NCBI RefSeq assembly: GCF_015207825.1
Contig: NZ_JADEWC010000023.1
Location: forward strand, 1-56,776
DNA from: Cyanobacterium stanieri LEGE 03274
GTDB lineage: Bacteria > Cyanobacteriota > Cyanobacteriia > Cyanobacteriales > Cyanobacteriaceae
Direction: 5' to 3'
Length of the DNA: 56,776 bases
Part shown: positions 1 through 56,776 of the stretch, one piece after another
Position numbering within the stretch: position 1 is the first letter of the stretch
Layout of the letters: every line of letters begins with the position of its first letter
Translations under genes and position numbers: made by a program
Notes under the pieces: generated by a model
Seen by the model: the letters and a program-made list of their open reading frames with translations, nothing else
Told to the model about the DNA's origin: nothing
The model's database searches: none

Positions 1-2015
1 TCCCCCTCCATGCCCTAGCAATGTTAGAATCAAGGATGCCAGAAGGGTTAGAAACCATTGCCAAACTCAAAGAAAAAGGACATCCCGTCGCCTATGTGGG
101 GGATGTAGTGGGTACAGGCTCATCCCGTAAATCTGCCATCAACTCCGTATTATGGCATCTCGGCGAAGAAATCCCCTTCGTACCCAACAAAAAATCAGGC
201 GGTTATGTTTTAGGTGGTAAAATCGCCCCCATTTTCTTCAACACCGCCGAAGACTCCGGCGCCCTACCCATCGAATGCGACGTTAATCAATTTAATACAG
301 GGGATGTCATCACCATTCACCCCTACGAAGGCAAAATCACCAACGAAAAAGGCGAAACCCTCACCACCTTCACCATCAAACCCGAGACAATCTTAGACGA
401 AGTTAGGGCAGGGGGGCGTATTCCCCTCTTGATTGGTAGAGCTTTGACCGATAAAACCCGTCAAGCGTTAGGATTAGAACCTAGTACCCTCTTTGTACGT
501 CCTACCCCCCCCGAAGATAGCGGTAAAGGATTCACCCTCGCTCAAAAAATGGTCGGTAAAGCCTGTGGCGTAGAAGGTATCCGCCCTGGTACCTCTTGCG
601 AACCCATTATGACCACCGTTGGCTCTCAGGATACCACAGGCCCCATGACAAGGGATGAATTAAAAGAATTAGCCTGTTTAGGTTTCAACGCCGATTTAAC
701 CCTGCAAACCTTCTGCCATACCGCCGCCTATCCTAAACCCGTGGACATCAAAACCCACAAAGACTTACCTGACTTTTTCGCTACCCGTGGCGGTGTTGCC
801 CTCAAACCGGGAGATGGCATCATTCACTCTTGGTTAAACCGTATGTTATTACCCGATACCGTAGGTACTGGGGGCGATTCCCATACCCGTTTCCCCTTGG
901 GTATTTCCTTCCCCGCAGGTTCTGGGTTAGTGGCTTTTGCTGCGGCTTTGGGGGCTATGCCCTTGGATATGCCCGAGTCGGTATTGGTCAAGTTTACAGG
1001 GGAACTACAACCGGGGGTAACTCTACGAGACATCGTTAACGCCATTCCTTGGGTAGCTATGCAACAGGGCAAGTTAACCGCAGGGAAAGGGGATAAAATC
1101 AATGTCTTCAATGGTCGTATCATGGAGATGGAAGGTTTACCTGATCTGAAAGTAGAACAGGCTTTCGAGTTAACCGACGCAACCGCCGAACGTTCTTGTT
1201 CTGGTAGTACCATTAAACTAAGTGAGGAAACCGTGGCGGAATATCTGCGCTCCAATGTTAGTTTGATGAAAAATATGATTGCCCGGGGTTATCAAGATGC
1301 GCGTACCCTATTACGTCGTATTGCCAAGATGGAGGAATGGTTGGCAAATCCTTCCCTGATGTCTGCGGATGAGGATGCGGAATATGCTGATACCATCGTG
1401 GTTAACCTTGATGAAATTAAAGAGCCTATCGTGGCGGCACCCAATGACCCTGATAATGTTAAACTCATGAGAGAGTGCGCTGGGGATAAGGTGGATGAGG
1501 TGTTCATCGGTTCTTGTATGACCAACATCGGACATTACCGCGCGGCGGCGAAAATCCTTGAGGGTGCTGGTACTGTGAAAGGGCGTTTATGGATATGTCC
1601 TCCTACCCGCATGGATGAGCAACAGTTGCGCAATGAGGGGGTTTATGGTGTGTTTGCGGCGGCGGGCGCTAGAACTGAGATGCCTGGCTGTTCTCTGTGT
1701 ATGGGTAATCAAGCCCGTGTGGAAGATAATGCTACGGTGTTTTCTACTTCTACCCGTAATTTTAATAATCGTATGGGTAAGGGTGCAAGGGTTTATCTTG
1801 GTAGTGCGGAGTTGGCGGCGGTATGTGCTTTACTAGGCAAGATTCCCACTGTGGAGGAGTACAGGGCGATCGTTTCTGAGAAAATCGATCCTTTCAAGGG
1901 CGAATTATACCGTTACTTAAACTTCAATGAAATCGATGGTTTTGAAGATGAAGGGCGCGTTATTGCTTTAGAAGATATGCCGAAAATCGAGGACATTTTA
2001 GGTATGCCTGTATAA
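1..2015 (+). CDS. acnB: Aconitate hydratase B, 5'-truncated by the window edge
   Basis: Bifunctional aconitate hydratase / 2-methylisocitrate dehydratase of the AcnB type, interconverting citrate and isocitrate in the cytosolic TCA pathway. The reading frame is already open at base 3 and runs through the first visible ATG at 21, so the true start lies outside the window. About 670 residues are present of the roughly 860 usual for AcnB, which means the N-terminal HEAT-like domain is mostly missing here. The 4Fe-4S ligands are visible near the C-terminus in [11 protein letters not shown] and PGCSLCMGN, and the substrate-binding segment [13 protein letters not shown] is intact. Codon use is A/C-rich in the 5' half and G/T-rich in the 3' half. 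A hairpin terminator follows the stop codon directly. Confidence 0.97.
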
Positions 2016-2022
2016 TCTGTGG

Positions 2023-2043
2023 GGTGGGCATTGCCCACCTTTT
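2023..2043 (+). terminator. Intrinsic terminator after acnB
   Basis: A perfect 7-bp stem GGTGGGC/GCCCACC with a 3-nt loop (ATT) is followed directly by TTTT, eight bases after the acnB stop codon. The same stem recurs after rpsF at 19597-19619 and, without a T-run, after ispG at 5316-5331, so it belongs to a small dispersed hairpin family. Confidence 0.75.
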
Positions 2044-2068
2044 GACTGATAAAATTACAAGGAGGAAA

Positions 2069-2485
2069 ATGCCAAAAAAAGATATTTACCATGATGCCGT
2101 CAAAAATGCCTTAATAAAAGATGGTTGGAAAATCACGGCAGATCCTTACAAAATTAAATATAAAGATGCTCAATTATTCGCTGATTTAGCATTGGAAAAA
2201 CCTATTCTTGCAGAACAAAATGAACGTAAAATTATTGTTGAAATAAAGAGTTTCTTAAGTCCTTCACCCATGAGAGATTTTGAAATCGCTTTAGGACAAT
2301 ATATTTTGTATAAAAACATAATCACTCTAACAGCACCTGAATATAAAGTTTATCTAGCTATTAAGGATGATGTTTATGAAAATTTTTTTAAAAGAGAGTC
2401 AATTAGAGATATTACTCAAATAAATAAATTACTATTGGTTGTTGTTGATATGGAACGGGAGGAAATCTTACAATGGATAGATTAG
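2069..2485 (+). CDS. xisH: XisH family protein (PD-(D/E)XK-like fold)
   Basis: This protein of 138 residues matches the XisH family, first described as a controlling factor for excision of the fdxN element in heterocyst formers but common in cyanobacteria without that element. The start at 2069 is chosen because the GGAGG at 2061-2065 sits just ahead of it and the product then begins MPKKDIYHDAVKNAL as in the family; an upstream ATG at 2024 lies inside the acnB terminator. A PD-(D/E)XK-like constellation is visible: Asp39 (FADLALE), then Glu58-Ile-Lys60 (IVEIKSF). XisH structures are, as I recall, classed with restriction-endonuclease-like folds. The 3' end overlaps xisI by 13 bp, indicating translational coupling. 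Actual nuclease activity is unproven. Confidence 0.9.
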   Translation: MPKKDIYHDAVKNALIKDGWKITADPYKIKYKDAQLFADLALEKPILAEQNERKIIVEIKSFLSPSPMRDFEIALGQYILYKNIITLTAPEYKVYLAIKDDVYENFFKRESIRDITQINKLLLVVVDMEREEILQWID

Positions 2486-2814
2486 AAAAGTATCGTACTT
2501 CTCTTAAAAAGATATTGACGGGATATCATGATTGGGTTTCTGACTCTGCTAATTTAGATCAGGAAAGTTGTCTTGTTTTTGATGAAGTACATGATCAATA
2601 TTTTTGGCTTTTTATGGGGTGGGAAGGTAAGAAAAAAATCAGAAATATTCAAGTTCATATTCGTATTAAAAATGAGAAAATTTATATTGAGGAAGATTGG
2701 ACAGAAGAAGGTATTGCTAACGAATTATTAACCGAAGGTGTACCAAAAGAGGATATAGTTTTAGCTTTTCATGATCCTGAAACTCGTAAATATACGAACT
2801 TTGCGATCGCTTAA
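2473..2814 (+). CDS. xisI: XisI family protein
   Basis: A protein of 113 residues with the hallmarks of the XisI family: N-terminal MDRLEKYRTSLKKIL, the central DEVHDQYFWLFMGWEGKKK stretch, and the C-terminal TEEGIANELLTEGVPKEDI followed by HDPETRKYTNFAIA. XisI proteins nearly always sit next to xisH and are thought to act with it, but their molecular role is unknown; outside heterocyst formers they cannot serve fdxN-element excision. The gene overlaps xisH by 13 bp and has GGGAGG within the xisH coding end as its ribosome-binding site. The stop codon follows a HIP1 octamer at 2803-2810. Toxin/antitoxin-like or defence roles are possible but not shown by sequence. Confidence 0.9.
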   Translation: MDRLEKYRTSLKKILTGYHDWVSDSANLDQESCLVFDEVHDQYFWLFMGWEGKKKIRNIQVHIRIKNEKIYIEEDWTEEGIANELLTEGVPKEDIVLAFHDPETRKYTNFAIA

Positions 2815-2818
2815 ATTT

Positions 2819-2947
2819 ATGAAAAGAAGTCATTTTAAAAAAGCAATTTTATCTTTAGAAAATCGAATTACTGAACATTGGCAAAAGGAAATCAAAGCCT
2901 TTGATAAAGGAATTGAACAAGTATTAAAAAGATTAGGTAAAAAATAA
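2819..2947 (+). CDS. Small basic hypothetical protein (42 aa)
   Basis: A 42-codon ORF begins 4 bases after the xisI stop. It encodes a lysine-rich, apparently helical peptide (12 Lys/Arg against 5 Asp/Glu) with the middle ITEHWQKEIKAFDKGIEQVL. Its TAA stop overlaps the ATG of the next ORF by one base (TAATG), the classic arrangement for translational re-initiation, which is the main reason to accept so short a frame. I recognise no family. With the acidic 79-residue product downstream it could be a basic/acidic interacting pair, such as a toxin-antitoxin-like module, but that is inference from charge and spacing only. Confidence 0.5.
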   Translation: MKRSHFKKAILSLENRITEHWQKEIKAFDKGIEQVLKRLGKK

Positions 2948-3186
2948 TGCAAGTAACTGATCGAAAAAATAATATTAGAAATTCTACATTAAATCACCTA
3001 ATTATTGAATTACAAAATGAATGTCAAACCGTAATTTCTTTAATTAATCAACTAGAATTATCCAATCTAACTGACAGTCAAAAAGGAGATATTTTAGCAG
3101 AATTATTAGCATCAATTATTCATCTTAATTCACATTGCGATGAAGATTTGCAAGAGTTAATTTCTGATGAATTAGAGACAATATAA
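2947..3186 (+). CDS. Small acidic hypothetical protein (79 aa)
   Basis: This 79-residue ORF has its ATG overlapping the stop of the preceding 42-codon ORF by one base. The product is predicted largely helical with leucine/isoleucine heptad-like spacing (LNHLIIELQNE, VISLINQLELSNL, ILAELLASIIHL) and an acidic C-terminus (DEDLQELISDELETI). No signal peptide or membrane segment is visible, and I do not recognise a family. It closes the xisH-xisI-small ORF run; the next gene is convergent on the other strand 42 bp away. The leucine-rich acidic character fits an antitoxin- or adaptor-like partner of the preceding basic peptide, but this is speculative. Confidence 0.55.
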   Translation: MQVTDRKNNIRNSTLNHLIIELQNECQTVISLINQLELSNLTDSQKGDILAELLASIIHLNSHCDEDLQELISDELETI

Positions 3187-3228
3187 AATTCATTGTATTT
3201 AAAAATCTGAGGGCATTTCTATATTTAT

Positions 3229-5106
3229 CTAATAAAAAGGGATTACTCCTTGTTGATTAGCAATATCTTTCTGTCTATCTTTTGATAAATTTTTATTTTC
3301 AATATTCATTTGGGTTAGGATAAAATCAGTAAAATTTGCCTGTTTAAATATTTTATTAAACTCAATATTTTTGTTGTTTTCACGATAATTAAAAATATTT
3401 TGGATTAATAATTCACAACTTTTTTTGAAAATATTTTCGCTTTTTTCCAAATTATTAACAATGCTTATTAACTCTTGACAATATTTATCTATTTCTTTTC
3501 TGTTTCCACAACTGGGACAAAATTTATTGTTATCGATTGCTAGATATTTAAAAATCATTAAGATATAGTATTTCGCTTTTGTATAAATATCTTTTTTTTC
3601 CCAATCAATTGTTATTTTTGATTTTTTAACGAAATAATTAAGTTGATAAAAAGCCCAAGAACTTGCATAGTATGCAATAGGATAATGAGAGGGAACATAA
3701 ATATCTTTTCCAATTCTCTCTATTAAACTTTTATCAAAGTAATTAACGCTATGAGGCTCATCTAAAAACATAGCCATGAATGCTTTTATTTGAGATCTAA
3801 TTGTGATTATTCTTGCCTGAACAACATTTTCTTGCGAGAAAAATTGCCCTGGTCTTCTTTCATAATAAAGAGGTTTGTCAGATCGGGTAGTTTGTGTTTG
3901 ATAAAACTCTTCTAATTTGGGATTAAATTCAGACAATGCTGCTATAAATTCTTTTCCTACTTGTGTTTGAGAATTTGTTGCCCTAATAATAGCGTTTCGA
4001 ATATTTTCGTCATCAGTTTCAATTATTTTTACAGGAATCGTTGTATTCTCTATATCAGGAATATCTTTGCAAAGACCAAGAACATGGCTAGTTTGGCAAC
4101 CATTGACTATTTGATAATTAATGAGCTTATAAACTTTATTCTTTTGGGGCATTAGTTTTTCTGTTATCAACGTAACTCCATTATTGAGGATAGGGAATAA
4201 ATGTCTTTTATCATTAGATTCAAGAGTCTTTTTAATTTCCTCATTGATTGGATTGTCTTGTCCCAAAAAACCTCTTACATTATCATAAAAAATAAAATCA
4301 ATAATACCTTTGTTATGATCCTGATGAAGAATAATTTTTTTAAACTCAGAAAAAGACATAACTGTCATGTATGCTTGTTCTATTCCATTTACTTCTAAAT
4401 CAACACATTCTTTCAGTTGGATAATTGTTTCAACTCTTCGTTTAGTTTGTTTATATAGTTTTTCTAAATTTTCAGCTCCCCAAAAACAAAAATTAATTCG
4501 TTTCAAAAAGTTTAATTCTTGTTCTAAATTCTCTGTTAAAATCGATTGTTTTCTGGTTACAGTAGAATCAACAGTTTTATATGAAATAGTAGTATAATAA
4601 ACGTTACATTCTGGTTTTTCTTCTGTCGATAGCCTATTTTCGTGGTATTTATTGAGTATATAATTTGCCAATAATGCTTTTTCTTGTAATTCTTGGCTTC
4701 TGGAGTATAGCGGTTCAATTCCCTTGTAATCAGCAAAAAAATCTTTGACACTATTAACTGTTTTTTCTACAACGGAGAAATTAAAACTACTTTCTAACTT
4801 TGCTTGTACAAAAACAAATTTTAAGTTGAAAGTTCTTCTTGTTGTACCAATAACGTTATCAGCTTCTTCTTCAGAGTTGACTAGAATATTATCAATTAAA
4901 ATACCGACACCATCTAAGCCAGTATCTCTAGGTTTTCCCGTATGAACTTTAGAAACATCAAATTCTTCTCCTGTTCTATTAAAAGAAGAAAAAACACAAT
5001 AACAGGCAAATTTTTCAAAATCTGTATAATCCTTTTCTGGTTCTAATTCATAGTCTTGTAAGTATTCTTGAATAAATGTATTGATAACGGGATCGATGTC
5101 TGCCAT
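3229..5106 (-). CDS. AIPR (abortive infection phage resistance) family protein with nuclease-like N-terminus
   Basis: A 625-residue protein of the AIPR family (Pfam AIPR), named for abortive-infection phage resistance. The diagnostic core lies at about residues 270-400: YDNVRGFLG (near 274), ILNNGVTLI (306), INYQIVNGCQTS (329) and ATNSQTQV. The N-terminal 110 residues contain LDGVGI (Asp65) and FVFVQAK (Gln101/Lys103), resembling the D...(E/Q)xK signature of Mrr-like PD-(D/E)XK nucleases. A possible zinc site FCPSCGNRKEIDKYC lies near residue 520. Coding is strikingly AT-rich against its neighbours, which suggests horizontal acquisition. It faces xisH/xisI/small ORFs across 42 bp. AIPR proteins are presumed defence effectors; mechanism and partner are unknown. 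Confidence 0.85.
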   Translation of the reverse strand: MADIDPVINTFIQEYLQDYELEPEKDYTDFEKFACYCVFSSFNRTGEEFDVSKVHTGKPRDTGLDGVGILIDNILVNSEEEADNVIGTTRRTFNLKFVFVQAKLESSFNFSVVEKTVNSVKDFFADYKGIEPLYSRSQELQEKALLANYILNKYHENRLSTEEKPECNVYYTTISYKTVDSTVTRKQSILTENLEQELNFLKRINFCFWGAENLEKLYKQTKRRVETIIQLKECVDLEVNGIEQAYMTVMSFSEFKKIILHQDHNKGIIDFIFYDNVRGFLGQDNPINEEIKKTLESNDKRHLFPILNNGVTLITEKLMPQKNKVYKLINYQIVNGCQTSHVLGLCKDIPDIENTTIPVKIIETDDENIRNAIIRATNSQTQVGKEFIAALSEFNPKLEEFYQTQTTRSDKPLYYERRPGQFFSQENVVQARIITIRSQIKAFMAMFLDEPHSVNYFDKSLIERIGKDIYVPSHYPIAYYASSWAFYQLNYFVKKSKITIDWEKKDIYTKAKYYILMIFKYLAIDNNKFCPSCGNRKEIDKYCQELISIVNNLEKSENIFKKSCELLIQNIFNYRENNKNIEFNKIFKQANFTDFILTQMNIENKNLSKDRQKDIANQQGVIPFY

Positions 5107-5207
5107 TATATATAGTTATTTTGAATTGTAACTACATTTTATCCTATCGTATTTTAAGAAGCATTTTTTGCTAAAAATTTATGCTTAAAATGACTACAAT
5201 CATAATC

Positions 5208-5252
5208 TATTGGCTTTAGCCATCATCACTCCTAAAGGAGTTACTACGAACA
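5208..5252. repeat. Double-hairpin repeat, possible IS200/IS605-type MITE remnant
   Basis: Two small stem-loops sit side by side: TGGCTTTAGCCA at 5211-5222 and CTCCTAAAGGAG at 5229-5240, followed by TTACTACGAAC. This arrangement resembles the subterminal hairpins of cyanobacterial IS200/IS605-type elements and their small non-autonomous derivatives. No transposase is nearby, so if it is mobile it is a remnant. The identification is from memory of similar sequences, not from a search. Confidence 0.35.
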
Positions 5253-5315
5253 AGACGATCGCACCATACATCTTAAAAGAAAATAGATTAAGTTGAAGCA
5301 AATTTAATCGATGGA

Positions 5316-5331
5316 GTGGGCCAATGCCCAC
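5316..5331 (-). terminator. Hairpin downstream of ispG
   Basis: A perfect 6-bp stem GTGGGC/GCCCAC with a 4-nt loop lies 12 bp beyond the ispG stop on its downstream side. Unlike its relatives at 2023 and 19597 it has no T-run after it in the ispG direction, so it may stabilise the 3' end rather than terminate by itself. Confidence 0.4.
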
Positions 5332-5343
5332 CATAAATATTAA

Positions 5344-6564
5344 TTAAGGATCAACCCATTTACCATCATCTTTAATTAGTTGAATCAGTTGTTCAACCCC
5401 TTCTGCTTCGGGTACTTTTCTAATTTCCTCCCGTCCACGATAAAGAGAAATAAACCCGGGTTGTCTGCCCACATAACCATAATCCGCATCGGCCATTTCC
5501 CCTGGCCCGTTAACGATGCAACCCATAACGGCAATATCTAACCCCGTGAGGTGTTTTGTGGCTTCCCTGACTTTGTGTAATACTTCTTCTAGGTTAAACA
5601 AAGTTCTACCACAGGATGGACAAGCAACGTATTCCACCATGGTTTTGCGCAATCCAAGGGCTTGTAAGATGCTATAACAAACAGGGATTTCTTTTTCAGG
5701 GGCTTCGGTGAGGGATACCCGAATAGTGTCGCCGATGCCTTCTGCTAATAATGTGCCGATTCCTGCGGTGGATTTGATTCTGCCATATTCCCCGTCTCCT
5801 GCTTCGGTAACCCCAAGATGAAGGGGATAACTCATGCCTAGTTCATCCATTTTTTTAACCATGAGACGATAGGCAGAAAGCATTACAGGTACTCGAGAGG
5901 CTTTGAGGGAGATAATCAGATTTTTAAAGTCTAGGGATTCGCAAATCCTGATAAATTCCAGGGCTGATTCTACCATTCCTTCTGGGGTATCACCGTAGGT
6001 AAATAACATTCTCTCGGCTAGAGAACCGTGATTAACACCAATACGCATGGCTTTTCCCTGATCTCGGAGGGATATTACTAGAGGTTCTAAAGTTTCCTTA
6101 ATTTTAGCCCCAATTTCTTCAAATTCTGTTTGGCTATATTCAGTGCGATCGCCCTTAGGCTTTTCAAACACATATAAACCAGGATTAATTCTCACTTTAT
6201 CAACGTGCTTGGCAACTTCTAGGGCAATTTTCATGCCATTATGATGAACATCCGCCACTAAAGGCACTGGTTGATAAGTATCGGCTAACTTTTGTTTAAT
6301 CTCAGCTAAAGCCCTAGCGTGAGCCATACTAGGCACTGTTACCCGTACAATTTCGCAACCAATCTCATGGAGACGACGAATACCAGCTACTGAGCCATCT
6401 ATGTCTAAAGTATCTTCGTTAATCATTGATTGTACAACCACGGGATTATTTCCGCCGATGGTGACGCTACCAACTTTTACCGCACGGGTTTGGCGACGGT
6501 GAATGGTGGTATCAAATAGTTTATCTTCCCTAGGGGCGATCGGTTGTTCTATAGTTTGCATCAA
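5344..6564 (-). CDS. ispG: 4-hydroxy-3-methylbut-2-enyl-diphosphate synthase (ferredoxin-type IspG)
   Basis: IspG (GcpE) converts 2-C-methyl-erythritol 2,4-cyclodiphosphate to HMBPP in the MEP isoprenoid pathway, which supplies carotenoids, phytol and quinones; cyanobacterial enzymes use ferredoxin as reductant. The 406-residue length is usual. The N-terminal TIM-barrel part shows [22 protein letters not shown] and LVADVHHNG. The C-terminal 4Fe-4S domain carries the ligands in [15 protein letters not shown] and [19 protein letters not shown]. The start codon is the ATG at 6564; the second Met is an equally possible start with no consequence. It stands alone, divergent from the kinase gene at 6792 with 227 bp between them. 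Confidence 0.97.
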
Positions 6565-6791
6565 TTTATACAGATAGTTGCTGTTCTTTTTATTTTATAT
6601 TTTACTGTTCGTTGGTCTTTCACAACGGGGGTGAATCAAAATTATTGATTGGGCAATGGGCAATTTTCCACAACTTCCCTCAATAACTATGATGAATCTT
6701 CCCTCATCAACATTTAGTTAAAGGGATTTTGCACCAAGAAGATAAAACTGCAAGTAAAATAAAAAAAGCATAAGATAAAAACGGAAAACCA

Positions 6792-9700
6792 ATGAACGTT
6801 GAGGAATCAAGCAAAAAAAACAATTTTCTAAAAGACACAACCTATAATTTAGAACAATTTTTTTCCTTAGCGTCCGACTTGTTATGTATTACTGATTTAG
6901 AAGGTAATTTTTTAGAATTAAATAGCCTATGGCAAGAAATATTAGGTTATTCCCCTGAAGAATTAAAAGGGCGTTGTTTTGCTGATTTAGTTCATCATCA
7001 GGATTTAGAAAGTAGTTTTGCTACTCTCTCAACTCTCAAAAATGACCAAAAAATTAACCATTTTGAAAATCGATGTCGTCATAAAAATGGTACTTATTAT
7101 TATTTAGAATGGAAAGCTCAAATCCATGATGGTTTAATTTATGCCCTAGCAAGGGATATTACCCAAAAAAAACAAAGGGAAGCAAGGGTTGAAAAGGAAA
7201 AAAACTTTTCTAATTCGGTAATTACCAATCTTCCCGATGGCTTCATGGTTTTATCTGCCTCTGGAGAATTATTGGAGGTTAACCCCGCTTTTTGTGAAAT
7301 GACGGGATTTACTCGCCCAGAATTACTGGGAACATTTCCCCCTTTTGACTATTGGGCTTCAGAAAATATTGATTTGTGTGAAAAGGTTTTTAACCCTCTT
7401 AATATTCATCTTAATAATAAAAATATTGAAGTAATTTTTAAGCATAAAAAAGGTCATTATATTCCTATTTTAGTAAGTTGTTATACCATTAATAATCCCG
7501 ATGATAATGTTTTATTTTTATGTGCTACTATTAAAAATATTAGTCAGATAAAAAATGCTGAAATTGAACTTAATTTAACTAAAGATTTTTTAGAACAAAC
7601 AAGTCGTTTAGCAAGGGTTGGGGGTTGGGAGGTCAACTTAGATAGTGATACGGTAAAATGGACTGATATGACCAAAATTATCCATGAATTGCCCTTAGAT
7701 TTTCAACCTACCCTTGAGGATGCCATCAATTTTTATCGGGAAGGAGAAAGTCGAGATGTGGTTACAAAGGCGGTAGAAGGAGCGATCATCCGTGGGGAAT
7801 CTTCTGCTTTTGAGGTGCAGTTAGTGACGGCTACGGGGAAAGAAATTTGGGTAAAAGCAATTATCGAGTCTGATTTTAGGGATGGTAAATGTCATCGTCT
7901 TTATGGTTCTTTTCAAGACATTGATGAAGAGAAAAAAAATCAAATTGCTTTGGCAAAAAAGACAGCTGAATTTAATCAATTAGTTTCTTTGATTCCTTTG
8001 GGAATTTATAAATTAACGGAAGATTTTCGATTTATTTATGTAAGTTCTGTATGGGCTGATTTAAATAATTTAAAAGCAGAAGATGTGGTAAAAGATTCGA
8101 AAATTGCTCTTAGTATAATTCACCCTGAAGATCGAGATTTATTTTTGGCTAAAAGTGCTGAGGCGATCGCCTCTCGTACCAATTTTGATGAAACTGTGAG
8201 AATGATTATTGATGGTAAGGTGCGCTGGATGCAAATCAAATCTAAAGCTCAACAGGATGAAAATGGAAATTGGTTTTGGTTTGGCACTCAAACCGATGTG
8301 ACGGAAAATCAAATTGCCCAACGGGAATTATTAAGCACCAAACAACAACTACAAAGTATTTTAGGCTCTCTTAATGAAGTAGTATGGTCCATAAGTTATC
8401 CTGATCAACAAGTATTATACATTACCCCCTCGGCGGAAGATTTGTATGAAATGCCCTTGTCAGAGTGGTTAAAAGATTTATCCCATTGGCATCAGTTTAT
8501 TCACCCCGAAGATAAACAACAAATGCAAGTCACCCTTCAACAACTAGAAACCCAAGGATATTACAACACAGAATATCGTATTATTACTGCCACAGGTAAA
8601 GTAAAATGGGTTTCTAATAAGGGAAAATATATCAAAAATGATGCAGGGGAAATTATTAGGATAGATGGTATCGTCACCGATATCACCGAAAATCAGTTAA
8701 CTAAAATTGCCCTTGCCCATAGTGAAAATCAAATTAAAAATCTCATTGCCAATATGTCGGGAGTCGCTTATCAATGTCTTAATGATCGTAACTATACTAC
8801 TTTATTTATTAGTGAAGAAATTCAAAGACTCACAGGTTATCAACCCCAAGATTTTATCGATAATCATGTTAATTTATATGATGTTATTCATCCTAGATAT
8901 AGAAAACGGGTATCAAAGAAAATTAATCAAGGGGTAAAAAATAAAACTAGCTATGAGTTAGAATATCCCATGCTAACCACCCACGGGAAGTTAATTTGGG
9001 TTTCAGAAAAAGGTAAAGGTATTTATGATGATCAAGGAAAATTACTTTATTTAGAAGGAGTTATCTTTGATATTACCCGTCAAAAAGTGACTAAGAGTAA
9101 AATTCAAAAAGCTAATCAAGAATTACAAGAAAAAGAAAAAATGCTTTTTGCCATTTCCTTGGCGACGAAGGAATTATTAGTTAATGATGATGTGGAAAGT
9201 GCGATCGCCCTTAGCCTGAAAATATTATGTGATGCCATGGGAACAGATCAAGCATACTACTTTACCGTTAAACAAGGGGAAAACGAGCCCATATGTAGTC
9301 ATCAATACGAATACTACGCCGATGGCAGACTCCCCGTCATCCAAAATCCACAATTAATTAACATTCCCATCTCCCTATTTCCCCCCGCCGCCCAAGCCCT
9401 CTTAGCAGGAAAACCCTTTCAAACATCTAGCGATGACATAGAAGACGACATCGCTTTTAAATCCATTATTAAAGAACAAAATATTAAATCATTTATTTAT
9501 ATTCCCATCTTTTATCAAGAAACATTTGTGGGCTTTATTGGCTTTGATGATACCCACCAAACCAGAAAATGGACTGATGGAGAAACAGCCCTCCTACAAA
9601 GTTTCACCGACACCATCGCCAGCGCCATGGAAAGAAAAAGCCTTGAGGAAAATTTAAGTTTAGCTAAACAACAAGCCGAATTAGCCAATCGAGCAAAATC

Positions 9701-11282
9701 AGAATTTCTAGCCAACATGAGTCATGAAATTCGTACCCCCTTAAATGGTGTCATCGGTTTTTCAGAATTACTATTACAAACCAACCTCGATGCCACCCAA
9801 AAAAAATATCTTCATCTTGTCAATCAATCGGGGAATATTCTTCTTGACTTAATTAATGATATTCTTGATTTTTCCAAAATAGAAGCGGGAAGACTAGAAC
9901 TTTCCCATCAAAAAACCGATATTTGGAATCTTGCTTCCGAGGTTGTGGACATCATTCGCCTTAAGGTTGCCCATAAAGACATTGAAATTCTCTTAAACAT
10001 TTCCCCAGAATTACCCCGTTTTGCTTGGTTAGATGAAATTCGGGTTAAACAAATTTTAATTAATCTCCTTGGCAATGCGGTTAAATTTACGGAAAAAGGG
10101 GAAATCGAAGTAAAAATCACCCTCCAAAATACCATTGACATTAAAAATAATCAAAGATTAACCCCCTCAAAAAAAGATCAGGATTTAACATTTAATCTTG
10201 AATTTTCCGTTAGGGATACGGGTATGGGTATTAGCCCAGAAAAACAAGAAAAAATCTTCCAAGCCTTTGCCCAAGAGGATAATTCCATTACTCGTAAATA
10301 TGGAGGCACTGGTTTAGGGTTAACTATTTCTAATAAGTTATTGGCTTTGATGAATAGTCAATTGCATTTAGAAAGTGAAGTCGGTAAGGGTAGTCGTTTC
10401 TTTTTTAATCTTTCTTTGAAAACTCAAATGGGGGAAGAAATTGAATACGAGGCTTTGAGTGATATTAAACGGCTGTTGATTGTGGATGATAACGTTAATA
10501 ATTGTGAGATTCTCAGACAGATGTTACTTAGAAAAAATATTGTCTGTGATGTAGTTTATGATTGTGTTTCAGCTCAACAAATTCTTAAAAATAATCCGGG
10601 GGTGTATGAGGGGGCAATTATTGATTATAGTTTGCCTGATAGTAATGGTTTGGATTTAATTCGCATTATTCGTTGTGGTTTTGATATTGATGCTAGTCGT
10701 TTACCGATAATTTTGTTACATAGTGTAGCTAATGATCAAGATATTAATTTGGCTTGTGAGGAGTTAAGTATTCAAAGTCAACATAATAAACCTATTAGTA
10801 TCGATCAACTATACTATACCTTGGCTCATCTAAAGGTTAAGAACTCGGATGGGGTGCAAATGGTGGTGGATAATAGTTTGACTAATGAAAATGAAGCAAT
10901 GGTTGATCGTCTTACTATTTTAATTGCTGAGGATAATAGTGTTAATTTAACTTTAACAAAGGTTTTGGTTAAAAGGGCGATCGCACATAGTACCATTATC
11001 ACCGCTAAAAACGGACAAGAGGCGATCGAAAAATATATCACCCATCAACCCGACTTAATCTTAATGGATATTCAAATGCCCGTGATGAGTGGTTATGAAG
11101 CAACTACCATCATTAGAGCCACCGAAGAAAATAAATATACTCCCATTATCGCCCTCACCGCAGGTACAATCAAAGGGGAAAAAGAGCGTTGCTTGGAAGC
11201 AGGAATGGATGATTATTTAAGTAAACCCATTGTTTTGGAAGAATTTAACCGCATTATCCGTCAATATGTAACTATGGTGTGA
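6792..11282 (+). CDS. Multi-PAS/GAF hybrid sensor histidine kinase with two receiver domains
   Basis: A soluble hybrid histidine kinase of 1496 residues with no membrane segment. Domain order: about six PAS/PAC repeats (roughly residues 20-127, 140-250, 270-385, 390-510, 515-635, 640-765), a GAF domain (about 780-950), HisKA with His978 in NMSHEIRTPLNG, HATPase_c with INLLGNAVKF, DTGMGIS and GGTGLGL, then two receivers. The first receiver has Asp1278 in AIIDYSLPD and the second Asp1426 in LILMDIQMP, both with the conserved C-terminal Lys. The many PAS domains imply cytoplasmic sensing of redox, light or small ligands, but none shows a bilin-binding Cys I can defend. ruvX begins 15 bp downstream. 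No output regulator is adjacent, so signalling partners lie elsewhere. Confidence 0.95.
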   Translation: MNVEESSKKNNFLKDTTYNLEQFFSLASDLLCITDLEGNFLELNSLWQEILGYSPEELKGRCFADLVHHQDLESSFATLSTLKNDQKINHFENRCRHKNGTYYYLEWKAQIHDGLIYALARDITQKKQREARVEKEKNFSNSVITNLPDGFMVLSASGELLEVNPAFCEMTGFTRPELLGTFPPFDYWASENIDLCEKVFNPLNIHLNNKNIEVIFKHKKGHYIPILVSCYTINNPDDNVLFLCATIKNISQIKNAEIELNLTKDFLEQTSRLARVGGWEVNLDSDTVKWTDMTKIIHELPLDFQPTLEDAINFYREGESRDVVTKAVEGAIIRGESSAFEVQLVTATGKEIWVKAIIESDFRDGKCHRLYGSFQDIDEEKKNQIALAKKTAEFNQLVSLIPLGIYKLTEDFRFIYVSSVWADLNNLKAEDVVKDSKIALSIIHPEDRDLFLAKSAEAIASRTNFDETVRMIIDGKVRWMQIKSKAQQDENGNWFWFGTQTDVTENQIAQRELLSTKQQLQSILGSLNEVVWSISYPDQQVLYITPSAEDLYEMPLSEWLKDLSHWHQFIHPEDKQQMQVTLQQLETQGYYNTEYRIITATGKVKWVSNKGKYIKNDAGEIIRIDGIVTDITENQLTKIALAHSENQIKNLIANMSGVAYQCLNDRNYTTLFISEEIQRLTGYQPQDFIDNHVNLYDVIHPRYRKRVSKKINQGVKNKTSYELEYPMLTTHGKLIWVSEKGKGIYDDQGKLLYLEGVIFDITRQKVTKSKIQKANQELQEKEKMLFAISLATKELLVNDDVESAIALSLKILCDAMGTDQAYYFTVKQGENEPICSHQYEYYADGRLPVIQNPQLINIPISLFPPAAQALLAGKPFQTSSDDIEDDIAFKSIIKEQNIKSFIYIPIFYQETFVGFIGFDDTHQTRKWTDGETALLQSFTDTIASAMERKSLEENLSLAKQQAELANRAKSEFLANMSHEIRTPLNGVIGFSELLLQTNLDATQKKYLHLVNQSGNILLDLINDILDFSKIEAGRLELSHQKTDIWNLASEVVDIIRLKVAHKDIEILLNISPELPRFAWLDEIRVKQILINLLGNAVKFTEKGEIEVKITLQNTIDIKNNQRLTPSKKDQDLTFNLEFSVRDTGMGISPEKQEKIFQAFAQEDNSITRKYGGTGLGLTISNKLLALMNSQLHLESEVGKGSRFFFNLSLKTQMGEEIEYEALSDIKRLLIVDDNVNNCEILRQMLLRKNIVCDVVYDCVSAQQILKNNPGVYEGAIIDYSLPDSNGLDLIRIIRCGFDIDASRLPIILLHSVANDQDINLACEELSIQSQHNKPISIDQLYYTLAHLKVKNSDGVQMVVDNSLTNENEAMVDRLTILIAEDNSVNLTLTKVLVKRAIAHSTIITAKNGQEAIEKYITHQPDLILMDIQMPVMSGYEATTIIRATEENKYTPIIALTAGTIKGEKERCLEAGMDDYLSKPIVLEEFNRIIRQYVTMV

Positions 11283-11297
11283 TTCAAAATATAAAAA

Positions 11298-11714
11298 ATG
11301 AAAAAATTATCAGCCCTAGGTTTAGATATAGGATTAAGAAGAATTGGCGTGGCAGGATGCGATGGTTTAGGTTTAATTGCCACAGAATTAACTACCATTG
11401 AACGTAGTTCATTTAATGATGATGTTGTTAAATTTAAAGAAATTATTGAACAAAGAGAAGTAACAATTTTGGTAGTAGGCGTACCTTACAACCGAGAAGG
11501 AGAGATAGGGTTTCAAGCAAAACAAGTAATGAAATATGCTCAAAGATTAGCCCATCATCTTCAATTAGAGTTAGAATTTGTGGACGAGAGATTTACTTCT
11601 GTAGAAGCGGAAGAACAATTAAGAAGTAGTAAAAAGTATTCTCGACAAAATAAGGGTTTAATCGATAAACGAGCCGCCGCTATTATTTTACAACTTTGGC
11701 TCGATGGTAGGTAG
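11298..11714 (+). CDS. ruvX: Putative Holliday junction resolvase / pre-16S rRNA nuclease YqgF
   Basis: A YqgF/RuvX family protein of 138 residues with an RNase H-like fold, implicated in 5'-end processing of pre-16S rRNA and named as a putative Holliday-junction resolvase. The family motifs are complete: LGLDIGLRRIGVA with the first catalytic Asp, VVGVPYNREGE, FVDERFTSVEAE with the acidic pair, and the C-terminal DKRAAAIILQLWLD with the last Asp. The length is typical. It starts 15 bp after the hybrid kinase stop and may be co-transcribed with it, although the functions are unrelated. It converges with the gene ending at 11728, leaving 13 bp. Confidence 0.94.
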   Translation: MKKLSALGLDIGLRRIGVAGCDGLGLIATELTTIERSSFNDDVVKFKEIIEQREVTILVVGVPYNREGEIGFQAKQVMKYAQRLAHHLQLELEFVDERFTSVEAEEQLRSSKKYSRQNKGLIDKRAAAIILQLWLDGR

Positions 11715-11727
11715 GGGATAATAATTC

Positions 11728-12189
11728 CTAGAGAATAATTAATCGACAACCAGAGGCTGTGGGTGGTTGATCAATTTCTCTATAGAGAATGTCAATCCAT
11801 TCATCTTCTTCTGGAAAGTTTTTAGATTTTAACACCATAATCCAGAATTGTTCTAGGTTAAGTTTTTCGCGCACGGCTGTGCGTTGTTTTCCTTTCATGT
11901 CATAGAAGATGTTTTGGGCTTTACCCTCATTTTCTAAAAGGGTGACACCTACTCTGATTAATTTCCCTTCTTCGTTTTCGAGGGCAATGACTGCATCAAT
12001 GCCTAAAATTTCCCAGAGGGTTTCTAAGTCTTCTAAATCCTGCCTTTGGGATATGGCTTTTTCTAATCTTCTTGGAAGATGTTCTTGGGCTATGGTTAAT
12101 AGTTTTTTTACCGTTAAATCTTTCGCCGTGAGATCTAATACTTGAATCCTGGATGCGATCGCCCTAAATCTTATACGTAAACTAAACAT
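11728..12189 (-). CDS. Conserved cyanobacterial hypothetical protein (153 aa)
   Basis: A 153-residue protein I cannot place in a named family. It is hydrophilic and without signal peptide or transmembrane segment. Visible features are a basic N-terminus (MFSLRIRFRAIASRIQ), a helical stretch around LTVKKLLTIAQEHLPRRLEKAIS, a likely beta segment ALENEEGKLIRVGVTLLENEGKA, and the tail ASGCRLIIL. The ATG at 12189 gives a plausible start; a HIP1 octamer lies just inside the coding start at 12154-12161. A perfect 9-bp inverted repeat lies 34 bp upstream and may regulate it. It converges tightly on ruvX. No function is proposed. Confidence 0.75.
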   Translation of the reverse strand: MFSLRIRFRAIASRIQVLDLTAKDLTVKKLLTIAQEHLPRRLEKAISQRQDLEDLETLWEILGIDAVIALENEEGKLIRVGVTLLENEGKAQNIFYDMKGKQRTAVREKLNLEQFWIMVLKSKNFPEEDEWIDILYREIDQPPTASGCRLIIL

Positions 12190-12222
12190 GATGTTTCTCC
12201 ATACAATCAGCTATTTTAGACA

Positions 12223-12243
12223 CTACTAACCCTTGGTTAGTAG
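12223..12243. promoter_or_regulatory. Perfect 9-bp inverted repeat upstream of the 153-aa gene
   Basis: CTACTAACC and GGTTAGTAG are separated by CTT, forming a perfect hairpin or operator-like palindrome 34 bp before the start of the gene at 12189. No T-run follows on either strand, so a protein-binding site or 5' leader hairpin is more likely than a terminator. Confidence 0.45.
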
Positions 12244-12409
12244 ATTTATCATTAAGTAGTCATAGCTGTATAACATTTACCCACGGAAAACCACCAGAAA
12301 GTTATTATAACTTAGTCTAGTTTACACATAATTATAACCCTGTTTAGTAAATTTTAGCAATTATTTACCACCAATTAAGGTGCGCTGAAGCACTAACAAT
12401 CCATAATTA

Positions 12410-13045
12410 CTATTCCCTAACCAACATAGTACGATAAACAGGTTCACCTTTATTAAGGGTAGCAATTTCCCTTTCTGTCATGACACCGATGGGATTTTCT
12501 GTAAGCCAGATTTCTGGTTTTAAAGGTTTAAAATGGCAATTGTCTAAGAAGCGATCGCACATTTCCTCGGCTACTTCTTTTATATCAGATTGCAAGAAAA
12601 TTTGACTACCAGATTTTAAAAATTTTGCCAAAGTAGCCACCGTTTCAGGCTGAATTACCCTTCTTTTATGGTGTTTTTTCTTAAACCAAGGATCGGGAAA
12701 TTGTACCATTACCAACTCAATTTTATCAGCGGGTAAAGAGTTTAAAATATCTTCCAAAGAATTATTAATATTAGCAAAAAGATAATGCAAATTAGTTAAA
12801 TTTTCTTCATCTCGTAATTGATTCGCTTCTATGACCAAAGGCTCTCGAATTTCAAAACCTAAAAAGTTTATATCAGGATTTTGGGGTGCCATTTCCAACA
12901 AAAAACGCCCCCTTGCACAACCAATATCAAGATGAAGGGGAAGAGATAGATTAGAATATATTTGACTCCAATCGGGCAAAGAAAGAGATTGTTGATACTT
13001 ATTACTTAATGGGTTAACGTGTTGACGAACTCTGACTCTAGCCAC
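12410..13045 (-). CDS. trmB: tRNA (guanine-N7-)-methyltransferase
   Basis: TrmB methylates guanine-46 in the variable loop of tRNAs using S-adenosylmethionine. The 211-residue product shows the SAM-binding LDIGCARGRFLLEMA, the downstream acidic FLGFEIREPLV, and the family signature VQFPDPWFKKKHHKRRV. The tail TEREIATLNKGEPVYRTMLVR is also typical. The start is a GTG at 13045, supported by AGGAGG at 13062-13057 with 11-nt spacing; no ATG is available nearby. The gene is divergent from the phosphodiesterase gene, whose first ATG at 13063 directly adjoins this ribosome-binding site, so regulatory sequences of the two overlap. Confidence 0.95.
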   Translation of the reverse strand: MARVRVRQHVNPLSNKYQQSLSLPDWSQIYSNLSLPLHLDIGCARGRFLLEMAPQNPDINFLGFEIREPLVIEANQLRDEENLTNLHYLFANINNSLEDILNSLPADKIELVMVQFPDPWFKKKHHKRRVIQPETVATLAKFLKSGSQIFLQSDIKEVAEEMCDRFLDNCHFKPLKPEIWLTENPIGVMTEREIATLNKGEPVYRTMLVRE

Positions 13046-13062
13046 CGTGATATAATCCTCCT
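13022..13062 (+). promoter_or_regulatory. Extended -10 promoter for the cpdA-like gene within the trmB start region
   Basis: A perfect extended -10 element, TG at 13048-13049 followed after one base by TATAAT at 13051-13056, lies across the trmB translation start. The expected transcription start, about 7 bases further on, falls at or near the ATG at 13063. The message would then be leaderless from that ATG, or would have a leader of about 15 nt if the ATG at 13078 is used. TTGACG at 13022-13027 is too far upstream (23 bp) to be an ideal -35, as expected for an extended -10 promoter. Confidence 0.45.
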
Positions 13063-14178
13063 ATGATTTCTCATGCCATGAATATTCGTTTTGCCGTTGC
13101 CTCTGATTTACATATAGCCCTACCAGAAACCATCGAAGACAAACCGAATCGTTTTCATTTGACCCAATTTAGCATATCAGCCTTTGACACTGTCTTAGCA
13201 CATTTAAACAATCTTGATCTCGATTTTTTGCTTTTACCAGGGGATTTAACCCAAGATGGTGAGCCTGAAAATCATCGTTGGTTACAGGAAAAACTAACTT
13301 CCTTACCCTACCCTGTCTATGTGATTCCAGGTAACCATGATATTCCTAGTCTAAAGGGTAATGAGAAACAAATTCCCTCGGATAAATTTCCCTATTTTTA
13401 TCAAGATTGCGGTTATCAAAATTATACGGAAACCCTCGACTATACCTGCGAAATTGCCCCAAATCTTCAGTTAGTTGCTCTCAATTCCAATCATTTTGAT
13501 GAAAATGGACAACAACAGGGATTACTGCAACCATCTCAACTACAGTGGTTAGAAGAAACCCTTGGGAAGTTAAAGGACAAATTAGTATTGTTGATGGTAC
13601 ATCATAACGTCATCGAGCATTTACCCCAACAGTCAAAACATCCCCTAGGACGTAGGTATATGTTAGATAATCCTTTAGATTTATTAGATATTTTAGATAG
13701 GTATGAAGTCAAGTTAATTTTTACAGGACATCTCCACATTCAAGATATTAGCCAATATAAGGACATTTATGAAGTCACTACGGGGTCTTTAATTACCTAT
13801 CCGAGTCCGTACCGCATCATCGAATTAAACCGCCATCATGGGGGAATAAATACCGTTAAAATTAATAGTTATCAAGTAACTGATTTACCAGAAAAAGAAA
13901 AATATGACCAATTTTGTCGGGAGTGGATGGGCGATCGCTCTTACCCATTTATAATGAAATTATTAACCACCCCTCCCCTCAACCTCCCAGAAAAAGAAGC
14001 CAGTCAATATGCCCCCCCCATGAAATATTTTTGGGCAGACATAGCCAAGGGAGACAGTGAGTTAAATTATCCCCAACTTCCCCCCAAAATCAATCAACAC
14101 TTTCAATGCTTTGGGGTAGATGTCATCGATGGCAAACCCCAGTTTAGAGATAATAACACCACCATTCAGATAAAATAA
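13063..14178 (+). CDS. Metallophosphoesterase, cyclic-nucleotide phosphodiesterase (CpdA/Icc-like)
   Basis: A calcineurin-like metallophosphoesterase of 371 residues (366 if the ATG at 13078 is the start). The dinuclear-metal motifs are all present in order: ASDLHIALPE (DxH), LLLPGDLTQDGEPEN (GD), VIPGNHDIP (GNHD), LLMVHHNVIEH and FTGHLHIQ (GHxH). The spacing matches the 3',5'-cyclic-nucleotide phosphodiesterase (CpdA/Icc) class, but substrate cannot be fixed from motifs alone. No signal peptide is seen, so a cytoplasmic location is expected. A HIP1 octamer at 13931 marks a visible change from G/T-rich to A/C-rich coding. No Shine-Dalgarno sequence precedes either candidate start, in keeping with a leaderless or near-leaderless message. 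Confidence 0.88.
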   Translation: MISHAMNIRFAVASDLHIALPETIEDKPNRFHLTQFSISAFDTVLAHLNNLDLDFLLLPGDLTQDGEPENHRWLQEKLTSLPYPVYVIPGNHDIPSLKGNEKQIPSDKFPYFYQDCGYQNYTETLDYTCEIAPNLQLVALNSNHFDENGQQQGLLQPSQLQWLEETLGKLKDKLVLLMVHHNVIEHLPQQSKHPLGRRYMLDNPLDLLDILDRYEVKLIFTGHLHIQDISQYKDIYEVTTGSLITYPSPYRIIELNRHHGGINTVKINSYQVTDLPEKEKYDQFCREWMGDRSYPFIMKLLTTPPLNLPEKEASQYAPPMKYFWADIAKGDSELNYPQLPPKINQHFQCFGVDVIDGKPQFRDNNTTIQIK

Positions 14179-14464
14179 CCTTAAAGGGAATCATATTTTT
14201 ACACGCGCAAAAAGAATCCGCCCCTACATAATAAGAGCGGGTTATGGTGTGAGGAGTGAGCGAAAATAACATCTCGCCCACATACATTCTAACTCATAAC
14301 CAGTAAAGTAAGTGAGCAAAAAACCCCATGATCAAGTGGTAATTTATAAAAGGTGCAAGAATTGTAAAATTATAGAAATAATTAGAAGCTAAAGACAAAT
14401 TATTTGTTATGGTAAAATCTGATAGTAATCAAAAAGCACATAGTTTAAGTAAGGAATAAATAAG

Positions 14465-14788
14465 ATGTCAGAAGTGACAGAAGTAAAAGAAGCAGATTTT
14501 AAAGCAGAAGTTTTAGACAGTGAACTTCCCGTTTTAGTTGACTTTTGGGCGCCTTGGTGTGGGCCATGTCGTATGGTTGCCCCCGTGGTAGAGGAAATAG
14601 CCCAACAATATGAAGGAAAAGTTAAAGTAGTTAAATTAAATACTGATGAAAATCCTCAAATTGCTAGTCAATATGGTATTCGCAGTATCCCTACTTTAAT
14701 GGTTTTCAAAGGTGGTCAAAAACAGGATATGCTAGTGGGTGCTGTACCTAAAACCAGTTTAGCAAAGACCTTAGAACAACATATTTAG
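14465..14788 (+). CDS. trxA: Thioredoxin (m-type)
   Basis: A thioredoxin of 107 residues, the usual length, with the redox-active [10 protein letters not shown] and the cis-proline region [13 protein letters not shown]. It reduces protein disulfides in the cytoplasm and in cyanobacteria takes electrons from ferredoxin- or NADPH-thioredoxin reductase. Asp in LVDFWAPWC and the C-terminal [16 protein letters not shown] are conserved. AAGGAATA upstream is a weak ribosome-binding site. The 286 bp ahead of the gene hold no other gene that I can see; AT-rich sequence with TATGGTAAAAT near 14408 could supply a -10 box. A hairpin follows the stop. Confidence 0.97.
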
Positions 14789-14808
14789 GTTCTTTTGCCC
14801 ACCTGATG

Positions 14809-14847
14809 ATATTCCCACTATATTATATAATGGTGGGATATTTTTTT
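14809..14847 (+). terminator. Probable terminator after trxA
   Basis: TCCCAC and GTGGGA pair across an AT-rich loop, extended by A/T pairs on both sides with one bulge, and are followed by TTTTTTT. The T-run ends only about 11 bases before the ribosome-binding GAGG of the next gene, so partial read-through into that gene is possible. Confidence 0.6.
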
Positions 14848-14870
14848 GTTTGTTTTTTGAGGTTATAATT

Positions 14871-15938
14871 TTGTCTAATAAATCAGATTTAGATTTATTT
14901 TATCGTTCTCGCAATATTGAAGAATTATTAAAAAAAATACCTAGTTATACTCATAATAAATGGCTAAAAAAATCTTTAAAGTCTTTAGCTAAATTGGTAA
15001 AACGAGGAAAAATTGACCGTTTAGAATGGAAAATATTAACTGGTACTCTTAAAGATTTAGAAAAGGGTTTTCGTCTTTTTTCCAACTATCGCAATACACG
15101 AAAAATCACCATATTTGGTTCGGCAAGAACTACCTGTGATACCCCCGAATATGATCTTGCCTTAAAATTTGCCCAAAAAGTCTCCCAAGAAGGCTTTATG
15201 GTTCTTACAGGGGCTGGAGGTGGCATTATGGAAGCAGGTAATAAGGGCGCTGGAACTGATAATTCTTTTGGTTTAAATGTTAAGTTACCTTTTGAACAAA
15301 GTGCCAATAACTATATTGAAAATGATCATAAATTAATTAATTTTAAATACTTTTTTACTCGCAAACTATTCTTCTTAAAAGAAACAGATGCGATCGCCCT
15401 TTTCCCTGGTGGTTTTGGCACCCAAGACGAAGCATTTGAAACCCTAACCCTTTGCCAGACAGGAAGACAACCCCCCATTCCCCTAATTTTGATAGACAAA
15501 CCGGGGGGAAACTATTGGCAAAATTGGCAACAATATATTATCGAAAATCTGGTATCAGAAGGATATATAAATCCCGAAGACAAAGAAATCTATACCATTA
15601 CCGACAATGTCGATACCGCCTATGAAATAATCAGTAAATTTTATCGAGTTTATCACTCCAGTTTGTATCGTAAAGACTTTTTTGTCATGAGATTAAACTG
15701 CCAATTAAAAGATGAACAAATAAACATATTAAACGATAAATTTAGCGACATTCTAACCCAAGGAAAAATAACCAAAATAGAATCCACCGACTCCCAAAGT
15801 AGTGGCACCATTGACGATTTACCAAGCATTGGATTTTACTTTAACGAAAGAAAATTTAGTCGCATTTATCAAATGATTAACATCATTAACAGTTTTGAAT
15901 TAGATACCTTTGCTTGTCATCAACCCTATATAAGATAA
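14871..15938 (+). CDS. LOG family protein (nucleotide 5'-monophosphate phosphoribohydrolase-like)
   Basis: A LOG-family Rossmann protein, the group of cytokinin riboside-monophosphate phosphoribohydrolases long misnamed lysine decarboxylases. The core lies at about residues 75-260: ITIFGSARTT, VLTGAGGGIMEAGNKGA, the catalytic-pocket Arg in FFTRKLFFLK, and the signature PGGFGTQDEAFE. At about 355 residues it is longer than simple LOG proteins, with a charged N-terminal helical region and a roughly 90-residue C-terminal extension. TTG at 14871 is preferred because GAGG lies 8 nt upstream; the longest frame starts at a TTG at 14850 with no such site. A HIP1 site at 15390 marks an abrupt G/T-to-A/C codon change. 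Confidence 0.87.
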   Translation: MSNKSDLDLFYRSRNIEELLKKIPSYTHNKWLKKSLKSLAKLVKRGKIDRLEWKILTGTLKDLEKGFRLFSNYRNTRKITIFGSARTTCDTPEYDLALKFAQKVSQEGFMVLTGAGGGIMEAGNKGAGTDNSFGLNVKLPFEQSANNYIENDHKLINFKYFFTRKLFFLKETDAIALFPGGFGTQDEAFETLTLCQTGRQPPIPLILIDKPGGNYWQNWQQYIIENLVSEGYINPEDKEIYTITDNVDTAYEIISKFYRVYHSSLYRKDFFVMRLNCQLKDEQINILNDKFSDILTQGKITKIESTDSQSSGTIDDLPSIGFYFNERKFSRIYQMINIINSFELDTFACHQPYIR

Positions 15939-16046
15939 TTGATAATTGAGAATGGATAATTGATAATTATATTACCATCCTCCATAGCTGATTCCATCAG
16001 TAATATCAAGTCCATTTGATCACTAATAAGTTAGCAATATCAATCA

Positions 16047-16145
16047 GTTCAATTTATTGAACTAACTATCGTTAGCCGTGTAATTCATTACACGGTGGGT
16101 GAAGATACAATCTATTTATAACTAATTTTCCAAACTTGGTATAAA
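16047..16145 (+). repeat. Palindromic intergenic repeat, family A, copy 1
   Basis: About 100 bp with two palindromes, GTTCAATTTATTGAAC at 16047-16062 and CCGTGTAATTCATTACACGG at 16076-16095, then a conserved tail running to ACTTGGTATAA. Related copies lie at 24013-24181 (two) and, inverted, at 30146-30238. No coding capacity; probably a MITE-like or hairpin-forming dispersed element. The rest of the 253-bp gap from 15939 holds nothing else recognisable. Confidence 0.7.
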
Positions 16146-16191
16146 TCACTTTTTCATCAAAACCTATTCATAACTCCATCAAAAATTAACG

Positions 16192-17448
16192 GTGAAATCT
16201 AATCATAAACATATCCAACAAACAAAACTTCATAACGGTATTACCCTAGTCGTAATTGAAAACCCTACTACCGAAATTATTGCAGGAAGAATCTTTTGTC
16301 GCAATGCAGGAAGTCGTTGGGAATCTCCTGATAATGCGGGGATTTTTCATCTTTTAGCCAGTGTTATGGCAAAAGGCACCAGAAATTTATCCTCCCTAGA
16401 AATTGCCGAGAAAGTAGAAACCATTGGCGCCGCCCTTGGCACAGACACTTCTAGCGATTACTTTCTGACTAGCATTAAAACTGTTACCGATGACTTCGAG
16501 CAAATTTTAGAAATTGCAGGGGAAATGTTGCGTTATCCCTCTTTCCCCCAGCAAGAGTTAGAATTAGAAAAAAATATTACTCTCCAAAACATCCTTTCTC
16601 AAAAAGAGCAACCCTTTAACCTTGCTTTTAACCAATTAAGGCAGATGATGTATGGACAACATCCCTATGGGTTTTCTATTCTTGGTACGGAGGAAAGCGT
16701 TAACAATATAACCATCGAGCATTTAAGACAATGCCATAAAAGACACTTTCGTCCTGATAACATCGTTATAAGTTTAGCAGGAAAAATAGATCTCGAACAA
16801 GCGACTTTGATGGTTAATAAAATATTTGGTGATTGGGAAAATCCTCCCCACAGCATGGATTCATTAACTACCCCTGTTATCGAAGCCAAGTCAGCCTACG
16901 GCAAAATTGACCAACAAACACAACAATCTATTATCATGATGGGTTACATTACCCCTAGCATGGATAGTGTTGATTATCCCGTTTTAAAGTTGATTAGCAC
17001 TTATTTGGGTAATGGTTTATCAAGTCGCTTGTTTGTGGAGTTACGAGAAAAAAGAGGATTGGCTTATGATGTCTCCGCTTTTTATCCTACCCGTTTAGAT
17101 AAATCTCAATTTGTTGTCTATATGGGCACTGCCCCTGTTAATACTGAAATTGGGATGGAAGGTTTACAAGCAGAAATTAGCCGATTAAGGAATATCACCC
17201 TCAGCGCAGAGGAATTACAGACGGCGAAAAACAAATTATTAGGGCAATATGCTTTGGGTAAGCAGACTAATTCGGAGTTTGCCCAAATTTTTGGCTGGTA
17301 TGAAACCCTTGGAGTGGGTATTGATTACGATCGCACTTTCCAAGATAATATTAATGCTGTTACGGTGGCACAAATCCAAGAAGTGGCTAATAAGTATCTG
17401 CGAGATGAATTTCTCTGTACTTCTATCGTGGGGCAATCTGTACAGTAG
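16192..17448 (+). CDS. M16 family peptidase-like protein, zinc motif lost
   Basis: A 418-residue pitrilysin-family (M16) protein, close to the length of bacterial M16 subunits. The fold is evident from NGITLVVIENP, GSRWESPDNAGIFHLL, MYGQHPYGFSILGTEES and LFVELREKRGLAYDVSAFY. The inverted zinc motif HxxEH, expected at residues 53-57, reads His-Leu-Leu-Ala-Ser, so the glutamate and second histidine are missing and the protein should be proteolytically inactive by itself. Such subunits usually pair with an active M16 partner, often encoded next door; here none is adjacent. The Arg/Tyr pair typical of the substrate-binding subunit is present in RGLAY. The start is GTG at 16192 without a clear ribosome-binding site. 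Confidence 0.88.
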   Translation: MKSNHKHIQQTKLHNGITLVVIENPTTEIIAGRIFCRNAGSRWESPDNAGIFHLLASVMAKGTRNLSSLEIAEKVETIGAALGTDTSSDYFLTSIKTVTDDFEQILEIAGEMLRYPSFPQQELELEKNITLQNILSQKEQPFNLAFNQLRQMMYGQHPYGFSILGTEESVNNITIEHLRQCHKRHFRPDNIVISLAGKIDLEQATLMVNKIFGDWENPPHSMDSLTTPVIEAKSAYGKIDQQTQQSIIMMGYITPSMDSVDYPVLKLISTYLGNGLSSRLFVELREKRGLAYDVSAFYPTRLDKSQFVVYMGTAPVNTEIGMEGLQAEISRLRNITLSAEELQTAKNKLLGQYALGKQTNSEFAQIFGWYETLGVGIDYDRTFQDNINAVTVAQIQEVANKYLRDEFLCTSIVGQSVQ

Positions 17449-17538
17449 CCAATTATATCAACTTCTGATGATCAGTTAAAAATGATGCGGAAAAAGAAGA
17501 ATAGAAAAAAATCAAACACAGTTAAAGATTAAATAATT

Positions 17539-17688
17539 TCAACATTCGTCACCAAAAATTAAACTTATGGTGTACCAATGAACATAAAAATTGTGAATTT
17601 TAATCAACTCTAAAATTTGATATTTTTTAAACAACTCTTCCCATGCAACATCATTTTTACTTTTTGATTGACTTTCAGAATTACTCAT
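17539..17688 (-). pseudogene. Stub of a possible restriction endonuclease gene (49 codons)
   Basis: The ATG at 17688 overlaps the stop of the adenine methyltransferase gene (ATGAGTAA), a coupling typical of restriction-modification operons. The frame runs 49 codons: a Ser/Lys-rich start, then NDVAWEELFKKYQILELI, which resembles the N-terminus of several type II restriction enzymes as I remember them. It then becomes unrelated and stops after FGDEC. It is too short to be functional and is best read as the head of a deleted endonuclease. The remaining ~90 bp to the M16 gene hold nothing else. The restriction-enzyme identity is inference from resemblance and context. Confidence 0.5.
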
Positions 17689-18517
17689 AATTTTTTATCA
17701 AGATTTCGTTGACTTTACCCCTTTTATGTCCTTTTGAATTTATCGCTCTAATTGCAGAAACAGTTATAATTGAATAATCACAATATAAATTAGTAATAAA
17801 TTCTGTAGAAGAATTACTAATTAAAACTTTACATCCTCTTTTATTCAGTTCATCAACAACTTTTTTGAGCCTTTCTTGCTCTTTTTTATTAAATCCATTA
17901 ACATCATAACCAGTAAAAGAAGCGGTTTCAGAGATAGGGTCATAAGGTGGATCTAAATAAATAAAATCATTTTTTTTAGCTGTTTTTAAAGCAACTTCAA
18001 AATCATTATTAAGTATTTCAATTTGATTTTCATTAAAATATTTACTAACAGCTTTAATCACCACAGAATTAACAATATCAGGATTTTTATATTTTCCAAA
18101 AGGAACATTAAATTGACCTTGGGAATTAACTCTAAATAAACCATTAAAACAAGTTTTATTTAAATAAATTATTCTCGAGGCTTTTTCTACATCAGATAGT
18201 TGAGAATATTTTTTTTTCTGTCGATCAAGATCTCTTAAATTATAAAAATAAGATTCATTATTAATATGTTTTCCCAAATCTTTAATTAATTCATCAGATT
18301 TATCTCGAATAACTTGATAACAATTAATTAATTCCTTATTACTATCATTAATGATTGATTGTTGTGGTTGTAAATCAAATAATAATGCACCTCCTCCAAT
18401 GAATACTTCATAATATTTATTATAATTTTTAGGAATATATTTTTTTATTTCTGATAGTAATTGTCTTTTTCCACCTGCCCACTTCAGAAACGGTTTTAAA
18501 ATTGGATTTTTACTCAT
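17681..18517 (-). CDS. Dam-type (D12 class) DNA adenine-N6 methyltransferase
   Basis: An alpha-class N6-adenine methyltransferase of 278 residues in the Dam/DpnM group. Motif I is FLKWAGGKRQLLSEI at the N-terminus, FIGGGALLFDL follows, and the catalytic motif IV is LDPPY in FIYLDPPYDPISETASF. GATC is the usual target of this group, and GATC is the core of the HIP1 octamer, but the target is inferred. Coding is very AT-rich with long A/T runs, unlike the flanking genes, suggesting acquisition. The downstream overlapping stub suggests it once belonged to a restriction-modification operon and now acts alone. It might have been retained for chromosomal methylation or simply not yet lost. Confidence 0.9.
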   Translation of the reverse strand: MSKNPILKPFLKWAGGKRQLLSEIKKYIPKNYNKYYEVFIGGGALLFDLQPQQSIINDSNKELINCYQVIRDKSDELIKDLGKHINNESYFYNLRDLDRQKKKYSQLSDVEKASRIIYLNKTCFNGLFRVNSQGQFNVPFGKYKNPDIVNSVVIKAVSKYFNENQIEILNNDFEVALKTAKKNDFIYLDPPYDPISETASFTGYDVNGFNKKEQERLKKVVDELNKRGCKVLISNSSTEFITNLYCDYSIITVSAIRAINSKGHKRGKVNEILIKNYE

Positions 18518-18754
18518 TATATTTTTTAAAACACAACTTCACATCCTATCACGTACATTTGTACTATAACAAATTGTTTATATAAGTTCCTAAAAATTCA
18601 ATAATTTATTACTAGATAAAAATTAAACTAATACAATTTATAAACCTAGTAAACAGCCAAAATTTTATACTTTTTAAACGGTTTTACAATTGTAACTTAG
18701 ACTAAATGTAGAGAAGAATGAGGAGGAGTAATCTAATTTAAGTCAGTATATTGA

Positions 18755-18794
18755 CCGTCTCATTACCGAATATATATTTATTTGGTTAAGACGG
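18755..18794. repeat. Imperfect hairpin in the dam-tRNA-Leu gap
   Basis: CCGTCT and AGACGG form an outer 6-bp stem. Inside it ACCGAATA pairs with TATTTGGT (one G-T wobble) around an AT loop. It lies about 75 bp beyond the 3' end of tRNA-Leu and lacks a T-run on either strand. The surrounding 350 bp between the methyltransferase and the tRNA show no other feature I can support. Confidence 0.35.
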
Positions 18795-18867
18795 CACAAA
18801 GAGTGTTACCGATGACAAATAATTTGTTAATGTACAACAACAGAACTTATTATTGGTATCTTTTTAA

Positions 18868-18949
18868 TGCGGATGGCGAGACTCGAACTCGCAAGGCCGA
18901 AGCCACACGCCCCTCAAGCGTGCGCGTATACCAATTCCGCCACATCCGC
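18868..18949 (-). tRNA. tRNA-Leu(GAG)
   Basis: An 82-nt class II tRNA on the minus strand. The acceptor stem pairs GCGGATG with CATCCGC, the anticodon stem CACGC/GCGTG closes the 7-nt loop TTGAGGG giving anticodon GAG (reads CUC/CUU), and a variable arm with TTCG is present. The T arm carries GTTCGAGTC. The discriminator base is A, and CCA is not encoded, as is common in cyanobacteria. Confidence 0.95.
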
Positions 18950-19018
18950 AGGGTACAGTAAATGATTATAGCATACCTTTTCAAAAAAAACCAGATACCA
19001 TAACAAAAAAAAATTTAC

Positions 19019-19047
19019 TTTAACCAATTTTTAAAAAGTGTTATGAT
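19019..19047 (+). promoter_or_regulatory. Candidate rpsF promoter
   Basis: TTTAAC at 19019-19024 and TATGAT at 19042-19047 are separated by 17 bp, a reasonable sigma-70-type match. The leader of about 75 nt would contain a hairpin-prone stretch pairing GCTTC with GAAGC before the ribosome-binding AAGGAG. Confidence 0.4.
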
Positions 19048-19130
19048 AGTTTGTTTGACAACAAAAACCTTGCTTCTTTAAACACACAAAGAAGGAAGCC
19101 ATTATAGTCCATAAGGAGAAAATTTTTAAA

Positions 19131-19586
19131 ATGACTACCACCAACACCTATGAATTAATGTTTATCTTGCGTCCAGACTTAACCCAACAGCAAGTAAACC
19201 AACAAATGCACAAATATCGTGACCTTCTCAAAGACTTAGGGGCGCAGAAAGTATCCATGGAAGTATGGGGTAAACGTCGTTTAGCCTATGAAATTCAAAG
19301 ATTTCAAGAAGGAGTTTATATTTTAAGCTACTTCACCGGAGATGGCTCTCAAGTAGCCCCCCTCGAAAAAAATATGCGTTTAAGTGAAGAAGTAATTCGT
19401 TACTTAACCATGAAACAAGACAAAGAAATCGAATTTGAGGAAAACGAACTTCCCGAAGTAGAAGAAACCGTGGAAACCCCTGCTCCCGTGGTGGCCACCG
19501 AGGAGGTAACCTCATCAGAAGCATCAGAAGAAGAAGATACCACCAGCACCGAAGAAGAAGAAGAAGCCACTCCTGTGGAGGCTTAA
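19131..19586 (+). CDS. rpsF: 30S ribosomal protein S6 with acidic C-terminal tail
   Basis: Ribosomal protein S6, which binds S18 and 16S rRNA in the small subunit. The core of about 100 residues shows YELMFILRPDLTQQQ, VSMEVWGKRRLAYEIQRFQEGVYIL and EEVIRYLTMKQDK. A further 50 residues form a Glu/Thr/Val-rich acidic tail with runs of glutamate, longer than in most bacteria but known in cyanobacterial S6. The start ATG follows AAGGAG with a somewhat long 12-nt spacing. rpsR is not adjacent, so this S6 gene stands outside the usual rpsF-rpsR operon and ends at its own strong terminator. Confidence 0.96.
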   Translation: MTTTNTYELMFILRPDLTQQQVNQQMHKYRDLLKDLGAQKVSMEVWGKRRLAYEIQRFQEGVYILSYFTGDGSQVAPLEKNMRLSEEVIRYLTMKQDKEIEFEENELPEVEETVETPAPVVATEEVTSSEASEEEDTTSTEEEEEATPVEA

Positions 19587-19596
19587 TTACTTCTGG

Positions 19597-19619
19597 GGTG
19601 GGCTATGCCCACCTTTTTT
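19597..19619 (+). terminator. Intrinsic terminator after rpsF
   Basis: A perfect 7-bp stem GGTGGGC/GCCCACC with loop TAT is followed by TTTTTT, 10 bp after the rpsF stop. The stem is identical to that of the acnB terminator at 2023. Confidence 0.85.
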
Positions 19620-19643
19620 GTTTAAATTAACATTAAAGCAACT

Positions 19644-20000
19644 GTGTTAAAAAAAGGAAAAGGTTGGCGTATCGGTTGGCAAGAGAAACCAGAAATATAT
19701 AAAGGTTTAATTGGTGCTGATAATTGGGCGTTTGAATTATCTGGCCCAGAAATGGAAGATTTTTGCCGTCTTCTAATTCAAATTAATGACACCATGGAAA
19801 CCATGGCAGAGCATTTAATGGAGGAAGAAACCATCTCTTGTGAGGTGGAAAGCCCACTTTTGTGGTTGGGGGCAGATGGCTATATCAACGATTATAGTTT
19901 GCGCATCATTATCTATGAACATCGTGGGGCGGAAGGCAGTTGGCAAAGTGATGTTATTCCAGACTTAATTAAGGCTATTCAATCTTTAAAATCATTTTAA
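19644..20000 (+). CDS. Cyanobacterial protein, probably DUF1818 family
   Basis: A 118-residue protein resembling the cyanobacterial DUF1818 group, which has solved structures but no assigned function. Visible landmarks are KGKGWRIGWQEKPEIYKGLIG at the N-terminus (21 residues from Lys4), WAFELSGPEMEDFCRLL, the segment SPLLWLGADGYINDYSLR, and a C-terminal helix IPDLIKAIQSLKSF. There is no signal peptide or membrane segment. The start is a GTG at 19644, 24 bp beyond the rpsF terminator, with no obvious ribosome-binding site. It lies just upstream of tRNA-Pro. The family name is from memory of the pattern and should be treated as probable. Confidence 0.78.
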   Translation: MLKKGKGWRIGWQEKPEIYKGLIGADNWAFELSGPEMEDFCRLLIQINDTMETMAEHLMEEETISCEVESPLLWLGADGYINDYSLRIIIYEHRGAEGSWQSDVIPDLIKAIQSLKSF

Positions 20001-20048
20001 CTTGACAATGATAACTTTTATTCGCTATAATCATATACTGTTGAGAAA

Positions 20049-20122
20049 CGGGGCGTAGCGCAGCTTGGTAGCGCACCACTTTGGGGTAGTGGGGGTCGTG
20101 GGTTCAAATCCCGCCGCTCCGA
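20049..20122 (+). tRNA. tRNA-Pro(GGG)
   Basis: A 74-nt tRNA. The acceptor stem CGGGGCG pairs with CGCTCCG (one G-U), the D arm carries AGCGCAGCTTGGTAGCGC, the anticodon stem CCACT/AGTGG closes loop TTGGGGT giving anticodon GGG, and the T arm is GTGGGTTCAAATCCCGC. CCA is not encoded. The open frame of folC extends back into this gene, which is one reason for placing the folC start downstream. Confidence 0.96.
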
Positions 20123-20184
20123 TACTAAAAAGTTCAGATTCTTCTAATGAAGTATTTGAGCTTTCTTTTTTTATGGGGGTTTTT

Positions 20185-21480
20185 ATGATGGTAGCGAATA
20201 AACAAGGGGAAATTACTGATTTGTTACAACCTTTCCAAAGATTTGGTATTAATTTGGGGTTGGTGAGAATAAAAAAACTTTTGGCCGAGTTAGGAAATCC
20301 CCAAGAGAAAGTGCCTTTTATTCATGTGGCGGGTACGAATGGTAAAGGTTCGGTATGTGCTTATTTATCATCCATTTTAACCGAGGCGGGTTACAAAACT
20401 GGTCGTTTTATTTCTCCTCACCTGATTAGTTGGAATGAAAGAATTTCTATTAATAATCAATATATTGGAGATGATGATTTAATCAAAATCCTCCATCATA
20501 TCAAGGAGATTATCGCCCTTCGTCCTGCGGATAGCCCCCCAGAAGAATATCCCACCCAATTTGAAGTGATTACGGCGGCCAGTTGGCTTTATTTTGCCCA
20601 ATGTCAGGTAGATGTAGCGGTGATGGAGGTGGGTTTGGGAGGTAGATTGGATGCTACTAATGTGTCCGATCGCCCCTTAGCTAGTATAATTACATCTATT
20701 AGTCGGGAGCATTGGCAAAGATTAGGGGATACCCTCGCTAAAATCGCCACGGAAAAAGCAGGAGTCATCAAACAGGGATGCCCCGTAGTGGTGGGTAAAC
20801 TACCCCCCGAAGCCCATGAAGTAGTCATGGAAAAAATTAAAACCCTCCAATGTCCTTACATATTAATTGAACCTGCCCAAAAAATAACTAAAAATCAACA
20901 ACCCTGGGCAACCCATCAGGGCATCGAATACCCCTTAAGTTTAAATGGAGATATACAACTTCATAACTCCGCCATTGCGATCGCCACTATCCAAATCCTG
21001 ATAAATAAAGGATGGCATATTAATAATCAAGCCATCATCGAAGGCATGAAAAAAACCCGTTGGCAAGGAAGATTACAATGGATAAAATGGCAAAATAAAT
21101 CCATCCTCATCGACGGAGCGCACAACGTTGATTCAGCCAAAATCCTCAGAAACTATGTCGATACCCTTGACAAAAAAACCACTTGGGTCATGGGAATGTT
21201 ATCCACAAAAGATCATCAAGGAATCCTGAAAACATTATTAAAATCTGGGGATCAATTAATATTAGTACCCGTACCCGATCATAGTAGTACAGAACCCAGA
21301 GAATTAGCCCATATTGCCCAACAAACCTGCCCCGACTTAGATAAAATACAAATAGCATCAGAACTATTTCAAGGACTAAATCAAGCCCTTACCATGACTA
21401 AAAACAAAGCAAATACCATCGTGATTTGTGGTTCACTATATCTATTGGGCTACTTTTTGGGAAATATTCCCGAAACATAA
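20185..21480 (+). CDS. folC: Bifunctional folylpolyglutamate synthase / dihydrofolate synthase
   Basis: FolC, of about 431 residues, adds glutamate to dihydropteroate and to folates in the cytoplasm. The Mur-ligase-like P-loop is clear in HVAGTNGKGSVCAYLSSIL, followed by FISPHLISWNERI, MEVGLGGRLDATN and, in the C-terminal domain, LIDGAHNVDSAK. The longest frame opens at 20065 inside tRNA-Pro and is rejected. The ATGs at 20185 and 20188 follow GGGGG at 20175-20179 with good spacing; I choose 20185, and an ATG at 20173 is also possible. The gene begins 62 bp beyond tRNA-Pro and may be co-transcribed with it. Codon use becomes strongly A/C-rich in the 3' half. Confidence 0.95.
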   Translation: MMVANKQGEITDLLQPFQRFGINLGLVRIKKLLAELGNPQEKVPFIHVAGTNGKGSVCAYLSSILTEAGYKTGRFISPHLISWNERISINNQYIGDDDLIKILHHIKEIIALRPADSPPEEYPTQFEVITAASWLYFAQCQVDVAVMEVGLGGRLDATNVSDRPLASIITSISREHWQRLGDTLAKIATEKAGVIKQGCPVVVGKLPPEAHEVVMEKIKTLQCPYILIEPAQKITKNQQPWATHQGIEYPLSLNGDIQLHNSAIAIATIQILINKGWHINNQAIIEGMKKTRWQGRLQWIKWQNKSILIDGAHNVDSAKILRNYVDTLDKKTTWVMGMLSTKDHQGILKTLLKSGDQLILVPVPDHSSTEPRELAHIAQQTCPDLDKIQIASELFQGLNQALTMTKNKANTIVICGSLYLLGYFLGNIPET

Positions 21481-21961
21481 TATTTTGGCATTGCTTAATC
21501 AGGGTATGAAATACAATTGAATGACACTAACATTTATTATTAAAAATATTACCACTATTGACCATTCCCCGTTGCCTAAACTAGAAAACAAAAAATATGT
21601 TAACCTCAACTTGTAATGGGAAACTTGATTTATATATAGTTCATCAGAACAGATCCCCCGTGAGCATAAACGAATAAATTTGATAAAAACAATGTTAAAA
21701 AACCCAAACTATAGTTCAAAAAGCCAGAACATCAAATCTTAAGCGTCTAATTCCTCACATAGCAGATGATAATCGAACTTAGTCTCAAATCATAGGGAAC
21801 ACTTTTTGTAACTCTACTGTATTATTAAATAAATATAATTTGATGGTGTAAAAAAAATAATAAATCTTTCACCACCAAAAATTAATAGACGATTACCGTA
21901 TAATAAATCTTTTGTTAATTGTTCTGTCCATTAACCGTCATTACTTCCATCCTCAATTACA
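21481..21961. repeat. Intergenic region with family C repeat (copy 1 at 21484-21580)
   Basis: This 481-bp gap between folC and the PBP2 gene contains no ORF worth calling. Its first 100 bp carry a dispersed repeat, recognisable by a GGCATTGCTTAATCAGGGTA-like head, TATGAAATACAATTGAATGA and a tail with ACTATTGACCATTCCCCGTT. Relatives lie at about 24803-24885, 33590-33722 and 43605-43715. The rest is AT-rich and presumably contains the PBP2 gene promoter, which I cannot place with confidence. Confidence 0.5.
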
Positions 21962-23788
21962 ATGCAAATAGTTAGCCCCCGACGTAAAAGAAAAAATCCT
22001 GTCAATACAACCCCCTACACCACCCTTTCTAACGTTTCTCAACAGAAAAAGAAAAAATGGTTAACCGTAGGACAAAAAGATCAACCCATTATGATTATGA
22101 TCTTGATTTCCTTGTTTCTTTTTGGTGGCATTGCATCTCGACTAACTTATTTTCAAATTATCAAAGGGCAGGAGTTTGCCGAAAAAGCCGCCTCCAACCG
22201 TACCAAAATTATTCCCCAAGCCCCCGTCAGAGGTAATTTATTTGACCGTAAAGGAAGGGTATTAGCTTCTACCCGTCTATCCCATTCTGCCTATTTATTA
22301 CCAAGAATACAAATACAGCCCAACTGGGAAGAAGTAAAAATAGAACTAGCTCAAATATTAAATACTACCCCTGAAGAATTAGAAAAAAAAATACAAGGGG
22401 AAAATCTTGATAGCCCTACCCTTGTGAAAATAGGTAGTAATCTCACTCCTCAACAAATAACGGCCATCGAAGAAAATAGAGAAGTATTAGGAGATGTGGA
22501 ATTAAACATTGAAACCATTCGCAATTATCCTAATAACCGAATCGCCTCCCATGTTCTAGGATATACCAGAGAAATCAACGCAGAACAACTAGAAAGATTG
22601 CGCTCAGAAGGTTATCGCCTGGGGGATGTCATTGGACAAATGGGAGTAGAAAGAGGATTAGAAGCCAAATTAAGGGGAGAATGGGGCGGAATTATTCTCG
22701 AAACCGATGGGGCAGGAAAAATAGTGCGTCGAGCTGGGGTAAAAGAAGCCGTTGCCGGGGATGACATCCAATTAACCCTTGATTTAGAATTGCAAAAAGT
22801 TGCTCAAGAGGCTCTGGGCGATCGCAAAGGAGCCGTAGTAGCCCTCGATCCCCGTGACGGAGCAGTTTTAGCCATGGTAAGTTACCCCGGATTTGATCCC
22901 AATATCTTTTCCGATAATATTACCCCTGAAATTTGGCAAGAAGTACAAGGAAAAGGAAACCCATTTATTAACCGCTCCATCGTCGGTTTTCCCCCCGCCT
23001 CCACCTTTAAGGTTGTCACCGCCGCCGCCGGTATGGAAACAGGAAAATATCCCCCGAATACAGTTTTACCAACCTATGCCTTTCTTAGAAGGGGAGGAAT
23101 GGCCCTAGGGGAATGGAATAGGGCTGGATTTGGCCCGATGAACTACATTCGCTCCATGGCTTGGAGTAGTAATACTTTCTATGGACAAATAGGGTACGGT
23201 ATTGGTGGAGAAAATTTAATTGAATGGTCAAGAAAATTTGGTTTTGGTAGCAAAACAGGTATTGAATTATTAGAAGAAAACCCCGGTTTGATTGCCGATA
23301 ATGAATGGAAAAAAAGTCGGTTTGACATGGAATGGACAGGGGGAGACACCATTAATATGTCCATTGGTCAGGGATTTACCCTCGCTACTCCCCTACAAGT
23401 AGCGGGAATGTTTGCCATTATTGCCAATGGTGGTTATCGTATTGTCCCCCATTTAGAAAATGATCCTGATACCTACCTAAATCAAAAAACTTCTTTAAAT
23501 ATGCAACCTGAAACCCTTAGCACCATTAAACAGGGGCTTAGATCTGTTGTTACTAGCGGTACAGGGGGAGGAGCCGCCGTACCTAACATCGCTGTGGCAG
23601 GTAAGAGCGGTACTGCAGAAGCCCCCCCCGGAAAGTCCCATGCTTGGTTTGGGGCTTATGCTCCCTATGATGACCCTTCTATTGTGGTGGTGGCTTTTGT
23701 GGAGCATTCTGGCGGTGGTGGTGGTTCGGTAGCTGCCCCCATTGTACAAAGGGTATTAAATTCTTATTTTACTGATGAGAGTAACTAG
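21962..23788 (+). CDS. mrdA: Penicillin-binding protein 2 (peptidoglycan D,D-transpeptidase)
   Basis: A class B penicillin-binding protein of 608 residues. A basic cytoplasmic N-terminus is followed by one transmembrane helix (about residues 43-62, IMIMILISLFLFGGIA), the PBP dimerisation domain with APVRGNLFDRKGRVLAST, and the transpeptidase domain. The catalytic motifs are complete: PPASTFKVV (SxxK, Ser near residue 346), SSNTF (SxN) and AGKSGTAEAPPGKSHAWF (KSG). PBP2 cross-links peptidoglycan during lateral growth with RodA, whose gene is not in this window. The start ATG follows an AT-rich leader without an obvious ribosome-binding site. Confidence 0.95.
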   Translation: MQIVSPRRKRKNPVNTTPYTTLSNVSQQKKKKWLTVGQKDQPIMIMILISLFLFGGIASRLTYFQIIKGQEFAEKAASNRTKIIPQAPVRGNLFDRKGRVLASTRLSHSAYLLPRIQIQPNWEEVKIELAQILNTTPEELEKKIQGENLDSPTLVKIGSNLTPQQITAIEENREVLGDVELNIETIRNYPNNRIASHVLGYTREINAEQLERLRSEGYRLGDVIGQMGVERGLEAKLRGEWGGIILETDGAGKIVRRAGVKEAVAGDDIQLTLDLELQKVAQEALGDRKGAVVALDPRDGAVLAMVSYPGFDPNIFSDNITPEIWQEVQGKGNPFINRSIVGFPPASTFKVVTAAAGMETGKYPPNTVLPTYAFLRRGGMALGEWNRAGFGPMNYIRSMAWSSNTFYGQIGYGIGGENLIEWSRKFGFGSKTGIELLEENPGLIADNEWKKSRFDMEWTGGDTINMSIGQGFTLATPLQVAGMFAIIANGGYRIVPHLENDPDTYLNQKTSLNMQPETLSTIKQGLRSVVTSGTGGGAAVPNIAVAGKSGTAEAPPGKSHAWFGAYAPYDDPSIVVVAFVEHSGGGGGSVAAPIVQRVLNSYFTDESN

Positions 23789-23799
23789 GGTGCGCTGAA
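23789..23799 (+). repeat. Short dispersed motif GGTGCGCTGAA
   Basis: This 11-mer occurs directly after the PBP2 gene stop and again at 12379-12389 (after trmB) and 53345-53355 (after the tldD-like gene). In the trmB copy it forms a small hairpin GTGC-GCTGAA-GCAC. All three copies lie at gene 3' ends, which suggests a short repeat with an end-of-gene preference. Confidence 0.5.
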
Positions 23800-23892
23800 T
23801 AAGTCAAAAACTAACGATATAAATAATTTCGGCACACTATAACTGCCCAAAAAATACGCAAAAATAATTATTCTCCATGACGAATATCTTAA

Positions 23893-23964
23893 CTTTAGTT
23901 CAAGATTTGTCATTATGGTAGGGGACGTACCATGGTACGTCCGTACAGGCTTCTGGTTGCAGGT
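23893..23964 (+). repeat. Family B repeat with 20-bp perfect palindrome, copy 1
   Basis: The element runs from TTTAGTTCAAGATTTGTCAT, through the perfect palindrome GGACGTACCATGGTACGTCC (23923-23942), to CAGGCTTCTGGTTGCAGGT. Other copies are at 24742-24794 (inverted, palindrome deleted) and 32643-32696 (palindrome decayed). It is non-coding. Confidence 0.65.
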
Positions 23965-24012
23965 ATGAAAGTGATGGGGAGATGAGGGATATGGGGAGTA
24001 TGGGTGATAACA

Positions 24013-24181
24013 GTTCAATTTATTGAACGATAAACTGTTAGTCTTGTAATTCATTACAAGGGGAGTGATGATATATTTTCTCAATCGGATTTAGTATTCT
24101 ATTGAACTACCGTTAGCCGTGTAATAAATTACACGGTGGGGCAATTCCTATTCATAACGAATTATCCCACTTTGATATAAT
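24013..24181 (+). repeat. Palindromic repeat family A, copies 2 and 3 in tandem
   Basis: Copy 2 has GTTCAATTTATTGAAC at 24013-24028 and a variant palindrome CTTGTAATTCATTACAAG at 24043-24060. Copy 3 has CCGTGTAATAAATTACACGG at 24117-24136 and a tail ending in ACTTTGATATAA directly at the end of the DUF3143 gene. Both have the same orientation as copy 1 at 16047 and are inverted relative to copy 4 at 30146. Confidence 0.7.
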
Positions 24182-24453
24182 TAAGGGCCTGAAAAAATAG
24201 CGTCTTCAATATCTTGACGGGAGAGGGAATAACGAAAAGCTCTTTTGATGTCTGTGCCGTCTGCCCCCGCCTGAAGGTAGTTGATATTTACATCTTCAGT
24301 TTCTAGGGTGATTTCCGCTTCCCAGTCATCTTTACTTAGATACCAACAGTTTAATTGTTGGCTATTTTGTTCGCATCCCATGGATTTTAACCAGTTTTCG
24401 ATGTCGGGTAGAGGATGGCTATAAAGGGGGCTAGTGGGTGATAGTTGAGCCAT
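24181..24453 (-). CDS. DUF3143 family cyanobacterial protein
   Basis: A small soluble protein of about 90 residues matching the cyanobacterial DUF3143 group: LYSHPLPDIENWLKSMGCEQ, CWYLSKDDWEAEITLETEDV, NYLQAGADG and the diagnostic C-terminus FRYSLSRQDIEDAIFSGP. No function is established for the family. The longest frame starts with a TTG at 24462; the ATG at 24453 giving MAQLSPTSPLYSHPL is the more likely start. Its stop lies exactly at the edge of a family A repeat. It is transcribed away from the pil cluster. Confidence 0.88.
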   Translation of the reverse strand: MAQLSPTSPLYSHPLPDIENWLKSMGCEQNSQQLNCWYLSKDDWEAEITLETEDVNINYLQAGADGTDIKRAFRYSLSRQDIEDAIFSGP

Positions 24454-24462
24454 AATGATCAA

Positions 24463-25065
24463 AAAAAATAAGGTTTAATTTATTGCATCATAATTTTATC
24501 AAAAAAAATCAGTCCCATTGGACTATCTCTATGAGATGAATTAGAAGGCTAATAGTTAACCTGAGTTCGGGATAAAATTTATAGTCTTGTAAAAAAGGTG
24601 TCAGGTATCGGGTATGAGGTGTCAGTTTAAGAAGTTGACAAAAACTATATGTTGACTTGAGTTAGGAATAACATTTTTAGCTTTTTAAAGGTGTGAAGAA
24701 TTCTCCATTAACAATGAATAATTAACAAACTATGACTTACCACCTGCAACCAAAAGCCTGAAACCTAACCATAATGACAAATCTCGAACTGAGGTTATTA
24801 TTACTATTGCCCATTCCCTATTGCCAAACTAAACTAAAAATCATACCTTAGTTCACCAACACCAATTAATTATACTTTCTTAACCCAATTATTTTACTGA
24901 TTTAGACAGTAAAAAAAATTAATAGGAGATTTTGTTTAATGTTTATATAATCATGGGTGAGTTAAACAAAAAAAACTTTGAAGTAATCACAGAAAAAACT
25001 TAAAATAAAATAAATTATTAAAAAAAATCCCTTATTAAGTAAAAATACGTAAAAATAAAAATAAA
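24463..25065. repeat. 603-bp intergenic region with repeats of families B and C
   Basis: No gene is supported here. It holds a family B repeat on the minus strand at 24742-24794 and a family C repeat at about 24803-24885, preceded by short GGTGTCAGG-type direct repeats at 24597-24625. A TATAAT at 24946-24951 lies about 115 bp before pilM and could be the -10 of the pil promoter, but no convincing -35 accompanies it. Just upstream of pilM the sequence is almost pure A/T with no clear ribosome-binding site. Confidence 0.5.
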
Positions 25066-26181
25066 ATGGTAGGTTTTTTAAACAATTTACTAGGTGGACA
25101 AGGGAAAGGAGTGGGCATAGAAATCAATCCCGATCGCATTTCCCTCGCACAAGTAAGCAAAAAAGGGCAACAGTATAAACTTCTCAAATATCAATCTTTA
25201 GAAGTGCCAGAAGATATATTTGAAGAAGGACAAATAAAAGATTCAGAAGCCCTCGCCGAGCTAATTGAACAATTACTCAAAGAAGCGAAAATTAAGCCCA
25301 AACAAATAGCAACATCAGTGCCGATGAGAGAATCGATCATCCGAATTCTGCCCATTCCTGCCGAATTAAATGATCAAGAATTAAAAGACACTGTTTTAAA
25401 CCATGAAGCCAGTTTATATCTACCCTATCCTAAAGAAGAAGTAGATCTCGACTATCAAAAACTAGGATACTTTGTTGATGATAGTGACGGCATCGAAAAA
25501 GTACAAGTATTATTGGTAGCTACCCGTAAAGAAAATACCGACCTTTACCTAGAAACCTTTCAACAGGCAGGGCTTGATATAAAAGTTCTGGAAATCAACA
25601 GTTTTTCCCTCATTAGAACCCTAAAAGAACAATTACAACAATTTAGCCCCACCGAAGCAGTGGTTTTAGTGGATATTGAATTTGATAGTACCGAAATCGC
25701 CATCATTGTAGAGGGAGTGCCACAATTTTCCCGTACCGTACCCATCGGTACTTATCAGATGCAAATCGCCCTTGCTCAAGCTATGAATTTACCAACCTCT
25801 AAAAATACCGAAATCCTTCAAGATATTACCATACCCAATAACCCCGATCAAACCTCCAGCAACAGCACCAGTAGTCAAACTTGGATTAACCCCGGCATGG
25901 ACTCGTTATTGAGAGTATTAGGGGAATTGGTGGACGAATTAAGGCGATCGGTCAACTTTTATATTAACCAAAGTGGAGACGTGGAAGTTGTCCAAATTTT
26001 GATCGCAGGACCAGGGGCCGGCCTTGCTCAAATCGATGAATTTTTTACCAAAAAACTTAACATTCCAGCTACTCTCTTTGATCCCGTTACATCCTTAGGA
26101 ATTACAATGAAAGATGAATTATCGGGTATGGAAAGATATGGGTTAGGGACGGTGTTAGGTTTAGCAATGAGGATGAACTAG
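25066..26181 (+). CDS. pilM: Type IV pilus assembly protein PilM
   Basis: PilM is the cytoplasmic actin-like (ASKHA fold) component of the type IV pilus alignment complex; it binds the N-terminal tail of PilN. The 371-residue product begins with GVGIEINPDRISLAQVSK (phosphate-1 region), continues with IKPKQIATSVPMRESIIRIL, VVLVDIEFDSTEIAIIV (phosphate-2 region), and IAGPGAGLAQIDEFFT (adenosine region), ending in GLGTVLGLAMRMN, all typical. It is the first gene of pilMNOQ, with pilN starting 3 bp after its stop. In cyanobacteria this machine drives twitching and phototactic motility and DNA uptake. Confidence 0.95.
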   Translation: MVGFLNNLLGGQGKGVGIEINPDRISLAQVSKKGQQYKLLKYQSLEVPEDIFEEGQIKDSEALAELIEQLLKEAKIKPKQIATSVPMRESIIRILPIPAELNDQELKDTVLNHEASLYLPYPKEEVDLDYQKLGYFVDDSDGIEKVQVLLVATRKENTDLYLETFQQAGLDIKVLEINSFSLIRTLKEQLQQFSPTEAVVLVDIEFDSTEIAIIVEGVPQFSRTVPIGTYQMQIALAQAMNLPTSKNTEILQDITIPNNPDQTSSNSTSSQTWINPGMDSLLRVLGELVDELRRSVNFYINQSGDVEVVQILIAGPGAGLAQIDEFFTKKLNIPATLFDPVTSLGITMKDELSGMERYGLGTVLGLAMRMN

Positions 26182-26184
26182 ATT

Positions 26185-27015
26185 ATGCACAATATTGATA
26201 TTAACTTTCTCAAAGAAAGAAAACAAGATGCCGTTACTCAGGTGGGCAAAACCGCAGGTTTTAAGAAAGAAACCACCATGGCCGATAGAATTCCCATTCT
26301 CATTGGTTCAGGGGTTGCCGTGGCTCTGATTGCAGCGGTAGGGGGAGCATCCTTGTTGCTTAACAATCAAAAAGCCTCCACCGAAGCTAGTATTGCCCAA
26401 TTAGAATCAGAAATTCAACGATTACAAGGACAAAACGCCCAAGTTAATCAGATTCAACAGCAAATTGATAATATTAATGGGCAAGTGGGAATTTTGGTTA
26501 GTGTATTTGATGAGATTAAACCATGGTCGGCGATGTTACGGGAGATTTCTTTTTTGACTCCTCCCAATGTACAAATTCAGTCCATTACTCAATCGGGTAG
26601 TAGGGGGTTAACCATTGCTGGGTTTGCAGATTCCTATGATGATGTTAATGATTTTCTCTTAACTCTCAAGGCTTCTAGTCTTCTTAATGGTGAACAAACC
26701 CAATTAACCAACACCAGTTTAACGGAAAACCCTAGTACCGTTGCCACTAGCCGAGCGCAGTTAGAAGCGGCTGAGGATGAAACCGTTGAAGCCCCCCCCA
26801 CCGATGATAGTTTAATTATTTCTTTGGGACAGGTGATTTCTTTTAATATCACCACAGAAATTAATGATGTTCCTTCCACAGAATTGGTTAATCTATTAGA
26901 TAGCCGAGGGGCGATCGGTTTAGTGAGTCGTATTGAAGCCCTAAGACAATTGGGGGCTTTAGATATTGAACCTATTGTACAAGAACAACCTACAGAAGAA
27001 GAAACTACTCAATAA
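26185..27015 (+). CDS. pilN: Type IV pilus assembly protein PilN
   Basis: PilN is a bitopic inner-membrane protein linking cytoplasmic PilM to periplasmic PilO. The 276-residue product has the short cytoplasmic tail NIDINFLKERKQD, the PilM-binding site, then one transmembrane helix at about residues 34-54 (IPILIGSGVAVALIAAVGGA). A coiled-coil rich in Gln/Ile (IQRLQGQNAQVNQIQQQIDNI) and a periplasmic ferredoxin-like domain follow. The C-terminal 40 residues are an extension ending in an acidic Glu/Thr tail. It follows pilM by 3 bp, so the two are almost certainly translated together. Confidence 0.93.
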   Translation: MHNIDINFLKERKQDAVTQVGKTAGFKKETTMADRIPILIGSGVAVALIAAVGGASLLLNNQKASTEASIAQLESEIQRLQGQNAQVNQIQQQIDNINGQVGILVSVFDEIKPWSAMLREISFLTPPNVQIQSITQSGSRGLTIAGFADSYDDVNDFLLTLKASSLLNGEQTQLTNTSLTENPSTVATSRAQLEAAEDETVEAPPTDDSLIISLGQVISFNITTEINDVPSTELVNLLDSRGAIGLVSRIEALRQLGALDIEPIVQEQPTEEETTQ

Positions 27016-27031
27016 GTAATAAGGAGGAAAA

Positions 27032-27793
27032 ATGACTACATCTTTTACTACTACCGAGGATTTTGGTGATGAGGCTGAAGGTTTTGGCCCGGAGTCGGAC
27101 TATCCTGAAGTTTTTGGCATTACCTTTACCCCTAAGGTAACGGGGATTACCATTGGTGTGGCTGGTTTTATAGTGGCGGCTTTTTTAGGTTGGACACAGT
27201 TACGGCCTGTTGCTGATGAGTTATCTACTTTACGGGCTGATAAAGCCACCAAGGAAACACAACTTAATCAATTGAGTGAGAGTGATTTACAGCAACAAAT
27301 AGCCCTTAAGGAGGGGGAGTTGCAACGGACAGAAAATCTTAAAGCTCAGGTGGAAGGTTTATTTGCCCAAGAGCGCACCTTAGAAACTGTTTTACTAGAT
27401 CTCAATCAATTTGTCCGCGCTTCTAATGTTACCATGACTAGCTATACTCCTTCGGGGGATAAGGCTGTAGTCAGTGACGATAGTTTTGGGCAGGTTGCTA
27501 TTAATAATATTCAGGTAAAAAGTTATAATCTCAACCTAGAGGGTAGCTTTTCAAGTTTAATATCTTTTGTGCAAGATTTGGAGAGGTTACAACCTTTTTT
27601 GGTGGTACAAAATTTTAATGCTACGGTTTCTACCCCCCAACAATATTTGTTGGAAAATGGTGAGGTTTTTCCCTTTGGTTCTCCTGAACTTAGTACCACG
27701 ATTACTGTCAGTGCTTTATTTTCCGATGTTCAAGAGATTACACCTCCAGCAGAAGAAGGCACAGAAGAAACACCAGAGGAAACCACTGAATAA
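27032..27793 (+). CDS. pilO: Type IV pilus assembly protein PilO
   Basis: PilO, 253 residues, forms heterodimers with PilN in the periplasm and links the inner-membrane complex to the secretin. An acidic cytoplasmic N-terminus is followed by a transmembrane segment (about residues 42-60, GITIGVAGFIVAAFLGW), a coiled-coil (ADELSTLRADKATKETQLNQL) and a globular region with VEGLFAQERTLETVLLDLNQF and YNLNLEGSFSSLISFVQDLERL. The C-terminus is a low-complexity Glu/Thr/Pro tail. A good ribosome-binding site, AAGGAGG, precedes the ATG. The gene starts 16 bp after pilN. Confidence 0.92.
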   Translation: MTTSFTTTEDFGDEAEGFGPESDYPEVFGITFTPKVTGITIGVAGFIVAAFLGWTQLRPVADELSTLRADKATKETQLNQLSESDLQQQIALKEGELQRTENLKAQVEGLFAQERTLETVLLDLNQFVRASNVTMTSYTPSGDKAVVSDDSFGQVAINNIQVKSYNLNLEGSFSSLISFVQDLERLQPFLVVQNFNATVSTPQQYLLENGEVFPFGSPELSTTITVSALFSDVQEITPPAEEGTEETPEETTE

Positions 27794-27866
27794 GTTTTTG
27801 ATGTCTATTATCCGACCATTTTTTATAATTATTTTTTAACCCCATTGTGTGTAGGAGTTTAATTTC

Positions 27867-30071
27867 ATGAGTTTATTTTCTTCCCGTCAATTAAAATTTG
27901 TTAGTAGTACCGTTGCTATTCTTCTTGGTTACCAGTCATGGGCGATCGCCTCTCCCCACCGTAACAACACCCAAGGTAACGACCTAGTACCCCTGCTACT
28001 CGCCCAAAATAACGAAGTATTATTCCCCAACCCTGACGTACGCATCGACGGCCAACCCGTGCGCCCCAGAAACATTGAAGCAGTTCCCCCCTTTCAACAA
28101 AGGGCAGTAGCTCCCCCCATCGGTGACATATCCGTTTCTAACACCAACCTTGGCTCACAAAATATTAACCTTGGCACTGATGCCGTAGTTCCCCGTCTAG
28201 TGTTAAGAGATGCTCCCCTCGATGAAGTTCTCAAAATCCTTGCTCGTGCCGCAGGTTTAAGTATCATGTTTGATTACACGACCTTAGGAGAACAAGAAGA
28301 ACAAGAGCAAAGACCAGAAGATTATGTACCTCCCCTCAAAAGACCCATTACCATTGATTTAGAAGGAGAAAGAGTTCAAGATATTTTTAATAATTTATTA
28401 AGACTACACAGACTAGAAGCTAGTCGAGACGGTAGCACCATATTTGTTGGTCGAAATTTATCCTTCTCTGTTAACAATAGTATTAGCCGAACCCTAAGAC
28501 TAAATCAATCCAATGCAGGTACGGTAGCCGCGCAATTAGCCCTAGCAGGAGCGACAGTTCAAGAAGTTATTGAAATCTTCTTTGATGAAAGAAATGAAGA
28601 TGGAGTTCTGATCGCCAGAAGATTCGCAGGACGGGAAATAAGACCTCTTACCGCTGATAATGAACAAAATTTCAGAACCCCTCTACCCCTAAGAAGATTA
28701 AACGTCACTGCCGATGAAAGAACCAACTCCATTACCCTCACAGGTACTCCAGAACAAATAAGAGTAGCTACCAATTTAATTGTTCAAGCCGATACCCGTC
28801 TGCGCCAAGTAGCGGTAAATTTACGTATTGTAGATGTACAACTAGATCAAGGCTCTAGCTTCGGAACCAGTTTCTCCTTTGGAATTGACAACACAGGAAT
28901 TGTGCAAAATGGCGGCACAGGGGTAATTAACTTTGGAACAAGAGATCAGAATGTCGGTTCAGAGGATTTCCGTGTAGGGCCTGATGGTAACTTAATACCA
29001 GCTTTTGATGAGTCAATCATCATTACCGAGGGATTTACTAGAGATTTAGCCCAAGAATTAACACAGTCCCTAGAAAATGAATTAGAATCAACTAATAATG
29101 ATGACCTAAACCGAACTTTCCAAGATACTATTAACCGTACTTTGGGTCAATTTGGCAATAATACCGCTTTTTCTCGAGATCAAGCAGAAGATTTGCAACG
29201 AGCCTTGGTCAACAACCTTGCTAGAACTATTACCGAGTCAAATCTTAGTAATGACACTACAAATATAACTGATAATATTAGTCGTAACGTAGTCCGCACC
29301 CTCCAAGGTTTACCCATTGGAACTCCTCGCACTGGGCGCATTTCTCCCTTTGAAACAGATTTTAACCCCGCTCAACCTGGGGTTGCCGCCAGAAGTATTC
29401 CCGGAAGAAACTTTAACCTTCCCCAAGCCTTCCTTGCCCAGATTCGTTCTAGCATTAGCTCTGGAAATGCCAAAATTTTGACTGATCCCACTTTAGTCGT
29501 ACAGGAAAGACAAACGGGAAGTGTTTCTTTGGTGGAAAATGTTGTCACCAGCGTATTAACGGAAATTGATCCTGAAAGTGGTGTGAGAACTGTTACCCCT
29601 GTAATCGAACCTGCGGGACTTAATTTAACAGTGGAAGTAGAAGGTATTGATGATAATGGTTTTATTAACTTAATTGTTAATCCTGAAATCAGCGCCCCTG
29701 GTAGTCCTCAAGTGTTTGATAGTGGTGGCGGTGCTAGTAACGTCATTACTCCTTTACTCAGACGAAGTATTTCTTCTGGTTTAATTCGTATCAGGGATGG
29801 TCAAACCCTTATTCTTTCGGGTATCATTCAGGATGCGGAAAGGGTACAGGTTTCTAAGATTCCTATTCTTGGTGATTTACCCCTCATTGGTAGTCTATTC
29901 CGTTCTACCTTCACTGACAAAACCAGATCGGAGGTTATTGTTATGTTAACACCCCAAATTTTAAATGACTCCGAGGGTTACAGTGGCATGGGTTACCAAT
30001 ACACCCCCAGCGCTGAAACGGGACAGATTCTCAGAAATCGTGGGGTTAATATTCCTGGTACTCCTTTCTAA
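27867..30071 (+). CDS. pilQ: Type IV pilus secretin PilQ
   Basis: PilQ forms the outer-membrane channel for type IV pili. The 734-residue product has a signal-peptide-like N-terminus (LVSS-type hydrophobic stretch ending near IASP), about 75 linker residues, an STN/N0-like domain at VVPRLVLRDAPLDEVLKILA, an N1 domain with LNVTADERTNSITLTGTPEQ, and a C-terminal secretin domain with ILTDPTLVVQERQTG, LNLTVEVEGIDDNGFINLIV, SGLIRIRDGQTLILSGII and KIPILGDLPLIGSLF. I see no AMIN domain, which many cyanobacterial PilQ proteins carry. An Asn/Asp-rich insert of about 120 residues precedes the secretin core. It lies 73 bp after pilO and has its own upstream GTAGGAG. Confidence 0.95.
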   Translation: MSLFSSRQLKFVSSTVAILLGYQSWAIASPHRNNTQGNDLVPLLLAQNNEVLFPNPDVRIDGQPVRPRNIEAVPPFQQRAVAPPIGDISVSNTNLGSQNINLGTDAVVPRLVLRDAPLDEVLKILARAAGLSIMFDYTTLGEQEEQEQRPEDYVPPLKRPITIDLEGERVQDIFNNLLRLHRLEASRDGSTIFVGRNLSFSVNNSISRTLRLNQSNAGTVAAQLALAGATVQEVIEIFFDERNEDGVLIARRFAGREIRPLTADNEQNFRTPLPLRRLNVTADERTNSITLTGTPEQIRVATNLIVQADTRLRQVAVNLRIVDVQLDQGSSFGTSFSFGIDNTGIVQNGGTGVINFGTRDQNVGSEDFRVGPDGNLIPAFDESIIITEGFTRDLAQELTQSLENELESTNNDDLNRTFQDTINRTLGQFGNNTAFSRDQAEDLQRALVNNLARTITESNLSNDTTNITDNISRNVVRTLQGLPIGTPRTGRISPFETDFNPAQPGVAARSIPGRNFNLPQAFLAQIRSSISSGNAKILTDPTLVVQERQTGSVSLVENVVTSVLTEIDPESGVRTVTPVIEPAGLNLTVEVEGIDDNGFINLIVNPEISAPGSPQVFDSGGGASNVITPLLRRSISSGLIRIRDGQTLILSGIIQDAERVQVSKIPILGDLPLIGSLFRSTFTDKTRSEVIVMLTPQILNDSEGYSGMGYQYTPSAETGQILRNRGVNIPGTPF

Positions 30072-30111
30072 TTTTGATGTCTCCCTGCCCCCATGGGAAA
30101 ATTTAAAAATT

Positions 30112-30143
30112 AATCCCCCTGTGTAAATTCGGGGGGAATTTGA
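30112..30143 (+). terminator. Weak hairpin after pilQ
   Basis: CCCCC and GGGGG pair around an 11-nt loop 40 bp after the pilQ stop, followed by AATTTG rather than a clean T-run. It is a plausible but weak end-of-operon terminator. Confidence 0.4.
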
Positions 30144-30145
30144 GT

Positions 30146-30238
30146 TATATCAAGTTCGGCAAATTAGTTATAAATGTCAATCGCCCCACCGTGTAATGAA
30201 TTACACGGCTAACGGTGGTTCGTTCAATAAATTGAACT
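30146..30238 (-). repeat. Palindromic repeat family A, copy 4 (inverted)
   Basis: This copy contains CCGTGTAATGAATTACACGG at 30189-30208 and GTTCAATAAATTGAAC at 30222-30237, in the opposite orientation to copies 1-3. With copies 2/3 at 24.0-24.2 kb it brackets the DUF3143-pilMNOQ block. The remainder of the 307-bp gap is AT-rich with nothing else recognisable. Confidence 0.7.
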
Positions 30239-30378
30239 AATATGAAATACTTAAATGTTTGCGACAAATAAAGCCTCTAAAATGACATCCTAGCCGAGTT
30301 ATATTTATAGCATTTTTTTTAGATTTCATATAAGTTATTACTAACTTGTAAGTGATCAAGGGGACTTGATATTATTGA

Positions 30379-32097
30379 CTATTTCTCCGTCATCATCAAA
30401 CGTTTAGTTTCAGACATTCCAGCGATGGCTAAAGTTTTAGTCATTTTTAAATTAAAAGCCACAATGGTTACCATTTGAAGGCTAAGGGAAATCAAAATAG
30501 CGCTTAAACTTTCATAGGTAGTAAGGGTAATGGGTAAGGGGCTTAGGTTAGCTAATATTTGTTGTATTAGGATTGGATTATCTATATTTTTAGTCCAATC
30601 ATTCAAAAAAGCATACCCAAATAATGGGGATATATTAAGGGTAATTACTGTAATGCTAGTAATTAATCCTCTTTTATCAGTTTTTAGTGTCATCAAAAGT
30701 TGTGCCACGGAGGCATAAACCAAAATGGAAAATGCTCCCAATGCTATGGCTATAATAAATTCTAAGGGGTTAGTATCGGGAAAGAAAAATAGTGAGGGTA
30801 TGCTATACAAGTTAACTATTAATAGGTTAAGGGCGATCGCCATTACGGGAGGACTTTTTTCGCTAAAGGCTAAATCCCTCCATAAAACCCTATTTTCCCG
30901 AGAATTTTCATGACGAAATCTAGCCCAATCCCTCAAACTTTGACGAGATGGAGTTAACCCCGCAATCAAAAGTAAAAACAAAATGAGATTGAGAACTTGT
31001 ACTACCTGAATCGTAACAGAATAATCAGTATATGGGCTAAAAGTTTGCAGTGCAAAGCCTAAATTAATAACAATAAAACAAAAAGAAAGAAGATAACTTT
31101 GAGACTTACTAATTACCGTCGCCAAAGGATTAGCAAAACGACGTTTTAAACCCTGATATAACCAAAAAGTCCAAACCCCGTAATTGAATAAAATTAAAAA
31201 TCCCCCTGCCAAACCATTTTGCCACAAACCTTGACCATACCAACGTAAATTGGTTAAAGCATCACCAGATAAATAACCCAAAGTGGTTTGAGAAAGATAA
31301 GTTGATTTAACAAGATAAGCTAAAAATGTACCTGGATAAAACAATAAAAACCAATCTACAGAAGTTTCCGTATAAGCAGGGGCATTAGATTCTAAAGTAA
31401 TTCCCATCACAGAGAATAAGAAAAAGAAAATAAACGTCGAAGCTAAAGGTGCTTGAAAATTTCCCCATCCTTGAGTTACTAAACTAAAAAGTAAACTCAT
31501 ACCATAGAAAAATAAACAACTAGCCCCCAAAATTAAGTAAAACATTACCATCAAAGGGAAACTAACATTAGCCGACAACCCAGACCAAATATGTAAAGGA
31601 ATAGCTAAAATACCAAATAGATATAGCAATATAGGTACACCCAAAATTTTACCCAGAAAAATATCACTTGCTGACTGAGGGCTAAGACGAATAAAATTAA
31701 AAGTACCTTTCCTTTCTTCCTTCGTTAAGTCGGCAACGAGCATATAACTGCCCCCCAACAAAAGGATAAAAATACCCATAATACTCATGGTGACAAACAT
31801 ATCTAGCCACCATACTTCTCTGATGGTTTGGATATTGCCTAACATATCTGCAATGCACAATTGAGCGCCCCTAGAATAAGTATCATAACCTTCCCCAGTG
31901 CAATAGCGGTTATAAACTCCTTCATAGCTAGGTAACAACCCTTCAAAGTAAATAAATAATAATATTTGTCCCACTATAGATAAGGCGGACACTATCATTA
32001 TATTGCGTGGCTGTAATCTACCTTTTATTTCCCGAAACAACTGGGGATTAAATTCCCCGACACGATTAATTAAGCGGGGGTACATTTGAGCAAACAT
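30379..32097 (-). CDS. ABC-2-like multi-pass membrane protein, probable ABC transporter permease
   Basis: A 572-residue integral membrane protein with roughly twelve hydrophobic segments, for example IMIVSALSIVGQILLFIYF, MFVTMSIMGIFILLLGGSYM, ILGVPILLYLFGILAIPL and FYLILGASCLFFYGMSLLF. The segment VADLTKEERKGTFNFIRLSP, between the second and third helices, is typical of ABC-2-type permeases (a TKEER/KGT loop before the first conserved helix pair). No ATPase gene is adjacent, so its partner must be elsewhere, and the substrate is unknown. The start ATG at 32097 gives a long soluble lead, MFAQMYPRLINRVGEFNPQL. It is probably a stand-alone transcription unit. Confidence 0.75.
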   Translation of the reverse strand: MFAQMYPRLINRVGEFNPQLFREIKGRLQPRNIMIVSALSIVGQILLFIYFEGLLPSYEGVYNRYCTGEGYDTYSRGAQLCIADMLGNIQTIREVWWLDMFVTMSIMGIFILLLGGSYMLVADLTKEERKGTFNFIRLSPQSASDIFLGKILGVPILLYLFGILAIPLHIWSGLSANVSFPLMVMFYLILGASCLFFYGMSLLFSLVTQGWGNFQAPLASTFIFFFLFSVMGITLESNAPAYTETSVDWFLLFYPGTFLAYLVKSTYLSQTTLGYLSGDALTNLRWYGQGLWQNGLAGGFLILFNYGVWTFWLYQGLKRRFANPLATVISKSQSYLLSFCFIVINLGFALQTFSPYTDYSVTIQVVQVLNLILFLLLIAGLTPSRQSLRDWARFRHENSRENRVLWRDLAFSEKSPPVMAIALNLLIVNLYSIPSLFFFPDTNPLEFIIAIALGAFSILVYASVAQLLMTLKTDKRGLITSITVITLNISPLFGYAFLNDWTKNIDNPILIQQILANLSPLPITLTTYESLSAILISLSLQMVTIVAFNLKMTKTLAIAGMSETKRLMMTEK

Positions 32098-32278
32098 CTT
32101 AACTCATCTCCTCATTTAATATCAACAAAATAAGCAATTTATCTGATGCTAGTCTAGCAGTCTCTGTGCGTTGTGTGTGTTTGTTGTTAACTATTCGTAT
32201 CTTAGAGGATGAAGGGATAACTTGAGTTAGAGATATGGTTAAAGTATCTGTATTGAAGGAAAGGTTGTGACGATTTTT

Positions 32279-32479
32279 TTAACCCATAGTCATAGGTTGA
32301 GTCAGATAAGTAATACAATTATTGGCAAGGAAGTAAACCACTAACATGGCGGCTGCTGATAGCGCCACAAGGCTACCCGCCAACATCAGAGAAAATTCTC
32401 TTTGGTTAAAGGCTTGTTGCATCAGATGGAGTGACCACGCCACCAATGCAACGTCAAAAATGAGAATAGGTATTAACAT
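32279..32479 (-). CDS. Small two-helix membrane protein, unknown function
   Basis: A 66-residue protein with two predicted transmembrane segments, LIPILIFDVALVAWSLHLM and SLMLAGSLVALSAAAMLVVY, joined by the short polar loop QQAFNQREF. No family is recognised. Because of its compactness and complete hydrophobic pattern it is probably real rather than a chance frame; AAGGAATG-like sequence precedes the ATG. It stands alone between the ABC-2-like gene and hisF. The 287-bp gap on its other side contains a family B repeat. Confidence 0.6.
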   Translation of the reverse strand: MLIPILIFDVALVAWSLHLMQQAFNQREFSLMLAGSLVALSAAAMLVVYFLANNCITYLTQPMTMG

Positions 32480-32642
32480 TCCTTAATAATGTAATGTTTT
32501 ATATATTCTAATACATTTTCTTGAGAAATATTAATTTTCGTTAAGTATCTTAAGTATGTCTTAACATTAGCCTCCTTGGGGCATATTAATTAACCTAAGA
32601 TGGGGAGTATGGGAGATGAGGGGTAGGGGGGATAATAGTTTT

Positions 32643-32696
32643 CAGTATGGTAGAGGAGGTATCATGCTACGTCCGTAAAAGCTTTTGGTTGCAGGT
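32643..32696 (+). repeat. Family B repeat, copy 3
   Basis: This copy reads TATGGTAGAGGAGGTATCAT, then GCTACGTCCGTAAAAGCTT and TGGTTGCAGGT, clearly related to 23893-23964 but with a decayed central palindrome. It is preceded by a G-rich stretch at 32598-32635 like the one at 23974-24008. Confidence 0.6.
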
Positions 32697-32766
32697 TCGA
32701 GTTTATTAATTGTCTATTATTTACGCCTTGACAAGACTATAAATGTTATCCCGAATTCAGGACTAT

Positions 32767-33534
32767 CTAGTGTCTGACAGGAATTTTTTTGGCTTTGAGA
32801 TAGTCTTTTATTTCCCCTACGGTAAGTTGTCCATAGTGTAACAGGGAGGCTAAAAGAGCGGCTTCGGCTTTACCCTCTTGGAAGGCTTCATAGATATGAT
32901 GGGTATTTCCTGCACCCCCTGAGGCGATTACGGGAATTTCTACCCTGTGGGCGATCGCCCTTGTCAACTCCAAATCATAACCTGCCTGAGTACCATCAGC
33001 GTCCATACTCGTAACCAACAACTCCCCAGCGCCCCTTTTTGCCACTTCTTGCGCCCACCAGAGGGCATCTATGCCCGTATTTTCTCTGCCCCCACGTACA
33101 TAGACATCCCAACCAGGATTATTTATATCTTTCCTACGTCTAGCATCAATGGCCACCACAATACATTGAGAGCCAAAGCGATCGCTAGCACGGTTAATAA
33201 AATCAGGATCTTTAACTGCCGTCGAATTAATACTTATTTTATCAGCCCCAGCCCGTAACAAATCTTTAACATTTTCTAAGGTTTTAATACCTCCCCCCAC
33301 CGTCAGAGGAATAAAAACCTGTTCGGCGGTACGATAAACCACATCAATAATCGTGTCTCTACCTTCATGGGTGGCGGTAATATCTAAAAAAACTAACTCA
33401 TCAGCCCCCGCATCATTATAAACTTTTGCTAACTCCACAGGATCACCCGCATCCTTTAAATCAACAAAATTAACTCCTTTTACCACCCTTCCTGCGTTGA
33501 CATCTAAACAAGGTAAAATTCTTTTAGCTAACAT
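32767..33534 (-). CDS. hisF: Imidazole glycerol phosphate synthase, cyclase subunit
   Basis: HisF, 255 residues, forms imidazole glycerol phosphate and AICAR in histidine biosynthesis, using ammonia from HisH. It is a (beta/alpha)8 barrel with the catalytic Asp in [15 protein letters not shown] and the second Asp in VVAIDARRR; phosphate-binding segments [22 protein letters not shown] and [16 protein letters not shown] are present. Length and motif order are normal. hisH is not adjacent, as is common in cyanobacteria where his genes are scattered. HIP1 at 32951 marks a G/T-to-A/C switch on the plus strand even though this gene runs on the minus strand. Confidence 0.97.
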
Positions 33535-33589
33535 AAATTTTTAATAAATAATTGATAATTAATTTAAATGTACAATTAATTGCATTACT

Positions 33590-33722
33590 TAATTATGCTA
33601 TGAAATATAGTTGAATCACACTAAAGACTAAGACTTCTAAATATTAGAACCGTTCCCTATTCCCTGTTCCCTTCCTCAACCAGAAATCATACCTAAAATC
33701 AGCAACGCCCAATTGATTATAT
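33590..33722. repeat. Family C repeat, copy 3
   Basis: The left part, GCTATGAAATATAGTTGAAT, resembles the copies at 21484 and 43605. The right part, ATCATACCTAAAATCAGCAA, is the reverse complement of the family head, so this copy has both ends in inverted orientation around a CCCTATTCCC-type spacer. It lies in the hisF-gtrA gap. Confidence 0.5.
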
Positions 33723-33739
33723 ACTTTGCTCAAATCTTA

Positions 33740-34207
33740 TTATCTCATTGGAGAGCGAGGTTTTTTTTTCTTCTTCTTATTAAAACTCCAACGGTGGTGA
33801 AAAATATAATTAACAGGAGTTAAAGTTGCCGTACAAAAAATATTGGCTAAAAGATAATTTAGTTTAATTATATCCACCAAAATAAAAACACCCATTATAT
33901 TTAGAAAATGACTAGAAGCCATGACACTATAAAACTTCCATAATTCTCGCCAAAATAATTTATTTCTAGTTTTAAAAGTTAATTTTTTGTTCAAATAAAA
34001 ACTAACAAAATTGACAAAAATAATGGCTAATATGGTTGAAGCTAAATAATTTACCCCTAACCCAGATGTTAAACAGTACACTATGGTTAGATAGAGAATG
34101 GCACAAATTCCCCCTATAGCTAAAAAGTTGCCAACCTTTTTTTTATTAAAATTTTCCTTTATTTGTTCGATCATTGTAAGGTTATCTTTATTAGGGGGAT
34201 AAATCAT
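33740..34207 (-). CDS. GtrA-like membrane protein
   Basis: A 155-residue protein of the GtrA family (small polytopic membrane proteins thought to help move lipid-linked sugars across the membrane). Four hydrophobic helices are visible: VGNFLAIGGICAILYLTIVY, YLASTILAIIFVNFVSFYLN, FYSVMASSHFLNIMGVFILV and NYLLANIFCTATLTPVNYI. The family C-terminus FHHRWSF is present, followed by a run of lysines. The start at 34207 gives a short soluble lead; a Met at 34174 (MIEQIKENFNK) is an alternative. No glycosyltransferase gene is adjacent, so the sugar substrate cannot be guessed. Confidence 0.88.
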   Translation of the reverse strand: MIYPPNKDNLTMIEQIKENFNKKKVGNFLAIGGICAILYLTIVYCLTSGLGVNYLASTILAIIFVNFVSFYLNKKLTFKTRNKLFWRELWKFYSVMASSHFLNIMGVFILVDIIKLNYLLANIFCTATLTPVNYIFHHRWSFNKKKKKKPRSPMR

Positions 34208-34351
34208 TTTAGATATAGTATTCTTTAATTTTTACTATGTTATACCTTTAAACTTCATTAAAAATGTTTGCTTTTTCTTATTAATAATTTATATTTCTTA
34301 TTTCCCCACTATACAATGGGAAAAAAATACTTTGCAATGTAACCTCCTAAG

Positions 34352-37300
34352 ATGCGATCGCCCCTTAACCGTTTACAAAGGAAAAAAAAAGGTCAACCAA
34401 TCCCCCTAAGAAGGATAATTATAATTCCCTTTGTGTGTCAAATCATTGGGGTAGTAAGCATCATCAGTTACGTATCCTATCGTAGCGGACAAAGGAGCGT
34501 TAACAACCTCAGTAACCAACTAATGACCAAAACCGCCGAAAAAGTAACCAACACCCTAGATCAATACCTGCAACAAGCCCAAGAAATAAACCAACTCAAC
34601 CAAAGATTAATTAACTCAGGACTTCTCGAGCCCAACAACCTCGAACAACTAGGCAAATACTTCTGGCAACAACTACAAACCCACGACTTCATTTACTTTA
34701 GCTACGGAAACACCAACCAAGAATTTGTAGGAGCCGGTCATGGAAAAATAGACAACGAAATTAGTATCATTCGCTCCCCCGAAAACAACACCATCTATCG
34801 ATACAACACAGACAACCAAGGCAATATTACCGACGAATATATCGCAGAAGACATCACCAATATTCACACCCAACCATGGTTTACCGAAGCCCAATCCCAG
34901 AAAAAACCCGTATGGACTAACCTCTATCATTGGGCAGAAAATCCCGCCGACTTATATTTAAGTGCCAGCGCCCCTATCCTTGACAATAACAACCAAATTA
35001 CAGGGGTAGTATCCGTAGATTTAAGCCTCTCCAAAATTAGTGAAGTTCTTAAGCAAATAAAAATAGGTGAAACAGGGAAAATAATTATTCTCGATTCCTC
35101 AGGCTTATTAATTGCCACCTCCCATGACCAAAAACCATTTAAACTTAACTCCCAAGGATTAGCCCAAAGAATCTTACCCTCAGAAATAGAAGATCCCCTA
35201 GTAGATTCAGCCCTAAAATTAATAGATCAATCTGTACCCATAGGATATAACCTTACCACCCTTCCAGAACAGCTTTTTTTGTATAATTCCGAGGTTTTCC
35301 TCAAAATAACCCCCTACCAAGATGACTATGGCCTAAACCTAGCTATCCTTACCATTGTTCCCACCCAAGAATTTACCAGGGAAATTCAGAATAACCTAAA
35401 TACCACCATCCTAATTTCCTTATTTACCCTCATCACCGCCACTTATCTGAGTATTCTCACCGCTAAAAAAATTAGTAAACCCCTATCACAATTACTAAAC
35501 GCCAACAAAAACTTTGCCACAGAAAACAAAATTAAATACCCCGCCAAAAACTATACCAACATTGCCGAAATCAGGACACTATGCCAATCTTTTTTTGCCA
35601 TGGCAAGTCAGATTCAACAAACCATGAGCCACAACGAAACCCGTTATCGGCAATTAGTAGAACAACAAACCGACTTCGTTATTAGATCTCAACTTATTCA
35701 GCCCAACACCAATCCAGACTGTATCATCATTTTTGGAAACAACTCCTTTTCCCACACCTTAAACCTTACCCCCCAAGAAACCATCGGTAAAAAATGGTCA
35801 GAAGTCGTCTTCCCTGAAGACATGAATCAGGTGATGAACTTAGTATTAAAAATGTCCCCCGAAAATCCAGAATTTTACATAGAAAATCGAAATATTATTA
35901 GTAACGGTGATATTATTTGGACACAATGGTTAAACCAAGGATTTTTTGACGAAACAGGCACACTGATTGAAATCCATTCCCTCGGTAGGAATATTACCAA
36001 ACTCAAAGAAACAGAAATTGCCCTCCGAGACACCCAAGAAAAATTTCATCAACTAGCCCTCTCTTGCCCCGGCATTATTTATGTTTATGTGCAATCGGTT
36101 GATGATCATCAATATTTTGAATATGTCAGTCAGGCAGTAACAGATATTTTGGAACTATCTCCCCATGAATTGTTAGAGGATATTAATAATTTTACCCAAG
36201 TATTTCACCCCGACGATATTCCCAGATTTGAAGAAGCTACATCCTATTCCCTAAAAAACTTAGAACCGATGGTTTTTGAGTTTAGGGTTATTACTCCCAG
36301 CGGTAAACTAAAATGGTTACAAGCCCACGATCGCCCCGAAAAAAGAAACAATGGCGATACCGTATGGACAGGGGTAATCATCGACATTACAGAGCAAGTG
36401 AACTCCCAAAACCGTCTCGAAAAAATTGCCGCCAACATCCCAGGCATGATTTATCAATACGTACTCAAACCCGACGGCACTTCCCATTATCCTTATATGA
36501 GCCGAGGCATTACCGATTTATTTGGTTTGCAACCTGAGGATGTATATGAAAGTGCCGATGCCCTTTTTGACTTGGTGCATCCTGAGGACCGAAATCCATT
36601 GCTTGACTCCATTATCGAATCAGCCGCCGCCATGACTATTTGGATTTTTGAGTATAGAATTTGTCCCCTAGAGAGAGAAACCATCTGGGTATTAGGTAAT
36701 GCAACCCCTCAAAAAAACATGGATGGTAGTACCACATGGTACGGTTATATCCATGATATAAGCGATCGCAAACAGGCCGAAGAAGCACTGAAAAAAAGTG
36801 AACAAACATATCATCAAATTCTTGACTCCACCTCCGACATCATTTTGGCAAAAAATACCCGTGGGGAACTTATCTGGGGAAATAAAGCCTTTCGAGATTT
36901 CTACAATATGAGTTTAGAGCAGTTAAAAGGAATTATTGATTCACCCCATAATAATCCTCAATATACCGCCCAATATATCAAAGATAATCAACTGGTTATT
37001 GATACCAAACAATCTTTAATCATTGAAGAAAAATCCATCCGTTATGATGGGGTAGAGCGTTCTTTTTCTACCATTAAATCTCCCATTTTTGACGAGCAAG
37101 GAAACGTGGTGATGATAGTTGGAGTGTCAAGGGATATTACCGAAGCAAAACAAATCGCCCTGGCCCTTGCCCAAGCCAAAGATGATGCCGAAGCCGCCAC
37201 CCGGGCAAAAAGTAGTTTTTTAGCAAACATGAGCCATGAAATTCGTACCCCTATGAATGGGGTGATTGGGGTGGCTCAACTTTTGGCGCTTTCTCCTCTT

Positions 37301-38392
37301 TCTCCTGAGCAGAGAGATTTAGTTAATACCATTGAGGAAAGTGGTAAGGTATTGTTGACTATTATTAATGATATTCTCGATTTTTCTAAAATTGAATCGG
37401 GTAAGTTAGAGTTAATACAAGAGCCTTTCTCCTTGCTTGAGTTGGTCAAATCCCTCGTTTTACTTTTTAGTAAACAGGTGAGACAAAAAAACATTAATCT
37501 TAAATATCACATAGATGATTCCGTGATTCCGCAAATGGTGGGGGATAGTTCTCGTCTTCGTCAGGTTTTTTTAAATTTGATTAGTAATGCTTTTAAGTTT
37601 ACCGCCGAGGGTTTTATTAAAATTAAAATTTACCTCCATGGTTGTTCTTCTGATGGTTTAAATCAATCTTTAATTGTCTCCATCGAAGATAGTGGCATCG
37701 GAATTAAGGGCGATCGCATCTTATCCCTTTTTACCCCTTTTACCCAAGCCGACACATCCATTAGCCGTAAATATGGCGGTACAGGGTTAGGATTAGCCAT
37801 TTGTAAAAGTTTAATTGAGCTGATGGGGGGAACAATATGGGTAGAAAGTCAGAACAAAATCGGTGGCAACCCCCCCGAATATTGGACTATGCCCCTCACC
37901 AACCACCCCGGCTCAACCTTTTATTTTACCCTTAACCTTCCCATCCATCGCCAACCCTCCATCGGCCATCCATCTAGCCCCCCGAAAAATATTACCAACC
38001 CCCAAAAAAGCTCTTCCAAGCTCAAAATTCTCCTCGCCGAAGATGATCGGGTAAATCAAAAAGTAGCCCTACTCATGCTCAAAAAAATGGGCTACAAAGC
38101 CGATATTGCCCTTAATGGTTTAGAGGTATTGGAAAAAGTCGCCCAAAAAAATTATGACCTTATCCTTATGGACTTACAAATGCCCCACATGGGCGGCATT
38201 GAAGCAACCCAAGAAATTAGAACCATGAATCGCCCCCAACCCTACATTATCGCCCTCACCGCCAACGCCCTCACCGAAGATCAACAACAATGCCAATCCG
38301 TTGGCATGAACGATTTTCTTAGTAAACCCCTACAACTTAATCAACTGCAAAGGGCGATCGAACTCATGCTACAATGTCCACCCCAAAAATAA
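34352..38392 (+). CDS. Membrane hybrid sensor histidine kinase (Cache-HAMP-PAS-HK-REC)
   Basis: A hybrid kinase of 1346 residues. The first transmembrane helix is at about residues 22-43 (RIIIIPFVCQIIGVVSIISY). A periplasmic double-Cache-like sensor with PWFTEAQSQKKPVWTNLYH and YLSASAPILDNNNQITGVVS follows, then a second helix near 350 (ISLFTLITATYLSILTAKK) and a HAMP-like segment. Four PAS/PAC domains lie at roughly 430-555, 565-690, 690-805 and 815-930. HisKA has His962 (NMSHEIRTPMNG); HATPase_c shows LISNAFKF, EDSGIGI and GGTGLGLAI. The C-terminal receiver has Asp1274 (LILMDLQMP). Cache domains bind small extracellular ligands; the ligand and output are unknown. A HIP1 octamer overlaps codons 2-4. 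Confidence 0.95.
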   Translation: MRSPLNRLQRKKKGQPIPLRRIIIIPFVCQIIGVVSIISYVSYRSGQRSVNNLSNQLMTKTAEKVTNTLDQYLQQAQEINQLNQRLINSGLLEPNNLEQLGKYFWQQLQTHDFIYFSYGNTNQEFVGAGHGKIDNEISIIRSPENNTIYRYNTDNQGNITDEYIAEDITNIHTQPWFTEAQSQKKPVWTNLYHWAENPADLYLSASAPILDNNNQITGVVSVDLSLSKISEVLKQIKIGETGKIIILDSSGLLIATSHDQKPFKLNSQGLAQRILPSEIEDPLVDSALKLIDQSVPIGYNLTTLPEQLFLYNSEVFLKITPYQDDYGLNLAILTIVPTQEFTREIQNNLNTTILISLFTLITATYLSILTAKKISKPLSQLLNANKNFATENKIKYPAKNYTNIAEIRTLCQSFFAMASQIQQTMSHNETRYRQLVEQQTDFVIRSQLIQPNTNPDCIIIFGNNSFSHTLNLTPQETIGKKWSEVVFPEDMNQVMNLVLKMSPENPEFYIENRNIISNGDIIWTQWLNQGFFDETGTLIEIHSLGRNITKLKETEIALRDTQEKFHQLALSCPGIIYVYVQSVDDHQYFEYVSQAVTDILELSPHELLEDINNFTQVFHPDDIPRFEEATSYSLKNLEPMVFEFRVITPSGKLKWLQAHDRPEKRNNGDTVWTGVIIDITEQVNSQNRLEKIAANIPGMIYQYVLKPDGTSHYPYMSRGITDLFGLQPEDVYESADALFDLVHPEDRNPLLDSIIESAAAMTIWIFEYRICPLERETIWVLGNATPQKNMDGSTTWYGYIHDISDRKQAEEALKKSEQTYHQILDSTSDIILAKNTRGELIWGNKAFRDFYNMSLEQLKGIIDSPHNNPQYTAQYIKDNQLVIDTKQSLIIEEKSIRYDGVERSFSTIKSPIFDEQGNVVMIVGVSRDITEAKQIALALAQAKDDAEAATRAKSSFLANMSHEIRTPMNGVIGVAQLLALSPLSPEQRDLVNTIEESGKVLLTIINDILDFSKIESGKLELIQEPFSLLELVKSLVLLFSKQVRQKNINLKYHIDDSVIPQMVGDSSRLRQVFLNLISNAFKFTAEGFIKIKIYLHGCSSDGLNQSLIVSIEDSGIGIKGDRILSLFTPFTQADTSISRKYGGTGLGLAICKSLIELMGGTIWVESQNKIGGNPPEYWTMPLTNHPGSTFYFTLNLPIHRQPSIGHPSSPPKNITNPQKSSSKLKILLAEDDRVNQKVALLMLKKMGYKADIALNGLEVLEKVAQKNYDLILMDLQMPHMGGIEATQEIRTMNRPQPYIIALTANALTEDQQQCQSVGMNDFLSKPLQLNQLQRAIELMLQCPPQK

Positions 38393-38403
38393 CCCCACTT
38401 CTA

Positions 38404-38432
38404 TTGACTTAAAATATAATATTCGTTATCAT
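38404..38432 (+). promoter_or_regulatory. Promoter for the rplJ-rplL operon
   Basis: TTGACT at 38404-38409 and TATCAT at 38427-38432 have an ideal 17-bp spacing, 11 bp after the upstream kinase stop codon. Transcription from about 38439 would give a leader of roughly 280 nt that includes the L10 leader and attenuator. Confidence 0.5.
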
Positions 38433-38465
38433 AATAGGTTGGAAAGTCAAAACAATATATTAATT

Positions 38466-38535
38466 TGGCTCAAGCCGAAGACAGCAGGAGCAATAATGCT
38501 TAAAAAATTCCTGCCTAGGTTGATGCAGATACTTA
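38466..38535 (+). promoter_or_regulatory. Ribosomal protein L10 leader (autoregulatory mRNA element)
   Basis: The sequence has the hallmarks of the L10 leader: GCCGAAGACAGCAGGAGC, then a loop and the pairing partner TTCCTGCCTAGGTTGATGC. The stem CAGGA/TCCTG closes it and the AAGAC-type internal loop is the kink-turn-like L10-binding feature. In many bacteria L10-L12 bound here represses rplJL translation or promotes termination. An intrinsic-terminator-like hairpin follows at 38604. Confidence 0.8.
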
Positions 38536-38603
38536 TAAAAGGTAAGATTCTTTCCCTAGAATCAAACCAACTATATTAAAAATTATCTTATAAATCATCA
38601 ACC

Positions 38604-38640
38604 AAAAACCCGGCTAGAAATAGTAAGGGTTTTTTATTTT
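38604..38640 (+). terminator. Attenuator-type terminator between the L10 leader and rplJ
   Basis: AAAAACCC pairs with GGGTTTTT around a 15-nt loop and is followed by TATTTTTAAG. It lies about 75 bp before rplJ and 70 bp after the L10 leader core. It is therefore placed to act as the regulated attenuator of this operon rather than as an end-of-gene terminator. Confidence 0.6.
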
Positions 38641-38713
38641 TAAGTCGGTTCATGGCAATGATTGAATAAAACTCAACCACTGTCCAAACCACAAAAATTA
38701 AACACCTCAGGAG

Positions 38714-39259
38714 GTGAGAACAATATCTAAATCCCTTGAAAGCAAAAAGAAAGAAGTAGCCGATCTTAAAGGTTTACTCGCTGAATCTCAACTAGCATTA
38801 GTCATCGATTATCAAGGGCTTAGTGTTGCTGAAATTAGCGATTTGCGTAATCGCCTAAGAGAAAAAGGCGGTACTTGTAAAGTGACCAAAAACACTTTAA
38901 TGGGTAAAGCCATCGAAGGAGACGCAACTTGGGAACCCATGAGTCAATTTCTCAGCGGTTCTTCCGCTTTTGTTTTAGCAGACGCAGAAAACCTCGGCGG
39001 TACAGTAAAAGCCTACCAAGCATTCCTCAAAGATCGCAAAAAAAGCGAGTGTCGTGGCGGTGTAATGGAAGGCAAAGCCCTTACCAAAGAAGAAGTAAAA
39101 GCCCTAGCTGACTTACCCACCAAAGAAGAGCTTATCGGCCAGATTGCTGGTTCTATCAATGCTATCACTGCGAAAATCGCCCGTAGCATTAACGAAGTTC
39201 CTAGCTCCTTGGCTCGTGCGGTGGATGCCGTTAAATCCCAACAAGAAGACGCAGCCTAA
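38714..39259 (+). CDS. rplJ: 50S ribosomal protein L10; start codon apparently AUA at 38723
   Basis: L10 anchors the L7/L12 stalk on the large subunit and represses its own operon through the leader. The product shows LAESQLALVIDYQGLSVAEI, LREKGGTCKVTKNTLMGKAI and the helical L12-binding C-terminus IARSINEVPSSLARAVDAV. The longest frame starts with GTG at 38714, but that codon overlaps the strong Shine-Dalgarno AGGAGG at 38709-38714 and has no site of its own. Eight bases after that AGGAGG comes an in-frame ATA at 38723. Alignment by memory with the usual cyanobacterial L10 N-terminus puts the initiator Met exactly there. No ATG, TTG or second GTG is available. A real AUA start, or an ATG changed by error, are the options. 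Confidence 0.95.
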   Translation: MRTISKSLESKKKEVADLKGLLAESQLALVIDYQGLSVAEISDLRNRLREKGGTCKVTKNTLMGKAIEGDATWEPMSQFLSGSSAFVLADAENLGGTVKAYQAFLKDRKKSECRGGVMEGKALTKEEVKALADLPTKEELIGQIAGSINAITAKIARSINEVPSSLARAVDAVKSQQEDAA

Positions 39260-39319
39260 GTTATATACTTTTGACTGTATTTTTTCTAATTAAAATAAAA
39301 TAGGAGATCAAATCTAATC

Positions 39320-39703
39320 ATGTCTGATAAAGTAGCAAATATTGTTGAAGAATTAAAAACCCTAAGTCTTTTAGAGGCTTCCGAATTAGTTAAACAAATC
39401 GAAGAAGTATTTGGCGTAAGTGCCGCCGCTCCCGTTGGTGGAATGATGATGGCCGCTCCCGCTGCAGCAGCTGGTGAAGAAGCTGAAGAAAAAACTGAAT
39501 TCGATGTTGTTCTCGAAAGTTTCGGCGATGCTAAAATGGCTGTTCTTAAAGTCGTTCGTGGTATCACTGGCTTGGGCTTAAAAGAAAGCAAAGAGTTAGT
39601 AGAATCTGCTCCTAAAGCTATTAAAGAAGGTACTAGCAAAGAAGACGCTGAAGCTATCAAGAAACAGTTAGAAGAAGCTGGTGCGAAAGTATCTATCAAA
39701 TAA
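39320..39703 (+). CDS. rplL: 50S ribosomal protein L7/L12
   Basis: L7/L12, 127 residues, forms the flexible stalk that recruits translation factors. The N-terminal dimerisation domain reads [20 protein letters not shown], an Ala/Gly/Met-rich hinge ([19 protein letters not shown]) follows, and the C-terminal factor-binding domain has [20 protein letters not shown] and the conserved [20 protein letters not shown]. Length and domains are normal. TAGGAG precedes the ATG. The gene lies 60 bp after rplJ and ends in a cluster of hairpins that close the operon. Confidence 0.98.
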
Positions 39704-39711
39704 TTGATGTT

Positions 39712-39790
39712 AACGCCCTCGGGCGTTGGGCAAGGGGTAATAAGCCCCTTGTTTTATTTGGGAAGGAGGCAAACTATTTGCCTTCTTTTT
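39712..39790 (+). terminator. Tandem hairpins and terminators after rplL
   Basis: Three stem-loops follow in series: AACGCCC/GGGCGTT (39712-39727); CAAGGGG/CCCCTTG (39731-39751) followed by TTTTATTT; and GGCAAA/TTTGCC (39768-39782) followed by TTCTTTTTT. The second and third are good intrinsic terminators, giving this highly expressed operon a double stop. Confidence 0.85.
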
Positions 39791-39854
39791 TATTAAATAT
39801 TTATTCTTTCACTTTTTGTGGCAAATCCATAATATTAAAGACTTTTGGGATGAT

Positions 39855-40217
39855 TTAAGATAATTGATATTTTCCGTCTGCCTCAGGGGCATCCACACGG
39901 GGTAAACCCATGCTATAGTTAAGTACTCTAGCGTTAAGGTTATAACTAATTTCTCCTTTGCTTAATAAATCACGAATTAAATGCTCTAAATCAGAGCCAA
40001 TACGACGAAGGTTATAATCTGTTAAATCTTCACCGCTATAACTTTCCACTAGATCATCAAATTTACGATATATTTTTTGTAAAGTAACTTCATCCCAGTT
40101 AAATTCATTATCAGGATCAACATCTAAGGTTAAAACGTTATTAGAAGGTACTAGCTCGTTATTTTGTACTTCGGCTGAATAAATTCTAACGTGTCTAGTG
40201 GTAGCTTTAGTTAACAT
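39855..40217 (-). CDS. ndhM: NAD(P)H-quinone oxidoreductase subunit M
   Basis: NdhM is an oxygenic-photosynthesis-specific subunit of NDH-1, located in the cytoplasm-exposed connecting region and needed for cyclic electron flow and respiration at the thylakoid. The protein of about 120 residues begins MLTKATTRHVRIYSAEVQNN, then VPSNNVLTLDVDPDNEFNW, YNLRRIGSDLEHLIRDLL and SYNLNARVLNYSMGLPRV, all diagnostic. The longest frame begins at 40259, but the added residues are not part of the family, so the ATG at 40217 is chosen. The gene is alone between rplL and tadA. Confidence 0.96.
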   Translation of the reverse strand: MLTKATTRHVRIYSAEVQNNELVPSNNVLTLDVDPDNEFNWDEVTLQKIYRKFDDLVESYSGEDLTDYNLRRIGSDLEHLIRDLLSKGEISYNLNARVLNYSMGLPRVDAPEADGKYQLS

Positions 40218-40317
40218 AAAATTAATTACTATAGATTGTTTTATCCTAAATAATACCAAAAAACTTGGGTTTAAAGCCTTTACTATTAATTATTAATAGC
40301 TTTGGGAATTTTAGTTG

Positions 40318-40791
40318 ATGTTTGATTCCATTTATCAAAAACATTTACAATGGATGAGTAGAGCCTATGAACAAGCCCAAGAAGCGGGGCAACAAGGAGA
40401 AATACCCGTTGGGGCAATTATCGTAGATGAAAATAATCAATTAATTGCGATCGCCCATAACCGTAAAGAAAAAAAGCAAGATGCCACAGCGCACGCCGAA
40501 ATCTTAGCCATTAATCAAGCATCCCAAATTAAAAAAAATTGGCGACTAGACGGATGCACCCTCTACGTAACCCTTGAACCATGTCCCATGTGTACAGGAG
40601 CCATAATCCACAGTCGCATATCCACCCTCGTTTATGGGGTAGATGACTACAAAACAGGGGCAGTGCGCACCGTCATCAACTTACCCGATAGCCACTGCTC
40701 CAATCACGCCTTAGAAGTCATCGCAGGAATCAAAGAAAAAGACTGTAAAACCCTATTACAACAATGGTTTAAAACTAAAAGAAACCTGTAA
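40318..40791 (+). CDS. tadA: tRNA-specific adenosine deaminase
   Basis: TadA converts A34 of tRNA-Arg(ACG) to inosine. The 157-residue protein carries the zinc/proton-shuttle motif HAEILAINQ, the TLEPCPMCTGAI motif with the two cysteine ligands, and YGVDDYKTGAV near the end of the catalytic core. Length fits. The ATG at 40318 is preferred over the in-frame TTG at 40315. HIP1 at 40447 falls within the coding region. Only 58 bp separate its start from the presumed ndhM 5' extension, and the two genes are divergent, sharing a short promoter region. Confidence 0.95.
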   Translation: MFDSIYQKHLQWMSRAYEQAQEAGQQGEIPVGAIIVDENNQLIAIAHNRKEKKQDATAHAEILAINQASQIKKNWRLDGCTLYVTLEPCPMCTGAIIHSRISTLVYGVDDYKTGAVRTVINLPDSHCSNHALEVIAGIKEKDCKTLLQQWFKTKRNL

Positions 40792-40830
40792 ATTTTGCGG
40801 TTTTTCGTAAATGTTTGTTAAGGTAAAAGA

Positions 40831-40859
40831 GGTGTATAGTGAATTGTAAGCTATACACC
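40831..40859. promoter_or_regulatory. Perfect 9-bp inverted repeat between tadA and dps
   Basis: GGTGTATAG and CTATACACC are separated by 11 bp. No T-run follows, and the repeat lies 41 bp before the dps start, with TATAGT inside the left arm able to serve as a -10 element. It is well placed as an operator for dps regulation; a hairpin at the tadA 3' end is the alternative. Confidence 0.45.
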
Positions 40860-40899
40860 GTATGAAATAGCAATAATTTATTAGGAGAATCATAAATAT

Positions 40900-41385
40900 A
40901 TGGGAAACCATTTATATAGCACTCGTTTAGATTTAAGTGAAGAAGTTCGTGACAAGGTAGCCACCCTACTAAATCAAACCTTAGCCACCACCTTAGATCT
41001 CAAAACCCAAACAAAACAAGCCCATTGGAACGTAAAAGGAAAAGACTTTTATCAACTCCATAACTTTTTTGATGAAATGGCAGGGGAATTAGAAGCCTAT
41101 GTGGATATGGTAGCCGAAAGGGTGACAGCCCTTGCCTGTGTAGCCCTTGGTACAGCAAAAGTAGCTGCCGCTAACTCCATCTTAGAAGAATACCCCCTCA
41201 CCGCAGTCAAAGGAAAAGAACATTTAGAAGCCCTAGCCGATAGATATGCAGCGTATGGCGCCCATTTGAGAAAAGCCATCGAAATCACCGATGAATTAGG
41301 AGACGCAGACACCTCCGATTTATACACCGAAATTTCTCGTACCATTGATATGCGTCTCTGGTTTATTGAAGCCCATTTACACTAA
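40900..41385 (+). CDS. dps: Dps family DNA-protection / ferritin-like protein
   Basis: A Dps protein of 161 residues, a mini-ferritin that forms 12-mers, oxidises iron with peroxide and protects DNA during starvation or oxidative stress. The ferroxidase signature at the dimer interface is intact: TKQAHWNVKGKDFYQLHNFF followed by DEMAGELEAYVDMVAERV, giving the conserved His, His, Asp and Glu. The C-terminus ends in SRTIDMRLWFIEAHLH, also typical. TTAGGAG precedes the ATG at good distance. An inverted repeat just upstream may be its operator. It is transcribed alone and converges with the gene ending at 41395. Confidence 0.95.
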   Translation: MGNHLYSTRLDLSEEVRDKVATLLNQTLATTLDLKTQTKQAHWNVKGKDFYQLHNFFDEMAGELEAYVDMVAERVTALACVALGTAKVAAANSILEEYPLTAVKGKEHLEALADRYAAYGAHLRKAIEITDELGDADTSDLYTEISRTIDMRLWFIEAHLH

Positions 41386-41394
41386 GTTTAAGTT

Positions 41395-43032
41395 TTAATG
41401 GTCACTATCGATAGTTTTAATTTCAAACCGATAACCCGTGTCGCTTAACCCCTCAAAATCTGGAACTATTTGCACTAGGGGTATATGTAATAAACTATCT
41501 TGCCTGTTATAGTCGTGGGATAGTTTAATACCCTCTTGTAATAGTTGCTCAAAATTGCCCCTGTGGGCATTAATGGCAAGGCCGCACATATTTCCTTCAC
41601 AGGGTGCGGTTATAGTTTCTTTGAAAATATCATAGATTAAATCCTCGCTCCATCGGGGAATGATTTGCTCATTGGCAAACACATCGGGGGAATAACCCCA
41701 TGGTAAAGCCATCACCCATTGATCTACGGTTTCTTTTCCTTGGATTAAAGTATTATTATTAAATAAATCTTCACTGACGAGGATAGGTAAAAAATAATTA
41801 TTTTCTCGACTGATAGCCATGGCTTGAGATAGTCTATTTTCCCCTAAGGCCATGACAATGGTGTTAGCACCCCCTAGGGTTTGTAATATTTGCTCAGGGT
41901 TAGCATTTTGGCTCACATCTATGTCTATAATCAAATTTCCTTGCCATTGGGGTAAATTTTCGAGGATGGACGATTTAAACTTGATACTGTAATCACTTTC
42001 GGAGTCGTAAAATAGGATAACATTGGGGGAAGAATTGAGGCTATTGGCATAATTTAATAAAGTATTTGTGACTATATTTAGATATACTTTTTCTCTATTT
42101 TCTGGGGTAATATATTGTAGTTTATTTTCTGTTTGATGCCATTGAAAATTTATGGGGGATATTATCCCTAATCCTTGATTTTCATAGATTGATAGGGTAG
42201 TGTAACTATTTTGATCGAAATGTAAATCTAATATGCCGATAATGTCATTGGTGTTAAGAATATTTTGGCTCAATTTGTCCATATTAGCCCCTTGATAGTT
42301 AACTATTACTATTTCTAATAGTCTTTGATTTTTGTCTTGATTTTGTTGGTTAAATTCCTGTTGATAACGGGCTAGGGGGGAGAGTATATCGGTGTTATTT
42401 TCCTTATCTACTCTGATGGTAGTTGCTAAAGTGATGGGATTTCCACGACTACGGGCGATCGCATTTTGCCTATAAATTTGAGCTTCATAATCATTACCAT
42501 TATCCTCTATGTATCGATTATAAAGGGCGATCGCACTTTGCCAATCTCCTTGCCTAAAAGCATCTGCCGCCATTTGCTTCAGAGGATTAACCTCAAAAAA
42601 AATTTTTTCTCCCTGACTAAAAAAATCCTCCATATCCCCCGAAAACGAACTAATCAAAAAATTACCCTTTTCCACCGTAACCACTGCTTCATGGGAAATC
42701 ATCCTAGACAAATTAGCTAAAATTACTCCTAAAAATATGCCCATTATTAAAAATAACCAAACTCCCATCAAACCCTTATCCCTTAGTAAAAGAAACCACT
42801 CAGAAAAAACATTTTCAGATTGAGAAACCCGACTTTTATACCCCTCATTTTTACCCACCGCCGTTATATCTACCCCCGTAAAAACAGATTTTCCAGCCTC
42901 CCTAGGTAAAAGACAAAAAGGGCAAATATCAGTGAAATTTTCCACCTCCCCATGACTACCTAAACAGCGGGGATAATTCAAACCATTTTTAGGTGTGCCA
43001 TCACAAATCCAAGGACGTAAAATAGTAGTCAT
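41395..43032 (-). CDS. Zinc-ribbon, single-TM, TPR and periplasmic-binding-like fusion protein
   Basis: A 545-residue protein with unusual architecture. The first 45 residues carry four cysteines (C10, C23, C37, C40; ICPFC) suggesting a zinc ribbon on the cytoplasmic side. A transmembrane helix follows at about 88-108 (GLMGVWLFLIMGIFLGVILA). A TPR-like unit lies near 155-190 (AFRQGDWQSAIALYNRYIE). The last 330 residues resemble a type 1 periplasmic-binding or branched-chain amino acid receptor fold (IGILDLHFDQ, NVILFYDSESDYSIKFKSSI, ANTIVMALGE, VMALPWGYSP). It may be a membrane receptor with an internal regulatory ribbon; no ligand or partner gene is visible. The function is unassigned. Confidence 0.7.
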   Translation of the reverse strand: MTTILRPWICDGTPKNGLNYPRCLGSHGEVENFTDICPFCLLPREAGKSVFTGVDITAVGKNEGYKSRVSQSENVFSEWFLLLRDKGLMGVWLFLIMGIFLGVILANLSRMISHEAVVTVEKGNFLISSFSGDMEDFFSQGEKIFFEVNPLKQMAADAFRQGDWQSAIALYNRYIEDNGNDYEAQIYRQNAIARSRGNPITLATTIRVDKENNTDILSPLARYQQEFNQQNQDKNQRLLEIVIVNYQGANMDKLSQNILNTNDIIGILDLHFDQNSYTTLSIYENQGLGIISPINFQWHQTENKLQYITPENREKVYLNIVTNTLLNYANSLNSSPNVILFYDSESDYSIKFKSSILENLPQWQGNLIIDIDVSQNANPEQILQTLGGANTIVMALGENRLSQAMAISRENNYFLPILVSEDLFNNNTLIQGKETVDQWVMALPWGYSPDVFANEQIIPRWSEDLIYDIFKETITAPCEGNMCGLAINAHRGNFEQLLQEGIKLSHDYNRQDSLLHIPLVQIVPDFEGLSDTGYRFEIKTIDSDH

Positions 43033-43062
43033 AAAAAAATATGTTGAGAATCAAAAATATCT

Positions 43063-43533
43063 TCAAGAATTCGGTTTTGCTAACTTATTTGCTGTGTGGT
43101 TGCAGGTATTTTCAGGGGAAAAAGACTTTAACATTTCCCAGCCTCGATGACGACTAATTTTTTTTCCCGTTAACTGCGATAACCAATCGGCTACTTTTCT
43201 ACCATTCCACAAACCTCCATCGGGTGAGGGTTGCAATAATACTTCCCGTAATTGTTTTCGCTCTAAATCTGTTAATAAGGAATTATGTCCACCATTATTT
43301 TTACGTTTATCCCCCAGACTATCAACCCCCGACTGATTATATTTGCGCACTAATTGATAAATCCAATTATTACTGTAACCTGTTATTTGCGATACTTGGG
43401 CTACGGTTTTTCCTGATGCTATTAACCAAATTATTTGATAGTGGTTTTTTTGTCTTTTATCGGATGATGAGCGATATAAAGAATAGAGAGTTTCTTTTTC
43501 TAGGTGAGGCCATAGACTTACTTTTTTTGCCAT
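43063..43533 (-). CDS. IS630-type helix-turn-helix ORF, probably a truncated transposase
   Basis: A 156-residue ORF matching the N-terminal winged helix-turn-helix half of IS630-family transposases: IIWLIASGKTVAQVSQITGY, NWIYQLVRKYNQSGVDSLGD, LLTDLERKQLREVLLQPSPD and RKVADWLSQLTGKKISRHRG. The match ends at RGWEMLKS; the final ~20 residues are unrelated and include codons from ACCTGCAACC, a motif of the dispersed repeats in this window. The DDE catalytic half is absent and the next gene begins 30 bp on, so the element is inactive. A host-adopted DNA-binding protein is possible but less likely than decay. Confidence 0.75.
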   Translation of the reverse strand: MAKKVSLWPHLEKETLYSLYRSSSDKRQKNHYQIIWLIASGKTVAQVSQITGYSNNWIYQLVRKYNQSGVDSLGDKRKNNGGHNSLLTDLERKQLREVLLQPSPDGGLWNGRKVADWLSQLTGKKISRHRGWEMLKSFSPENTCNHTANKLAKPNS

Positions 43534-43604
43534 GGGATTTTAATATTTTGCCATTTTATTTATTATAACTAATTAGCCGAACTTTAATTTTAGTTCAATA
43601 TGAT

Positions 43605-43715
43605 TTTTGGGCATTGCTGATTTTGAGTATGAAACATTATTGAATTACAGTAAATGTATAGTATTAAAACTATTATTACTATTGCCCATTTCCTATTGCC
43701 CATTCCTTGCCCTAA
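43605..43715 (+). repeat. Family C repeat, copy 4
   Basis: It reads GGGCATTGCTGATTTTGAGT, then ATGAAACATTATTGAATTAC and ends in TATTACTATTGCCCATTTCC with TATTGCCCATTCC repeated. It fills most of the 294-bp gap between the IS630-type ORF and the tamB-like gene. Related sequence lies at 21484, 24803 and 33590. Confidence 0.55.
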
Positions 43716-43827
43716 TGAACATATTATGGAAACAGAATTTGGTATAGTTACGCAATTTTTAGGTTTTTTGCTATTGTGACTAGAATAGGATTATACTTCT
43801 TTTGCCCTATTGTCTTGATAGCTAATT

Positions 43828-46800
43828 ATGACTGATTTTCCTGATAAGACTCCGAATTCTGATAGTGGCTACGATGAAAATTTGGATAATAATTCTAATT
43901 CTTCTGTGGGTAAACCAGTGCGATCGCCCCAGGGATTTTATATTAAACTATTTTTGTATGGTGCTTTATTATCGGTAGGGGGAGGATTAAGTTATGGTTG
44001 GTATTTTTTCACCCAAAGATTAATACCTCTGATTGAACAACCTGTCAGTAATTATTTAGGAAGACCTGTAGAATTAGGTAACATAGAATCGGTATCTTTT
44101 AATCGTATTAGGGTAGGAGAAAGTAAGATTCCCACCACCGACAGCCAAACTGATTATGTCATTGCTGAGGCAGTGGAAGTTAATTTAAAGTCTTTACTTT
44201 TCAGGGAAAGAAATGCCAATGTTGAAGTTACTATTATCAATCCCCTTGTTTATTTAGAAAAATCCGAGGATGCCCGTTGGTTGGATTTGCAGTTAAATCC
44301 TTTACCGAAAAGAGATAGATTCATCTCTTTTGATGTGGATGAAGTGAGGGTAAAAAATGCCTCATTAACCATGAAGTCTTTGGTAAGTGATTTGTCTCCC
44401 CTCAATATCAAAGTAAATCAAGGTAGTATTCTCATTGGGGAAGATAATTTGACTTTTACCACACAAGGAGATGTGATTTCGGGAGGTAATATTTCCCTGA
44501 CGGCGGTTACTCCCCTTAAGAGTAATGATTGGTTATTGGATATTCGGGGTAATAATTTACTGACTAATGATATTACTTACTTTACTCCTTTACCCATTGA
44601 TGTGGATAGTGGTAAGGTGACGGGGAATATCAACCTTGAATTTGAAGGGGGAGAGTTTGTTAATATCGATGGCAATATGGATGTAGCGGGGATTAATTTA
44701 ACCATTCCCAATGTGCCTCAAACTCTTACTGATTCCCATGGCAAAATTAATTTTGTTAACAATAGTCTTACCTTGACTGGGGTTAATACCAATTTAGGAG
44801 ATATTAACGGGGATGTGTTCGGTAGTCTTGAAGATGATTTTTCTGAGGTTAACATCAATATTAAGACAAAACCTGTAGAAGTGCAAAGGGCGATCGCCTC
44901 CTTAAACCTCCCAAAAATTCCCGTGGAAACCAAAGGCAAAGTAGAGGGCGACATCAACATTCAAGGGTTAATCACCCAACCCATACTCACCGCCAATATT
45001 ACCGCCACTGAAAACCTACAAATAGATAGACTATCTTTAGCAAAAAGTCAAGGAAAAGTTACAATTCTTAACCGCCGACTTTCCATCGATGAATTTTCCT
45101 TTACCCCCACCATCGGCGGAGAAATCAACGGCAACGGATTAGTTGACTTTCGCCAAGAAAAGCAATTCCCTTACCAAGTGAGTCTTAATACCGAAAACAT
45201 CAGCGCCGAGACATTAGCTACCCTTTATGACATCAAGATAAGCGAAAATTTGCCCCCCCTCGGTATGCTTAACGGTGAGTATCAAATATCGGGCATTGCG
45301 CAAGAGATAGAAAATAGTCAGATAACAGGTATTACCAACATTGGCATCGGTGAAGGAGAAGCCACCATTTCCAACCTGTTTTATAACCAAGAAAACTATC
45401 AAGCCGACATAGCATTGACTAACATTCCCCTCAAACAAATTAACCTCATCAATTGTCAAACCATTGATTGTGGAAACTCCACCCTACAGGGAAACTTACA
45501 ACTATTGGGCGATAGTCAAAATATTTCCCTTGATACCATTACTTTACAAGGAAATCTTAATTTTCCCCTAGCGCAAGGAATAGTTAACCTTAATAATAGC
45601 CAACTCAATCAGGGTAGATGGCAAACTCAACTGGTGGCTGATAATCTTAACCTCAGTCAACTAAACTTTACTAGCGACACCCCCATTAATAGCGGAAGAG
45701 TAAACAGCGCCCTAAATATTCGAGGTAGTATTAATGATAATCAGGGAATCCAAGCCGAAGGAGAGATATTTTTACCCCAAGGGGTTGTTACCGTAGAAAG
45801 TCTTTTCCTCGATGGGGATAATAATTTTAATACTATTCTTGCCACCACGGGTTTTAATATCAGTGAATTTCAGCAAGGGTTGAGGGGAGACACAAGGGGA
45901 AGATTATCTATTCAGGGTAACACTAATAATATAACTCTAAGCACCGTTGCGATCGCCGCTAATCTTGATTTTAGTCAGGGTATCAGCTTAATTCAACAAC
46001 CCCTAAAAACCGCCTTCGGTTGGGATGGAGAAAAAATACTCCTCTCCCAAGCCACCACAGGAGATATTTCCGCCAACGGTATCATTAACTATGACACTGA
46101 TAATCAACAAGTAAGTAACCTTGACTTAAACTTAATTGCTTCTAACTTTGACATTCAAAACCTCCCCTTACCCAATCAACTAGCCTTAGTCGATTATGGA
46201 GGTAAATTTGACTTTCGAGGAAAATTACAAGGTAATCTCGATAATCCTCAACTTGTGGGTAATCTTCAAGTGGCAAACTTAGAAATCGCCAATCTGTCTT
46301 TTAATCCCCTCGCAGGAAATATAGAAGCCAACACCATTAATGGCATCGAGTTTGATTTAAAAGATACCACAGGGAATGATGATAGATTTGCCCTTAATAT
46401 TGACAACAACTTTCAACCCAGAGAGATTGATATAAATGTAAAAGAAAGTAGTTTAACAGCCGTCACCAATGAAAGAGATATTCTCGATATTAACTTTACT
46501 AACTTTTCCCTAGCCACCCTCACTCAACCCCTATTAACTACTTTTCCTTCTGAAATTGAATCAGTAGGTGGTAATATTTCTGGGCAACTGGCTTTAAATC
46601 TTGATAGTTATGATATTAATTCCTCAGCATTAGTGGTTAATAATCCTCAAATCAATCAATTTCGAGGAGATGTATTGACAGCAACAGTATCAAGTCTGGA
46701 TGGGAAAATTATTGTCGAAGATGGTAAATTAAATCATCTCCAAAATGAGTATGATTTTTTTGCCCAAATATTACCCTTTGACGAAAATCCCCAATTAGAA

Positions 46801-49707
46801 GCAGAAGTATCTTTAAAAGAGGGAGATATTCAAAATTTATTAACCAGTGTCGGGATTTTTGAGATAGAAGATATATTAGATGGTATTCAACCAAAAGAAT
46901 ATTGTGGTGCGGAGGATTTATATACCACGGGGGATGAGATTAGTTGTTTATCCATCAGGGTAAATTCTTCTTTGGCAAGGCTTCCTCTTTCTACACAAAG
47001 CAATGATAATAATCAAGTCAATGGTTACAGTAATCGGGTATTAACAAGAAATTCTCAAAATTCCATCAGTTTACCCACTGATAAGGTGGAAGAAGATATA
47101 AAAACTAGCAGTAAATATTTATTGAATGATAATTCAGTGGATGATGAAGCATTAAAAATTAGTCGAGAGAATCAGACAAAAGAAATTCCCGTCATTACCC
47201 ATAATTTAGCGGCAGAGGATGAGGGTAATGGTGTTAATAATCAACCGATAGAAACTCAAAGGAATAATTTTGCTGTTAATGGGATGAAAGATAATAATGA
47301 TGATGGGTTACATTCTCCTTCTGTTGATAGTCAAGTTGAAAGAAGAAATAGTGATGATTTAACAGAAAAAGAAATTTCATCTTCAGAAAGTGATAATACT
47401 TTGGTTAATCATCCTACTAATTTAGGAGAGGAAGAAAATCTATTAGTTGAGGATGAAACTGCCATGGTAAGGGAAGGAAAAAATATCCATGCTTTACGAA
47501 AAACATTGACAGAAAATTCTTTGGTGGAAGGGGAAATTAATACAGATAATTCAGATAAGTTAATTATTGCCCAAGAAACCACTGCAGAGGAGGAAAAGAA
47601 ACCCCTATTTAGTATTAGTAGTGATGGTTTATCTTTGCAACAAACTCTCTTTCAATGGCAACAAATAAATTCTGCTACGAAACAAGCGCAAATGGAAAGA
47701 CAAGAAGCAAATATTCCTCCTTTAGAGGATTTACAAGGAAGGTTAACGGGTAAATTAAATATAATTGCTTCCTTGAGGGATGGCATTGATGCCAGTTTTG
47801 ATTTTCGTGGAGATGATTGGTATTGGGGTAAGTATCAAGCGGATACTATTCAAGCAACGGGTAATTTTCAGGATGGTTTGTTAACTCTTTTACCTGTTAG
47901 TTTTCAGGATGATGAGACTATCATATCTTTATCGGGTACTTTTAGCCAAGAGCGTTTTTCAGGGCAGGTATTGTTAACGGATTTACCGATTCAGAATGTG
48001 GGTTTAATTGCTAATCTGCCCCCTAATTTTGAGTTACAGGGCATTACTAATGGCAATATTGTTATTAGTGGTAATTTAGACAATCCTATTGCTACAGGTA
48101 GTGTCGAAATTGCTAATGCGACAATTAATGGCACAACTATTGAGGAAACTAATGCTAATTTAGGTTATCGTAATTCTCGTCTTGATTTCTTGGCAACGAG
48201 TAATTTAACTGGGGAGGAGGAGTCGGCTAGGTTGTTGGGGAGTTTTCCTTTTCGTTTTTTACCTCAGTCTGATAATCCTGATAGTGATGATTTTCGTTTT
48301 CGTCTTAATATTGAGGAGTCGGGTTTTGGTTTGTTGAGGGTGGTTAGTAATAATCAGTTTAATTTGGTGGAGGGTAGTGGTGGCGTTGATTTGGATATTC
48401 AGGGTAAGTATAATCAGTCACAAAATACGATTACTGATTTTATTGCCGATGGTTTAGCAACTATTAATGATGGAGTAATGGAGGTGGCTTTTATTCCTGA
48501 TACTCCTATTACTAATATTAATGGGGATATTTTGTTTGATTTTGATCAAATTACTATTCCTAGTTTGACGGGGAATTTTAGTCAAGGGAATATTTTGGTT
48601 ACGGGGGGGTTGCCTTTATTTACGAGGGATAGTCAGGGGGATATGTTAACTGCTTCTATTGATAATCTGGCTTTGAGTCTTCCTAATCTTTATCAGGGTA
48701 ATGCTAGGGGTGATATGGAAATTGGTGGCAGTGCGATCGCCCCTATCATCGGTGGTAATATTACATTGTTTGATGGGGATGTTTTTCTTTCTGCAGGGCA
48801 AGGTAATAATGGTAATCATTCAAGTAATGGTAATACTACTAATATCGATATAGGTAGTAATCCTCTAATTAGTAATACTACCGTTGATAATTTAGTTTTA
48901 ACTTTTGGTAATGATATTACTATTACCCAAGTCCCTGTGTTGAATCTCAATGCAAGGGGTAGTTTAAATCTTAGGGGGGATATTAATAATTTACAACCCC
49001 AAGGGGAAATTGAGTTAACGGGGGGTAGTGTTAATTTATTTACCAGTAGATTAAGACTTAATCGTAATTACAATAACATTGCTAGGTTTACCCCAGAAAA
49101 TGGTTTTAATGCTTTCCTTGATATGCAACTAGAAACCTCGGTAACCGAAACTAATCGTTATCAGTTAGCTGACAACACTGGCGCCAACGAAATTCGAGAT
49201 ACATCGGGTATAAATAGTATTGATACCCTTGAAACCATTAGGGTAAGGGCAAATGTTAATGGTTTTAGTAATAACATCACTGACAGTTTACAATTAACCA
49301 GTATTCCTGCTAGGGAGGAAACGGAAATTATTGCCCTTTTAGGAGGTGGTTTTTTCAATAATTTTGTTGATGGTGATACGGGATTGACTTTAGCTAATAT
49401 CGCAGGGGCAGCTTTATTTGGTAGTTTTCAAAATCAATTTGATGATATTTTAGATAGGGCGGAGTTTCGACTTTTCCCTACTCCCATCATTGACAGCGAT
49501 ACTCGAGTATCTAGTTTGGCTTTAGGGGCAGAGTTAGCTTTTAATGTTAGGGAAAATCTTGCTTTTTCTGTACTCACTATATTAACTGGAGAGCAACCAA
49601 CCCGTTATAATATTCGTTATCGTCTTAATGATCGTACTGTTATTCGTGGTTCTACTGACTTTGGTAATGATACCAGAAGTGCGATCGAATATCAATTCCG
49701 TTTTTGA
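43828..49707 (+). CDS. tamB: TamB-like (DUF490) translocation/assembly protein
   Basis: A very large protein (1959 residues) of the TamB/AsmA-like superfamily, thought to bridge inner and outer membranes and to move lipids or help insert outer-membrane proteins. An N-terminal signal-anchor lies at about residues 37-57 (FYIKLFLYGALLSVGGGLSY). Long stretches of beta-rich repeat sequence follow, and the C-terminal DUF490 domain ends in VRGSTDFGN-like features: LALGAELAFNVRENLAFSVL, YNIRYRLNDRTVIRGSTDFG and a terminal Phe. Residues about 1045-1265 form a polar, acidic, repeat-poor insert (Asn/Asp/Glu/Ser-rich) without the beta pattern. No Omp85 gene is adjacent. Codon use alternates between G/T-rich and A/C-rich blocks along the gene. 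Confidence 0.88.
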   Translation: MTDFPDKTPNSDSGYDENLDNNSNSSVGKPVRSPQGFYIKLFLYGALLSVGGGLSYGWYFFTQRLIPLIEQPVSNYLGRPVELGNIESVSFNRIRVGESKIPTTDSQTDYVIAEAVEVNLKSLLFRERNANVEVTIINPLVYLEKSEDARWLDLQLNPLPKRDRFISFDVDEVRVKNASLTMKSLVSDLSPLNIKVNQGSILIGEDNLTFTTQGDVISGGNISLTAVTPLKSNDWLLDIRGNNLLTNDITYFTPLPIDVDSGKVTGNINLEFEGGEFVNIDGNMDVAGINLTIPNVPQTLTDSHGKINFVNNSLTLTGVNTNLGDINGDVFGSLEDDFSEVNINIKTKPVEVQRAIASLNLPKIPVETKGKVEGDINIQGLITQPILTANITATENLQIDRLSLAKSQGKVTILNRRLSIDEFSFTPTIGGEINGNGLVDFRQEKQFPYQVSLNTENISAETLATLYDIKISENLPPLGMLNGEYQISGIAQEIENSQITGITNIGIGEGEATISNLFYNQENYQADIALTNIPLKQINLINCQTIDCGNSTLQGNLQLLGDSQNISLDTITLQGNLNFPLAQGIVNLNNSQLNQGRWQTQLVADNLNLSQLNFTSDTPINSGRVNSALNIRGSINDNQGIQAEGEIFLPQGVVTVESLFLDGDNNFNTILATTGFNISEFQQGLRGDTRGRLSIQGNTNNITLSTVAIAANLDFSQGISLIQQPLKTAFGWDGEKILLSQATTGDISANGIINYDTDNQQVSNLDLNLIASNFDIQNLPLPNQLALVDYGGKFDFRGKLQGNLDNPQLVGNLQVANLEIANLSFNPLAGNIEANTINGIEFDLKDTTGNDDRFALNIDNNFQPREIDINVKESSLTAVTNERDILDINFTNFSLATLTQPLLTTFPSEIESVGGNISGQLALNLDSYDINSSALVVNNPQINQFRGDVLTATVSSLDGKIIVEDGKLNHLQNEYDFFAQILPFDENPQLEAEVSLKEGDIQNLLTSVGIFEIEDILDGIQPKEYCGAEDLYTTGDEISCLSIRVNSSLARLPLSTQSNDNNQVNGYSNRVLTRNSQNSISLPTDKVEEDIKTSSKYLLNDNSVDDEALKISRENQTKEIPVITHNLAAEDEGNGVNNQPIETQRNNFAVNGMKDNNDDGLHSPSVDSQVERRNSDDLTEKEISSSESDNTLVNHPTNLGEEENLLVEDETAMVREGKNIHALRKTLTENSLVEGEINTDNSDKLIIAQETTAEEEKKPLFSISSDGLSLQQTLFQWQQINSATKQAQMERQEANIPPLEDLQGRLTGKLNIIASLRDGIDASFDFRGDDWYWGKYQADTIQATGNFQDGLLTLLPVSFQDDETIISLSGTFSQERFSGQVLLTDLPIQNVGLIANLPPNFELQGITNGNIVISGNLDNPIATGSVEIANATINGTTIEETNANLGYRNSRLDFLATSNLTGEEESARLLGSFPFRFLPQSDNPDSDDFRFRLNIEESGFGLLRVVSNNQFNLVEGSGGVDLDIQGKYNQSQNTITDFIADGLATINDGVMEVAFIPDTPITNINGDILFDFDQITIPSLTGNFSQGNILVTGGLPLFTRDSQGDMLTASIDNLALSLPNLYQGNARGDMEIGGSAIAPIIGGNITLFDGDVFLSAGQGNNGNHSSNGNTTNIDIGSNPLISNTTVDNLVLTFGNDITITQVPVLNLNARGSLNLRGDINNLQPQGEIELTGGSVNLFTSRLRLNRNYNNIARFTPENGFNAFLDMQLETSVTETNRYQLADNTGANEIRDTSGINSIDTLETIRVRANVNGFSNNITDSLQLTSIPAREETEIIALLGGGFFNNFVDGDTGLTLANIAGAALFGSFQNQFDDILDRAEFRLFPTPIIDSDTRVSSLALGAELAFNVRENLAFSVLTILTGEQPTRYNIRYRLNDRTVIRGSTDFGNDTRSAIEYQFRF

Positions 49708-49781
49708 TGACTAGATATAATTATTGTTTTGGTGTAAATTAACTTTTATAATTCCCCATCTACTTTTCCCAAACTTTTAGG

Positions 49782-50120
49782 ATGCTAACTCACCAGAATA
49801 AAACCGTTAAAATTGTGGCGATAGAAGAAATTAACCCCCAAGAAAAACGTTTTCAAGAGCAAAGAATGAAAGATTTATTATTGCTGATTGAAAATCTAGC
49901 CCTAAAGGAAGAAGCTACCATTAAGTTAATTATAGAGTGTCTCTATGATGTGGGTATGATTAATTTAATTAATAAAAAAATCAAGCATCCTTCGGCTAAT
50001 AAAATTGTCAAACGATTTATCAGTTTACCTAAACCTATTGCTAAGGTTGTGGCTTGGCGTTGGCTAAAAAAAAATCTGCCCATTAAATTAACTAATTGGT
50101 TGGGTAGAAAGGTTAGTTAG
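49782..50120 (+). CDS. Small hypothetical protein (112 aa)
   Basis: A 112-residue basic protein, mostly helical, with no signal peptide or confident membrane segment. Visible landmarks are EATIKLIIECLYDVGMINLI in the middle and the C-terminal block KPIAKVVAWRWLKKNLPIKL ending in TNWLGRKVS. I do not recognise a family, though the compact pattern suggests a conserved cyanobacterial protein. It starts 74 bp after the tamB-like gene on the same strand and may be co-transcribed. No function is proposed. Confidence 0.65.
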   Translation: MLTHQNKTVKIVAIEEINPQEKRFQEQRMKDLLLLIENLALKEEATIKLIIECLYDVGMINLINKKIKHPSANKIVKRFISLPKPIAKVVAWRWLKKNLPIKLTNWLGRKVS

Positions 50121-50190
50121 TAATAATAATGAGCATAAAAAATTAATTACCAATATCTATCATAAAACACCGCAATTTTTTTCTAAACCA

Positions 50191-50700
50191 TTAATTATTG
50201 CGGATTTCTAGTTGAGTTATTAAATGATTCAATTCAGGCAAAATTAATTTATCCATTGCTAATTCTACCGCATTACTAGAACCGGGTAAAGCAAAAATTA
50301 TTTTCCTTTTACAAATACCTGCGATCGCCCTTGAAACCATGGCACGTGAACCGATTTCTCCATAGGAAAGATGACGGAAAATCTCCCCAAACCCTGGTAT
50401 ATTTTTATCTAATAAACTATCAACAACCTCAAAAGTATTGTCTCTCAAACTAATTCCTGTTCCCCCTGTTAAAATCAATATATCTATATTTTCTTTCAAT
50501 ATCAAGCTATTTAACAAGGTTTTTATACCATCATAATCATCTTTAATTATTTGATAAAAAGTGATATTGTGTCCAATTTCTAGTAACTTATTCTTGATTA
50601 ATTTTCCACTATTATCATCATCAAAAGTACGAGAATCACTAATAGTAATTATGCCACAATTAACTATAATAAAAGATTTATCTGGATGGGGAATAACCAT
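50191..50700 (-). CDS. moaB: Molybdenum cofactor biosynthesis protein MoaB/MogA
   Basis: A MoaB/MogA-like protein of 169 residues that adenylylates molybdopterin before molybdate insertion, supporting enzymes such as nitrate reductase. Diagnostic segments: CGIITISDSRTFDDDNSGKL, the substrate-binding ILILTGGTGISLRDNT, IPGFGEIFRHLSYGEIGSRA and FALPGSSNAVELAMDKLILP. Length is typical of MoaB. The start at 50700 has no strong ribosome-binding site. Other moa/moe genes are not in the window. Long A/T runs make this gene more AT-rich than its neighbours, but the protein is a core one. Confidence 0.94.
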   Translation of the reverse strand: MVIPHPDKSFIIVNCGIITISDSRTFDDDNSGKLIKNKLLEIGHNITFYQIIKDDYDGIKTLLNSLILKENIDILILTGGTGISLRDNTFEVVDSLLDKNIPGFGEIFRHLSYGEIGSRAMVSRAIAGICKRKIIFALPGSSNAVELAMDKLILPELNHLITQLEIRNN

Positions 50701-50768
50701 AAAATTAAAAATGCAATGGGTAAAATATTATCCTTAATAAACCATAGTAAACCTAACCTTTAAAACCT

Positions 50769-50835
50769 GTTATAAGGTGTTAGGTATTAGGTAGAATTGG
50801 GCTTTTTTTAAAAATCACCTGCAACCTGACACCCC
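50769..50835. repeat. GGTGTTAGG / CCTGACACC repeat pair between moaB and psb28
   Basis: AAGGTGTTAGGTATTAGGTA and CACCTGCAACCTGACACCCC are roughly inverted relative to each other around a T-rich centre. The words ACCTGCAACC and GGTGTCAGG also occur at 24597-24625, in family B repeats and inside the IS630-type ORF, indicating a shared short-repeat vocabulary. Confidence 0.4.
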
Positions 50836-50841
50836 ATAAAA

Positions 50842-51177
50842 TTAAGACTTACTAAATCCTAACCCATGTTCTTCAGCATAACGCTCCATAAAGCGCATGA
50901 ATCTATCCCATTCCTCCACAGACTTCATGACATATATAGCTTCAAGGGCTACAGGCTCACCATTTACAAACTTACATTTTACCTCTCTTGTGCTTAATTC
51001 ACCTTCCTCATCGGTTAAATACATACCTGTTACTGCTTGGGTGTTGCCACCCTCTAAAATGGGAGATTCTTCAAAACGAAAAGTTGCCGTGCCGTTGCTA
51101 CCATCACGGGAGCGAGTTATTTTTACATCAGGGATTGATTCTTCGATAATGCCTTTAGTAAATTCTATTTGAGCCAT
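50842..51177 (-). CDS. psb28: Photosystem II assembly factor Psb28
   Basis: Psb28 (111 residues) is a soluble cytoplasmic-side factor that binds CP47-containing photosystem II assembly intermediates and is linked to chlorophyll-protein biogenesis. The product begins [20 protein letters not shown], continues with [16 protein letters not shown] and [15 protein letters not shown], and ends [20 protein letters not shown] with [10 protein letters not shown], all family-diagnostic. AAGGAAAAATTTTTT precedes the ATG. It is alone on its strand and divergent from the helicase-like gene with 125 bp between. Confidence 0.97.
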
Positions 51178-51302
51178 AAAAAATTTTTCCTTATATACTT
51201 TTTATTACTATAACTTTACCTATCATCTCACAGTCAAGGGCGATCAACGTTAAAATTTAAGGGGTAATGATAAATTTTTTGAGATAACATTTCCCTGACA
51301 AG

Positions 51303-52805
51303 ATGCTAGAAGCCCAAGTACATTCAGAATTACGCAATTTTTTGCGCTACCATAGCCCTTCTGATTGGGTACATCATCTTACCATGGCAAGACTGGTTGC
51401 CCGTGGACTAAGGTTGGGGCGATCGGCTATAATTCAAACAGGAGTAAATAATCATACCTATGATTTAAGTTATCTTACCCCTGCTCTTTTGTGTGATGAA
51501 ACGGTTATTATTATCACTACCCCTGAAAATCAACAACAATTAATCACCCAAAAAATTCCTTTCTTACAACAAAAATTAGCTACCAATAAGTTAGTTATTA
51601 ATCAATATTCTCCACAACAAAAAAATCATCATAGTTTAATTTTATTAACCCCCCAAGATTGGTTAACAAAAACTATTAATAATCAAATTGATAACTCTAT
51701 ACATACTATCATTGAAGAAGCGGAAAAGTTGCCTCAATTTATTAATGAATATCTGACTATTTCCATTGATATTTATGACTGGTTTACATTGCAAAATTAT
51801 CATGGTAACCGTAAGCCTTACCTGCAAACTCAACTGGCAAAATTAACAAAGTCTGTCTTTAATCATCCTACTAATCCATACAATAGTTATTTATTAGATA
51901 AAAGAGAGAAACACATTATTCAAGATATTATTCTTCAATTAAAACCGAGAAATTCAGTTTTATATCATAAATTACTGAAGCTAAGTGAAAATTTATCAGC
52001 AGAAAAAGAATATATTAATTATGTAGAAATAAATCGTCAGCAAGGACAATTTACTATTAAATCATCTCCCCTAAATTTTGATGATAGTATTAAAACAATT
52101 TGGCAAAAAAAATTCATTACCCTCATTGCCAATTATCTTGCCCCAGAAAAAGAAGCCATAGACTATACCAATAAACTAGGTATAGATAAAAATAATTATA
52201 CCTGTCTCAAATTTTCCCCCCATGCCCCCAATGCGATTCTAAAATTATATTTTCCAGAAAAATTCCTCTTCCCTAATAGCCCGGAGTTTCAAAACTCTGT
52301 TACTAGGGAAATCAGCGCCCTTATTTCCAGCACAAAAATAAATCATCAACCCATTATCATCATCATTGAAGATGTGCCACTACAAGCCCAAATTACTTCT
52401 ATTTTAGCTTCCCAGTTTGGTTCAAGGGTAAAACTTAATCAACTAGACTTTAATAATAATACGGTATTAGTATGTGGCATTAGTTTTTGGTATCAATATC
52501 AAGATAAATTTCCACCACCCCAATTACTAATTATGGCAACTTTACCGATTCCTTCTTTAGAAAATCCCTTGGTTGCCGCCCAAGTTAATCATTATAAACG
52601 TCAAAAAAAAGACTGGTTTCGTTTATATCTTCTGCCTGATGGTATTAAGACTTTGCAACAGTTGACGGTATCTGTGCGCAAAAATCAAGGGGTTTTGGCT
52701 TTGTTGGATAGTCGGGTTAGCTTTCGTAGTTATGGGGGTAGGGTATTAGAGGCGCTCGAACCCTATGCCAAAATTAACTATTTAGATTTAAACTGGTTTA
52801 ATTAG
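51303..52805 (+). CDS. Degenerate DinG/XPD-like helicase (pseudo-enzyme)
   Basis: A 500-residue protein with the outline of DinG/XPD superfamily 2 helicases but without their catalytic residues. Where Walker A should be, residues 44-60 read IIQTGVNNHTYDLSYLT, keeping the xYLTPALL context but not GxGKT/S. Where DEAH should be, residues 136-141 read IIEEAE. At motif VI, near residue 465, LQQLTVSVRKNQGVLALLDS replaces the expected Gln-x-x-Gly-Arg-x-x-Arg, yet the following LLDSRVSFRSYGGRVLEALE block is well kept. The four iron-sulfur cysteines of DinG/XPD are not evident. An ATP-independent DNA-binding or scaffold role is conceivable. A ferredoxin gene follows 30 bp later on the same strand. Confidence 0.7.
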   Translation: MLEAQVHSELRNFLRYHSPSDWVHHLTMARLVARGLRLGRSAIIQTGVNNHTYDLSYLTPALLCDETVIIITTPENQQQLITQKIPFLQQKLATNKLVINQYSPQQKNHHSLILLTPQDWLTKTINNQIDNSIHTIIEEAEKLPQFINEYLTISIDIYDWFTLQNYHGNRKPYLQTQLAKLTKSVFNHPTNPYNSYLLDKREKHIIQDIILQLKPRNSVLYHKLLKLSENLSAEKEYINYVEINRQQGQFTIKSSPLNFDDSIKTIWQKKFITLIANYLAPEKEAIDYTNKLGIDKNNYTCLKFSPHAPNAILKLYFPEKFLFPNSPEFQNSVTREISALISSTKINHQPIIIIIEDVPLQAQITSILASQFGSRVKLNQLDFNNNTVLVCGISFWYQYQDKFPPPQLLIMATLPIPSLENPLVAAQVNHYKRQKKDWFRLYLLPDGIKTLQQLTVSVRKNQGVLALLDSRVSFRSYGGRVLEALEPYAKINYLDLNWFN

Positions 52806-52835
52806 CATATACAACTCATAGTGAGGTTATTATTT

Positions 52836-53156
52836 ATGCCCATGGTTGAATTTCAAGGAAAAAAAATTCATTGTCAAGTAGGAGACAATTTACGTCAAGT
52901 TTTACTGAAAAATGATGCCCCGTTGTACAATGGCAAGGCTAAATATATTAATTGTATGGGTATTGGTAGTTGCGGTACTTGTGCGGTGCAAATACTCGGT
53001 GAGGTAAATTCCCCTAACTGGAAAGATAAGGCTAGACGCTTTTTATGGCCCCATTCCCCTGAGAAGGATTTACGTTTGGCTTGTCAAACTAAGGTTTTGG
53101 GTGATATTAAGGTGATTAAGTATGCTGGTTTTTGGGGGGAGAAAACTCATTTTTAG
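52836..53156 (+). CDS. 2Fe-2S ferredoxin-like protein
   Basis: A 106-residue 2Fe-2S protein. The cluster ligands are C40, C46, C49 (CMGIGSCGTC, spacing x5-x2) and C83 (LACQT), a spacing closer to adrenodoxin-type than to photosynthetic plant-type ferredoxin (x4-x2). The insert KDKARRFLWPHSPEKDLRLA precedes the last Cys. The frame opens with GTG at 52821, but ATG 52836 has GAGG 9 bases upstream and gives the expected N-terminus. It is probably cytoplasmic and co-transcribed with the degenerate helicase gene. The redox partner is unknown. Confidence 0.85.
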   Translation: MPMVEFQGKKIHCQVGDNLRQVLLKNDAPLYNGKAKYINCMGIGSCGTCAVQILGEVNSPNWKDKARRFLWPHSPEKDLRLACQTKVLGDIKVIKYAGFWGEKTHF

Positions 53157-53380
53157 GTTGAAAAAAAATTAATATTTTTCTTTGTTTTGGTGTCACAAGC
53201 ATGATATACTATAAGATAATGGGAATATTGACGCTTAGTAACAAAAAGATAGATTTCCATTATAAAATTAACTATTGTAATAATCTCACGAAAAACGGCC
53301 ATAGTCAAGAAAAAAGAATTTTTGTAATATATTGTCATAATTAAGGTGCGCTGAATGGATCAAGGGATTGTTAAATCCCA

Positions 53381-54820
53381 TTAAACAGAGCCAAAAACTT
53401 CAATATTATTGAAAACACAAACGGGGGAAGCGTGTCCGACTCTAATCATTTGATTGGGTTCGCCTTTGCCACAAATGGGAGTGCCGAAAACGTCTTTAGT
53501 GGATTCGTCCCCCACGGAGGTAAGGTTGTGCCAAAAATGTTGGGTAACACCTCTATAATTAGGATTACGTAGGGTTTTAGTTAATTGACCATGTTCGATG
53601 AGACGAGCATATTCACAGCCAAACTGAAATTTATTACGATAATCATCAATGGACCATGAGCGATTAGATTCCATATAAATGCCATGTTCTATGGTGCTAA
53701 TTAACTGCTGAAAACTTTCATTGCCTGATTCTAGGTTTAAGTTTGCCATGCGATCAATGGGGGGGCGATTCCATGAACAAGCTCGACTGTTGGCAACACC
53801 TTCAACCTTAGCCCTAGATTGACTTTCAAGGCTTCCTAATCCCCTTAATAAGATACCGTCTTGAATTAAATATTGCTTTTGGGCTTCTATGCCGGTATCA
53901 TCAAAACCATAACTAGCTAGTTCTCCTGCATAGGTAGGATCGAAGGTGATGTTCATTTTCGGTGAGCCGTAGGCAAGGTTGCCAAAGTCTTCTAATTTGA
54001 CAAAACTACTTCCTGCGTAGTTTCTTTCGTCTCCCAAGATGCGATCTAATTCGAGGGGGTGTCCAACACTTTCATGGATTTGTAACATCATTTGATCGGG
54101 AGCTAATACTAGGGTGGTTTTGGTATTAGGACATTCTTGCGCTTGGGTAAGGGCGATCGCACTTTCTCCTATTTCCTGCGCCCGTTGTAAAATCAGGGCC
54201 GGATTAATAATTTCTGCCCCTCCCTGATAACATCTGGCCAACATCCCATTATCACTACGCTTTTGAACAATATTACCATCCATAGCCACGGCACTATAAT
54301 CCGTTGATACCATGGAAAATTGCTGATAAATATTAGCACCATTACTACTGACAAAATAATGATCAACTTCAGTCACCATAGCCAATGCAGTGGTTTTAAC
54401 CACCGAAGAAGATACCTTCAACCCATGGCACACTTGAACTAATAAATCATTAATGTCTTTAATGGTCAAAGTGTCTAAGGGTTTTACCCGAGAAGACTGA
54501 TAAACCCCCTGACGAGGAGGACGAATCTTATCCCTATCAAAAGTAAAAATCCCCCACCGTTTAGCAGCCCTTGCCTGTTGCTGTGCATGATAAACTGCCC
54601 TTTGAATACTATCAAAATCAAGGCGATTGGTGGCACAATAACCCATTTGCCCTTCCACTAAAACTTCTACCATTACCCCTCGACTTATTCTTTTACCGTG
54701 GTATTGAGGTTGAGCATCTCGAAAATTATGGGTTTGATTTTTTTCCAAAATATATCTTAACCCTATCCAATCAGCACTACTATTTAAATGGGCAATAATT
54801 TTTTCTAAGTCGATATTCAT
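53381..54820 (-). CDS. TldD/PmbA family metalloprotease
   Basis: A TldD/PmbA-family protein of 479 residues, the length of TldD. The zinc motif HExxxH is present in MLQIHESVGHPLELDRILGD, with the downstream third-ligand region near the C-terminus (FGTPICGKGEPNQMIRVGHA), so this is the catalytic TldD type rather than PmbA. The family processes microcin-like peptides and degrades antitoxins in E. coli; the cyanobacterial substrate is not known. SRACSWNRPPIDRMANLNLE is also typical. It follows gun4 by 4 bp on the same strand and is probably in its operon. Confidence 0.92.
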   Translation of the reverse strand: MNIDLEKIIAHLNSSADWIGLRYILEKNQTHNFRDAQPQYHGKRISRGVMVEVLVEGQMGYCATNRLDFDSIQRAVYHAQQQARAAKRWGIFTFDRDKIRPPRQGVYQSSRVKPLDTLTIKDINDLLVQVCHGLKVSSSVVKTTALAMVTEVDHYFVSSNGANIYQQFSMVSTDYSAVAMDGNIVQKRSDNGMLARCYQGGAEIINPALILQRAQEIGESAIALTQAQECPNTKTTLVLAPDQMMLQIHESVGHPLELDRILGDERNYAGSSFVKLEDFGNLAYGSPKMNITFDPTYAGELASYGFDDTGIEAQKQYLIQDGILLRGLGSLESQSRAKVEGVANSRACSWNRPPIDRMANLNLESGNESFQQLISTIEHGIYMESNRSWSIDDYRNKFQFGCEYARLIEHGQLTKTLRNPNYRGVTQHFWHNLTSVGDESTKDVFGTPICGKGEPNQMIRVGHASPVCVFNNIEVFGSV

Positions 54821-54824
54821 GGAT

Positions 54825-55538
54825 TTATGGGGTGGTAGTGGTGAGGGCGTTTTCTGTTACCCAAGCGGGATGGGCGAATAAGGCATCAATTTCCCTTACC
54901 CCTCGTAGTTGATTAGACAAGGGAAGATGCCCCAGGGGCGCACTTAAATCCCAGATAAATTCTTGGGGATACTTTGTCCATCTATTACCATCTTTCCATT
55001 TTAACTTTGCCCAAAGTTCGATATAGTCTTTTCCTTGGGATAACCAAATTTTGCGCTGAATACTATAACCGAATTTACCTTCTGAATAAACATTCCATAA
55101 TAGGTCAATGGTATGTAAATCATTGATAGGAAATTTAGCGATTTCAGTAAAGTAAAGCCATTTTCTTTGGGTAGCTTTTTCCCCTGCTATTTCACAGAGT
55201 TTTACCCTAGTTAAAACATCGGCTTTTTGATATTCTTTAATGATTAAAAGTTCTTGTAATTCTGAGTAGTCTATATTTAAAGATGATTGAGGGTGAACGA
55301 TTCCTTGGGGGATTTTATCTTCTATAAAATTAATATTTTCTTGGTTATCACTATTTTTTAATGTTTGGTATATTTTCCCTAAAACTGGATTAGGAGAATG
55401 TCCTTGAGATGAAGATAAAAACTCTCTTAGAAACTGGTATCCTTCTTCCCCTTTGGCGATAAGATCATCAATAAGTTTTAGTTTATTTTTGTCAGATGCC
55501 TGATTAAATTTTTCGGTGAGAGTCCCTAATTCATTCAT
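54825..55538 (-). CDS. gun4: Gun4, porphyrin-binding regulator of Mg-chelatase
   Basis: Gun4 binds protoporphyrin IX and Mg-protoporphyrin and stimulates magnesium chelatase in chlorophyll synthesis. The 237-residue protein has the cyanobacterial N-terminal helical (HEAT-like) domain (KLKLIDDLIAKGEEGYQFLR) and the GUN4 core: LQELLIIKEYQKADVLTRVK, INDLHTIDLLWNVYSEGKFG, YSIQRKIWLSQGKDYIELW and WDLSAPLGHLPLSNQL. Length matches the Synechocystis protein. The stop lies 4 bp before the tldD-like start, indicating co-transcription, although no functional link to a TldD protease is known to me. Confidence 0.95.
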   Translation of the reverse strand: MNELGTLTEKFNQASDKNKLKLIDDLIAKGEEGYQFLREFLSSSQGHSPNPVLGKIYQTLKNSDNQENINFIEDKIPQGIVHPQSSLNIDYSELQELLIIKEYQKADVLTRVKLCEIAGEKATQRKWLYFTEIAKFPINDLHTIDLLWNVYSEGKFGYSIQRKIWLSQGKDYIELWAKLKWKDGNRWTKYPQEFIWDLSAPLGHLPLSNQLRGVREIDALFAHPAWVTENALTTTTP

Positions 55539-55580
55539 GTTTACTAAAGTTTAATTATCTATCTGCACTAATGCTATATT

Positions 55581-56054
55581 TTATTTATTAATATCTAAAA
55601 TTTTATTGATAATTTTAGTGGTTGAAGTTGGTATTTCAATGTCAACTAGTTTAATTTTACCACCATAGGCGAATACAGCAGGGGATTCGGGCAAAGTTTC
55701 AACGTTATAATCCCCTCCTTTAACATAAATGTCTGGTTGCAGGGTTTCAATAACTTTGGTGGCGGTGGTTTCATAAAAAATAACCACTCCGTCAACGCTA
55801 CCGAGCGCCCCTAAAAGCTCTGCCCTTTGTGCTTCGGGGATAATAGGCCGTTTTGGTTTGATTTGGACTACGCTGCGATCGCCATTTACCCCCACAATCA
55901 ATGTTTTACCTTGCTCTTTTGCCTCCCGAAGATAACGAATATGGCCAACATGGAGTAAATCAAAACAACCATTGGTAAAAACAAGGGGACGCCATTGGCT
56001 AGGATTTTGAGCAATAATAGATTTAAGTTTATCTAAAGAATATATTTTGTTCAT
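55581..56054 (-). CDS. rfaE2: D-glycero-beta-D-manno-heptose 1-phosphate adenylyltransferase-type nucleotidyltransferase (RfaE2)
   Basis: A stand-alone RfaE2/HldE-C-type nucleotidyltransferase of 157 residues. The cytidylyl-/adenylyltransferase motif is TNGCFDLLHVGHIRYLREAK (HxGH), followed by LIVGVNGDRSV, the KPKRPIIPEAQRAELLGAL segment and DIYVKGGDYNVETLPE. C-terminal TSTTKIINKIL matches the family. It activates heptose-1-phosphate for ADP-heptose synthesis; in cyanobacteria the exact sugar is uncertain because classical heptose-containing LPS is not general. The gene starts 1 bp after the stop of the upstream division gene and is surely co-transcribed with it. Confidence 0.9.
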   Translation of the reverse strand: MNKIYSLDKLKSIIAQNPSQWRPLVFTNGCFDLLHVGHIRYLREAKEQGKTLIVGVNGDRSVVQIKPKRPIIPEAQRAELLGALGSVDGVVIFYETTATKVIETLQPDIYVKGGDYNVETLPESPAVFAYGGKIKLVDIEIPTSTTKIINKILDINK

Positions 56055-56055
56055 A

Positions 56056-56776
56056 TTAGGGAATAATTTGACTATTTCTAATTAACCAACGATTATTAAT
56101 TTTAATCAAGTCATATCGCACTAATAAATTAGAATCATAGGACTGTTGACTATTTAATTGCCCATTATTAAAGTATTGAGAATTTTCCCTCACCCTAGCA
56201 GTAACATTGGCTTCTAAGTTATTTTGAGGGTTAAGATTCACCTCCTCGATGGTGACACCATGTTCATAGCGACGATAGGCATTTTGACTACGCAAATTAT
56301 TAACATTACTGCGCCAAATAGATAAAAAAGGATCAGCTAAAACATTCTCTAAAGCCCCTAAGTTATAATCTGGCCCTGTGGCAAGGGCTTTGGCATCTAA
56401 CCAACCATTTACTACTTCTAAAGCGGTGTTAGCTGATAAAGTCTCGGGGATAGATTGGTTATCAACGGCTAATTCTTCGGGTAATTCTATCAGGGATTGA
56501 CCCAAGGATAATTGTAGTTCATTTGTTCTGGATTGATTAAAAACTCGATAAAAAAGAGCGCCAAATATAGCCAACAAGATTATAACCACCAATAGTATAA
56601 GCATGGGGGAGGAATTGGAGGATAAACGATCTTGTTTTTCTCCTTCTTGGGAATATAAAAAGAGGTTATCGTTAGGGGTGGAGGTGTCTTCAGGTTCATC
56701 TTCTTCTTGATCGATTTCGGCTTCAAGGAAAGATGATAAGCCCACGAGGGAAGATTCTTCTTCTTCGGTTTCGGGG
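56056..56776 (-). CDS. ftn2: Ftn2/ZipN (ARC6-like) division protein, C-terminal part
   Basis: The visible 240 residues are the C-terminal part of a longer gene: the frame stays open to the window edge (codons before the GTG at 56745 read PETEEEESSL), so the start at GTG is not accepted. An acidic linker is followed by one transmembrane helix (SPMLILLVVIILLAIFGALF) and a C-terminal IMS/DUF4101 domain with ALEVVNGWLDAKALATGPDY, LENVLADPFLSIWRSNVNNL and RYDLIKINNRWLIRNSQI. This arrangement matches Ftn2/ZipN (ARC6 homologue), which tethers FtsZ to the membrane. The missing N-terminus should carry the J-like domain; that is a prediction. Confidence 0.85.
   Translation of the reverse strand, partial: PETEEEESSLVGLSSFLEAEIDQEEDEPEDTSTPNDNLFLYSQEGEKQDRLSSNSSPMLILLVVIILLAIFGALFYRVFNQSRTNELQLSLGQSLIELPEELAVDNQSIPETLSANTALEVVNGWLDAKALATGPDYNLGALENVLADPFLSIWRSNVNNLRSQNAYRRYEHGVTIEEVNLNPQNNLEANVTARVRENSQYFNNGQLNSQQSYDSNLLVRYDLIKINNRWLIRNSQIIP

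Follow-up and report, generated by a model that had tools for sequence, protein, structure and literature searches.

The window, by which we mean the whole analysed stretch of 56,776 nucleotides from Cyanobacterium stanieri LEGE 03274, carries an operon in the order L10 leader, rplJ, rplL, as in other operons with the RF00557 leader. The features of the locus are as follows:

38457-38645, plus strand: L10 leader RF00557 (cmscan 55.9 bits, gathering score 44)
38703-38716, plus strand: inverted repeat CACCT-CAGG-AGGTG, which would cover the Shine-Dalgarno sequence (SD); weak, with similar arms in most genomes of the family
38709-38714, plus strand: AGGAGG, consensus SD, read from the letters
38709-38717, plus strand: extended SD AGGAGGTGA, complementary to the 16S 3′ end over nine unbroken bases
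38714-38716, plus strand: in-frame GTG within the SD, judged not to be the start by comparison with other rplJ genes
38715-38722, plus strand: spacer between SD and ATA, 8 nt
38723-38725, plus strand: ATA, proposed rplJ start codon (comparison with relatives, SD reach, alignment)
38723-39259, plus strand: rplJ, ribosomal protein L10 (178 aa counted from the ATA; PF00466)
39320-39703, plus strand: rplL, ribosomal protein L7/L12 (ATG start; PF00542 and PF16320)

The preliminary description of this DNA had reported AGGAGG at 38709-38714, a sole in-frame GTG (38714) overlapping it by one base, and an in-frame ATA eight bases past it, at 38723. All of this is exact by the letters, the first G of the GTG being the last G of AGGAGG. 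The presence of an L10 leader ahead of rplJ, also claimed there, is borne out by the RF00557 match above gathering. The rplJ frame is open from 38702, and GTG 38714 is the only ATG, GTG or TTG ahead of the ATA, which is followed by the codons TCT AAA TCC CTT GAA. The leader scores above gathering in 12 of 14 loci of the family; in two genomes of one genus (L009 and L010) it falls below the Rfam gathering score.

We compared this region across the family of the window's genome, Cyanobacteriaceae, where 14 of the 15 genomes searched yielded an rplJ match and the fifteenth is a 67% complete assembly. A near-cognate AUN codon stands at the homologous start position in all 14 (ATA in 12, ATT in 2), and neither ATG, GTG nor TTG occurs there. 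The preliminary description had suggested re-reading this codon in close relatives, and none of them turned out to have an ATG. The 14 genomes represent four genera, and both ATT genes belong to one of these. Moreover, all 14 share one layout, namely GGAGGTGAG, which is invariant, then four bases, then ATA or ATT; its conservation is more than chance.

Elsewhere in the cyanobacteria the same codon is ATG in 69, GTG in 7 and TTG in 6 of 82 rplJ genes, which upholds the earlier alignment of the ATA with the initiator of other cyanobacterial L10 proteins. The 69 consist of 68 read directly and one (L071) that was misaligned by two codons and re-read by hand. The 82 genes outside the family were pooled from five search sets (16 + 2 + 24 + 20 + 20); 283 genomes of the class have an rplJ match, and the start codon was read in part of them. 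A duplicate of the window (L001) and a Bacteroidales locus (L034) were left out of the counts, two genomes (G005 and G036) gave no rplJ match in the first search, and a separate contig scan yielded three loci, two of them cyanobacterial.

A tree built from 56 L10 proteins places the 14 family members together on one side of a single branch with support of 100/100. For this reason the loss of NTG at the rplJ start would most simply have happened once, at the base of the family. With one origin for four genera, the 14 genomes are not independent, and this counts against the AUA start.

The 3′ end of the 16S rRNA of the same genome reads GGATCACCTCCTT, with which AGGAGGTGA can pair over nine bases. 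GAGGTG also precedes 77 of the 82 rplJ genes outside the family. In 62 of these the GTG does not share the rplJ frame; the remaining 15 do have it in frame and still keep an NTG at the usual start position. This marks the GTG as part of the SD motif GGAGGTGA, a match to the anti-SD. From 3 to 20 nt past GGAGG, none of the 14 family genomes has an NTG in any frame, whereas an NTG follows at 3-14 nt in all 79 of the other rplJ genes that contain GGAGG (3 of the 82 lack it). A spacing of 8 nt is found with ATG in five genes outside the family as well. The only in-frame NTG near the family's ATA sits inside the SD, a point that would be contested by anyone who places the start at that GTG. Two family genomes carry a TAG two codons ahead of the GTG, which rules out any start further upstream in them.

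The protein comparison agrees with the same codon. Three PDB alignments have no gap at the N-terminus; in them residue 1 of the chain falls on the ATA and residue 2 on the codon after it, and the full-length row that we take to be E. coli shows the same offset by coordinates. The organisms of the L10 rows, presumably E. coli and B. subtilis-type, were assigned from their entry codes. Some other rows are offset by 4 to 6 because of shorter or trimmed N-termini, which counts against the AUA start. The residue after the start is Ser in 12 and Pro in 2 of the family proteins and Gly, Pro, Ser or Ala in all 82 others. A small second residue suits methionine aminopeptidase; it could also come from pairing of TCT or CCT in the RNA. 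According to the excerpted text of PMC10192219, the L10 peptide observed in E. coli is ALNLQDK, which lacks the Met.

The small structures around the start were also inspected. In the repeat over the SD, RNAalifold keeps four pairs, three of them in 14/14 genomes (G-U counted) and one in 12/14, and there is no compensatory change. The same repeat (38703-38716) was flagged as a terminator-like site on the minus strand. A mini hairpin, AGA-ACAATA-TCT (38717-38728), holds the ATA in its loop, and in one genus (G006 and G009) one of its A-U pairs is changed to G-C on both sides together. These two tiny hairpins, with a consensus energy of -4.2 kcal/mol and the one compensatory pair, are too weak to interpret, and we set an RNA-structure reading aside.

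An AUN-start pattern, searched against 388 genomes belonging to the class, matched in 97, and none of the 30 loci retrieved holds rplJ. When 45 matches from 34 genomes with a known rplJ place were compared by position, none lay at rplJ; the pattern requires Gly as the second codon and is not exhaustive, and the 45 and the 30 partly overlap. In the window's own genome, GGAGG followed by an AUN start was matched 1908 times, as compared with 1653 in the reversed control, a difference that we regard as uninformative.

As regards decoding, the genome has 39 Rfam tRNA matches, three of them with the anticodon CAU. One of these (L134) is initiator-like, with a 1-72 mismatch and three G-C pairs in the anticodon stem. 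No UAU anticodon was found among the 39, so AUA would be read with a mismatch at the third position. According to the excerpted text of PMC10158994, IF3 in vitro selects for Watson-Crick and G-U pairing at the third position and against mismatches, AUU/CAU being one example.

We also looked at the starts of other genes of the translation machinery. Among 25 ribosomal-protein genes of the S10-spc-alpha cluster in the same genome, 24 start with ATG and one, rplC, with GTG; rpoA in this cluster also begins with GTG. Here the start is the first NTG of the frame, and the gene names are our assignments, based on gene order and N-termini. In infC, some cyanobacteria have ATG-CCT-GTG, while others replace the ATG by ACG, ACA, AAG, GAA or ATA; most genes without that ATG keep the GTG, while L155 has GTA there. 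The family itself has AAG, AAA or ACG at the ATG place, and the GTG two codons on remains (the comparison is a reading of the alignment, and six of the 30 infC loci were missed by the motif). In the window's genome, infC has GGAG 16 nt before this GTG, and IF3 itself may start at a GTG with a poorly spaced SD.

Taken together, the comparison suggests that translation of rplJ in this family very probably begins with fMet at AUA, or in one genus at AUU, a near-cognate codon that lies 8 nt, counted from AGGAGG, after a nine-base SD. AUA initiation of rplJ, the main claim of the preliminary description, gains good support from the conserved ATA/ATT, from the lack of an NTG within SD reach and from the N-terminal alignment; initiation at the codon itself stays a prediction from these comparisons. 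A simple error, ATG read as ATA in sequencing or assembly, could be carried by a single draft contig, and is ruled out by ATA or ATT in 14/14 genomes of four genera, so that practically nothing speaks for it. A special initiator tRNA that reads AUA by Watson-Crick pairing would account for the codon. It was rejected as highly improbable, since no UAU anticodon was found among the 39 tRNA matches, the initiator-like gene has CAU, and the genus with ATT would not fit.

The main competitor, which we consider unlikely, is an SD-independent start at the in-frame GTG 38714. L10 would then begin with Met-Arg-Thr-Ile-Ser-Lys, and the ATA would be an internal Ile codon. GTG is a canonical codon and the forced choice for any gene finder restricted to NTG. 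It is in frame throughout the 14 family genomes, at a constant distance (9), and the codon after it always encodes Arg (AGA 12, AGG 2); both facts count against the AUA start. In that case, however, GGAGG would abut the start codon with a spacing of 0 and be useless to it, yet GGAGGTGAG is invariant. L10 would also exceed the B. subtilis-type rows by three N-terminal residues. The family's infC can be read both ways. It shows that an ATG can be lost and a GTG two codons on be kept; at the same time its lost ATG appears to have drifted to AAG, AAA or ACG, whereas the rplJ codon stayed ATA or ATT. A further possibility, slightly less likely than the GTG start, is that both codons are used, most L10 starting at AUA and a smaller part at GUG. 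Both are in frame and conserved, but the SD helix serving the AUA covers the GTG, and the alignment has no second invariant SD-like block upstream.

Codon use bears on the same question. If the ATA encoded an internal Ile, then Ile would be ATA in 12/14 here, in contrast to 5/257 at the other Ile codons of the family's rplJ and rplL (4/171 and 1/86, respectively). rplJ has four further invariant Ile columns, with ATA in 0/56; all of them mix ATT and ATC, one in a ratio of 13 to 1. The background in the window is higher, with 227 ATA among 1306 Ile codons of its 34 long ORFs. Counted by genus (ATA in 3 of 4), p is ~3e-5 if the rplJ/rplL rate is taken as background and 0.018 with that of the window. 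In favour of the GTG start, ATA is commoner at codons 2-10 (29/132 Ile codons) than later (588/3726) in 141 ORFs of the genome, with the first NTG taken as the start. An ATA as codon 4 after a GTG is therefore not as unusual as it looks from the gene-wide figure; with codons 2-10 as background, the fairer null for such a codon, the genus count gives p 0.035. Codon identity at the ATA column ranks only 22nd of 78 invariant columns, which again counts against the AUA start, and synonymous constraint at the rplJ 5′ end is slight (mean codon identity 0.68 at 6 early codons and 0.56 at 72 later ones). We regard the bias toward ATA as supportive, not decisive.

Near-cognate starts as such are a known kind, as infC and ccpN illustrate, and the gene concerned, rplJ, is the new part. 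Among the matches listed in the open-licence PMC literature, none describes rplJ as starting at AUA or AUU. To judge from reference titles in PMC9845219, E. coli infC starts at AUU. In S. aureus, infC starts at AUA with a predicted extended SD; starts at AUA or AUU that have an extended SD reach about 10% of AUG expression in reporters, and the AUA start of ccpN up to 30% in rich medium (all from excerpted text of PMC13009471). The proposed rplJ start resembles that of infC in having an AUN codon with a third-base mismatch in a gene of the translation machinery, and shares the extended SD with S. aureus infC. It differs in that it belongs to another gene, one which sits behind the L10 leader, and for rplJ IF3 discrimination would be a prediction. 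Similarly, ccpN (AUA) and cvfC1 (AUU) of S. aureus combine a conserved near-cognate start with an extended SD. They encode a repressor and a small protein, whereas rplJ encodes a core ribosomal protein, and their starts were shown by profiling and reporters, as far as the excerpted text of PMC13009471 describes them, whereas that of rplJ is proposed from comparison. From other RF00557 operons the locus differs in that the 82 other cyanobacterial rplJ genes begin with ATG, GTG or TTG.

If initiation does occur at the AUA or AUU codon, the strong SD pairing would hold the 30S subunit in place and make up for the mismatch at the third position against the initiator tRNA's CAU. Since residue 2 is Ser or Pro, L10 would then lose its Met. 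By analogy with the AUA and AUU starts of S. aureus, initiation of rplJ would be weaker than at AUG, with the nine-base SD compensating. A start of 10-30% of AUG strength would be odd for an abundant protein.

A weak start may tune the output of L10, both beneath the leader and in proportion to L12, of which there are several copies for each L10. According to the excerpted text of PMC6021402, L10 binds four or six L12 in the bacteria named there, which makes a weak rplJ start before an rplL ATG reasonable. Outside the family, weak starts were seen in 4/42 rplJ and 0/42 rplL genes, a difference that is not significant (Fisher p 0.12; the rplL starts were read by eye). An AUA or AUU start would also be expected to make L10 synthesis sensitive to IF3, and the suggestion of the preliminary description that AUA acts as an added brake on L10, as in infC, is plausible by analogy. 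That the family fixed the near-cognate start as a control, IF3-sensitive, keeping L10 below L12 and adding a translational layer beneath the leader, is a tentative proposal and somewhat doubtful.

It is worth stressing that gene finders restricted to ATG, GTG and TTG cannot call the AUA start of rplJ. One would hardly expect so rare a type of start in a gene that encodes a core component of the ribosome. If the AUA start is true, an essential and abundant ribosomal protein would be made from a weak start that was fixed once and kept across four genera. The family would then offer a natural case of an extended Shine-Dalgarno sequence carrying a poor start codon, and possibly of IF3-linked control outside infC.
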